Assembly (NCBI GenBank): GCA_030622755.1
Contig: JAUXFT010000014.1
Coordinates: 1-36,091, forward strand
Direction: 5' to 3'
Length of the DNA stretch: 36,091 nucleotides
From: Aestuariirhabdus sp.
Lineage (GTDB): Bacteria; Pseudomonadota; Gammaproteobacteria; Pseudomonadales; Aestuariirhabdaceae
Shown: positions 1-36,091 of the stretch, piece by piece
Numbering within the stretch: position 1 is the stretch's first letter
Layout of the letters: each line of letters opens with the position of its first letter
Made by a program: the position numbers and the translations under genes
The notes under the pieces: generated by a model
Databases searched by the model: none
What the model saw: only the letters and a program-made list of their open reading frames with translations
Told to the model about the DNA's origin: nothing

Positions 1-21
1 GAGATGCGAGATGCGAGATAC
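1..21. repeat. 7-bp tandem repeat at window edge
   Basis: Three units of GAGATGC/GAGATAC (1-7, 8-14, 15-21) run off the left edge, so the full copy number cannot be seen. The array sits just outside the large inverted repeat at 28-106. Confidence 0.6.
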
Positions 22-27
22 GAATTC

Positions 28-106
28 ACCACAGAGGTCACAGAGTTCCACAGAGGTTTTAAACAGGTGTTTTGTCTTTCTCAGTGAACTCTGTGATCTC
101 TGTGGT
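28..106. repeat. Inverted repeat with 21-bp arms, possible hairpin
   Basis: The arm at 28-48 (ACCACAGAGGTCACAGAGTTC without its last base) is the reverse complement of 86-106 with one mismatch, separated by 37 bases. It lies 49 bases beyond the stop of the minus-strand symporter, so it would be transcribed at that gene's 3' end. There is no U-tract, so a simple intrinsic terminator is unlikely. Dyads of this CACAGAG/CTCTGTG type are a dispersed intergenic motif in some genomes, so a small repetitive element is an alternative. Confidence 0.6.
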
Positions 107-154
107 TATGAATTGGTTAAACATAGAGCTGGTTAGGGAACTAAAATGGAGGGA

Positions 155-2359
155 TTACTCCCCCCATTCCAGCACATCTTTCATGATTGACCAGCGAGGC
201 TTTTTCTCGGTTTTCGAGGCTTCACCAAGCAGATAATGTCGGTACAGTTTGTCGACATTACCCTGGGCTTGCTGAAGTTCTATCCAGGTGTTAACAGCAG
301 CCAGCAGTTGATCGTTGGAGCGAGCGACCGAATAAGCGACGGGTATGTTTATCACCGGCTTGGGTACTACCAGGCTGTATTCAGGATAGAGTAACGTCCA
401 GGCTGCACCCTCTTCAGCGAGATCAAGAACGGCATCGATTTTTTTGTTCTTTGTTTCAAATATGGCCCTCTGATCCTCGATAGCATCGAGCATATAGAGC
501 GATGATTCAGGGATTCCGGATATTTGCATATTTTCAATACTATCCGCCGTACGTTCCACAGCAATGGTCAATGACTTGGCTTTTTTACGAATCTGCGCCC
601 AGGTTGTGAATTCGGATCTGCGGTGATCCCTGACAATAACGCCTACGGAGGATGTGAAGATCGGTTTGGTCATGCCAAATATTTTATTGCGTAACCAGGT
701 GACCGGAATGGTGCGCATATAGATATCGCAAAGGCCCCGGTTTAACAGGTTTGCTGCATTTTTTTCACTACTCGCGGGAATAAGTTCAAGTAACAATTCC
801 ATGCGCAATGCCAGCTGGTGCGCCATTTCAATGTCGAAACCGACCAGCACAGGAGGATTAGCTGTATTGTAAAATGAGGAAGGATATTCGTCGTTTTGGA
901 AACAAACACGTAACTCTCCACGCTTTCCAATCTCATTCAGTGTTGCAGGCTTTTCATCCAGCCGTCTGACAGCCGTTTCTATTGGTTCGTTAACGGTGGC
1001 GCTTTGAGTTTTTTCCAGAAAATAAAAACTTTGTAATACATCGTCAAGCGTATAAGGATCGACTACGAAATTTGAGTATGCGGCGCGAATACCCAGCAAT
1101 AAGGGTACTACAAGTGCCAGGGTTATCAGCAAACCCTGAAGCATCTGGTACCAACGAACCTGAACCTTGCCCACCATGATCATGCTGCCGATCAAACCAA
1201 TGGTGGCGTAATGCATTGAGGAGACTAGCGTGCCGAAGCGGCTGTTAATGACGTCTAGAGAGACGAACATCTCATAGAGGTCGCTGGGAAGTTGCATCAG
1301 GTTGAGCAGGAAGGGGATGGTGAGCAATGTACCGCCAAACATGCTGACCAGGCCGGTGGATAACAGTGCCGGATACTGACTGAACTCGATGTCGGTTCCG
1401 ACGTACCAGCCTGAAAAAAGAATAAATGACAGGCTTAAAATCGCGGCCGGGCTTGGAAAGGGATAAAACGTGGGGATCAGGGTTTCCAGGGATAAATCGG
1501 CATCTTCTTTATCGGTGGCCTTGAGCCAGGATGAAGTGATCAGCGATTTACACTGCTCAATAAGTATAGGAATCACCACCAGTGAGCTACCGGTAGCAAA
1601 GGCGGTGATCATCGGAACGTGCAGTGCCTTGATAATATCTTTGTAGCGGAATGGCGTTACGATGGCGATGAAACCCGGGAAAACAACCAGACTGAGCAGC
1701 AGGCAGAGTGCGGCATTAGTAACGATATATACCTGCAGTCGAACCAGATCATCGACCTCTGTGGTGCCTGCGAGACTGGCGATCAAGGCAAAAACACCTA
1801 AAGGCGAGACCTTGGACACGATAGAAGTGATTTTAATCATCGCCTGAAGAATCACAGAAAGCGGATCAAGCAAGGTCTTTTTTTGAGGCAGGCCGATTAA
1901 AGATGTGCCCAGCAATATGCTGAACACGACCACTGCCGGAACGATGGCGTTGGCATAGGCATGAAACGGATTAGAGGGCACAAACAGGCGAATAAAATCG
2001 ATCGAAACCGAGTCTTCCAACAGGCTCGAACTGAAGAATGATGCGGAGGTCCAGTCAGGAAATGACAAGGGTATTAAAACCACCACAGAAAGAGAAATTG
2101 CCCAGAGGAAAAATAGAATCTTACCGCCTTTGAGGGCGAGTTTTTTGACCTCATCATAACTGAGTCCGCCAATGCCTGTTATCAGCGAGAGCGATATGTA
2201 GGGGATAACAGTGATCAGCAGCAGGTTGATGAAAATAGAGCCAACATAGTGCAGCCAGGCAACCTTTTCACCAAAGAAAATTCCGGTGATAAGGCCCAGC
2301 ACGAGGCCAATCATGACTTTTCTCGAAAGGCTCATTGGCGGTTTTTTCAGTATGGCCAT
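155..2359 (-). CDS. Sodium:dicarboxylate symporter fused to a periplasmic solute-binding domain
   Basis: This 734-residue protein has two parts. Residues about 10-430 are very hydrophobic with many membrane segments and match the SDF/DAACS family, which imports dicarboxylates or acidic amino acids with sodium or protons; the family is normally about 400-450 residues. Residues about 480-715 match the family-3 extracellular solute-binding fold of amino-acid ABC systems, starting at GELRVCFQNDEYPSSFYN and followed by VGFDIEMAHQLA. No signal peptide precedes this domain, so the preceding membrane segment (about 410-430) would place it in the periplasm. That would make a binding protein tethered to a secondary carrier. 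ATG at 2359 is used; the ATG eight codons later (2335) is equally possible because neither has a clear ribosome binding site. Substrate is inferred only as a dicarboxylate or amino acid. Confidence 0.9.
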   Translation of the reverse strand: MAILKKPPMSLSRKVMIGLVLGLITGIFFGEKVAWLHYVGSIFINLLLITVIPYISLSLITGIGGLSYDEVKKLALKGGKILFFLWAISLSVVVLIPLSFPDWTSASFFSSSLLEDSVSIDFIRLFVPSNPFHAYANAIVPAVVVFSILLGTSLIGLPQKKTLLDPLSVILQAMIKITSIVSKVSPLGVFALIASLAGTTEVDDLVRLQVYIVTNAALCLLLSLVVFPGFIAIVTPFRYKDIIKALHVPMITAFATGSSLVVIPILIEQCKSLITSSWLKATDKEDADLSLETLIPTFYPFPSPAAILSLSFILFSGWYVGTDIEFSQYPALLSTGLVSMFGGTLLTIPFLLNLMQLPSDLYEMFVSLDVINSRFGTLVSSMHYATIGLIGSMIMVGKVQVRWYQMLQGLLITLALVVPLLLGIRAAYSNFVVDPYTLDDVLQSFYFLEKTQSATVNEPIETAVRRLDEKPATLNEIGKRGELRVCFQNDEYPSSFYNTANPPVLVGFDIEMAHQLALRMELLLELIPASSEKNAANLLNRGLCDIYMRTIPVTWLRNKIFGMTKPIFTSSVGVIVRDHRRSEFTTWAQIRKKAKSLTIAVERTADSIENMQISGIPESSLYMLDAIEDQRAIFETKNKKIDAVLDLAEEGAAWTLLYPEYSLVVPKPVINIPVAYSVARSNDQLLAAVNTWIELQQAQGNVDKLYRHYLLGEASKTEKKPRWSIMKDVLEWGE

Positions 2360-2774
2360 ATTGTATGGTTGTCACATCCAGTTGTGAGGCTAAATAGTAA
2401 ACTATTGTGTGTTTACCGGGCAGTGATTTGCCGCAAATATGCGGACCAAATATGCGAACTATTTGTGAACTATTTGTGAGCCAGGAGTGTTATAAGTTAT
2501 TTAAGCACTCCAAACTGGATTCCCCCTGCTGCATACAGTGTAGGTGCAAAATTCGAGTGAAGAGAAGCCGGCTGTTGCCCTGCATTCCTTTGTAGGGGTA
2601 TATGCGTAAATCGAGCCTGTAGCCGTGGTTTTGGTCGTATCTTGATCAGCAATCCGTTATTATCCCGCCGCGCAAGCCTTTTAGTTAATGAATTACTGAA
2701 CTGATTAGTGGCTGTTGCACCCGGTTATTTTCTGACACCTTGCGATGCGTTCGCAATTCGAGTTTCCCAACTTT
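2360..2774. other. Divergent intergenic region with short direct repeats
   Basis: This gap separates the divergently transcribed symporter and helicase genes and should carry both promoters, but I cannot place either with confidence. It holds two clustered direct repeats: CAAATATGCG twice (2434-2443 and 2447-2456), followed by GAACTATTTGT twice head to tail (2456-2466, 2467-2477). A short palindrome TACAGTGTA lies at 2534-2542. No convincing gene is visible. Confidence 0.5.
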
Positions 2775-4148
2775 ATGACCTTTTCTACTCTCGGTTTATC
2801 CGAATCCTTGATGCGTGCTGTTGCTGAAAAAGGCTACACCACACCTTCCCCCATTCAGGCGCAGGCGATTCCTGTGGTGCTGTCTGGGCGTGATTTGATG
2901 GCTGCTGCACAAACCGGCACCGGAAAAACCGCGGGCTTTACCCTGCCGATATTGCAGATGTTGTCCCAGGGCCAGCCTGTAAAATCGAATCAGGTGCGTA
3001 CTTTAATACTGACCCCGACTCGTGAACTCGCCGCTCAGATTGGGCAGAGTGTGACGGACTATGGCCGCTATTTGCCCCTGCGTTCTACCGTGGTATTTGG
3101 GGGCGTAAAGATTAACCCGCAGATGAAGGCGTTAAGAGCGGGTGTTGATGTGCTGGTGGCAACACCCGGGCGTTTACTGGATCTGCACAGCCAGAATGCA
3201 GTGCATTTTGATCAGGTAGAGTGCCTGGTGCTGGATGAAGCCGACCGTATGCTGGATATGGGCTTTATTCACGATATTCGCCGGATTCTTAAAGTGTTGC
3301 CCGCTAAGCGTCAAAACCTGATGTTCTCGGCAACCTTCTCCGATGACATCAAGCGTCTGGCTCAGGGTATTCTAAATGACCCCTTGAGTGTTACGGTTTC
3401 TGCGCCGAACAGTACGGCGACCCGTGTTAAACAGTGGATGCATCCGGTCGATAAAAAACGTAAGCCAGAGTTGCTGAGTCATTTGATCACCGATAACCAG
3501 TGGGGGCAGACGCTAGTGTTTACTCGCACCAAGCACGGCGCTAATCGATTGACTGAAAAGCTGGGTAAAGATGGTATCAAGTCGATGGCGATTCATGGCA
3601 ATAAGAGCCAGGGCGCACGAACCCGAGCATTGGCCGGTTTTAAGGCCGGTGAGGTTCAGGTGCTGGTCGCGACGGATATCGCGGCACGTGGTCTGGATAT
3701 CGATCAACTGCCCCAGGTAGTGAACTTTGATCTACCGAATGTTGCTGAAGATTATGTGCATCGCATTGGTCGTACCGGTCGTGCTGGTGCAAGCGGTCAG
3801 GCGGTTTCGTTGGTGAGCGCGGAAGAGAGTAAAGAACTGATCTCTATCGAGCGGTTAATTCAGACCAAGCTGGAGCGCGTAATAGTAGAGGGTTTTGCAC
3901 CGGTTCAGGAAGTTTCTGATAAGGCGGTAAAAGCGCCCTATAAGCCGAAAAAACCCAGGCAATCACAGGGTAGAAAGCCCCATGCAGGTAAGCCGCATGC
4001 CGAAAAACATTCAGGTGCCAACCGTGCGCCGCACCGTCAAGGTGATACGCATGGTAAACATGCAAGCGCTGGTGAGAGCCGTCCAGCGACCTCGTTTAAG
4101 CCTCGCAGAAGTCAACGTCGGCCAGCATCTGCAAAGCCCGCTAGCTGA
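2775..4148 (+). CDS. rhlE: DEAD-box ATP-dependent RNA helicase, RhlE type
   Basis: A 457-residue DEAD-box helicase that unwinds RNA duplexes in ribosome assembly or RNA decay. All core motifs are visible in order: Q motif ([11 protein letters not shown]), Walker [21 protein letters not shown] box [13 protein letters not shown] (MFSATFS), the [12 protein letters not shown] region and [10 protein letters not shown]. The N-terminus [16 protein letters not shown] matches how RhlE proteins begin, so I place the start at 2775 rather than at the upstream in-frame ATG at 2745, which would add ten untypical residues. The last roughly 80 residues are a low-complexity basic tail rich in Lys, Arg, Pro, His and Ser, typical of RhlE and thought to bind RNA. 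It stands alone, transcribed away from the symporter. Confidence 0.95.
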
Positions 4149-4323
4149 TAGTTGCCATAGTTTAGCCTGCGTGAATACCGTTTGACGCGCAGCATAGTAT
4201 ATCAATTCGTACACCCCGAGAGTGGTTCGCATCCGGCTGGGACTTTGAGGTTTCTAGGATTATTGTGAGCTGATCGAAGAGGTTAATCAGATGGAGACGC
4301 AGTAACCGGGAGAAAAGTGTTGA

Positions 4324-4352
4324 TAATCATCGCGCCCGTGGCTCGATGATTA
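4324..4352. terminator. Hairpin between convergent genes
   Basis: TAATCATCG (4324-4332) and CGATGATTA (4344-4352) form a perfect 9-bp stem with an 11-base loop between the convergent rhlE and esterase genes. There is no T-run on either side, so it could be a weak bidirectional terminator or only an mRNA 3' hairpin. Confidence 0.3.
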
Positions 4353-4370
4353 CCTGTTGAAACTGGCAGT

Positions 4371-5465
4371 CTACGCGTTCGCCTGATCCGCTTTTTGTTG
4401 CGTTTCGCTGATAAAGAGCTGGATCTGTTCGAAGGCTTCCTTGGCTTCCGGCATCTCGGGTTCGAAGCAGTGCCAAACGTGCATCATGTGCGGCCATAGC
4501 TGCAATTTAACGTTGGAACCTGCCAGCTGCGCCTTTTTGGCGTAACGGCGGGAATCATCAGCGAGGCATTCTGCATCACTGGCATGGATCAGTAGTGGTG
4601 GCAGTCCAGAGAGGTCGCCATGTATTGGAGATAACCGGGGATCGCAAGGTTTGGTTTTACCGCTTATCCAGACGCCAATTATCAACAGTGCTCGGGGAAT
4701 GCGCAGGAGCTGGGTGATGATATCGTTGAGCATGGCGTCCGTGGCCAGATTGTTGCGAACGCTCGGGCTCGACAGGGTGCCATCGGCTGCGGGTGATAAG
4801 GCAACGGCAGCGGTAGGTGTTGGCAATTTGTTGTCGCGAATCCAGGCCAGCATGGCAAGGGTCAGGTTACCTCCGGCAGAGTCTCCGGCAATGTACATAT
4901 TGCTTGCCGTGCCGGGGCCATCCGGGCCATTTTCGTACAGCCAGCGATAGGCTGTTTGACAGTCTTCGAGGCAGGCCAGGCGCGGATGTTCAGGTTGCAA
5001 GCGATAATCCACGGCGAACACGGCAGCGCCAGTAATTTCAGAAAACTTACTGGTGATAATGCGGTGACTTTGTGGGCTGCCCATCATGAAGGCGCCACCA
5101 TGAATATAGAATACCCGTTTCTTCGGGTCTGCGCCGGGTGCAATTACCCACTCGCCAGGAACGGGTGCGGAAGTGTCGGGCGAAATACTTGCTGATACCG
5201 GGGTTCTGACGCCCAGCTCATCCATCCAGTTGCGCATGTACTTCAAGAATTCGGCCTTGGGCAGCTTGCTAATGGCGGGATCCCTTTCGGTAAACATTTT
5301 CTCTAATTCAAAATGCGCGTCTGATGCCGGTTTATCTGAAAACAGGGGGTGATTTGGCTGGTCATACGCAGACAGGTCAGCTCCGGTCAGGTAGCGCGTC
5401 AATATTTTAAGAAGAATAAACGCGACGAGCAAAAACAGGGCAATATAAATCAGCACCGGGGTCAT
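4371..5465 (-). CDS. Membrane-anchored alpha/beta hydrolase, hormone-sensitive-lipase family
   Basis: A 364-residue esterase/lipase of the HSL (family IV, Abhydrolase_3) group, expected to cleave carboxylic esters. Residues 4-27 form one N-terminal hydrophobic helix, so the enzyme is probably anchored in the inner membrane. The oxyanion-hole motif reads HGGA (122-125), where HGGG is usual. The nucleophile elbow is GDSAGG with Ser196, the acidic region is ASDAECLADD (about 295-304), and the likely catalytic His329 lies in HMMHVWH. It is transcribed toward rhlE. A second, more divergent member of the same family lies at 19309-20250, suggesting active ester turnover in this organism. The natural substrate cannot be read from sequence. 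Confidence 0.9.
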   Translation of the reverse strand: MTPVLIYIALFLLVAFILLKILTRYLTGADLSAYDQPNHPLFSDKPASDAHFELEKMFTERDPAISKLPKAEFLKYMRNWMDELGVRTPVSASISPDTSAPVPGEWVIAPGADPKKRVFYIHGGAFMMGSPQSHRIITSKFSEITGAAVFAVDYRLQPEHPRLACLEDCQTAYRWLYENGPDGPGTASNMYIAGDSAGGNLTLAMLAWIRDNKLPTPTAAVALSPAADGTLSSPSVRNNLATDAMLNDIITQLLRIPRALLIIGVWISGKTKPCDPRLSPIHGDLSGLPPLLIHASDAECLADDSRRYAKKAQLAGSNVKLQLWPHMMHVWHCFEPEMPEAKEAFEQIQLFISETQQKADQANA

Positions 5466-5856
5466 AGGGGTTCCTTATAGCGGGATATTGGCGTTACTTA
5501 TAGAGTTTGGCAGACATTAATAATGTTAGGGATACTAGCGCACAGAAGTAGGTGAGGTAAACAATCTGTTAGGTCGTTTTGGGCTATTATTTATGGGCTT
5601 AGAGCTATGGGCTTAGAGCTATGGGCTTAGAGCTATGGGCTTTGGGTTATGTGAACATGAAGACGAAAAAGCTGCTGTTGGGGAATTTTTCTCAAGCTGG
5701 GAGTCTGTCTGACTCAGGGTTGATCAGCTTGGGTTGTCGTTGTGCTGGGTTGTGCTTCAAATACGTTAACACTATTTAGCCTGAGCACCTGAAAGCATAC
5801 CTGCAGTCATAAATATCTCGATCTTAAATCGTAGAAAATATGGAAAGGTTACGAAT
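5466..5856. other. Divergent intergenic region with a short tandem repeat
   Basis: The region between the divergent esterase and MaoC genes. Apart from the 14-bp tandem repeat at 5592-5642 I see no gene or structured RNA. A purine-rich stretch (GGAAAGG, 5842-5848) before the ATG at 5857 can serve as ribosome binding site for the MaoC gene. Confidence 0.45.
5592..5642. repeat. 14-bp tandem repeat, about 3.6 copies
   Basis: The unit TATGGGCTTAGAGC occurs three times in perfect register (5592-5605, 5606-5619, 5620-5633), followed by a partial TATGGGCTT to 5642. Perfect copies in noncoding DNA suggest recent expansion or variable copy number. Confidence 0.85.
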
Positions 5857-6315
5857 ATGAAGACGATAAAAAAATCCGAGTTAGATCAATATCCGGGCAC
5901 TAATGCTGAACCAACTCCATGGCACTGTGTTACCCAGGATCAGATTGACCAGTTTGCTGATTGCACTCTGGATCATCAGTTTATTCATATTGATCCTGAA
6001 GCTGCAAAAGCGACGCCGTTCGGTTCGACTATTGCCCACGGTTTTTTGACCCTGTCCATGCTTTCCCATTTTGCTGAAAGTTACAGTCTGGTTGTTGAAG
6101 GCTTTTATATGGGCATTAATGCTGGCTTCGATAAAATTCGTTTTGTTCAGCCGGTGAATGTCGGCAGTAAAATTCGTGCCCACGCGAAATTTATTGAAAT
6201 CGTCGAGAAAAAACCAGGACAGTACCGTTTAAAAACTGAAGTTACTGTCGAGATTGAAGGCGAGGAAAAACCTGCGCTCATAGCAGAATGGATCAGTGTC
6301 CAAATGGTTCGTTAA
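5857..6315 (+). CDS. MaoC-family acyl-CoA (R)-hydratase
   Basis: A 152-residue single-domain MaoC-like hot-dog protein. The hydratase-2 signature is clear: FADCTLDHQFIHID followed by PFGSTIAHGFLTLSML. By comparison with PhaJ-type enzymes, the catalytic pair would be Asp39 and His44. The known reaction is hydration of trans-2-enoyl-CoA to (R)-3-hydroxyacyl-CoA, which feeds either PHA synthesis or a peroxisomal-type (R)-specific beta-oxidation. The next genes are a short-chain dehydrogenase resembling the dehydrogenase part of MFE-2 and a thiolase, so the trio looks like hydratase, dehydrogenase and thiolase of one degradation route. An A/T-rich 7-bp hairpin (6314-6331) overlaps the stop codon. 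Confidence 0.9.
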   Translation: MKTIKKSELDQYPGTNAEPTPWHCVTQDQIDQFADCTLDHQFIHIDPEAAKATPFGSTIAHGFLTLSMLSHFAESYSLVVEGFYMGINAGFDKIRFVQPVNVGSKIRAHAKFIEIVEKKPGQYRLKTEVTVEIEGEEKPALIAEWISVQMVR

Positions 6316-6416
6316 AATCAGTTTTGATTTTCCGATTGTTTTGGTCTTTAAATTTTTATATTGAATACAGCCTTTTTGAACAAATAATAGATATTGTCAG
6401 AGACAGCTATTAATTA

Positions 6417-7332
6417 ATGAGTGTTAGCTTTGCAGATATGGTTGCCATCGTAACTGGCGCAGGAAATGCCCTGGGCCGTTCGTACGCGCCGGCGTTGGCG
6501 GAACGCGGAGCTAAAGTTGTGGTCAACGATCCGGGTGCTGCTGGTCAGTCTTCAGAGGCTGCACTGAAAGTGGTTCGCTTGATCGAAGAGAAGGGCGGAG
6601 AAACGATTGCGCACGGCGCCAACGTAGCCAACTTTGCTAAAGTGAACGATATGGTCAAGCAAACCATGGATAAGTGTGGCCGAGTTGATATCCTGATCAA
6701 CAACGCCGGTATTCTGCGTGACAAGTCCTTTGCTAAAATGTCTTTGGAAGATTTCAAGCTGGTTGTTGATGTTCACCTGATGGGCTCTGTTCGCTGCAGC
6801 AAAGCGGTAGGGGGAATCATGCGTGAGCAAAACTATGGCCGCATCGTGATGACCACCTCTTCAAGTGGTATGTACGGTGTTTAATTACGGTGCTGCAAAA
6901 ATGGCGGTGCCGGGCTTGATGAATACCCTGGTGCTGGAAGGTGCTAAAAACAATGTTCGTGTTAACGCCCTGGCACCAATTGCAGGAACTCGTATGACCG
7001 AAGGGTTGTTGCCTGAGCAGGTGTTGAAGTTGATGACGCCTGAATCGGTTACCGCCGGTGTGCTGGTACTTTGTCATGACGATGCGCCGAATCGCCTGAT
7101 TCTGTTGCAGGTGCTGGTGGTTATGCCAGTACGCGCTTGTTTGAAACAGATGGTTCTTTCTTACCAGAAGCTTGCCAGAAGCTTGCCAGAAGCTGAGCAA
7201 AATCCTGAAGCGGTTCTTGCTAAGTGGCATGAGATTACCGACATTTCTACCCGGGTTGAGTTGAAAGGAGGACCATAGCAAGCCGAAAAGTTTGTTACCA
7301 GGGAGATGGCATTTCTGGCCGCCCAAAAATAA
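6417..7332 (+). pseudogene. Broken short-chain dehydrogenase (MFE-2-type 3-hydroxyacyl-CoA dehydrogenase)
   Basis: Intact, this would be an SDR of roughly 300 residues resembling the dehydrogenase domain of peroxisomal MFE-2. The Rossmann start VTGAGNALGR, the NNAG motif, the SSSG serine and YGAAK (YxxxK) are all present but spread over two frames. Lesions seen: (1) after GMYG at 6876-6878 the frame changes; the family has five residues (NFGQA) before NYGAAK, but only 4 bases remain, implying an 11-base deletion. (2) Near 7105 the frame shifts, and the family-like GAGGYASTRLFETDGSFLPE continues in the first frame. (3) Two extra copies of an 11-bp unit at 7171-7192 return it to the second frame. 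(4) TAG at 7276-7278 is followed by 17 plausible in-frame codons to TAA at 7330-7332. Neither fragment could form a complete enzyme. Confidence 0.88.
7160..7192 (+). repeat. 11-bp tandem triplication inside the dehydrogenase pseudogene
   Basis: CTTACCAGAAG (7160-7170) is followed by two copies of CTTGCCAGAAG (7171-7181, 7182-7192). Removing the two extra copies (22 bases) joins LPEA directly to EQNPEAVLAKWHE, as expected for the family, so they are insertions caused by slippage or duplication. Confidence 0.85.
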
Positions 7333-7448
7333 TTCTCTCCTGTTGAGTATCCCTGGTTACTCGTGAGAAGGGGTAGCGGTCGATGCCTTGTTATCGATTA
7401 ATAGATAAATTTAATGAAAATTTATCAGTAAATTAAAAGGTGAATGAT

Positions 7449-8630
7449 ATGAAAGAAGCAGTCATTGTTTCCGTTGCACGTACACCCATCGGTAAAGCGT
7501 ATCGTGGTGCGTTTAATAATCTGGAATCCCCTTCCCTTGCTTCCTTTGCGGTTGAGGCTGCAGTTCAACGGGCTGGAGTTGATCCCGCAGAACTGGAAGA
7601 TTGCATCTTTGGTGCATCCCTGCAACAGGGAAGTCAGTCCTTTAACCTTGGCCGGCAGGTAGCGATGGCTTCCGGCTTACCTGTCTCGGTTGCGGGCATG
7701 ACGCTGGATCGTCAGTGTGCGTCCGGTTTGATGGCGATTGCCACGGGAGCCAAGCAAATTACCGGCGACGGTATGCCGATGCTGGTTGCTGGTGGTTGTG
7801 AGTCGATCAGCCTGGTACAGAATGAGCACATGAATATGTACCGTGTCGCTGACCCCAAGGCTATAGCTCATGCTCCAGCTATTCACATGCCGATGCTCGA
7901 TACTGCTGAGGTAGTTGGTAATCGTTACAACATCTCTCGTGAAGCGCAGGACGAATACGCGCTGCAATCGCAGATGCGTACTGCAGCTGCTCAGGAAGCG
8001 GGTAAGTTTGATGATGAAATCGTTCCGGTTACCTGCATCAAGAAAGTGACAGATCGTGCTACCGGTGCGGTAACTGATGAAGAAGTTACCCTGAGCAAGG
8101 ATGAAGGTAACCGTCCTTCTACCAACCTTGAAGGATTAGCGGGTCTGAAGACTGTTCGTGACGGCGGCAAGATTACCGGCGGTAACGCTTCCCAGTTGTC
8201 AGACGGTGCAGCAGCGGTTGTGATGATGGATAGCAAACTGGCGGAGCAACGTAACGTTGAAGCCCTGGGCGCCTATCGCGGAATGGCTGTTGCGGGTTGT
8301 GAGCCTGATGAGATGGGTATCGGTCCGGTATTCGCCATTCCTAAATTGCTCGAGCGCCATGGTTTGAAAATGGACGATATCGGCCTTTGGGAGCTTAACG
8401 AAGCCTTCGCTGTACAGGTAATCTACTGTGCTGAAAAGCTCGGTATCCCTGCTGATCGCCTGAACGTAAACGGTGGCGCTATCTCCATTGGTCACCCTTA
8501 CGGAATGAGTGGTGCACGGATGGTGATGCACGCGTTGATCGAAGGAAAGCGTCGTGGTGTTAAGTACGTTGTGATTACGATGTGTATCGGTGGTGGCCAG
8601 GGTGCGGCTGGACTGCTCGAAGTTTTCTAA
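7449..8630 (+). CDS. Acetyl-CoA acyltransferase (thiolase)
   Basis: A 393-residue thiolase that cleaves 3-oxoacyl-CoA with CoA, or condenses two acyl-CoA. It carries the acyl-accepting cysteine in DRQCASGL (Cys90 from this start), the NEAFAVQ motif, the histidine in [16 protein letters not shown] and the second cysteine in [12 protein letters not shown], so it looks functional. AAAGGTG about six bases before the ATG at 7449 is a good ribosome binding site; a GTG three codons upstream (7440) is the alternative. It lies 116 bases after the broken dehydrogenase and is probably the last gene of the MaoC cluster, since a strong terminator follows at 8677. Direction (degradation or synthesis) cannot be fixed from sequence. 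Confidence 0.95.
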
Positions 8631-8676
8631 GTCTTCTGTGCTTACTATTGCTATATAACTGAGCATTCAATGATTC

Positions 8677-8705
8677 AAGGGTTCGTTTAACGGGCCCTTT
8701 TTATT
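8677..8705 (+). terminator. Intrinsic terminator of the thiolase gene
   Basis: AAGGGTTCG (8677-8685) pairs with CGGGCCCTT (8691-8699, two G-U pairs) across a 5-base loop, and a T-rich tail follows directly. It lies 46 bases after the thiolase stop. Confidence 0.8.
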
Positions 8706-9119
8706 TCGACGCCCTTTCAACACGCAATCATTTTATGGTCGATATACCACATATATTTTTCTCTCATATGCCATGGAATACTTGTCTCTTAGTGACTTAT
8801 TTCAAACAAACTCGTTTTTGGTTGTGAGACAGATTGCCTGGTTCGCCGGTCGCACTGGTGGGGTGCTGATCCTGATAGAAATGGACGCAAGAGTTTCATC
8901 GCAATGCGTAAACAGGAAGAGCTTTAGATCACTGTAGATAATAAAAAGGGTCAGTCTGGTTGTTTTGCTATTTCTGAAAAGGAGGTCGGTTCGGCAATAT
9001 GCACCTTTGCCCGAGCATCTGTCTGGGAGATCGGACATTTGAGGGTGGGTAGTGTTTAGTACTGGAAAGCCGGCAGGTTAACTGATATTTGATGTCTATT
9101 TATTACTTGAAAGCGCGAA
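8706..9119. other. Intergenic region, nothing recognised
   Basis: About 410 bases between the thiolase terminator and the icd terminator. Open reading stretches exist on both strands (minus 8802-9038; plus about 8795-9056 with one internal TAG at 8925-8927), but none has a recognisable product or a convincing start. It could hold remnants of an old gene; I cannot support one. Confidence 0.4.
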
Positions 9120-9161
9120 CAACAAAAAAGGCCTGTCATATCTGTCAGGCCTTTTTTGTTG
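9120..9161. terminator. Strong bidirectional intrinsic terminator
   Basis: CAACAAAAAAGGCCTG (9120-9135) and its exact reverse complement (9146-9161) form a perfect 16-bp stem with a 10-base loop. The A/T flanks give a U-tract on either strand. On minus it terminates icd, whose stop is 39 bases away; on plus it blocks read-through into icd antisense. Confidence 0.9.
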
Positions 9162-9199
9162 CAGATCTCCGGCTGGAGCTATCTTGCTATACGTTGTAT

Positions 9200-11425
9200 T
9201 TAGTCACCCAGCAAAGCGTTAAGCGTTGGGCTTGGACGCATTGCAGCTCGTACCTTTTCAGTATCGGGCTGATAGTAACCGCCCATGTCGACATGTTGTC
9301 CTTGAGATGTCTTGAGTTCATCGATGATTTTCTCTTCGTTATCACTCAGTTGTTTGGCCAGATCGGCAAAAGCTGCAGCCAGTTCACTGTCATCAGTTTG
9401 TGCTACCAGCGCCTGAGCCCAGTACAGAGCCAGATAGAAATGGCTGCCACGGTTATCCAGTTGTCCTACCGAGCGTGAGGGTGATTTACCGCTTTCCAGT
9501 AGCTTCCCGGTGGCCTGGTCAAGGGTCGTGGCAAGAATTTTAGCTTTGTTATTAGTGGTTTTAGCAGCCAGGTCTTCCAGAGAGACAGCGATAGCTAAAA
9601 ACTCACCGAGGGAATCCCAACGTAGATGATCTTCTTCGACGAACTGCTGGACGTGCTTGGGTGCGGACCCACCGGCGCCAGTTTCAAACAGTCCGCCACC
9701 GGCCATCAATGGCACAATCGATAGCATCTTGGCACTGGTACCCAGCTCCAGAATAGGGAACAGGTCGGTCAGGTAGTCGCGTAACACGTTACCGGTTACG
9801 GCGATGGTATCCATGCCGCGCTTCAGGCGTTCCATGGTGTAGCGAATGGCGCGATCCGGGTTGAGGATGTGAATTTTCAGGCCGTCAGTGTCGTGATCCT
9901 TAAGGTATTTTTCAACTTTCTTGATCATCTGTGCATCGTGACCACGGTGCTCGTCGAGCCAGAAAACAGCCGGCATATCGCTGGCGCGAGCACGGTCGAC
10001 TGCTAGCTTGACCCAGTTCTGGATAGGCGCATCCTTGGCCTGGAACATGCGCCACACATCTCCTGCCTCCACGCCTTCGTGTTGCAGCAGTACCGCACCA
10101 TTGCTGTCTACAATGCGCATGGTTCCGTCGGCGGGTAGTTCAAAGGTTTTGTCGTGAGAACCGTATTCTTCGGCTTTCTGGGCCATCAAACCAACATTGG
10201 GAACGGTGCCCATGGTAGTAGGATCGAACGCATCGTGGTGTTTACAGAAGTTGATGATCTCCTGGTAGATGGTTGCGTAGCAGCTATCGGGGATGACTGC
10301 TTTGGTGTCTTGCAGTTTGCCGTGAGCGCTCCACATTTTACCGCTATTGCGGATCATCGCAGGCATGGAGGCGTCGACGATTACGTCACTAGGGATGTGC
10401 AGGTTGGTGATACCCTTGTCGGAGTCTACCATTGCCAGCTCTGGTCGTGTCTCGTAGCAGTGACGGAAGTCTCTTTCGATTTCGGCACGTTTGGAATACG
10501 GCAGGCTGTCGATTTTCAGTAGCACACTGCCGATGCCATCGTTAGGGTTAACGCCGAGCTTCTCCAGTGTGTCGGCGTGCTTTTCAAAGGCATCTTTATA
10601 GTAAACGGTTACCGCATGACCAAACACGATCGGGTCGGAGATCTTCATCATGGTGGCTTTCAGGTGTAAGGAAAACAGTAAGTCGGCATTTCTGGCGCCT
10701 TCCATCTCTTCATCGAGAAATTTGCGCAGGGCGCGGGTGCTCATGTATTGGGCGCTGATCACTTCAGCGTTTTGAACCGCAACCTCTTTCAGGACTTGTA
10801 CAGTGCCGTCGGTTTCAACCAGCTCGATACGAACCGTATCGGCCTTATCCATAGTGGTGGAGATATCGCTGGAATAAAAATCGCCTTCACGCATGTGCGC
10901 AACGTGGGTGCGGCAAGCCTGGCTCCATTTGCCCATGGAGTGAGGATTATTGCGGGCGTACTGCTTGACTGCGCCGGGGGCGCGGCGGTCTGAGTTACCT
11001 TCGCGAAGAACAGGGTTAACCGCACTGCCAAGGATCTTGGCGTAGCTGGCTTTTATCTGCTCTTCTTCCGCGTTGGCAGGAGCTTCAGGATAATTCGGGA
11101 CATTGTAGCCGTGGGCCTGAAGTTCAGTGATGGCTGCCAGTAACTGAGGGGTAGACGCACTGATGTTGGGCAGTTTGATAATGTTGGCGGTCGGATCCTG
11201 TGTAAGTTCACCCAGCGTTTTGAGATTATCGGGTACTTTCTGGTTGTCGTTCAGGTTATCCGGAAATGAAGCAAGGATTCTTGCCGCCAGTGAAATATCA
11301 CTGGTTTCAACATCAATACCTGCTGCGGCAGTGAAGGTGTTAACGATAGGGAGGAGGGAGTAGGTTGCCAGTGCTGGCGCCTCATCGGTGAGGGTGTAGA
11401 TAATCTTCGATTTCTGATCTGTCAT
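9200..11425 (-). CDS. icd: NADP-dependent isocitrate dehydrogenase, monomeric type
   Basis: A 741-residue protein matching the monomeric IDH family (about 740 residues) along its length. It oxidises isocitrate to 2-oxoglutarate and CO2 in the TCA cycle and makes NADPH. Visible family hallmarks are the N-terminus [23 protein letters not shown], the substrate-binding [22 protein letters not shown] segment (broken here only by length limits) and [12 protein letters not shown] toward the cofactor site. The start at 11425 is preceded on the coding strand by AAGGA about nine bases upstream. The gene is monocistronic, ending at the strong terminator 9120-9161, and has a long upstream region with two hairpins. 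NADPH made here could support the fatty-acid and storage-lipid synthesis suggested by the neighbouring block. Confidence 0.97.
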
Positions 11426-12399
11426 TGTGTTCCCATCCTTATTGTCTTAAAGGGTATCGAGTACTTGTCGGTTATACACCGGTGGACCGGGTTTGCCAGT
11501 CCACCGTTATTGCAGGCCTGGCAGAATTAATTGAGTTAGCTTCTGCCAGGTCAAATGTTGTAATGGTGTAGTAGCGATAAGGCTACTGCGCCAGAATTTG
11601 TTTAAGTAGTCTGACCTGTCGTAGTCATTCACGTCAGCTGACTTACAGGAAAGCAATATTTGAGCTTTCAGGTATAACGCGGCAGATCCGCCTACTTATC
11701 TATGATTAAGGATACATTGCTACTTGCTACATGTTACTGGCGATATGCATTGCCAGTGTAGTATGTCTGCAGCACCGCATGACTCAGTCTATGAATTAAA
11801 CGACAAAAACAGTGGTTAGCTTTCTGCATCAGTTGTTAATTAAATGTTCATGCCGTGTCTTCAGGCGGTGCGCTGACAGCTTAAGTGGCCCAGGCTTTAT
11901 AAGTTGAATATAAGCGGGTGACATCAGCGATTAAGCTTTATTTAGCCTCTGGCTGGGATCTACCTGCTTTTTTGTAACTGTTAAAGTCGCAGGATGGTCA
12001 GGCCGCTTTCGTATCGTGCGGGTATCCTTTTGCCTCTTTTGCACAACAAAACACCACAAAGTGTGCCGGCCAGGAGATCAGCGGAAATATTGTACGACTA
12101 ATTGAAGTAAATTGCTTATAAGACGAAGGTACTGCAGATACGTTCTTGTAAAAAAAACGTTGTAAAAATGTAGTTGCAGCGGGGAAGTACCGATAAGGTA
12201 TTGCTACTGTGTTTCTAATGTCCGAAAGGGCAATAAATTGATGGCAGCAGGTAAATTGGACCATCCATTTGATAGATGCGTGGGTCGCTATGATGCTGGT
12301 GTTGCGTGGGAATTGACTGGGATTGCAGTCTGCCCAGAAGGAAAATTGCGCTAACGAGCAAGCTCGATCGTGAAATTAAAATCAATAACAGCAGTTCTT
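11426..12399. other. Long intergenic region upstream of icd
   Basis: About 970 bases between icd and the glutathione transferase gene, both minus. Besides the two hairpins at 11480-11550 I see no gene, tRNA or known RNA. The one 88-codon open stretch on minus (11998-12264) has no recognisable sequence and no clear ribosome binding site. The length leaves room for an unannotated small RNA or distal regulatory sites, but nothing in it identifies one. Confidence 0.45.
11480..11550 (-). promoter_or_regulatory. Two stem-loops in the icd upstream region
   Basis: Two perfect stems lie 55-125 bases before the icd start: CGGTGGAC (11480-11487) with GTCCACCG (11499-11506), and CCTGGCAGAA (11517-11526) with TTCTGCCAGG (11541-11550). 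They could be leader hairpins affecting translation or stability, or protein-binding dyads. No anti-terminator arrangement or U-tract is evident. Confidence 0.45.
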
Positions 12400-13071
12400 T
12401 TAATCAAACAGGTGAAATTTGGTGGGCGGAAAGTTTTTAAAAGGGTCCAGATCTTTGCCGATCTGGGCTGCTCGTTTGAAAGCAGGGCGTTGTTTCATGC
12501 TCGAAAGGTAATTCAAGACTTGTGGGCTGTAATATTCTGAAAGTCCCAGTAGTTCACCAAAGTAGAGAGCGTAGGTGACCGAAATATCGGCAATCGTGAA
12601 GTGACTATCACAGAGAAATTCACGATCTGAAAGCTGAGCGTCCAGTTTGCGCAGGCGAGCGATATACCATTTGCCATAGTCTTTTATCGCCTGGTGTAGC
12701 TTTCGTTCTTCCGGCTCCAGATTGTGATAGCGCATGACGATGGTTTGCGGGAAGGTTAGCGTGGCATCGCTGTGGTATAGCCAATTCAGGTAATCACCGT
12801 ATTCCGGGTGATCGACGGCTACGGAGAGTTCGGTCTTTCGATAACGCTCCGCCAGATAATGACAAATTCCTATAGATTCCGTCATGGTGGTAGTGCCGTC
12901 CTCAAAGTAGGGCACTGTGCCCAGCGCATTCTTGTCGAGGAAATCTTTTTGGTAGATGCGGGGAGGGAATGGCATTAGTTCCAGATCGTAATCCAGCTCC
13001 ATCTCTTCCAGAGCCCACAGCGGCCGTAAGGAACGGGTGTTATTACAGTGCCAAAGTTTTGGTTTGCTCAT
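12400..13071 (-). CDS. Glutathione S-transferase family protein
   Basis: A 223-residue protein with the two-domain GST layout. The thioredoxin-like N-terminal domain (about 1-80) holds the NNTRSLRPLWALEE helix start, the cis-proline loop GTVPYFED and the glutathione-contacting Glu65-Ser66 in TESIGICHYLAERY. A helical C-terminal domain (about 90-210) contains FTIADISVTYAL, the conserved N-capping region. It is expected to conjugate or bind glutathione in the cytoplasm; the class and substrate are not clear. The start ATG at 13071 has no strong ribosome binding site. It is separated from icd by about 970 bases and is not in an obvious operon. Confidence 0.9.
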   Translation of the reverse strand: MSKPKLWHCNNTRSLRPLWALEEMELDYDLELMPFPPRIYQKDFLDKNALGTVPYFEDGTTTMTESIGICHYLAERYRKTELSVAVDHPEYGDYLNWLYHSDATLTFPQTIVMRYHNLEPEERKLHQAIKDYGKWYIARLRKLDAQLSDREFLCDSHFTIADISVTYALYFGELLGLSEYYSPQVLNYLSSMKQRPAFKRAAQIGKDLDPFKNFPPTKFHLFD

Positions 13072-13529
13072 GTTGATGTTTTGTCATGCTGTCTGTGGTA
13101 TTGATGCTGATAGTTAACTAAAAGGCTTTTAAAAACCTGGAGCCTATTCCGTTTAGGGAGCGCAGGATAGCATGGTTTAAGTGTCTTGGGTGCTAAGCAG
13201 GTGGATAATGGCAGTGTTAGTATACCCCGCGTAAATTTTCGGTGGATATGCGGGTGCACGGTTTTTATTGGTCACCCGCCAGGTATTTGCGGGCTACTTC
13301 TGCATGATCGTTATCGTCTTTGTTATGGGTGGCAACAGGGGCGCGCCGGCTGGTGATCGTCATACTATAATGATAAGTCTCTACCATGACATCTCATGCT
13401 CCGTGGAATGTTTTGATAGGCCTCCGGTATATAAAGACAGCCAGTAACGTGGTTGCTACCTGGACCTGAAATTATTATGATTGTCGGCTGTGTCGGTAGC
13501 CCGATCAAGCATTTAAATGAGAATTTTCT
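13072..13529. other. Divergent intergenic region
   Basis: The region between the divergent GST and PHA-granule-family genes. A TATAAT hexamer at 13366-13371 could be a plus-strand -10 element but has no good -35 at proper spacing. No gene is recognised. Confidence 0.35.
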
Positions 13530-13808
13530 ATGACCCAAATTACCATTAAACGTCAACACGATATGAGCCTGGAAGAGTGTAAAAGTCTGGCTGAGGATGT
13601 GGCTAAGGGCTTGGTAACAAAATATGGTGGTACTCATTCGATTGAGGGAGATAATATCTATTATCGACACATGAGTGGCAGCAAAGGGGTGTTGCGATGC
13701 TCAGATTCTGAGGTAGAGGTAACCGTGAAGGTTAGCTTTATGATGAAACCAATGGCCAGAGCCATTGAAGGTGCAATTCATAAACAGTTTGATAAGCATT
13801 TTGTCTGA
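13530..13808 (+). CDS. Polyhydroxyalkanoic acid system family protein (PHA_gran_rgn)
   Basis: A 92-residue protein resembling the small PHA_gran_rgn family (TIGR02610 / PF09650), whose genes sit near phasin and PHA genes; the molecular function is unknown. Matching features are the N-terminal beta strand with ITIKRQHDMSLEECKSLAEDVAKGL, a central YGGTHSIEGDNIYYR stretch and the amphipathic C-terminus ending KQFDKHF. It is the only plus-strand gene among the storage-lipid genes of 12.4-20.3 kb and converges on the TetR gene. It supports inclusion-body biology for this block, although no PHA synthase is present in the window. Recognition is from memory of the family pattern. Confidence 0.75.
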   Translation: MTQITIKRQHDMSLEECKSLAEDVAKGLVTKYGGTHSIEGDNIYYRHMSGSKGVLRCSDSEVEVTVKVSFMMKPMARAIEGAIHKQFDKHFV

Positions 13809-13855
13809 ACTGGATTAAATAATCAGAATGAGCGCTACTGAATCCAGGTGTATAG

Positions 13856-13881
13856 CGTCCGGGATTTGGTGGCGCCGGACG
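13856..13881. terminator. Weak hairpin between convergent genes
   Basis: CGTCCGG (13856-13862) pairs with CCGGACG (13875-13881), a perfect 7-bp GC-rich stem with a 12-base loop, between the convergent PHA_gran_rgn and TetR genes. No U-tract follows on either strand, so terminator function is uncertain. Confidence 0.3.
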
Positions 13882-13965
13882 ATATGATTGAAGTTTGACC
13901 AATCTTTTCTATGCCAATAGCCCAGGCGCTTTAAGCCGGGTATCTTGGTGGTCTATAAGCTGGCT

Positions 13966-14565
13966 CTAGTCAAAAAATAGCAGTAACTGCAATCTCAGCC
14001 TGTCCTGAATCACATTATTTTCGTCCGTTGTGGATTCTGCCAGGGAGACGCCAGAGTTGATTATCGAATCGTATGCGTTGTTGTATAACAAGGTATTGAG
14101 GATGTTGTCAGTCAAAAGGCTGGGAGCGTTGTCGATTTGTTGAAGAGACGCTTGTTTCGGTAACTGTGACACCAGAGAAAAAACTTTCTTGTGCAGCCGC
14201 CGCATGGACTTTACCAGCTGAGGTTTGATGCTTGGGTAGTTAGCACCGAGCCCTACCATGTCCTGAGTGATAAAGCGGTATTCGACAAAAAGGTCAGCAA
14301 TAATTTCCAGGTAAGTTAATAAGTGCTTGGCATTTAATTCCTTATCAGTAGAGAAACTATCAATAACCACGATAAGGTTGGAATGGAATCGCGCATAAAG
14401 TTCTTCAACAATCTCTTCCTTACCCTTGAAATGATAATAGAGATTACCAGGGCTGATATTCATCTCATGGGCAAGATCGACACTGTTAACCAGACGTTCA
14501 CCGCGTTCATTAAAAAGCAGTAAAGCAATATCGATAATAAGATCGCGAGTTTTTATTTTGGCCAT
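13966..14565 (-). CDS. TetR-family transcriptional regulator
   Basis: A 199-residue regulator with a clear TetR N-terminal DNA-binding domain: the first helices (IIDIALLLFNERGERLVNS) and a helix-turn-helix ending in the hallmark ISPGNLYYHFKGKEEIVEELY (about 32-52). The C-terminal ligand domain is unremarkable and gives no clue to the effector. It is the last minus-strand gene of the hydrolase, WS/DGAT, patatin and phasin series. In Pseudomonas a TetR-type protein (PhaD) controls phasin genes, so control of the neighbouring phasins, with an acyl-CoA as possible ligand, is a reasonable inference but not shown. A palindrome 30 bases before its start could be its own operator. Confidence 0.9.
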   Translation of the reverse strand: MAKIKTRDLIIDIALLLFNERGERLVNSVDLAHEMNISPGNLYYHFKGKEEIVEELYARFHSNLIVVIDSFSTDKELNAKHLLTYLEIIADLFVEYRFITQDMVGLGANYPSIKPQLVKSMRRLHKKVFSLVSQLPKQASLQQIDNAPSLLTDNILNTLLYNNAYDSIINSGVSLAESTTDENNVIQDRLRLQLLLFFD

Positions 14566-14594
14566 GGGCGGAATATTTGCTTGGTTTCGATGCT

Positions 14595-14605
14595 ATACAG
14601 TGTAT
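14595..14605. promoter_or_regulatory. Palindrome upstream of the TetR gene, candidate operator
   Basis: ATACAGTGTAT is a perfect 5-1-5 palindrome 30 bases before the TetR start, in the expected promoter zone. TetR proteins often repress their own gene through such sites. The core TACAGTGTA or its reverse complement also occurs at 2534-2542 and 29880-29888, which may be chance. The 40-bp phasin promoter element does not contain it. Confidence 0.35.
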
Positions 14606-14647
14606 CCGAAAAAGGCAGATAATGTTGTGATAGAGACACTTTGTCGT

Positions 14648-14673
14648 AAAAAAAAGGCCCGCCGAGGCGAGCC
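14648..14673 (-). terminator. Intrinsic terminator of the first phasin gene
   Basis: On minus, GGCTCGC pairs with GCGGGCC (14656-14673) around a CTCG loop, followed by eight T (seen as A at 14648-14655). It lies 34 bases past the phasin stop. The stem resembles those at 15263-15280 and 15894-15915. Confidence 0.85.
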
Positions 14674-14706
14674 AAAAAATAAAAACTAGCTAGAAGTCAG
14701 AAAAGC

Positions 14707-15138
14707 TTAGGCGCTCTTCTTGATCTCTTTGTTCAGGGTGTCGAGCTTGCGGTTTACAGTGTTCAGTTGCTCTTTGATTTCTAACTTGGAAGAAGTAGGA
14801 ACCAAGCTTTTCAGTTTTTTGATGCGGCTTTCGATGCGCTCTTCGAGATCGCTCTTGCCTTCTTTGAATTTCTCTTCAGTAGTCGTTTGCAGCTTCTCAC
14901 CACGGGCTACTAACTCGTCAAAAAACTTCTGACCGTCTTCCAGGGCTTTCTTGCTGTCGCCATTGATTTTGTCGGACAAGGTCTTGACTTCGTCAAAAGA
15001 ACGACCGTATGCACCCAGGCCGGCTAGCCAGATTTCCTTGGCAACTTTCTCGATGTTTTCAACGTTCAGCTTGCTGAAAGGACCTTCCTTTACTTCAACT
15101 TTAGTCACGGTTTTTACAGCTGCTTTTTTAGTGGTCAT
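14707..15138 (-). CDS. Phasin, PhaF/PhaI type (first of two)
   Basis: A 143-residue granule-associated protein of the PhaF/PhaI family (PF05597). The hallmark segment VAKEIWLAGLGAYGRS is at about 32-47, followed by a long amphipathic helix or coiled coil with heptad-like charged repeats (about 50-140). The N-terminus MTTKKAAVKTVTKVEVKEG is lysine-rich; there is no C-terminal AAKP histone-like domain, so it is closer to PhaI than to PhaF. Phasins coat the surface of storage inclusions and control their number and size. It is a close paralogue of the gene at 15302-15739, with the same hallmark and similar C-terminus (LDTLNKEIKKS versus LDMLNKEIKKSS). Each copy has its own promoter element and terminator, so they are separate transcription units. 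Confidence 0.92.
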   Translation of the reverse strand: MTTKKAAVKTVTKVEVKEGPFSKLNVENIEKVAKEIWLAGLGAYGRSFDEVKTLSDKINGDSKKALEDGQKFFDELVARGEKLQTTTEEKFKEGKSDLEERIESRIKKLKSLVPTSSKLEIKEQLNTVNRKLDTLNKEIKKSA

Positions 15139-15184
15139 GATGTTTTTCCTAAAATGTTAATGTATAAATGTTGAACTCGAAGCA

Positions 15185-15238
15185 ATTATAAATAAGAGAA
15201 TTAGAATCTTCCCCCTAATTAGAAAGCATTTTCTAATT
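15185..15238 (-). promoter_or_regulatory. First phasin promoter with conserved 40-bp element
   Basis: On plus coordinates the element is AATTAGAATC (15199-15208), CCCTAATTAGA (15213-15223) and TTTCTAATT (15230-15238). A TATAAT -10 on minus lies at 15185-15190, eight bases downstream. The same three blocks with identical spacing precede the second phasin (33 of 40 bases match). There is no good -35, because the element covers that zone, so an activator or repressor is likely to act here. The repeated TTAGAA/TTCTAA words give several half-sites. Confidence 0.65.
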
Positions 15239-15256
15239 TTCCTGCTCAAATGCTAA

Positions 15257-15280
15257 TAAAAAGGCTCACCGTAGCGAGCC
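15257..15280 (-). terminator. Intrinsic terminator of the second phasin gene
   Basis: On minus, GGCTCGC pairs with GTGAGCC (15263-15280, one G-U pair) around a TACG loop, followed by a run of five T. It lies 22 bases past the phasin stop and separates it from the first phasin's promoter. Confidence 0.8.
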
Positions 15281-15301
15281 TGAATGCAAAGCTGGAAAGT
15301 G

Positions 15302-15739
15302 CTAGGAAGATTTCTTAATTTCCTTGTTTAGCATGTCCAGCTTGCGGCTTATATCATCAAGTTGATCTTTGATATCTGGATCGTTTGATGATTTGGTTAA
15401 ATCCTTCAACTTTTCAATGCGGCTTTCAATGCGTTCCTCTAGCTCGCTCTTGCCTTCCTTGAGGCGTTTTTCAGCATCAGCTTGCAGATCTTCCCCGCGA
15501 ACGACTAATTCATCAAAAATCTTTTGACTTTCTTCCAGGGCTTTTTTGCCCTCGTCGTTGAGTTTGTCAGAAAAGTTTTTGAGTTCGTCAATAGAGCGTC
15601 CGTAAGCACCCAAACCGGCTAGCCAGATCTGTTTAGTCGCTTTTTCAATGTTTTCCGCGTTCAGCTTGGTTAAAACTCTATCTTGAGATTTAACGTCAGC
15701 TTTTACGGCTTTGGCCTTCACTGTTTTTTTAGTGGTCAT
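15302..15739 (-). CDS. Phasin, PhaF/PhaI type (second of two)
   Basis: A 145-residue paralogue of the phasin at 14707-15138. It carries ATKQIWLAGLGAYGRSID at about 34-51 and the same predicted helical body with ELEERIESRIEKLKDL. The N-terminus MTTKKTVKAKAVKADVKSQ is again lysine-rich. The pair most likely arose by tandem duplication, because the upstream 40-bp element and the downstream hairpin are duplicated too. It would coat intracellular storage bodies. Its partners upstream are a patatin lipase and a WS/DGAT, which suggests neutral-lipid bodies as an alternative to PHA granules. Confidence 0.92.
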   Translation of the reverse strand: MTTKKTVKAKAVKADVKSQDRVLTKLNAENIEKATKQIWLAGLGAYGRSIDELKNFSDKLNDEGKKALEESQKIFDELVVRGEDLQADAEKRLKEGKSELEERIESRIEKLKDLTKSSNDPDIKDQLDDISRKLDMLNKEIKKSS

Positions 15740-15785
15740 GATTGTGCCCTCGTTGCTGGGTGGGTTAACTCTTTATCTTGAGTAA

Positions 15786-15839
15786 ATAATAATGAAAATA
15801 ATTAGAATCCTCTCCCTAATTAGACTGTGCTTTCTAATT
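15786..15839 (-). promoter_or_regulatory. Second phasin promoter with conserved 40-bp element
   Basis: The three blocks AATTAGAATC (15800-15809), CCCTAATTAGA (15814-15824) and TTTCTAATT (15831-15839) recur at the same offsets as in the first phasin promoter. A -10-like TATTAT on minus (15786-15791) is again exactly eight bases away. Conservation of spacing while the intervening bases differ argues for a selected binding site. Confidence 0.65.
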
Positions 15840-15893
15840 CGGTCGTGTGTTTGCTTTGAGGAAGGGGTTAGAGATGTTCATGGTTAAAATGAC

Positions 15894-15915
15894 AAGGCCC
15901 GCCGTAACGAGCCTT
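15894..15915 (-). terminator. Hairpin after the patatin gene
   Basis: On minus, AAGGCTCG pairs with CGGGCCTT over 15894-15915 with a 6-base loop and one G-U pair. It is related in sequence to the two phasin terminators, but the following T-run is poor, so termination may be partial and allow read-through toward the phasins. Confidence 0.5.
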
Positions 15916-15959
15916 GATAGCAGGAAGTTCAAAAAATTACGGCTGATAGTGTCTTGCTG

Positions 15960-17399
15960 TCAGCCGAGTTTCCAGCCGTTTTTATCAACAATGTTATCGA
16001 GTTTACGGCTGATTTTAGTACAGTTGCTAATCATTTCAAGTCGTTCCCAGGCCGCTCTTTCACCTTCATGGAAGCGCTGCTTGATGACTTTGGCAGGCGG
16101 TCGCCCTAAAAGGTTGAAAGGGTTAAACCAGCGACTGCGTGGGAACAGGTTAATATCAGCAGTATAATCCTGAGCTAAAATGTTATAGCTCAGATATTGC
16201 ATCATGTTGATAAGTGGAGACTTCACGCGTATATAACGACGACTGAATTTTACTGCTTCGAGTGTGGTTAATTTCACTAAGCGTTTTTGCGATTGCAAAA
16301 TATTATCAATCATACTTTCGCGTTTATCAGGGTTTCCTGTTGTTGCTAAAACAGCCGGGTTAATCATGCTGGAGATAAAATGATTAACGCCATAGAGGCG
16401 AGCCAGTCGCTTGGCTGGCAGGTCATCCAGGAAGGAGCCGTCAATCCATTTTTGTCCGGGAAGATAAGGGACGGTTTCGTTTTCGGAGTTTTTGGCTTCC
16501 AGGGTTACCGGAGGGTAAATACCGTATACCGCACAGGAGGCCTGAACTGCGGAGCGAATGGTAATGTTAGGAGATGTGGTTGCATTCAGTAAGCGCGGAG
16601 CCTGGTTTGGCATCAAGCCGCTCACTGTAATATTCAGGGCACGTCCGGTTAGCTCAAATGCTTCTTCAAAGGTCAGGTCGGGAATCCAGAGCTTAATATT
16701 TTCAACCATGGTATTGATGTCAATAGCTCCAAATTTTGAAGGAGCCCTTTTTGTTTCTGAAATCTCGATCATTTGCATGTTACGAGGATCCAGCTTATCA
16801 AGGAACTCATCATCGCCATGCGTACAAGTGATGGCTGCCACAATGGAGCCAGCGCTGGATCCTGAAATAACGTGCGGTAGCTGGTTTTGCTCGAAAAGTG
16901 CTTTGATAATTCCAGCATGGAAGAAGCCAAGATTGGCCCCGCCACTCAACATCAGGGCGCTTCGTCCGTTACAGTGGCTGGCGCGCAGGAAAAAATCTTC
17001 TTTTTCGTCATCAGAAATTTGATCACTGGGTGCCTGATCGATGTCATCCAGCGCTTCCGTCAGTACGTTGAGGTACTGATGAATAAGGCTCTTGGTGCCC
17101 AGCTTTGATTTGTTGTAAAGAGAGGGTTTACCCATGCCACCGAGATTGCCGTGGATGCCCTCGTTCAGTGTGAAGAGCAGTCTTGGGTAGTCTCGACGCA
17201 TACGCAAATCACGAATGATGTCGAGTCGGTGGCGGATTGCGCGATAGTCATAGGATTCACAGGAGTCAGACTTTTTCCACTCCTCAAAGCCCATTTTAAA
17301 ATCGTAATCAGCAGCTGCTTCAGACCATTTCAAGTAGGAGCTGGCTTTGTCCATTTTGGTATTCAGGCGGTCCCGACTACTAGTTAAAAACATGTTCAT
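15960..17399 (-). CDS. Patatin-like phospholipase/triacylglycerol lipase with DUF3336 domain
   Basis: A 479-residue protein with an N-terminal DUF3336 region (about 10-140) followed by a patatin domain (about 148-340). The patatin hallmarks are the oxyanion motif SGGANLG (152-158), the nucleophile elbow GSSAG with Ser182, and the DGS motif with Asp320, the expected Ser-Asp catalytic dyad. DUF3336-patatin proteins include the yeast triacylglycerol lipases Tgl3/4/5, so hydrolysis of stored triacylglycerol or phospholipid is likely. There is no signal peptide, so it should act in the cytoplasm or on inclusions. It starts 47 bases after the WS/DGAT stop and is probably co-transcribed with it. The AAAGG site is very close to ATG 17399; the ATG two codons later (17393) has better spacing. 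Confidence 0.92.
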   Translation of the reverse strand: MNMFLTSSRDRLNTKMDKASSYLKWSEAAADYDFKMGFEEWKKSDSCESYDYRAIRHRLDIIRDLRMRRDYPRLLFTLNEGIHGNLGGMGKPSLYNKSKLGTKSLIHQYLNVLTEALDDIDQAPSDQISDDEKEDFFLRASHCNGRSALMLSGGANLGFFHAGIIKALFEQNQLPHVISGSSAGSIVAAITCTHGDDEFLDKLDPRNMQMIEISETKRAPSKFGAIDINTMVENIKLWIPDLTFEEAFELTGRALNITVSGLMPNQAPRLLNATTSPNITIRSAVQASCAVYGIYPPVTLEAKNSENETVPYLPGQKWIDGSFLDDLPAKRLARLYGVNHFISSMINPAVLATTGNPDKRESMIDNILQSQKRLVKLTTLEAVKFSRRYIRVKSPLINMMQYLSYNILAQDYTADINLFPRSRWFNPFNLLGRPPAKVIKQRFHEGERAAWERLEMISNCTKISRKLDNIVDKNGWKLG

Positions 17400-17446
17400 T
17401 ACCTTTAGTATCGCTTTGTTAGGTTTCAGTACTAGGCATTAAGTGC

Positions 17447-19150
17447 TTAGCCAGCTTTTTTAGTAGTAGTTTCAGGTGCTGATGCAGGTTTTGTATCAGT
17501 CACTGTTCTAGTTACTTCATTTATTGTTGGCTTAACGGCTGCTTTAACCGTCGGTTTTACAGCAGTTTTTGTGGCCTTCTTCACAGCGGGTTTGGTAGCT
17601 GTTTCCACTTTTGCCTTACGTGCAGTTTTCGATTTGGGTTTTGTAGCTGCTTTGGTTTTCGACATCGTGGCTGCTGTAGCTTTTTCATCAGCGTTAATGG
17701 CTTTCGCTTCAGTATCGGCTTTTTGTTTCGCTACATGTGCTTGCAATGCCTGGCGGAATTCCTCTGTTGATTGCTCCATGCATTCAATGTAGAAATCCAT
17801 GTCTTCAATGACAGCTCTATCGGCCAAAACGCCAAGGTTTATATTGTCATAAAGGCCGCTAATGCCATGGCTGACTGCTACGCCGTTTGAAATGGGAACC
17901 AGTGGAAAGCCGTTCATGACTTCGGCGCCCACGAAGTAATTTTTGTCCATTCCCACAGGGCCAGGCACATTGGTAATGATGGTGTTAAAGGGGGTAATAG
18001 CTGCCCCACTCACTTTGTTAAGCCCCCAGAATGTAGCTTTTCGCACATAGGGGGGCAGCATTTCAAGGACGTCTGTGGAGATGTCTGCAACAAGATCCCG
18101 AGCCAGTGGTACGCCTCGCTTGGTGCGCTGCAGAATCAGTTCCAATCGTTCCTGTGGGTCTTCAATATCTGTACCTATAGCAATATACATGGTACTCACC
18201 ATGTTGCCGACAGCAGCTTTGGCTGCTTCAGGGCGTACTGCAACCGGACACATGGCAATCAGTGATTGATTATCAGGTAGGGCTGAATGTTTGCTCAGGT
18301 AGCGGCGTATACCCCCAGAGATAATACTGATGAGGACATCGTTCAGGGAGGCACCTTCAACCAGTTTCCGCATTGGGATCAGTTCTTGAGCTTTCCAGTT
18401 AACTACGCCATAGGTGCGATGCGGTGAAACCGGCACGTTAAAAATGGTTGTGGGCGCGCTACCTTGATCTGGTCGTGAATCACCTCTCAGGCGGGAAAAC
18501 AGCTTTACCCCTTTAGAGGCGACAGAGTAGCCGGCTTTAATGCTGCGAAAGCCTTGAGTTAAAAGGCGTGGTGCGGTGCGTGACCACATTTCAACCTTGG
18601 TTGGGGCGCGTTCTACGTATTGGATATTATCCCGGCGACTAAACGCATGGCTTGGACTGTTTTCCAGCAGGGCGGTAGAGAGGACTACACCGCTTTTTCC
18701 GTCAGCATAGGCGTGATGCAAGCGGAGTAATACAGCAAAGCTGTTTTCCGGTACACCTTCCATATTGTTCAGACCTTCGATAATGTACAGCTCCCATGGT
18801 GCTCTGTTTTTATCGATGGAGCGAGACATGAGGCGGGAAGTGAAAATGCACAGCTGACGCCAGTCACCCGGCTGTGGAAGACCAACGTGACGCACATGGT
18901 ATTCCAGATCAAAGTTTTCATCTTCTAACCAGTAGGGATCATCAAGAGAAAGTGGTGCTTCCTGCAGGCGACGACGAAACATCGGCGTGATATTTATCTT
19001 ATCTTCGATGTATTCGAGTATTTGTTTGTGACGAATAACACCGCCTTCAACCTGGCTTTGATCGCAGATCCATAGGCCACCAATTACCATGGGTTGGTTA
19101 GGAGTTTCCATATGGTAAAACAATGAATCCAGTGGTGTTAGTTGTTGCAT
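17447..19150 (-). CDS. Wax ester synthase / diacylglycerol acyltransferase (WS/DGAT) with basic tail
   Basis: A 567-residue WS/DGAT, the bifunctional enzyme that esterifies fatty alcohol or diacylglycerol with acyl-CoA at the inner membrane or lipid-body surface. The N-terminus MQQLTPLDSLFYHMETP and the catalytic HHxxxDG motif (RLHHAYADGK, His145-His146-Asp150) are clear, as is the late-domain NVPGP motif. I choose ATG 19150 because AAAGGAAAG lies just before it and the family begins this way; ATG 19174 would add eight residues. The family normally ends near residue 470. Here about 93 more residues (475-567) form a tail rich in Lys, Ala, Thr and Pro with repeated TKPAVKKATK- and VKPTVKAAVKPT-like words, resembling the histone-like tail of PhaF phasins. 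It is followed by the patatin gene and preceded by a hydrolase. Confidence 0.94.
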   Translation of the reverse strand: MQQLTPLDSLFYHMETPNQPMVIGGLWICDQSQVEGGVIRHKQILEYIEDKINITPMFRRRLQEAPLSLDDPYWLEDENFDLEYHVRHVGLPQPGDWRQLCIFTSRLMSRSIDKNRAPWELYIIEGLNNMEGVPENSFAVLLRLHHAYADGKSGVVLSTALLENSPSHAFSRRDNIQYVERAPTKVEMWSRTAPRLLTQGFRSIKAGYSVASKGVKLFSRLRGDSRPDQGSAPTTIFNVPVSPHRTYGVVNWKAQELIPMRKLVEGASLNDVLISIISGGIRRYLSKHSALPDNQSLIAMCPVAVRPEAAKAAVGNMVSTMYIAIGTDIEDPQERLELILQRTKRGVPLARDLVADISTDVLEMLPPYVRKATFWGLNKVSGAAITPFNTIITNVPGPVGMDKNYFVGAEVMNGFPLVPISNGVAVSHGISGLYDNINLGVLADRAVIEDMDFYIECMEQSTEEFRQALQAHVAKQKADTEAKAINADEKATAATMSKTKAATKPKSKTARKAKVETATKPAVKKATKTAVKPTVKAAVKPTINEVTRTVTDTKPASAPETTTKKAG

Positions 19151-19308
19151 AATCTTTCCTTTTAGGTGTTTCAATTGCTATTGAGAACTATGGGAGCAGT
19201 GCCATCAACTGGCGCTGCTCTGAAATTTTTAGCCCTGCCTCTCGATTATAACATTTTATGATGTTTGCTTGAGAGGTAGAGTAATTGAGGTAAAACGTAC
19301 CTGCTTTT

Positions 19309-20250
19309 TCAATGACTCTTGTCAAGTTGAAGTGTCATAAAATCTTGCATTCGTTGTTTGGCTCGCTTGGCTTGAGGCAGCCATCCCAGCAGGGGGTATA
19401 CGTGCGGGGCTTTGGGTTCTACGGTCAAAAATACCTCTACTCCTTCCTTTGGGGCTTGCTCGGCAACGAGCAATGATCCATCAAGTAACATTTCAGTACT
19501 GCCTACCTCGAGTAATAACGGTGGCAAGCCTTCATAGGAGCCAAAAGCGGGAGACACAATGGGGTTGTAGGTTGATTCATCAAAGGGCAGCGATAGATTG
19601 CGCATCCATAATAAGAAAGTGATGTCGAAGAAAGGGTCGCGATTGGCGTTTTTCATTACCGCGGTGCCGTGAACTGTCATGTCTGTTGCAGGAGATAGCA
19701 GCATCGCCCCGATGGGCTGCTCCAGGCCTTCATCGCGAGCTTGTTTCAAAGTGCTCAACACTACATTGCCACCGGCAGAATCGCCCAGTAAAAACAATCT
19801 GCGAGGATCAATTTCCGGCAATTCTAATAGTGCCTTATAGGCGGCCAGGCCGTCGTGCTGGGCGGTAGGGATTTTATATTCCGGGCCAATGCGATATTGA
19901 ACAAGGACGGCCCGGCAACCAGTTTTGAGGCAGAAGTCAGCTATGGTTTGTCTCTGTCCTCGCATGGCGTCAAAAACGAAGCCACCGCCAGGAAAATACA
20001 AAATAACAGGTGCGTTAGCGGGTAAGTTTTCTGGAGTAAACCACTCACTCTGTAAGCCAGCAAGTTGAGTGGTGTGATGTTGTAAACCTTCAGGAACTTT
20101 CCATAAGTCAGTACGGTCAAGGCGTTTGAGCCTGTCTCTGGCTTTCTCAATCGTCATGTCAGGTTTATAGCTTTGACGAACAAACAGGCGCAAAATCAGC
20201 ATGGTCAGGAATAAAATCCAGCCACCTTCAGGACTCAGTTTGATTGTCAT
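19309..20250 (-). CDS. Alpha/beta hydrolase, HSL-like esterase
   Basis: A 313-residue member of the Abhydrolase_3/HSL group. A hydrophobic N-terminal segment (about 11-24) suggests membrane association. The oxyanion motif reads YFPGGGF (PGGG at 87-90), so the usual first His of HGGG is Pro. The nucleophile elbow is GDSAGGN with Ser158, the acidic residue is likely Asp257 (STEMLLDGS) and the His is His283 (KAPHVYPLLG). It is thus likely active on esters. It lies 158 bases upstream of WS/DGAT on the same strand and may supply or recycle acyl chains or glycerides; this role is inferred from position. Confidence 0.88.
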   Translation of the reverse strand: MTIKLSPEGGWILFLTMLILRLFVRQSYKPDMTIEKARDRLKRLDRTDLWKVPEGLQHHTTQLAGLQSEWFTPENLPANAPVILYFPGGGFVFDAMRGQRQTIADFCLKTGCRAVLVQYRIGPEYKIPTAQHDGLAAYKALLELPEIDPRRLFLLGDSAGGNVVLSTLKQARDEGLEQPIGAMLLSPATDMTVHGTAVMKNANRDPFFDITFLLWMRNLSLPFDESTYNPIVSPAFGSYEGLPPLLLEVGSTEMLLDGSLLVAEQAPKEGVEVFLTVEPKAPHVYPLLGWLPQAKRAKQRMQDFMTLQLDKSH

Positions 20251-21005
20251 AACGTTCTGTCGATACTCTGTGTGTTCTATTCAAGGGGTGCGTGCATGAA
20301 TGATTTCGCAGGGAGGATAAATTAGCTCCCGGACCAGTCAGTAATTCCACGCACTCACAACCCGGCGATTATAAATGCAAACAAGGGTGTTTGATTTATG
20401 GAAATGGGTCATATTGTGTTTAAATTCGGTCAAATTTCATATCTTTCACCTGAAAAATGTTCAGTTGTGTCGGGGTTCTAATAAGATGGGTCCGGCTTCT
20501 ACATAAGTTGGATCCATCTATCAATGAATTTCTTCCTGAATGGCTCCCATGATTAAACATTCAGGCGGTGCAGTAGGTGCTTATTTCTCAGGCAAAAATT
20601 TTCAAATCATAAATTTTGATTTGGCAGCGCCATTATAAGTCGTTTACCCGGGGTTTTTAATAGGTATTTGTACACAAAGTGTTTTTGATCGCCGTGTATT
20701 GAGGGCGTATGTCGTGCGTCATCAAGCTCAAAGGATTTTACTGGATCGATCCCATGATCTCTTATTTATGCTGGTTTGAAAGGGTGGGGTCCGGGTTATC
20801 CGTAGTGAGCAATGAATGTATGTGAATAAAATCATTAATTCTGGTCATTTCGTTTGCTTTTGGGGCATATTTGGCGCATACGTCGGGGGCTATAAATATT
20901 GTATATATAAAGAAGGCTATGTTCAGGCAAATACTGTATCTGTGTTTGCGATAAGACTTCCGGCTTTGAATCGATACCTCAATTTTGAATTTCCAGAGAA
21001 CTCAT
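20251..21005. other. Divergent intergenic region with two dyads
   Basis: About 750 bases between the divergent hydrolase and thiolase genes. Two dyads are visible: AGATGGGTCC (20484-20493) against GGATCCATCT (20510-20519, one G-T position), and CCTGAATG (20535-20542) against CATTCAGG (20558-20565). Neither has a U-tract. No gene is recognised; regulatory sites for either flanking gene are likely but not defined. Confidence 0.4.
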
Positions 21006-22193
21006 ATGTCACAAGATCAGGATGCCATCGTTATTGTTTCTGCTGCTCGAACGCCTATGGGAGGGCTGATGGGGGTATATGCCGGCACCTCTTCACCGGA
21101 GCTTGGCGCTTCAGTCATCAAGGCAACAGTCGAGCGTTCTGGCGTGAGTCCTGATGATGTCGATCAGGTCATTATGGGATGTGTTTTGCCTGGAGCTTTG
21201 GGGCAAGCGCCGGCTCGACAAGCAGCGTTGGGAGCAGGATTGTCGATATCAACGGCTAGCGTAACGATAAACAAGATGTGCGGCTCTGGCATGAAGGCGG
21301 TAATGGATGCCCATGACCAGATTAAGGCTGGTTCCAGTGACGTTATGGTGGCGGGTGGTATGGAAAATATGACGCAAGCCCCCTATATGTTACCGAAAGC
21401 TCGCAGTGGAATGCGGATGGGGCATGGCCAGGTTCTTGACTCAATGTTTCTGGATGGACTTGAAGATGCATATGAGGGCGACTTAATGGGCAGTTTTGCG
21501 CAGTCAACTGCGGATCAATATGGCGTAACTCGCAAAGATATGGATGATTTTGCTATTGGGTCCCTTACCCGTGCCAAATTGGCGATCTCGGAAGGCTGGT
21601 TTGACGCTGAAATAGCGGGAGTTGGCGTGAAGACTCGTAATGGAGAACAACTGATTGTTACTGATGAGCAGCCGGGAAAGGCGAATCCTGACAAGATTCC
21701 TACGTTGCGCCCAGCCTTTAAAAAGGATGGGACTGTTACAGCGGCAAACTCCAGTTCTATCTCGGATGGTGCCGCGGCACTGTTGTTGATGCGTGAAAGT
21801 GAGGCCCTACACAGAGGGTTGAAGCCCCTGGTACGCATTACGGGGCACGTTACCCATGCACAAAAGCCGGCAGAGTTTGCCATCGCTCCGATTTCGGCTA
21901 TCCAGAAGTTACTTGCAAAAGTCGGTTGGGATAAAGATGAGGTTGATCTGTTTGAGATTAATGAAGCCTTTGCGGTGGTAACCATGCTGGCTACGCGCGA
22001 GTTGTCATTGGATCCTGCTCGAGTAAATATCAATGGTGGCGCCTGCGCGCTTGGTCATCCGATTGGTTGCTCCGGAGCACGTATTCTGGTGACGCTGGTT
22101 CACGCTTTGCGGAGATTAGGGAAAAAACGTGGGGTGGCTGCAATCTGTATCGGTGGTGGTGAAGCGACGGCAATGGCGGTTGAACTGATTTAG
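21006..22193 (+). CDS. Acetyl-CoA C-acyltransferase (beta-ketothiolase)
   Basis: A 395-residue thiolase with the acyl-enzyme cysteine in NKMCGSGMKAVM (Cys92), NEAFAVV, the histidine in GGACALGHPIGCSGAR and the second cysteine in AAICIGGGEATAMAVE. The PIGCSGAR and GGGEATA patterns are typical of acetyl-CoA acetyltransferase-like degradative or biosynthetic thiolases. The start is ATG 21006; an in-frame TTG seven codons upstream (20985) is less likely. It is followed after 163 bases by an acyl-CoA dehydrogenase on the same strand, consistent with fatty-acid or branched-chain catabolism. It differs clearly from the thiolase at 7449-8630, so the window holds two non-identical thiolases. Confidence 0.94.
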   Translation: MSQDQDAIVIVSAARTPMGGLMGVYAGTSSPELGASVIKATVERSGVSPDDVDQVIMGCVLPGALGQAPARQAALGAGLSISTASVTINKMCGSGMKAVMDAHDQIKAGSSDVMVAGGMENMTQAPYMLPKARSGMRMGHGQVLDSMFLDGLEDAYEGDLMGSFAQSTADQYGVTRKDMDDFAIGSLTRAKLAISEGWFDAEIAGVGVKTRNGEQLIVTDEQPGKANPDKIPTLRPAFKKDGTVTAANSSSISDGAAALLLMRESEALHRGLKPLVRITGHVTHAQKPAEFAIAPISAIQKLLAKVGWDKDEVDLFEINEAFAVVTMLATRELSLDPARVNINGGACALGHPIGCSGARILVTLVHALRRLGKKRGVAAICIGGGEATAMAVELI

Positions 22194-22356
22194 CGGTTGA
22201 AACCGGTGTGTCATGGCGTTGTTCGCTGTGAATTCGTTGGTTTTGATAAATAGTGTATTGATGAGTGTATTGATGGGGTAGCGGGGAATTATTGGAATGG
22301 ATTCCTGTTGGCTGGAACGACACATAAAAAGTTACAGGTTAATTAGAGAGAATATA

Positions 22357-23514
22357 ATGGACCTTGCCCTAAATGAAGATCAGCTAATGATTCAGCAGAT
22401 GGCGCGTAAATTTGCCGAGGCTGAATTGGCCCCGGTTGCTGCCCGGCTTGATCAGGAAGGCGATCAGCAGCTTTTTCTGAGTAATTTGAAAAAGCTTGCT
22501 GATCTGGGTTTTATGGGCCTGAATATTGACGGTCAGTATGGCGGTACCGAGGCTGGAACGGTTGTTTTTAGCCTGACGATTACTGAAATTTCCAAGGCTT
22601 GTGCCTCAACGGCGGTGACTATGTCGGTCACCAATATGGTGGCAGAGGTGATTCAGGCTATTGCCTCAGAAGAGCAAAAGGCTCGATACCTGCCAAAAAT
22701 CTGTAGCGGTGAATATTCGGCCGGTAGCTTTTGCCTGACGGAAACAACGGCAGGATCGGATCCCTCCAGCATGAAAACAAGCGCGGTTTTAGAGGGTGAC
22801 GAGTGGGTCCTCAATGGTGCTAAACAGTTTATTACCAGCGCCGAGTTTGCCGGGGTGTTTGTGGTCTGGGCTGTTACTGACCCGAGTCGACCGCGTGGTA
22901 AGGGTATTACCTGTTTTTTGGTGGAGAGTGGCCTGCCCGGGTTGTTCATTTCCAAAGCGGAAAAAAAGATGGGTCAGCACGCATCCACAACCAATGAAGT
23001 CCTGTTTGATAATTGTCGAATTCCAAAAGACGCTGTTATGGGGGAGCTGAATCAGGGGTTCAAAGTTGCCGTTAGTGAGCTTGCCGGTGGGCGGATTGGT
23101 ATAGGGTCTCTGGCTTTGGGGGTTGGTCTTGCCGCGATGGATTATGCTCGGTCCTATATTACCGAGCGTCAACAGTTCGGTCAGCCCATTGCCAACTTTC
23201 AGGGTTTGCAATGGATGCTGGCGGATGCGTTCACCGATCTGGAAGCGTCTCGCTTGTTATTGATGAGCGCCGCTGACAAAAAAGCCAAAGGGCTGCCATT
23301 TTCCAAAGAAGCTTCGATGGCGAAACTGTTTGCTTCTGAAAAAGCCAATAAAGCCTGTTATACGGCGCTACAGATGCTCGGTGGGTATGGATACGTGAAG
23401 GAGTTTCCTTTGGAGCGTTATGCCCGCGATGTACGCATTACCTCTATCTATGAAGGCACCAGTGAAATTCAACGGGTGATTATTGCTCGTGAATTACTTC
23501 GAGATATATCCTGA
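22357..23514 (+). CDS. Acyl-CoA dehydrogenase (short-chain type)
   Basis: A 385-residue FAD-dependent acyl-CoA dehydrogenase catalysing the first, desaturating step of beta-oxidation or branched-chain catabolism. Visible features are the N-terminal helical domain from MDLALNEDQLMIQQMARKF, the FAD/substrate segment FCLTETTAGSDPSSMKT, and the C-terminal signature ending YEGTSEIQRVIIARELL. The catalytic base is probably Glu366 in IYEGTSEIQ, the position used by butyryl- and short-chain enzymes. I place the start at 22357, where the family N-terminus begins and GAGAG precedes the ATG; an in-frame ATG at 22297 would add 20 untypical residues. It probably forms a unit with the upstream thiolase. 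Electron transfer flavoprotein genes are not in the window. Confidence 0.94.
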   Translation: MDLALNEDQLMIQQMARKFAEAELAPVAARLDQEGDQQLFLSNLKKLADLGFMGLNIDGQYGGTEAGTVVFSLTITEISKACASTAVTMSVTNMVAEVIQAIASEEQKARYLPKICSGEYSAGSFCLTETTAGSDPSSMKTSAVLEGDEWVLNGAKQFITSAEFAGVFVVWAVTDPSRPRGKGITCFLVESGLPGLFISKAEKKMGQHASTTNEVLFDNCRIPKDAVMGELNQGFKVAVSELAGGRIGIGSLALGVGLAAMDYARSYITERQQFGQPIANFQGLQWMLADAFTDLEASRLLLMSAADKKAKGLPFSKEASMAKLFASEKANKACYTALQMLGGYGYVKEFPLERYARDVRITSIYEGTSEIQRVIIARELLRDIS

Positions 23515-23676
23515 CCGCTGGAGTGGTTTCGGCAGAAGATGGCGGTATGTGCTTCATTATATAGCAGGGGTGTTCAGGCTAAAGCCACTTTAAACCGACA
23601 GGGTGGTTATTGATTCAGTGTTGAGTAATGATCACCATTTAGTTTGAGCGCTAGATTCGGTTCATGATTTTGTTAC

Positions 23677-23682
23677 TATAAT
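23677..23682 (+). promoter_or_regulatory. Candidate -10 element of the pqi operon
   Basis: A perfect TATAAT lies 28 bases before the first pqiA start. The -35 region is poor (TTCGGT at 23656-23661 is 15 bases upstream), so an activator or alternative recognition would be needed. In E. coli pqi is under SoxRS stress control, but I see no clear soxbox here. Confidence 0.4.
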
Positions 23683-23710
23683 GACCAAATAAAATGTAAT
23701 TCAGGATTTG

Positions 23711-24376
23711 ATGGCTATGCAGGGAGATCTTCAGGGAGAAGAGCCTGCTGAGTTTAAACTCAGTTCGCAGCATCTCGCCTGTCCTTCGTGCGATAGCCTG
23801 ATCGATACGTCCGAGCTGGTGGATGGCGATACCGCTACCTGCCCTGTGTGCCGTGGTTTCCTCACTAAATTCACATCTGATGGCGTAAGCAGAGTGATTT
23901 CTTACGCCACATCTGCCTTGATACTGCTTGTCTTCTCCTGCGCTTTTCCGTTCTTATCCTTTAAAGCATCCGGCCTTGAAAGTGTTATGACGCTCCCTGG
24001 AACAGCGATTATGCTGTATACCCATGGTATGACTGACCTGGCTTTGTTGGTCGGGGCGTTTATTTTATTTATTCCATCGCTGATTATGGTTTTGCTGTTG
24101 TTGTTTTACATTCCGTTGAAACTTGAGATTGCGTCGCCCTGGTTGGTGTTTGCCGGTCGCAGCGTTTTTGCCCTGCAGCATTGGTGTATGGTGGATGTGT
24201 TCCTGATTGGGGTGATAGTCAGTCTGGTAAAAATAGTTTCGATGGCGACGATTATATTAGGGATTTCATTTTTTGCTTATGTGGGTTTTGCTATTTGCTT
24301 TACGTTAGCATTGACTAATACGGATCGTTTGCAATGTTGGCTCGCCGTTGAACGAGTGGCTGGGAACCAGTTTTAA
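23711..24376 (+). CDS. pqiA: Paraquat-inducible protein A domain protein (first half of PqiA)
   Basis: A 221-residue inner-membrane protein with one PqiA domain. The N-terminus carries a zinc-ribbon-like pair (CPSC at about 25-28 and CPVC at about 46-49), followed by four hydrophobic segments and the family motif HWCMVDVFLIGVIVSLVK. In E. coli, PqiA is one protein of about 417 residues with two such domains; here the domains are encoded by two genes, this one and 24496-25110. PqiA works with the MCE protein PqiB and lipoprotein PqiC in lipid movement across the periplasm. Start codons are crowded (TTG 23708, ATG 23711, ATG 23717); AGGA is closest to ATG 23711. Confidence 0.92.
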   Translation: MAMQGDLQGEEPAEFKLSSQHLACPSCDSLIDTSELVDGDTATCPVCRGFLTKFTSDGVSRVISYATSALILLVFSCAFPFLSFKASGLESVMTLPGTAIMLYTHGMTDLALLVGAFILFIPSLIMVLLLLFYIPLKLEIASPWLVFAGRSVFALQHWCMVDVFLIGVIVSLVKIVSMATIILGISFFAYVGFAICFTLALTNTDRLQCWLAVERVAGNQF

Positions 24377-24495
24377 CAGTATTTTTGGGGTTCAAATTAA
24401 GCAACCCTTAATAATTAATCTAAGGTTATCTAAGAATGATCGCCCGATAAAAGGATGACACGGTGATAAGAGCTAAACGAAGGAATGCCTAAGCC

Positions 24496-25110
24496 ATGAA
24501 AAGAACAACGGCCGCTTCCTGTGGAATGTCTTCTTGCCACGTCTGTTATAAGCTCGCGAGCCAAAGTGCCCATCAGTGTCCTCGTTGTGGTGCTAGCATG
24601 CATCAACGAAAACCCGGTAGCCTGCAGCGTACACTGGCCCTGTTAGTTACGGGCTGTCTTCTGTATATCCCTGCCAATTTATTGCCGATTATGATCACGG
24701 ATCAGCTGGGCAGTTCTGAGCCGAGTACCATTATTGGTGGTGTTGTTTTGTTGGTTCAACTGGGTTCAATACCGGTAGCGGGTGTTATCTTTATCGCCAG
24801 TGTCATGGTTCCGATCAGCAAGTTTGCAGCGATGTACTACCTGTGTTGGTGTGCAGCAAAGGAAGCTCCCTCGAATGCATTGAAAATGTCCAAGTTGTAT
24901 CGGATCACTGAGTTTATTGGCAAATGGTCAATGGTCGATGTGTTTGTGGTGGCAATATTGGTTGCGTTGGTGAGCCTGGGTGGGGTTTTGGTTATTCGCC
25001 CCGGGGCTGCTGCGATGGCTTTTGCCGGTATGGTGATGGTAACAATGGTGGCAGCGGAAAGCTTCGACCCCCGTTTGCTGTGGGACAAAATGGACGATGT
25101 CAATGAATGA
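24496..25110 (+). CDS. pqiA: Paraquat-inducible protein A domain protein (second half of PqiA)
   Basis: A 204-residue inner-membrane protein with one PqiA domain. It starts with a CxxC pair of pairs (CHVC and CPRC, about 14-32), then hydrophobic segments including LQRTLALLVTGCLLYIPANLLPIM and the motif KWSMVDVFVVAILVALVSL, parallel to HWCMVDVFL in the upstream gene. It lies 119 bases after the first pqiA-like gene and overlaps pqiB by 14 bases, so translation of pqiB is probably coupled to it. The two halves presumably assemble into the equivalent of a single two-domain PqiA; this is inferred from gene order. Confidence 0.93.
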   Translation: MKRTTAASCGMSSCHVCYKLASQSAHQCPRCGASMHQRKPGSLQRTLALLVTGCLLYIPANLLPIMITDQLGSSEPSTIIGGVVLLVQLGSIPVAGVIFIASVMVPISKFAAMYYLCWCAAKEAPSNALKMSKLYRITEFIGKWSMVDVFVVAILVALVSLGGVLVIRPGAAAMAFAGMVMVTMVAAESFDPRLLWDKMDDVNE

Positions 25111-26761
25111 TTTAAAGCCTGATGTAAAAAGAGGTAGAAACGTATCCCCAATATGGATTGTGCCGATTGTTGCCGTCTTATTGGGAATCTGGATGGTCGG
25201 ATACAATTTTTATAATCAGGGTACGGAAGTTATCCTTTCATTCAGCAATGCTGATGACCTCATTGCAGGGAAAACCAAAATAAAGTATCTGAGCGTCGAG
25301 GTTGGTCAGGTAGAAGGCGTCATCCTGAACCCCGAAGCTAATGGTGTATTAGTAAAGATAAGCCTGGAAAAAGGCTACAAAACCTTACTGCGCAAGGATA
25401 CCCGTTTTTGGGTAGAACGAGTCAGAATTGGTGCTGGTGGCATCAGTGGTTTAAGCACAATTCTTTCAGGCGCATACATCAAGCTGGCACCCGGTGAGGG
25501 GGAGGAAGGTGCCAGAAAGTATGTTGGTCTTGAATCACCGCCTGTTACCCCAGTGGGTGCCCCAGGGGTCCGTCTGGTATTGGAAACTGATAATGCCTCG
25601 TCTGTCAGCGTAGGTGATCCAATTTTATTCCACGGTTATACCGTGGGCAGAGTTGAAAGTATGGCGCTGGATGAGTTCAGCCAATCGGTTCGTTATAACG
25701 CATTTGTTGACGCTCCTTATCATAAGAATGTGACCAGTGGGACCCGTTTTTGGGATGTCAGCGGACTAACGTTGAATGCCTCGACTGAAGGTTTTACGTT
25801 TAGCTCGGAATCCATTGAGACTATTTTGTCGGGTGGGGTAGCGTTTGCTGTGCCTGCTGGCTTTGAGTCCGGGGAGCCGGTTGAACCGGACACCGTATTT
25901 AACGTTTTTGATTCCTACAAGGAAACACTTCAAAAAACCTATCAACATGGAGCTTATTACGCGGTTCAGTTTAGCCAGGATATTTCAGGATTAGTACCGG
26001 GTGCACCAGTAACCTATCGCGGCGTTCATGCTGGCCGGGTGGTAAAAGTAATGGTTCGGGAGCTTGTCGGCCAGAAGGTCTCAGGGATTGGCGAACCGAT
26101 ACCTGTTCTGCTCTATCTGGAGCCGGGACTGGTACAGATGGGGGATACACCAGAAGCGCTGGAACGATTGACTACGGCTATACGGGTTGGCGTTTCACGG
26201 GGGCTTCGGGCATCTTTACAGACGGGGAATCTTTTAACGGGTAGCCAATTCGTCACCGTAGATTACTATCCGAATGAGGAGGACAAAACGTTGGGAGAGT
26301 TTGCTGGCTATCCGACCATTCCGACGGTTCCAAGTGGTCTGATTCAGATGACACGGTCGGCTAAGAGTTTCCTGGATACCCTGAATACGCTGCCGTTAGA
26401 AAAAACCATGAATAGCACAAATAGTGCGATCACTTCGATGGACAACTTATTAAAATCGCGGGAGACGCAAAACATTCCTGATAAATTAAATGCAGCGTTG
26501 ACTTCAATTTCCAATGCCGCAGGGGGGTTGTCTCCAGGGTCACCGGCATATGAACAGCTATATGGAGCATTGGTTGCCCTGCGAGAAACGATGGCCAGCA
26601 TAACGCCTGATTCACCCTTATATAAAGAACTCGAAAGTAGTCTTTACAAGTTGAATATAACGCTACACAACATGGAGCAGTTAACGGGATCGTTGTCAGA
26701 AACGGCCAGGGTGTTACCTGCTCCCGATGATGACGATATTATCCCGGAGGCAAGAAAATAA
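25097..26761 (+). CDS. pqiB: PqiB, MCE-domain intermembrane lipid transport protein
   Basis: A 554-residue protein, close to E. coli PqiB (546). A single N-terminal membrane helix (about 18-38, PIWIVPIVAVLLGIWMVG) is followed by three MCE (MlaD-like) domains, beginning at about residues 43, 158 and 285, with motifs such as GTEVILSFSNADDLIAGKTKIKYLSVEVG (opening part only). A long helical C-terminus (about 405-545) with coiled-coil character completes it. Known PqiB hexamers form a syringe-like tube spanning the periplasm. It overlaps the upstream pqiA-like gene by 14 bases and shares one base with pqiC (TAATG), so the operon is translationally coupled. The cargo is presumably phospholipid or another lipid. 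Confidence 0.95.
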   Translation: MSMNDLKPDVKRGRNVSPIWIVPIVAVLLGIWMVGYNFYNQGTEVILSFSNADDLIAGKTKIKYLSVEVGQVEGVILNPEANGVLVKISLEKGYKTLLRKDTRFWVERVRIGAGGISGLSTILSGAYIKLAPGEGEEGARKYVGLESPPVTPVGAPGVRLVLETDNASSVSVGDPILFHGYTVGRVESMALDEFSQSVRYNAFVDAPYHKNVTSGTRFWDVSGLTLNASTEGFTFSSESIETILSGGVAFAVPAGFESGEPVEPDTVFNVFDSYKETLQKTYQHGAYYAVQFSQDISGLVPGAPVTYRGVHAGRVVKVMVRELVGQKVSGIGEPIPVLLYLEPGLVQMGDTPEALERLTTAIRVGVSRGLRASLQTGNLLTGSQFVTVDYYPNEEDKTLGEFAGYPTIPTVPSGLIQMTRSAKSFLDTLNTLPLEKTMNSTNSAITSMDNLLKSRETQNIPDKLNAALTSISNAAGGLSPGSPAYEQLYGALVALRETMASITPDSPLYKELESSLYKLNITLHNMEQLTGSLSETARVLPAPDDDDIIPEARK

Positions 26762-27324
26762 TGAGAATTTTAGCCTGTAGCATCATCTGTTTACTGTTAG
26801 CCGCCTGTTCAACCACGCCACAGCCAGAGTCCTATCTACTGCGTTCATCGGTAACACCCGGCGCTGGTGGGCAGTTAACTCCTGGCGGAATTACCTTGGT
26901 GTCGGTTGATGTGGCGACCTATATCGATCAGCCTGGACTGGTAATAGAAACCGCTTCTGGACAGGTGCGAACCGCCAAGCAAAACTTGTGGGCCGAGCCT
27001 TTACGTCATAGTTTGATGGATTTTCTGGCAAATGAGTTATCGCAGCATATCGGTAAGACGGTCAACGTAGGGTTGCAAAGCGCCGGTAAAGATGATGTGC
27101 GTTTATTGGTTGAGATTGATCAGTTGCATGGTACTGCACAGGGGGATGCCGTTCTGGTTGCAGACTGGATCATCAAAAAGATGGTCGATGGTGAGCCTGT
27201 GGAGAGCAGTTATCGTTTTTCCCAGGTTGAGCCTTTGAAAGGTGATGGCTACGATGCATTGGTGTCGGCCGAAAAAGAGTTGTTAGTTATGTTTGCTCAC
27301 GCAATTTCAAAATCGATCAATTAA
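26761..27324 (+). CDS. pqiC: PqiC, outer-membrane lipoprotein of the Pqi system
   Basis: A 187-residue lipoprotein of the ABC-type transport auxiliary (DUF330/PqiC) family. A lipoprotein signal peptide ends in the lipobox LLAAC with lipidated Cys16, and no Asp follows at +2 (Ser17), which fits outer-membrane sorting. The rest is a typical soluble domain with DQPGLVIETASGQV and LWAEPLRHSLMDFLANELSQ. The start overlaps the pqiB stop as TAATG. It is the last gene before a clean terminator at 27364-27397. It should dock the PqiB tube at the outer membrane. Confidence 0.93.
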   Translation: MRILACSIICLLLAACSTTPQPESYLLRSSVTPGAGGQLTPGGITLVSVDVATYIDQPGLVIETASGQVRTAKQNLWAEPLRHSLMDFLANELSQHIGKTVNVGLQSAGKDDVRLLVEIDQLHGTAQGDAVLVADWIIKKMVDGEPVESSYRFSQVEPLKGDGYDALVSAEKELLVMFAHAISKSIN

Positions 27325-27363
27325 CATCGGGTTCGATTATCAGCTTTTGCTGATCTAAAGATT

Positions 27364-27397
27364 AAACCTGAAGAGCTTGGTGCATCAGGTTTTTTTA
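27364..27397 (+). terminator. Intrinsic terminator of the pqi operon
   Basis: AAACCTGA (27364-27371) pairs perfectly with TCAGGTTT (27385-27392) across a 13-base loop, and a T-run follows. It lies 40 bases after the pqiC stop. Confidence 0.85.
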
Positions 27398-27460
27398 TGT
27401 TTGCTGGGTCAGTATTTTATTTGCAGGCGAAGCGCCGAAAATAAACGTAGCGCGCAGTAT

Positions 27461-27832
27461 TTATGTTTCATCTGGAATAAAAATTAACGATAGTGAGTTC
27501 ACGCAATGACGAATGTTGTTGGTGGTGAGATGCTCTCCTTCAAAAACATGTCCTAAGTGGCCGTCGCAATGATTGCACAGTATTTCTACGCGGCGACCAT
27601 CGCTGTCTGTTTCTCTTCGTACCGCACCGATAATTTCATCATCAAAACTGGGCCATCCACACTGCGAAGCGAATTTATGCTCTGATTGGTATAGAGGAGT
27701 ATCACACTGTTTACAGTGGTAGGTACCTTTCGCTGAGTGTTCATTGTATTTACCGGTAAAAGGGCGCTCGGTTCCTTTGTTGAGGATGACGTGCTGTTGT
27801 TCAGGTGTTAGTGGTCGTAATCTGTTTGTCAT
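27461..27832 (-). CDS. msrB: Peptide-methionine (R)-S-oxide reductase MsrB
   Basis: A 123-residue MsrB, which reduces methionine-R-sulfoxide in oxidised proteins using thioredoxin. The zinc-binding pairs CKQC (Cys40, Cys43) and CNHC (Cys86, Cys89), the QCGWPSF motif with Cys58, the GHLGHVFEGE segment and the catalytic Cys110 in RHCVNSLSL are all present. The length is near the single-domain family size. AAGGAA just before ATG 27832 supports the start. It converges on the pqi operon. No msrA is seen nearby. Confidence 0.95.
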   Translation of the reverse strand: MTNRLRPLTPEQQHVILNKGTERPFTGKYNEHSAKGTYHCKQCDTPLYQSEHKFASQCGWPSFDDEIIGAVRRETDSDGRRVEILCNHCDGHLGHVFEGEHLTTNNIRHCVNSLSLIFIPDET

Positions 27833-28340
27833 ACTATTCCTTTGGCAGTCGGTAAAGCAGCTAATATTTTGTAGGGAGCGTCAATATCGAAAATCCAGAT
27901 GGTAGTTGTCAGTATAGCGCCTGTAGCTTCTAACGAATTTGTAAGAGTTTAGGGATGCTTGGTAGAGCACTTTCCGCAACCCTTCCCAATACGGTTTGAT
28001 AATGGATTCTTCAACATGATGGTTCTGGAATAAACATTTTTGCGGAGTTTTATGAGTTTGCGTTTGCTATGAGTAAAGGACATTTAACGTTAATTGCACT
28101 TATCAAAGAGCAGAGCCCATTTTATGTGGATTGATCATGGTTATTAAAATAAATCGATATGGTTGATAGTGTGCGGCATCTTTAAAAGCGTTTTGAATTT
28201 TCGTTATGCGTATTTATCGGACAGGCTGAAAATAGCTGTAAATAATCGAATCGCACGTTAAATATCTTCGGGTTATATTCTCCGCTCCTTGGGCGAAAAT
28301 TATTATTGAACTATGCGTAGCGAGCGAAGGCTCTTAATAT
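27833..28340. other. Intergenic region, nothing recognised
   Basis: About 500 bases upstream of msrB and before the SdiA-regulated-domain remnant. It contains the msrB promoter region by position, but no gene, tRNA or repeat that I can support. The missing N-terminal part of the decayed gene is not recognisable here. Confidence 0.45.
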
Positions 28341-28358
28341 CCCGCTGCTTGCGGCGGG
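28341..28358. repeat. REP-like GC-rich hairpin
   Basis: CCCGCTG and TGCGGCGGG-type bases form a 7-bp stem (one G-U) around a CTTG loop, in otherwise AT-rich DNA. It ends two bases before the first recognisable codon of the decayed gene. Extragenic GC palindromes of this shape are common repeat elements, so it may mark a rearrangement junction. Confidence 0.45.
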
Positions 28359-28359
28359 G

Positions 28360-28738
28360 ATGTTTAATGAAGCCGAACCTCTTAGGCTTTCGCAACCCTG
28401 GAGCATAGAGCCAGCGGAGTATTTGAAGAAAGACTTATCCGGAATGCACTTTGATCAGCGCAGTGGCAATCTACTTATGCTGAGTGATGAGTCAAAGATG
28501 ATCGTAGAAGTATCCCGAAGGTGTTGATCAGGAGTATTTACCATTACGGGAAGGGTTTGCTGGTCTTGGGGAAAATGTTAAATAAGCGGAAGGGATAACA
28601 ATGGATGATCAAGGACGCCTGTATATTCTGAGTGAGCCCAATTTGCTGTACCGTTTCGGGTCAACCAAAATAGCTGTAAGTGAGATTGTCTCGAGTTTAG
28701 TCTGTTTTTACTGCCCAAATGGTTTAGTATTTCGATGA
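28360..28738 (+). pseudogene. Remnant of an SdiA-regulated-domain (YjiK-like) protein
   Basis: Reading from 28360 gives EPLRLSQPWSIEPAEYL, then DLSGMHFDQRSGNLLMLSDE and SKMIVEV, matching the second half of SdiA-regulated-domain proteins. The frame then meets TGA at 28525. From about 28517 the next frame continues the family pattern (EYLPLREGFAGLGENVK), hits TAA at 28583-28585 where the family has Gln in PQAEG, and goes on as AEGITMDDQGRLYILSEPN and LLYRF. So at least one frameshift and one CAA-to-TAA change are present. The N-terminal half of the usual protein of nearly 300 residues is absent. After LYRF the remaining codons to TGA at 28736-28738 look random. Family function is not established; I recognise the domain by its LSDES and AEGI..D..G.LYI.SEPN motifs. 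Confidence 0.78.
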
Positions 28739-29164
28739 TTGGTAGGTTGTCCGAACCTGTCAGGTTGCGTATATAAAAATAAATCACTGAATAAAGGTGT
28801 GGCTATCTGATTTGCAAATATATTTAATCTATAAATTCAAATATCTATTTTTTTAACTGTTCGGCTTGGATACGTAAGATTGAAGGAAGGTAGTGCGTTT
28901 TTTTGAATATTTTAAGCTGTATTAATAGAGTTTTTACGCATATAAAGGTTGAATAAAAAGCCTGTATATATTGTTGTTAATATGTGTACTTTCGTACTAA
29001 AACACTAAAAATTGGAGCAAATCTTTGAATTTTTAGTGCATCCTCCTGTTTGGGTTTTCGGAAGAAAATATCCTCTATGGATAATGGAACTATTTGTTCA
29101 TAGAATGTACAAATTAGCATGTACTGCAGATTCCATATGTCGTAGTCTTATGGATTGCTAATTT
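28739..29164. other. AT-rich intergenic region with dyads upstream of the ArsR gene
   Basis: No gene is recognised. Dyads: CACTAAAAATT (29003-29013) and AATTTTTAGTG (29028-29038), a perfect 11-bp inverted repeat; GTAC-TTTC-GTAC just before it (28987-28998 region); and ATTTGT (29092-29097) against ACAAAT (29109-29114), 50 bases before the ArsR start. The last is placed like an operator for the downstream regulator. Confidence 0.5.
29003..29038. repeat. Perfect 11-bp inverted repeat
   Basis: CACTAAAAATT (29003-29013) is the exact reverse complement of 29028-29038, with 14 bases between. It lies about 130 bases before the ArsR-type gene. It could be a hairpin, a terminator-like structure of an upstream transcript, or a protein-binding dyad. 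Confidence 0.6.
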
Positions 29165-29485
29165 ATGAGGTTTTATCCCTTGGATGTAAATGAAGTGCTT
29201 AAATCGTTATCCAATCCGGCGCGGTTGACGATTGTGCAAAAGCTCAAAGAACCGAAGAAAAATTTCCGGACATCAAGTCAGCTTGTTGATGCAGATCAGG
29301 AAGGAGTAAGTGTAAGCCTTATTCAAGAAACCACGGGACTATCGCAGTCAACGGTGTCAATCTATTTGGCTAACCTGCAGCGGGCGGGCTTGGTTAGCTC
29401 TAACCGTATCGGAGCCTGGACTTACTACAAAAGGAATGAAAGGAATATCCAGATTTTTTTAAAACAATTATCAGAACAAATCTAA
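29165..29485 (+). CDS. ArsR-family helix-turn-helix regulator
   Basis: A 106-residue winged-helix protein of the ArsR/SmtB type. The hallmark start NEVLKSLSNPARLTIVQKLKEP and the recognition helix LSQSTVSIYLANLQRAGLV followed by a wing (GAWTYYKRN) are clear. There is an unusual insert of about 15 residues (KKNFRTSSQLVDADQEGVSV) between the first helices and the recognition region. The ELCVCDL metal-binding motif and Cys pairs are absent, so it is not an arsenic or metal sensor of the classical type. It is alone, in AT-rich DNA, with a dyad 50 bases upstream. Its targets and effector are unknown. Confidence 0.85.
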   Translation: MRFYPLDVNEVLKSLSNPARLTIVQKLKEPKKNFRTSSQLVDADQEGVSVSLIQETTGLSQSTVSIYLANLQRAGLVSSNRIGAWTYYKRNERNIQIFLKQLSEQI

Positions 29486-29926
29486 TAAAACTTCATCCTG
29501 ATAATTACCTTATTAATATATCTAGTTTTTATTACATCGACATAGTATATTTTTGGTGTATTAACTTTCGTCATATTTTATTACTTCGGTAATCACTTTG
29601 TGATCAGGTAGAAATTCTTCGGTTGATTCATGGAGTTCTACATCTTTAATCACTTTAATTCCATGCTTCTATCTTAAGCGTTAGTGAATAATTCCCTTGC
29701 GAGTGAGAACCTGCCCGCTAATTATTTGGGAAAGGTGAGGTATAATCAGCAGAGATGGAGTGTTCCTGTAGTGATTTGAACGGCACTATCCATATTAGGT
29801 GTATAGGATCTGAGGAAACAGGAACTCGACGGTGGGAGCAAGTGAATTGCAAAAAGTATTCGGTAAAGTAGAGTAGCCGTACACTGTAGTGATGTAGCGG
29901 CTACTTAGGCACTAGTGGCCAGCCTG
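29486..29926. other. Intergenic region between convergent ArsR and ParA genes
   Basis: About 440 bases, AT-rich at the left. No gene is recognised. The only strong structure is the inverted repeat at 29872-29905 close to the parA stop. Confidence 0.45.
29872..29905. repeat. Inverted repeat downstream of the orphan parA
   Basis: AGTAGCCG (29872-29879) and CGGCTACT (29898-29905) form a perfect 8-bp stem, and the 18-base loop contains an inner dyad CACT-GT-AGTG. It lies 22 bases beyond the parA stop. There is no U-tract. It might be a weak terminator or a partner-protein site; it does not match the chromosomal parS consensus TGTTNCACGTGAAACA. Confidence 0.5.
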
Positions 29927-30760
29927 TTATGCCGTTATTTTGGTTTTCATGCTATTTGATTCACTTTCGACTTCCAGTCCTTCTAACTCACAGTAAAGCT
30001 CAAAAAACTGACGGCTTAATTTATGGCTGGGAGCAAAATGAACCAGTGGCTTTTGTGCATGGTGAGATTCCTTCATTTTCACCGAAGATGACAGGAAACT
30101 ATCCAGTACAGGCATCTCCTCTTCACGTAATTCTTTAATCAATTCCTGAGGAAATCTTGCCTGGCTATTGTACTGATTGACCACGATGCCCTCGATAATT
30201 AACTCCTTGTTGTGGTCTTCCTGCAGCTCAACAATATTATCTATCAGGTTATAGAGGGCTTGTTTGGAGAAACTATCGCAGTCGAAGGGAACAACAACAT
30301 GGTTGGCTCCGATCAAGGCTGATTTACTGTAAAAATTGTAGTTGGGCGGGGTGTCTATATACACCCGGTCAAAATCTTCATCAAGCTCTTGCAGTGCATC
30401 CCGCAGCTTGTAGATCTTATAGCGATTTTCCAGCTCTTTTTCGATATCGTCCAGACCGGGACTGGAAGGAATCACATGGAGGTTTTCAAACGGTGTTTCG
30501 CGTACAAAGTCGATTGATTTTTTCTTCTGCGATAACCAGCGGCCAGTACTTTGCTTAAGTAAGCCGGCAATGGTGCCATCAAGAGTGCTACGGTTGTCAG
30601 GGGAGTAGGTATCAATTCCCAGATAGAAGCTGCTGTTACCTTGTACGTCCAGATCAATGACCAGTGTTTTGTAGCCCTGCGCAGCACTGATTGCTGCAAG
30701 ATTACAGGTAATACTGGATTTACCCACGCCACCTTTTTGATTGAAAATCACCCGCTGCAT
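29927..30760 (-). CDS. Orphan ParA/MinD-type ATPase
   Basis: A 277-residue P-loop ATPase of the ParA family. The deviant Walker A KGGVGKSS (9-16), the Walker A' region VIDLDVQGNSSFYL and the Walker B-like DRVYIDTPPNYNF are visible. GTAGGAGCCAGG before ATG 30760 is a strong ribosome binding site. ParA proteins move DNA or protein cargo over the nucleoid, normally with a ParB-like partner. No parB gene lies on either side; the neighbours are an ArsR regulator and a DUF1214 fragment. Possible roles are partition of a former mobile element, or positioning of a cellular cargo. The cargo cannot be named from sequence. Confidence 0.9.
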   Translation of the reverse strand: MQRVIFNQKGGVGKSSITCNLAAISAAQGYKTLVIDLDVQGNSSFYLGIDTYSPDNRSTLDGTIAGLLKQSTGRWLSQKKKSIDFVRETPFENLHVIPSSPGLDDIEKELENRYKIYKLRDALQELDEDFDRVYIDTPPNYNFYSKSALIGANHVVVPFDCDSFSKQALYNLIDNIVELQEDHNKELIIEGIVVNQYNSQARFPQELIKELREEEMPVLDSFLSSSVKMKESHHAQKPLVHFAPSHKLSRQFFELYCELEGLEVESESNSMKTKITA

Positions 30761-30927
30761 GAACCTGGCTCCTACCTGATAGATTAATTGTTGGGCTGTA
30801 TTTTATATATCCCAGCTATTTTCGCAACCGTTTGTCATTACGTGTATTGATAATTTTCCGTCGCCGATGCTGTATCGGAGGCGTCAGCATGCAAAGAGTA
30901 TAAACCGGGAGTGGGTGAACGAGTACA

Positions 30928-31452
30928 GTGGAAGCTTTTGGTAATGGTGCAATTATCGAGCAGTTCAAAAACACATGGGGATTTACCGCCGCTACTATCG
31001 GCACGTACGGTGAAGATTTTATATTGCGTGCCGGCGTATCACGTATCGGAGTCGCGGCCAACAGCCCAGCCGAAGCCATGTATATGATGCTGATATTCGA
31101 TAATGGGAATAATTTACTGGATGGCCATAATCGTTATCGGGTGACATTTAAAGAGGGGCAGCAACCGCCAAGTGATGCGTTTTGGTCCCTGACCGTTTAT
31201 CAGCACAGCAATAATGGCTTGGTGGGTAATGAAATTAACCGCTATTCCGTGGGCGATCGTACGCCTGGATTGCATTATGAGGCTGATGGTTCGCTGACGA
31301 TCTATATTCAGCATGAAGCCCCGGAGGGAGATAAAGCTAAAAACCGGCTACCGATTCCCAAGGGTCCATTCTATATGCTGGGCCGCAGTTATCAGCCTAA
31401 ACAGGAGTTGCTGGATATGGAGTGGGAACCTCCTATGTTAGAAAAATATTAA
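30928..31452 (+). pseudogene. DUF1214 C-terminal fragment of a DUF1254/DUF1214 protein
   Basis: The 174-codon frame from GTG 30928 matches the DUF1214 C-terminal domain: DFILRAGVSRIGVAANSPAEA, then LDGHNRYRVTF, PPSDAFWSLTVYQ, NRYSVGDRTPGL, ADGSLTIYIQHEAPEGDK and LPIPKGPFYMLGRSYQPK. Full proteins of this family have a signal peptide and an N-terminal DUF1254 domain (total about 330-480 residues). Here both are missing: TGA at 30916-30918 closes the frame just upstream, and the DNA before it shows no matching sequence. The GTG has no clear ribosome binding site. I therefore call it a 5'-truncated pseudogene, though a free-standing DUF1214 protein cannot be excluded. The truncation point is near the divergent parA gene. 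Confidence 0.75.
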
Positions 31453-31463
31453 ATTTAACGTTT

Positions 31464-31509
31464 AAATTAAAAAGCCCGAATGATGGAAATCTTTCGGGCT
31501 TTTTAATTT
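31464..31509. terminator. Strong bidirectional terminator between DUF1214 fragment and gnd
   Basis: The arms 31464-31480 and 31493-31509 are perfectly complementary over 17 bp, with a GCCCGAA/TTCGGGC core and A/T ends that give U-tracts on both strands; the loop is 12 bases. It serves the plus-strand fragment (stop at 31452) and the minus-strand gnd (stop at 31547). Confidence 0.9.
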
Positions 31510-31546
31510 TGGTGCTTTCGGAGTACTGTGCAGGACAGTGTTGTTT

Positions 31547-33076
31547 CTACTTGATGCGAATCATGGGCCGACCAGGTTGGCTCCATTCAACGTGGAACTT
31601 CAGGCCTTTTGCTTGATCAGTACGTTCAAACGTATGTGCACCAAAGAAATCACGCTGGCCCTGCAATAAATTCGCTGGAAGCACTGCCGTTCGATAGGAA
31701 TCGTAATAACTCAGGGCGGAGCTCAGCGCCGCAACCGGAATGCCTGATAGGGTGGCATTAGCGACAGCCTTGCGCCAGTTTTGCTGATAAACGGAAACCT
31801 GTTTGGCGAAAAATGGATCTAATAGCAGGTTTTGCAACTCGTTGTTGCGTTCATAGGCATCATTGATTGACTGTAAGAACACGGCGCGAATGATGCAGCC
31901 TGCCCGCCAGATTTTTGCGATCTCACAAAAATTCAGTTGCCAGCCATGCTCATCGGCAGCGGTTTTCATTAAATGAAATCCCTGCGCGTAAGCGCAAATC
32001 TTGGCGCAGTACAGGGCATCATGCAGGGCCTGAATAATATCGTTTTTTTGCTCCGCCGAGAATTCGGTTTGATCTGGCCCGGCCAGGATAGTAGATGCTT
32101 TTACTCGCTCATGTTTAAGCGCCGATAGCGATCGGGCATACACCGCCTCAGCGATAGTTGGTGCCGGACTGCCCAGTGTCAGGCTACTCATTGCCGTCCA
32201 TAATCCAGTACCCTTTTGGCCCGCCTTGTCCAGAATTATATCAACCAGGGGCTGACCGGTATCGGAATCTATGGTGGCGAGCACCTGAGCACTGATATCC
32301 ATCAGGTAGCTGTGCAAAATACCCTTGTTCCATTCACCAAATACCTGCGCGATATCGAGTGCACTCATGCCAAGCAGATCGCGCATTACCTGATAGGTTT
32401 CACAAATCATCTGCATGTCCGCGTATTCGATGCCGTTATGCACCATTTTTACGTAATGGCCAGAACCGCCAGGGCCAATATAGGCTGCACAAGGTTCCCC
32501 TTCTGTAACCGGTTTACCCGGCTCAAAAGATTCAATGGGTTCGCCGGTCTCGGGATCGACCTTGGCCGCAATCGCTTCCCAAATCGGTTTAATACGGGAC
32601 CAGGCAAAGGGGTCGCCACTGGGCATTAACGAGGGGCCAAATCGTGCGCCAATTTCTCCCCCGGAAACGGCAGTGCTGAAGAAGATAAACTTGCCTTCAT
32701 AGTCTTTTTCCCGCGCAACAGTGTCAGTCCACAAGCTGTTACCCGTATCCACCACTATATCGTCAGCACGGATGCCGGCATGGATGAGTTTGTGACAAAT
32801 ATCATCCACCGCTTCGCCCGCAGGCACTGAGAGCACGATTAAATGAGGAGCCGACAATCGTGATAGCAGTTCGGTGTAGGAGCTACAACCAATGACGCGG
32901 GCAGGCTGGTCGCCTCGCTCTAACGCGTCTTGATTCAACAATGAATTTAGCCTCTCATTATCCAGATCAAATGCGGCGACCCGATAACCATTATCAGCCA
33001 GGTTCAGGGTCAGGTTTTTCCCCATTACTCCTGCGCCGATGAAGCCGATATCACAAAGTGGCGTTGCTTCTGTCAT
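31547..33076 (-). CDS. gnd: 6-phosphogluconate dehydrogenase, decarboxylating
   Basis: A 509-residue enzyme of the oxidative pentose phosphate pathway: 6-phosphogluconate plus NADP gives ribulose 5-phosphate, CO2 and NADPH. The Rossmann motif FIGAGVMGKNLTLNLAD (GAGVMG at 14-19), the substrate-binding GPGGSGHYVKMVHNGIEYAD with the catalytic Lys, and ILDKAGQKGTGLWTA are all present. The protein is somewhat longer than the E. coli form (468), with an added AAKVDPETGEPIESFEPGKP stretch near residue 180. The start is ATG 33076, preceded by AGGATG; an in-frame TTG at 33118 is unlikely. It is a core metabolic gene embedded among accessory genes. Confidence 0.95.
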   Translation of the reverse strand: MTEATPLCDIGFIGAGVMGKNLTLNLADNGYRVAAFDLDNERLNSLLNQDALERGDQPARVIGCSSYTELLSRLSAPHLIVLSVPAGEAVDDICHKLIHAGIRADDIVVDTGNSLWTDTVAREKDYEGKFIFFSTAVSGGEIGARFGPSLMPSGDPFAWSRIKPIWEAIAAKVDPETGEPIESFEPGKPVTEGEPCAAYIGPGGSGHYVKMVHNGIEYADMQMICETYQVMRDLLGMSALDIAQVFGEWNKGILHSYLMDISAQVLATIDSDTGQPLVDIILDKAGQKGTGLWTAMSSLTLGSPAPTIAEAVYARSLSALKHERVKASTILAGPDQTEFSAEQKNDIIQALHDALYCAKICAYAQGFHLMKTAADEHGWQLNFCEIAKIWRAGCIIRAVFLQSINDAYERNNELQNLLLDPFFAKQVSVYQQNWRKAVANATLSGIPVAALSSALSYYDSYRTAVLPANLLQGQRDFFGAHTFERTDQAKGLKFHVEWSQPGRPMIRIK

Positions 33077-33227
33077 CTTGGCATCCTGTGTAGTTGTTTG
33101 TATCGCCCAGAGCGGCAAAGGTATTCCACGGTGAGTTTTCCAAACTTTAACATCTCTGGCCAGGGTACGAACAAGTTAACTCGACCTGTCCGATAATTTG
33201 GTGATGAATGCATATACTGCTACAAGA

Positions 33228-34541
33228 TTAAATGTTCAAGCGATGATTAGATTGCACTACATCGATTAAAGATTTTGGTACGCCATTAATCCCTGCAAGT
33301 TCTTTCCAGAGAGAAACGTGCTCAATGGTTTCATCAATAATGGTGTTTATTTTTCGCCGCGTAAATAGGGGGCTCATGTCCTCCAGAGAATAAAAATCTT
33401 CGCGTGAAAATGCGTCCCGTTTACCGTTGAGGCTCAGAAAGTGGCTGTTCACCCAATCACTTCCCGGTTTATAGCTGTATGCCAAATCGTAGGCGGGTGC
33501 CAATGACCACTTATCCCCATTTAATACAAAGGCAATGTTCTTGGAATGGTCATCGTGGTTTCTTGCGATGATGTTAAATGTCATTCGCTTTACGATTTGT
33601 TCTGCCTGTGATGCCGGGATGCGAAGTTGCCTGGCCACGTTAAGGACTTCAGCATAGGAATAGGCACCTGGCTTTTTGTAATCGACATGCGCCAGTCCAT
33701 TGAGCGTTTGGACATGACGTTTTTCATTACCCATTCGGTCAAACCTTTGAGTAATAAAGTGTCGACGGTTACCTTCATCCAATAGTTTGCAAGGCATCAT
33801 TTCGATACCGCAGTTTGTGGCCATGAGGTGATACACGTATTCCATTGCACCGTAGCCGAGCGGATCGCCAAAGGTTTCCTTGTTTTTGTTGTGCTCACTT
33901 ACGCCATCAAATTTCATCAGGTAATGAGTAAAGCCGTGCGGCACACTGGTCTGACCCGATCGAACTTTTGAAAAGTCTTCATTAAACGCAAGCACCGCTT
34001 TCGGCCTTGCACCGCCGGCGCTCATACCGACCGATAGTAGAGCCATCATCGCCTCGCTGTCTTCATCCCCATTTTTGCTGAGGTCAATCGAGAAATTTTC
34101 ACGCTTATCTAACATTTCCTGGGCGATACCGACCAGCGATTCTATGTGGATCTGCCGGGAAGCATTGAGGTTTTTAAGCTTCGTGGCAGGAGCGTATTCA
34201 AGAGCGCCCATGCCGCGTGCGCCGGTATACTGAAGTCGCTGCAATGGGGTTATATCGTTTGGCCGTCCACCCTTACTAGCCACCCAGGCGTTGAGTACCG
34301 CATTACCAAAATCGTCGGGGAGTGAGTCAGCAATTAATCCCGGCAGTCCTTTATAGGTTTGGTAATTGAGCCCGGGGAATGAATAAATGGCCTGCTTACC
34401 TAAAGGCATGGTAAGGGGTGATAGCTCTATACCGCGCTTTATGAAGCTGGGATGGTATTCAAATGCCCCTAAACCGGTGTCCGTATCAAAACTGACGGCC
34501 CCGGCGTCTTGGCTCAGGTATTTAACCTTGATGACTTCCAT
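33228..34541 (-). CDS. hipA: HipA-family serine/threonine kinase toxin
   Basis: A 437-residue HipA-like kinase. The N-terminal subdomain has GLPGLIADSLPDDFGNAVL, the ATP-loop region reads SVGMSAGGARPKAVLAF, and the catalytic core has NIIARNHDDHSKNIAFVL followed by the metal-binding DLAYSY segment (LAPAYDLAYS). E. coli HipA phosphorylates glutamyl-tRNA synthetase and slows growth; the target of this protein is unknown. Start ATG 34541 shares one base with the hipB stop (TAATG), the normal coupled arrangement with antitoxin first. The catalytic residues look intact, so it is probably active. Confidence 0.93.
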   Translation of the reverse strand: MEVIKVKYLSQDAGAVSFDTDTGLGAFEYHPSFIKRGIELSPLTMPLGKQAIYSFPGLNYQTYKGLPGLIADSLPDDFGNAVLNAWVASKGGRPNDITPLQRLQYTGARGMGALEYAPATKLKNLNASRQIHIESLVGIAQEMLDKRENFSIDLSKNGDEDSEAMMALLSVGMSAGGARPKAVLAFNEDFSKVRSGQTSVPHGFTHYLMKFDGVSEHNKNKETFGDPLGYGAMEYVYHLMATNCGIEMMPCKLLDEGNRRHFITQRFDRMGNEKRHVQTLNGLAHVDYKKPGAYSYAEVLNVARQLRIPASQAEQIVKRMTFNIIARNHDDHSKNIAFVLNGDKWSLAPAYDLAYSYKPGSDWVNSHFLSLNGKRDAFSREDFYSLEDMSPLFTRRKINTIIDETIEHVSLWKELAGINGVPKSLIDVVQSNHRLNI

Positions 34542-34870
34542 TACCACGCGGGATTATCCTCGTCGGGCGAGCTCCTGTGTCCGGATGCTCTTTTACGTTG
34601 TTTGCCTTGTAGTCTGGCAAGCTGAATAGGGGAAATATCCTGTGGAGGTAAAAAGTTGTTCAGTTGATCGGTCAGGTTAAGGGCCGTCATGATAGCGACA
34701 AATACCTCTAACCTACCTTTGCCTTGCTCAGAATTTAAGACTGATTTTCTGGAGATCCCGGCAATCTCAGCGACCTCCTCTTGCGAGAGGTTACAGTTAA
34801 GCCTTGCTTGCTTTAATCGCGCCCCCAGCGTTTCAGCCAGAGAGACCGATGACCTATTTGTAATATTCAT
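34541..34870 (-). CDS. hipB: HipB-like XRE-family antitoxin
   Basis: A 109-residue protein with an XRE/Cro helix-turn-helix (about 14-65): LGARLKQARLNCNLSQEEVAEIAGISRKSVLNSEQGKG. The C-terminal part (about 75-109) is basic and disordered-looking. It would bind HipA and repress the operon. I choose ATG 34870 because GGGAGC lies just before it; other in-frame starts are GTG 34909, ATG 34900 and ATG 34891, which would overlap the candidate operator. It overlaps hipA by one base. Confidence 0.9.
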   Translation of the reverse strand: MNITNRSSVSLAETLGARLKQARLNCNLSQEEVAEIAGISRKSVLNSEQGKGRLEVFVAIMTALNLTDQLNNFLPPQDISPIQLARLQGKQRKRASGHRSSPDEDNPAW

Positions 34871-34885
34871 AATGCTCCCAAAAAA

Positions 34886-34907
34886 GGACATTAACTGCAT
34901 ATTGTCC
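34886..34907. promoter_or_regulatory. Dyad near the hipB start, candidate operator
   Basis: GGACA (34886-34890) and TGTCC (34903-34907) form an inverted repeat with a 12-base spacer, 16-37 bases upstream of the chosen hipB start. A -10-like TATTAT on minus (34921-34926) lies just upstream. The E. coli HipB site is TATCC-N8-GGATA, so the match is only in layout. Confidence 0.35.
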
Positions 34908-34937
34908 ACTTAATGACCCAATAATAGCACATAATGC

Positions 34938-35018
34938 GTATTGAAGGTATTGAAGGTATTGAAGGTATTGAAGGTATTGAAGGTATTGAAGGTGTTGAAG
35001 GTGTTGAAGGTGTTGAGA
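34938..35018. repeat. 9-bp minisatellite, nine units, upstream of hipBA
   Basis: Six perfect GTATTGAAG units (34938-34991) are followed by two GTGTTGAAG units and one degenerate copy. Because the unit is a multiple of three, it reads as repeating Ile/Val-Glu-Gly on plus. The array begins 11 bases upstream of the putative hipBA -10 element, so a -35 hexamer at normal spacing would fall inside it. Confidence 0.9.
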
Positions 35019-35407
35019 AGTTCGTAGCCACGCCAGAGGGTTTGGGCTGCCAGGGAAGAGGTGAGCATAGTCGAATTGCCCTGGCAATATGCGGGCTTCA
35101 ACAATCGATAGCAGTTTGCTCACCTTACGGCGGTTGGGCGGGGCTGCGGGCAGCGCGGTTTGTTCCCGGCAGCGTATCCCGAGATAGCATGGATACCGAG
35201 GTGGGCGGCATACTCCGCGATCGCAGACTCAAGAAAAGTTTTTGGCCGTCGTCGGTGATTTGATCTGAGCTTGACCGAATTATGATTGGTTAGGATAAGC
35301 CCAATTTAAGGGGTGCTGAGATGTGTTGTTGGTGAACAATAAAGTTATTAACTAAGCAATTAGAGTGGTTAACAAAGAGCGAGGTGAAGCTTGCGTCAGG
35401 GTACTGT
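35019..35407. other. Intergenic region between hipBA and the second toxin-antitoxin pair
   Basis: The left part (to about 35270) looks different in composition, more GC-rich than its neighbours, and stays open in more than one frame on minus, for example ESAIAEYAAHLGIHAISGYAAG and SKLLSIVEARILPGQFDYA. I do not recognise a family and there are interrupting stops, so it may be an unidentified gene remnant. The right part is plain AT-rich sequence with the promoter of the next pair. Confidence 0.4.
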
Positions 35408-35441
35408 AAAGACCTATAATACGTACTCTTAAACGGTCTTT
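35408..35441 (+). promoter_or_regulatory. Promoter and flanking dyad of the Phd/RelE-type pair
   Basis: A perfect TATAAT (35415-35420) lies 33 bases before the antitoxin ATG, with TTGCGT (35391-35396) 18 bases upstream as a weak -35. The -10 is bracketed by a perfect inverted repeat AAAGACC (35408-35414) and GGTCTTT (35435-35441). This is the expected place for autorepression by the antitoxin or its complex. Confidence 0.55.
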
Positions 35442-35453
35442 TCAGGTGGCATA

Positions 35454-35708
35454 ATGATTTCTACACATCCCATACTAGCTGACATCAGCGCGGGTATTTC
35501 AGAGCTGAAGAAAAACCCTATGTCCGTTGTAGAACAGGGTGAGGGTGCACCCGTTGCGATCCTTAACCGTAATGAACCAGTGTTTTACGCTGTACCTGCG
35601 GCGGCTTATGAGGCTTTAATTGATAAGCTGGAGGATATTGAGTTGGCCGAGATTGTTAAGACTCGACTTGACCAGCCTGAAATAGAGGTGTCTTTGCATG
35701 ATCTATAG
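35454..35708 (+). CDS. Phd/YefM-family antitoxin
   Basis: An 84-residue antitoxin. The N-terminal Phd/YefM fold begins ADISAGISELKKNPMSVVEQGEGAPVAILNRNEPVFYAVP (about 9-48), a DNA-binding dimer module, followed by a helical, acidic toxin-binding tail (LEDIELAEIVKTRLDQPEIEV). AGGTGG precedes ATG 35454. It overlaps the toxin gene by 11 bases, so the two are co-translated. It should neutralise the toxin and repress the promoter just upstream. Confidence 0.92.
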   Translation: MISTHPILADISAGISELKKNPMSVVEQGEGAPVAILNRNEPVFYAVPAAAYEALIDKLEDIELAEIVKTRLDQPEIEVSLHDL

Positions 35709-35982
35709 GCTGCTATTTCGAGTAGCAGCAAAAAAGGAGTGGGATAAGCTGGATACTGGAATTAAGGCTCGGTTTAAGAAAAAACTAACCGAGCGCTTAA
35801 AGACTCCCCGTGTCGAAAGCTCCAGACTTAGTGGCATGAAAGATTGTTACAAAATCAAATTGCGTAGCGTGGGCTACCGGTTGGTTTATCAGGTTCGTGA
35901 TGATGAGCTTGTGGTTTCCGTTGTTGCAGTTGGCAAACGTGAGCGAAACGCTATCTACAACGCCGCCGTAAAGCGTATTTGA
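35698..35982 (+). CDS. RelE/ParE-superfamily toxin
   Basis: A 94-residue toxin of the RelE type. The pattern FRVAAKKEWDKLD, IKARFKKKLTERLKTPRVESSRLSG, CYKIKLRSVGYRLVYQVRDDELVVSVVAVGKRER is that of ribosome-dependent mRNA interferases such as RelE: a basic helix pair, then strands with the KLRSVGYRLVY core. Conserved basic residues needed for catalysis (the Lys/Arg of helix 3, Arg in GYRLVY and KRER) are present. It follows its antitoxin with an 11-base overlap. Whether it cuts mRNA or acts on gyrase like ParE cannot be decided here. Confidence 0.92.
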   Translation: MIYRLLFRVAAKKEWDKLDTGIKARFKKKLTERLKTPRVESSRLSGMKDCYKIKLRSVGYRLVYQVRDDELVVSVVAVGKRERNAIYNAAVKRI

Positions 35983-36031
35983 AGTTTTGTTCAGAGATTC
36001 TCTAATCTATTGCGCAATCGCAGAAAATTTC

Positions 36032-36078
36032 GAATAGGCCATGAATAGGCCATGGGGTCAGGTCTTGTTTTTTGCATA
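36032..36078. repeat. 11-bp direct repeat and possible dispersed-repeat sequence at the right edge
   Basis: GAATAGGCCAT occurs twice head to tail (36032-36042, 36043-36053), followed by GGGGTCAGGTCTTG and a T-run. The GGGGTCAGGTCTTG word resembles sequence I have seen next to IS200-like (REP-associated) transposase genes, but this is from memory and the element, if any, lies beyond the window. Confidence 0.4.
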
Positions 36079-36091
36079 AAGTAATTTAGCC

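Follow-up and report, generated by a model that had tools for sequence, protein, structure and literature searches.

The window, a stretch of 36,091 nucleotides from an Aestuariirhabdus genome, carries on its reverse strand a gene (17447–19150) whose translation yields a protein of 567 residues. Its ATG start lies at 19150 with AAGGA just 5' of it, and its TAA stop occupies 17449–17447. The product matches TIGR02946 over residues 4–468 with 353.8 bits, above the NCBIfam curated cutoff of 309.95, and contains both PF03007 (residues 4–272) and PF06974 (residues 315–464). The active-site motif HHxxxDG is intact as HHAYADG, and its residues H145, H146, D150 and G151 are invariant in a 38-sequence alignment. 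An AlphaFold model (mean pLDDT 86, pTM 0.83) places most of the catalytic region, residues 1–470 (17741–19150, reverse strand), above pLDDT 90; its best Foldseek matches, 6chj (E 9e-32) and 7nxg (E 8e-29), are both WS/DGAT structures and are also the only sequence-related solved structures. We assign the protein to the known WS/DGAT family, in agreement with the initial annotation, and wax synthase/DGAT activity is predicted.

The neighbouring genes, all on the reverse strand, place this enzyme in a putative neutral-lipid storage operon that includes a patatin and phasins. A DUF3336–patatin lipase of the TAG-lipase type (15960–17399; PF11815, PF01734) lies 47 bp downstream, and loci of Halopseudomonas and Pseudomonas retain this WS/DGAT–patatin pair. 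Beyond it are two short phasins: phasin B (15302–15739; PF05597, 47.5 bits), which lacks a C-terminal basic tail (net −1 over the last 45 residues), and phasin A (14707–15138; PF05597, 50.5 bits), which has no K/A/P tail or repeats (net +5). A TetR-family regulator (13966–14565; PF13972, PF00440) adjoins the phasins. Upstream of the WS/DGAT gene is an alpha/beta hydrolase of the hormone-sensitive-lipase type (19309–20250; PF07859, 142.7 bits), with a weak GESAG-HSL match below cutoff. Terminator-like GC hairpins occur 3' of the patatin and each phasin gene (15916–15893, 15281–15262 and 14673–14656), as pattern matches whose number does not exceed that in shuffled sequence. A PHA_gran_rgn protein (PF09650; 13530–13808, forward strand) is divergent from the phasin/TetR block, and the window also encodes a HipA-like kinase (33228–34547, reverse strand) and a ParA/MinD-type AAA_31 ATPase (29927–30760, reverse strand).

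The host genome (G000), assembled in 238 contigs with 87% completeness, encodes one PhaC and six WS/DGAT matches; no WS/DGAT match occurs in the two other species of the genus. A second patatin–phasin pair lies on another contig (C57, locus L038), where the phasin is cut by the contig end. Two WS/DGAT loci are near-identical between this genome and G400, a metagenome-assembled genome (MAG) of the Cellvibrionaceae: L004 (G000 contig C221) with L055, and L001 (G000 contig C126) with L304. One such contig and its G400 counterpart share 99.2% identity over 3.8 kb; other orthologues in these genomes are only distantly similar (L293 is 50% identical in protein). The near-identical loci suggest mis-binned contigs or recent transfer, so that counts per genome carry little weight for the window MAG; neither the window gene nor its tail is affected.

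Turning to the C-terminus, residues 471–567 (17450–17740, reverse strand) form an extension of 97 residues composed of 21–22% K, 22–23% A, 19% T, 8% V and 6% P, with 8% D/E and a net charge of +15. K, A, T, P and V together make up 77% of it, whereas none of 20,000 draws from the composition of the core exceeded 48%, and the entropy of the extension, 3.08 bits, compares with a minimum of 3.89 in any core window of equal length; the low complexity is real and beyond chance. The net charge is less extreme, with draws from the core composition reaching +16 (mean −1.3, s.d. 4.6). The basic, low-complexity tail previously described as about 93 residues long is present and measures 97 residues beyond position 470, together with the quoted words TKPAVKKATK and VKPTVKAAVK. 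By DSSP on the AlphaFold model, the last helix spans residues 451–500 and so extends beyond the Pfam domain by about 30 residues (residues 471–500; 17651–17740, reverse strand). Predicted disorder begins at about residue 503, almost all of 508–567 has a pLDDT below 50, and the K/A/T-rich basic tail proper is placed at residues 501–567 (17450–17650, reverse strand). The clearly disordered part, as modelled, measures about 60–65 residues, less than the whole extension. A frameshift or read-through artefact is ruled out because both other forward frames contain stops in the tail and tails of this kind recur in homologues. Within the tail, synonymous codon preference is close to neutral in the gene's frame, one of the alternative frames scores slightly higher, and GC3 is 0.27, compared with 0.48 in the core.

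Such tails are common on enzymes of this family. We collected 71 WS/DGAT relatives from genome contig loci by their core motifs, disregarding tails, with 427 flanking open reading frames (ORFs) as controls. A basic C-terminus (net charge of at least +5 in the last 40 residues) was present in 63% of the relatives versus 12% of the controls, and a strict class (net charge of at least 8 and at least 70% KRAPST in the last 40 residues) in 45% versus 0.9%; three of the four strict-class controls look like spurious GC-rich ORFs. A rank test on net charge separated relatives from controls (p 3.5e-14). The initial annotation had implied a singular fusion, a view that this frequency among the relatives overturns. 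In a second set of 188 unique complete WS/DGATs, chosen partly by long open frames so that length counts are biased upward, 115 had tails of at least 30 residues; the charge of these was +5 or more in 100 and −5 or less in 2. Tailed enzymes come from hosts such as Halieaceae, Sphingomonadaceae, Hyphomonadaceae, Parvibaculum, Woeseiaceae and ‘Deltaproteobacteria’. Other families in the order contain more distant WS/DGATs, several of which stop at the domain (L028–L030). Two alphaproteobacterial enzymes (L058; L063, 6001–7452) have the opposite of the usual end, short and strongly acidic (VEDDDGEDQTVVYLE), with a patatin in the same loci. The most extreme tails observed belong to a clade of 36 WS/DGATs (L230, L237, L242, L245, L251, L253 and L254 among them), at about 90–156 residues and net charges up to +45; these would be better test subjects than the window gene.

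Across pairs with 60–70% core identity (mean 63%), the tails are only 22% identical, yet both members are basic in 253 of 278 pairs, a count that comes from redundant, related pairs. On a WS/DGAT tree, basic tails are scattered among the branches, and the basic or non-basic state changes at least 28 times, compared with a mean of 54 for shuffled labels. Judged from these sequences, scrambled tails with kept charge have the pattern to be expected where selection acts on the composition of a disordered region. The tail could instead be a fast-evolving, weakly constrained extension shaped by solubility, crowding or mutational drift, with no specific ligand. Almost unconserved tail sequence, lengths ranging from 0 to 156 residues, frequent gain and loss, and close orthologues with near-neutral tails or none are all consistent with such drift; however, it does not predict 100 basic against 2 acidic long tails, the contrast between relatives and flanking ORFs, or charge common to pairs whose tails have lost sequence identity, and we regard it as improbable. 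A C-terminal tail of this kind on WS/DGATs was not found described in the open-access papers searched; one paper describes Bacteroidota WS/DGATs with an SCP-2 domain at the C-terminus, which is distinct from the basic tail. The tail sets this WS/DGAT apart as a variant within a known family, and tethers of this class are already known on other proteins.

The tail had also been likened to that of PhaF phasins. In nine PhaF tails, K, A and P make up 19%, 48% and 22%, respectively, with no acidic residues; the window tail has half their Ala and a quarter of their Pro. Neither AAKP nor KPAA occurs anywhere in the window WS/DGAT sequence, and a Pfam search found no PF05597 phasin domain in the protein. 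The likeness thus stands for the histone-like basic character and fails for residue ratios and AAKP/KPAA repeats: by its sequence, the tail belongs to the same broad class as PhaF tails, with a different make-up and repeat. Composition gives no support to its descent from a PhaF tail.

We also compared tails with the presence of PhaF. Among orthologues of the window enzyme, those of Halopseudomonas and Pseudomonas have tails of 33–95 residues with net charges of −2 to +7, and the Pseudomaricurvus orthologue has a tail of 9 residues, a strongly basic tail being found on a paralogue instead. The G400 orthologue (L293) carries a KPAVKK/PAKK tail (KPAVKKSAPKKAPAKKTTAKKAVVKKPVVKKK...) of net charge +23, more extreme than that of the window, and another WS/DGAT paralogue in G400 has a tail of +31. 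The eight genomes of the orthologue group that encode PhaF have weak WS/DGAT tails (−2 to +7). No phasin other than short ones is encoded by the window genome, G400 or Pseudomaricurvus, each of which has at least one strongly basic-tailed WS/DGAT; this comparison covers few lineages, is confounded by phylogeny and includes one window-genome phasin cut by a contig end. The PhaF open frames of Halopseudomonas and Pseudomonas span 232–328, and six genomes checked have one WS/DGAT each, with a weak tail. Across the order, long PhaF-type phasins lie mainly in one family (f20), which is absent among the WS/DGAT matches listed. The proposed check, that the tail tracks the absence of PhaF, agrees with the orthologue group and breaks down in Halieaceae-type genomes. 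In these and related genomes with tailed WS/DGATs, 12 of 17 phasins have a net charge of at least +12 in the last 45 residues. Because Halieaceae-type short phasins also end in K/R/A/P tails, the WS/DGAT tail is no simple replacement for PhaF, and replacement as a general rule is ruled out by genomes with basic tails on both phasin and WS/DGAT. Short phasins with strong K/R/A/P ends occur across L268–L287 (for example L271, L272, L278 and L279), at +12 to +20 in the last 45 residues, and appear to represent a compact PhaF-like layout outside Pseudomonas.

WS/DGATs associate with membrane and lipid bodies. The window enzyme may be an ordinary membrane- or droplet-associated member of the family that brings its own polyanion-binding mooring, consisting of the helical stalk (residues 451–500) followed by the disordered basic tail. 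The catalytic domain would sit at the nascent wax-ester or TAG body, and many copies of the tail together would bind DNA without sequence specificity. The droplet would then be kept on the nucleoid and shared out with it, as PhaF, PhaM, AlgP and MLDS do for their inclusions. Thus, we propose that the tail electrostatically moors the synthase and its nascent droplet to the nucleoid, a reading to which we give a probability of a little under one half (about 0.47). Its observed base is the enzyme family, the tail, the disorder in the model, and the recurrence of tails with conserved charge on relatives. A disordered basic C-terminal tail is a trait of the granule–nucleoid tethers PhaF, PhaM, AlgP and MLDS and is present in the window WS/DGAT, and a tether to the nucleoid by this tail is plausible. 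Against the proposal, the nearest orthologues are weakly charged or, in Pseudomaricurvus, have almost no tail; the window tail is without the KPAA repeats of PhaF and AlgP; the conservation of charge comes from redundant, related pairs; and lysine-rich tails may also bind phospholipid (as in HBHA; PMC6176652), RNA or polyphosphate.

The chief rival is that the tail serves as an electrostatic anchor to the droplet monolayer or to anionic phospholipid of the inner membrane, where neutral-lipid bodies begin, with DNA uninvolved. Any disordered basic tail favours anionic surfaces, and an anchor of this kind would account for tails regardless of the PhaF-type phasins in Halieaceae-type genomes. The lysine-rich C-terminus of HBHA is needed for phosphatidylinositol binding and for normal lipid inclusions, which points to a membrane reading of the window tail; however, HBHA phosphoinositide binding required proper lysine methylation, charge alone being insufficient (PMC6176652). 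The window tail shows no apparent hydrophobic or amphipathic motif for insertion, and tails of up to 156 residues and +45 would seem to exceed the needs of simple membrane adhesion. Overall, we consider membrane anchoring rather unlikely. Binding to another polyanion, either RNA/ribosomes or polyphosphate, would couple starvation physiology with lipid synthesis. The similarly tailed AlgP is located on polyphosphate granules (PMC9239181), and lysine-rich low-complexity regions occur in RNA-binding proteins too (PMC6821194), but no gene for polyphosphate or RNA metabolism lies beside the WS/DGAT gene within the window, and this possibility appears slight.

Returning to nucleoid mooring, tethering to the nucleoid is known for PHA, for polyphosphate and for the droplets of actinobacteria; in the literature searched, no description was found of how wax and triacylglycerol bodies of Proteobacteria are positioned or shared at division. 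In Gamma-, Alpha- and ‘Deltaproteobacteria’ alike, the synthase retains a basic disordered tail. If the proposal is true, synthesis and positioning of lipid bodies would be joined in one polypeptide. More tentatively, and with doubt, the same may hold throughout Proteobacteria: the neutral-lipid synthase, and no separate coat protein, would provide the chromosomal mooring of nascent lipid bodies through a disordered basic tail with a history of repeated gain, loss and rebuilding, in parallel with PhaF, AlgP and MLDS.

The closest known systems for the catalytic part are the enzymes of 6CHJ (Marinobacter Ma2) and 7NXG (Acinetobacter AbWSD1), which have the fold, the HHxxxDG motif and both Pfam domains in common with the window WS/DGAT. 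Unlike these enzymes (455 and 463 residues), which stop at the domain end, the window WS/DGAT continues into a helical stalk and then a disordered basic tail; the model structures are thus without a part that most relatives in the clade have, which is relevant to oil production with WS/DGATs. For the tail, PhaF, AlgP and PhaM are likewise inclusion-associated proteins with a disordered, histone-like tail at the C-terminus (PMC5658603, PMC9239181, PMC13052382). The KPAA tail of AlgP positions polyphosphate granules, and its deletion disturbs granule spacing (PMC9239181); the same tail class positions inclusions in PhaF (PMC5658603). Unlike these proteins, the window WS/DGAT has no phasin domain, and its tail is Thr-rich, with less Ala and Pro and no KPAA/AAKP repeats. 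Mycobacterial HBHA, which affects lipid inclusions, also has a K/A/P-rich tail, but there the methylated tail binds phosphoinositides (PMC6176652). MLDS of Rhodococcus jostii, an HBHA homologue, bears a lysine-rich, PAKKA-type C-terminal tail on a lipid-droplet protein; this C-terminus ties lipid droplets to DNA, and a K-to-E change abolishes DNA binding (PMC5504291). A sequence scan found no exact PAKKA in the window tail, and beyond their tails the two proteins are not homologous. MLDS is a coat protein without catalytic function, whereas the window tail is on the synthase itself. Beside PhaF and AlgP, it is above all MLDS that would provide the precedent for the window tail.
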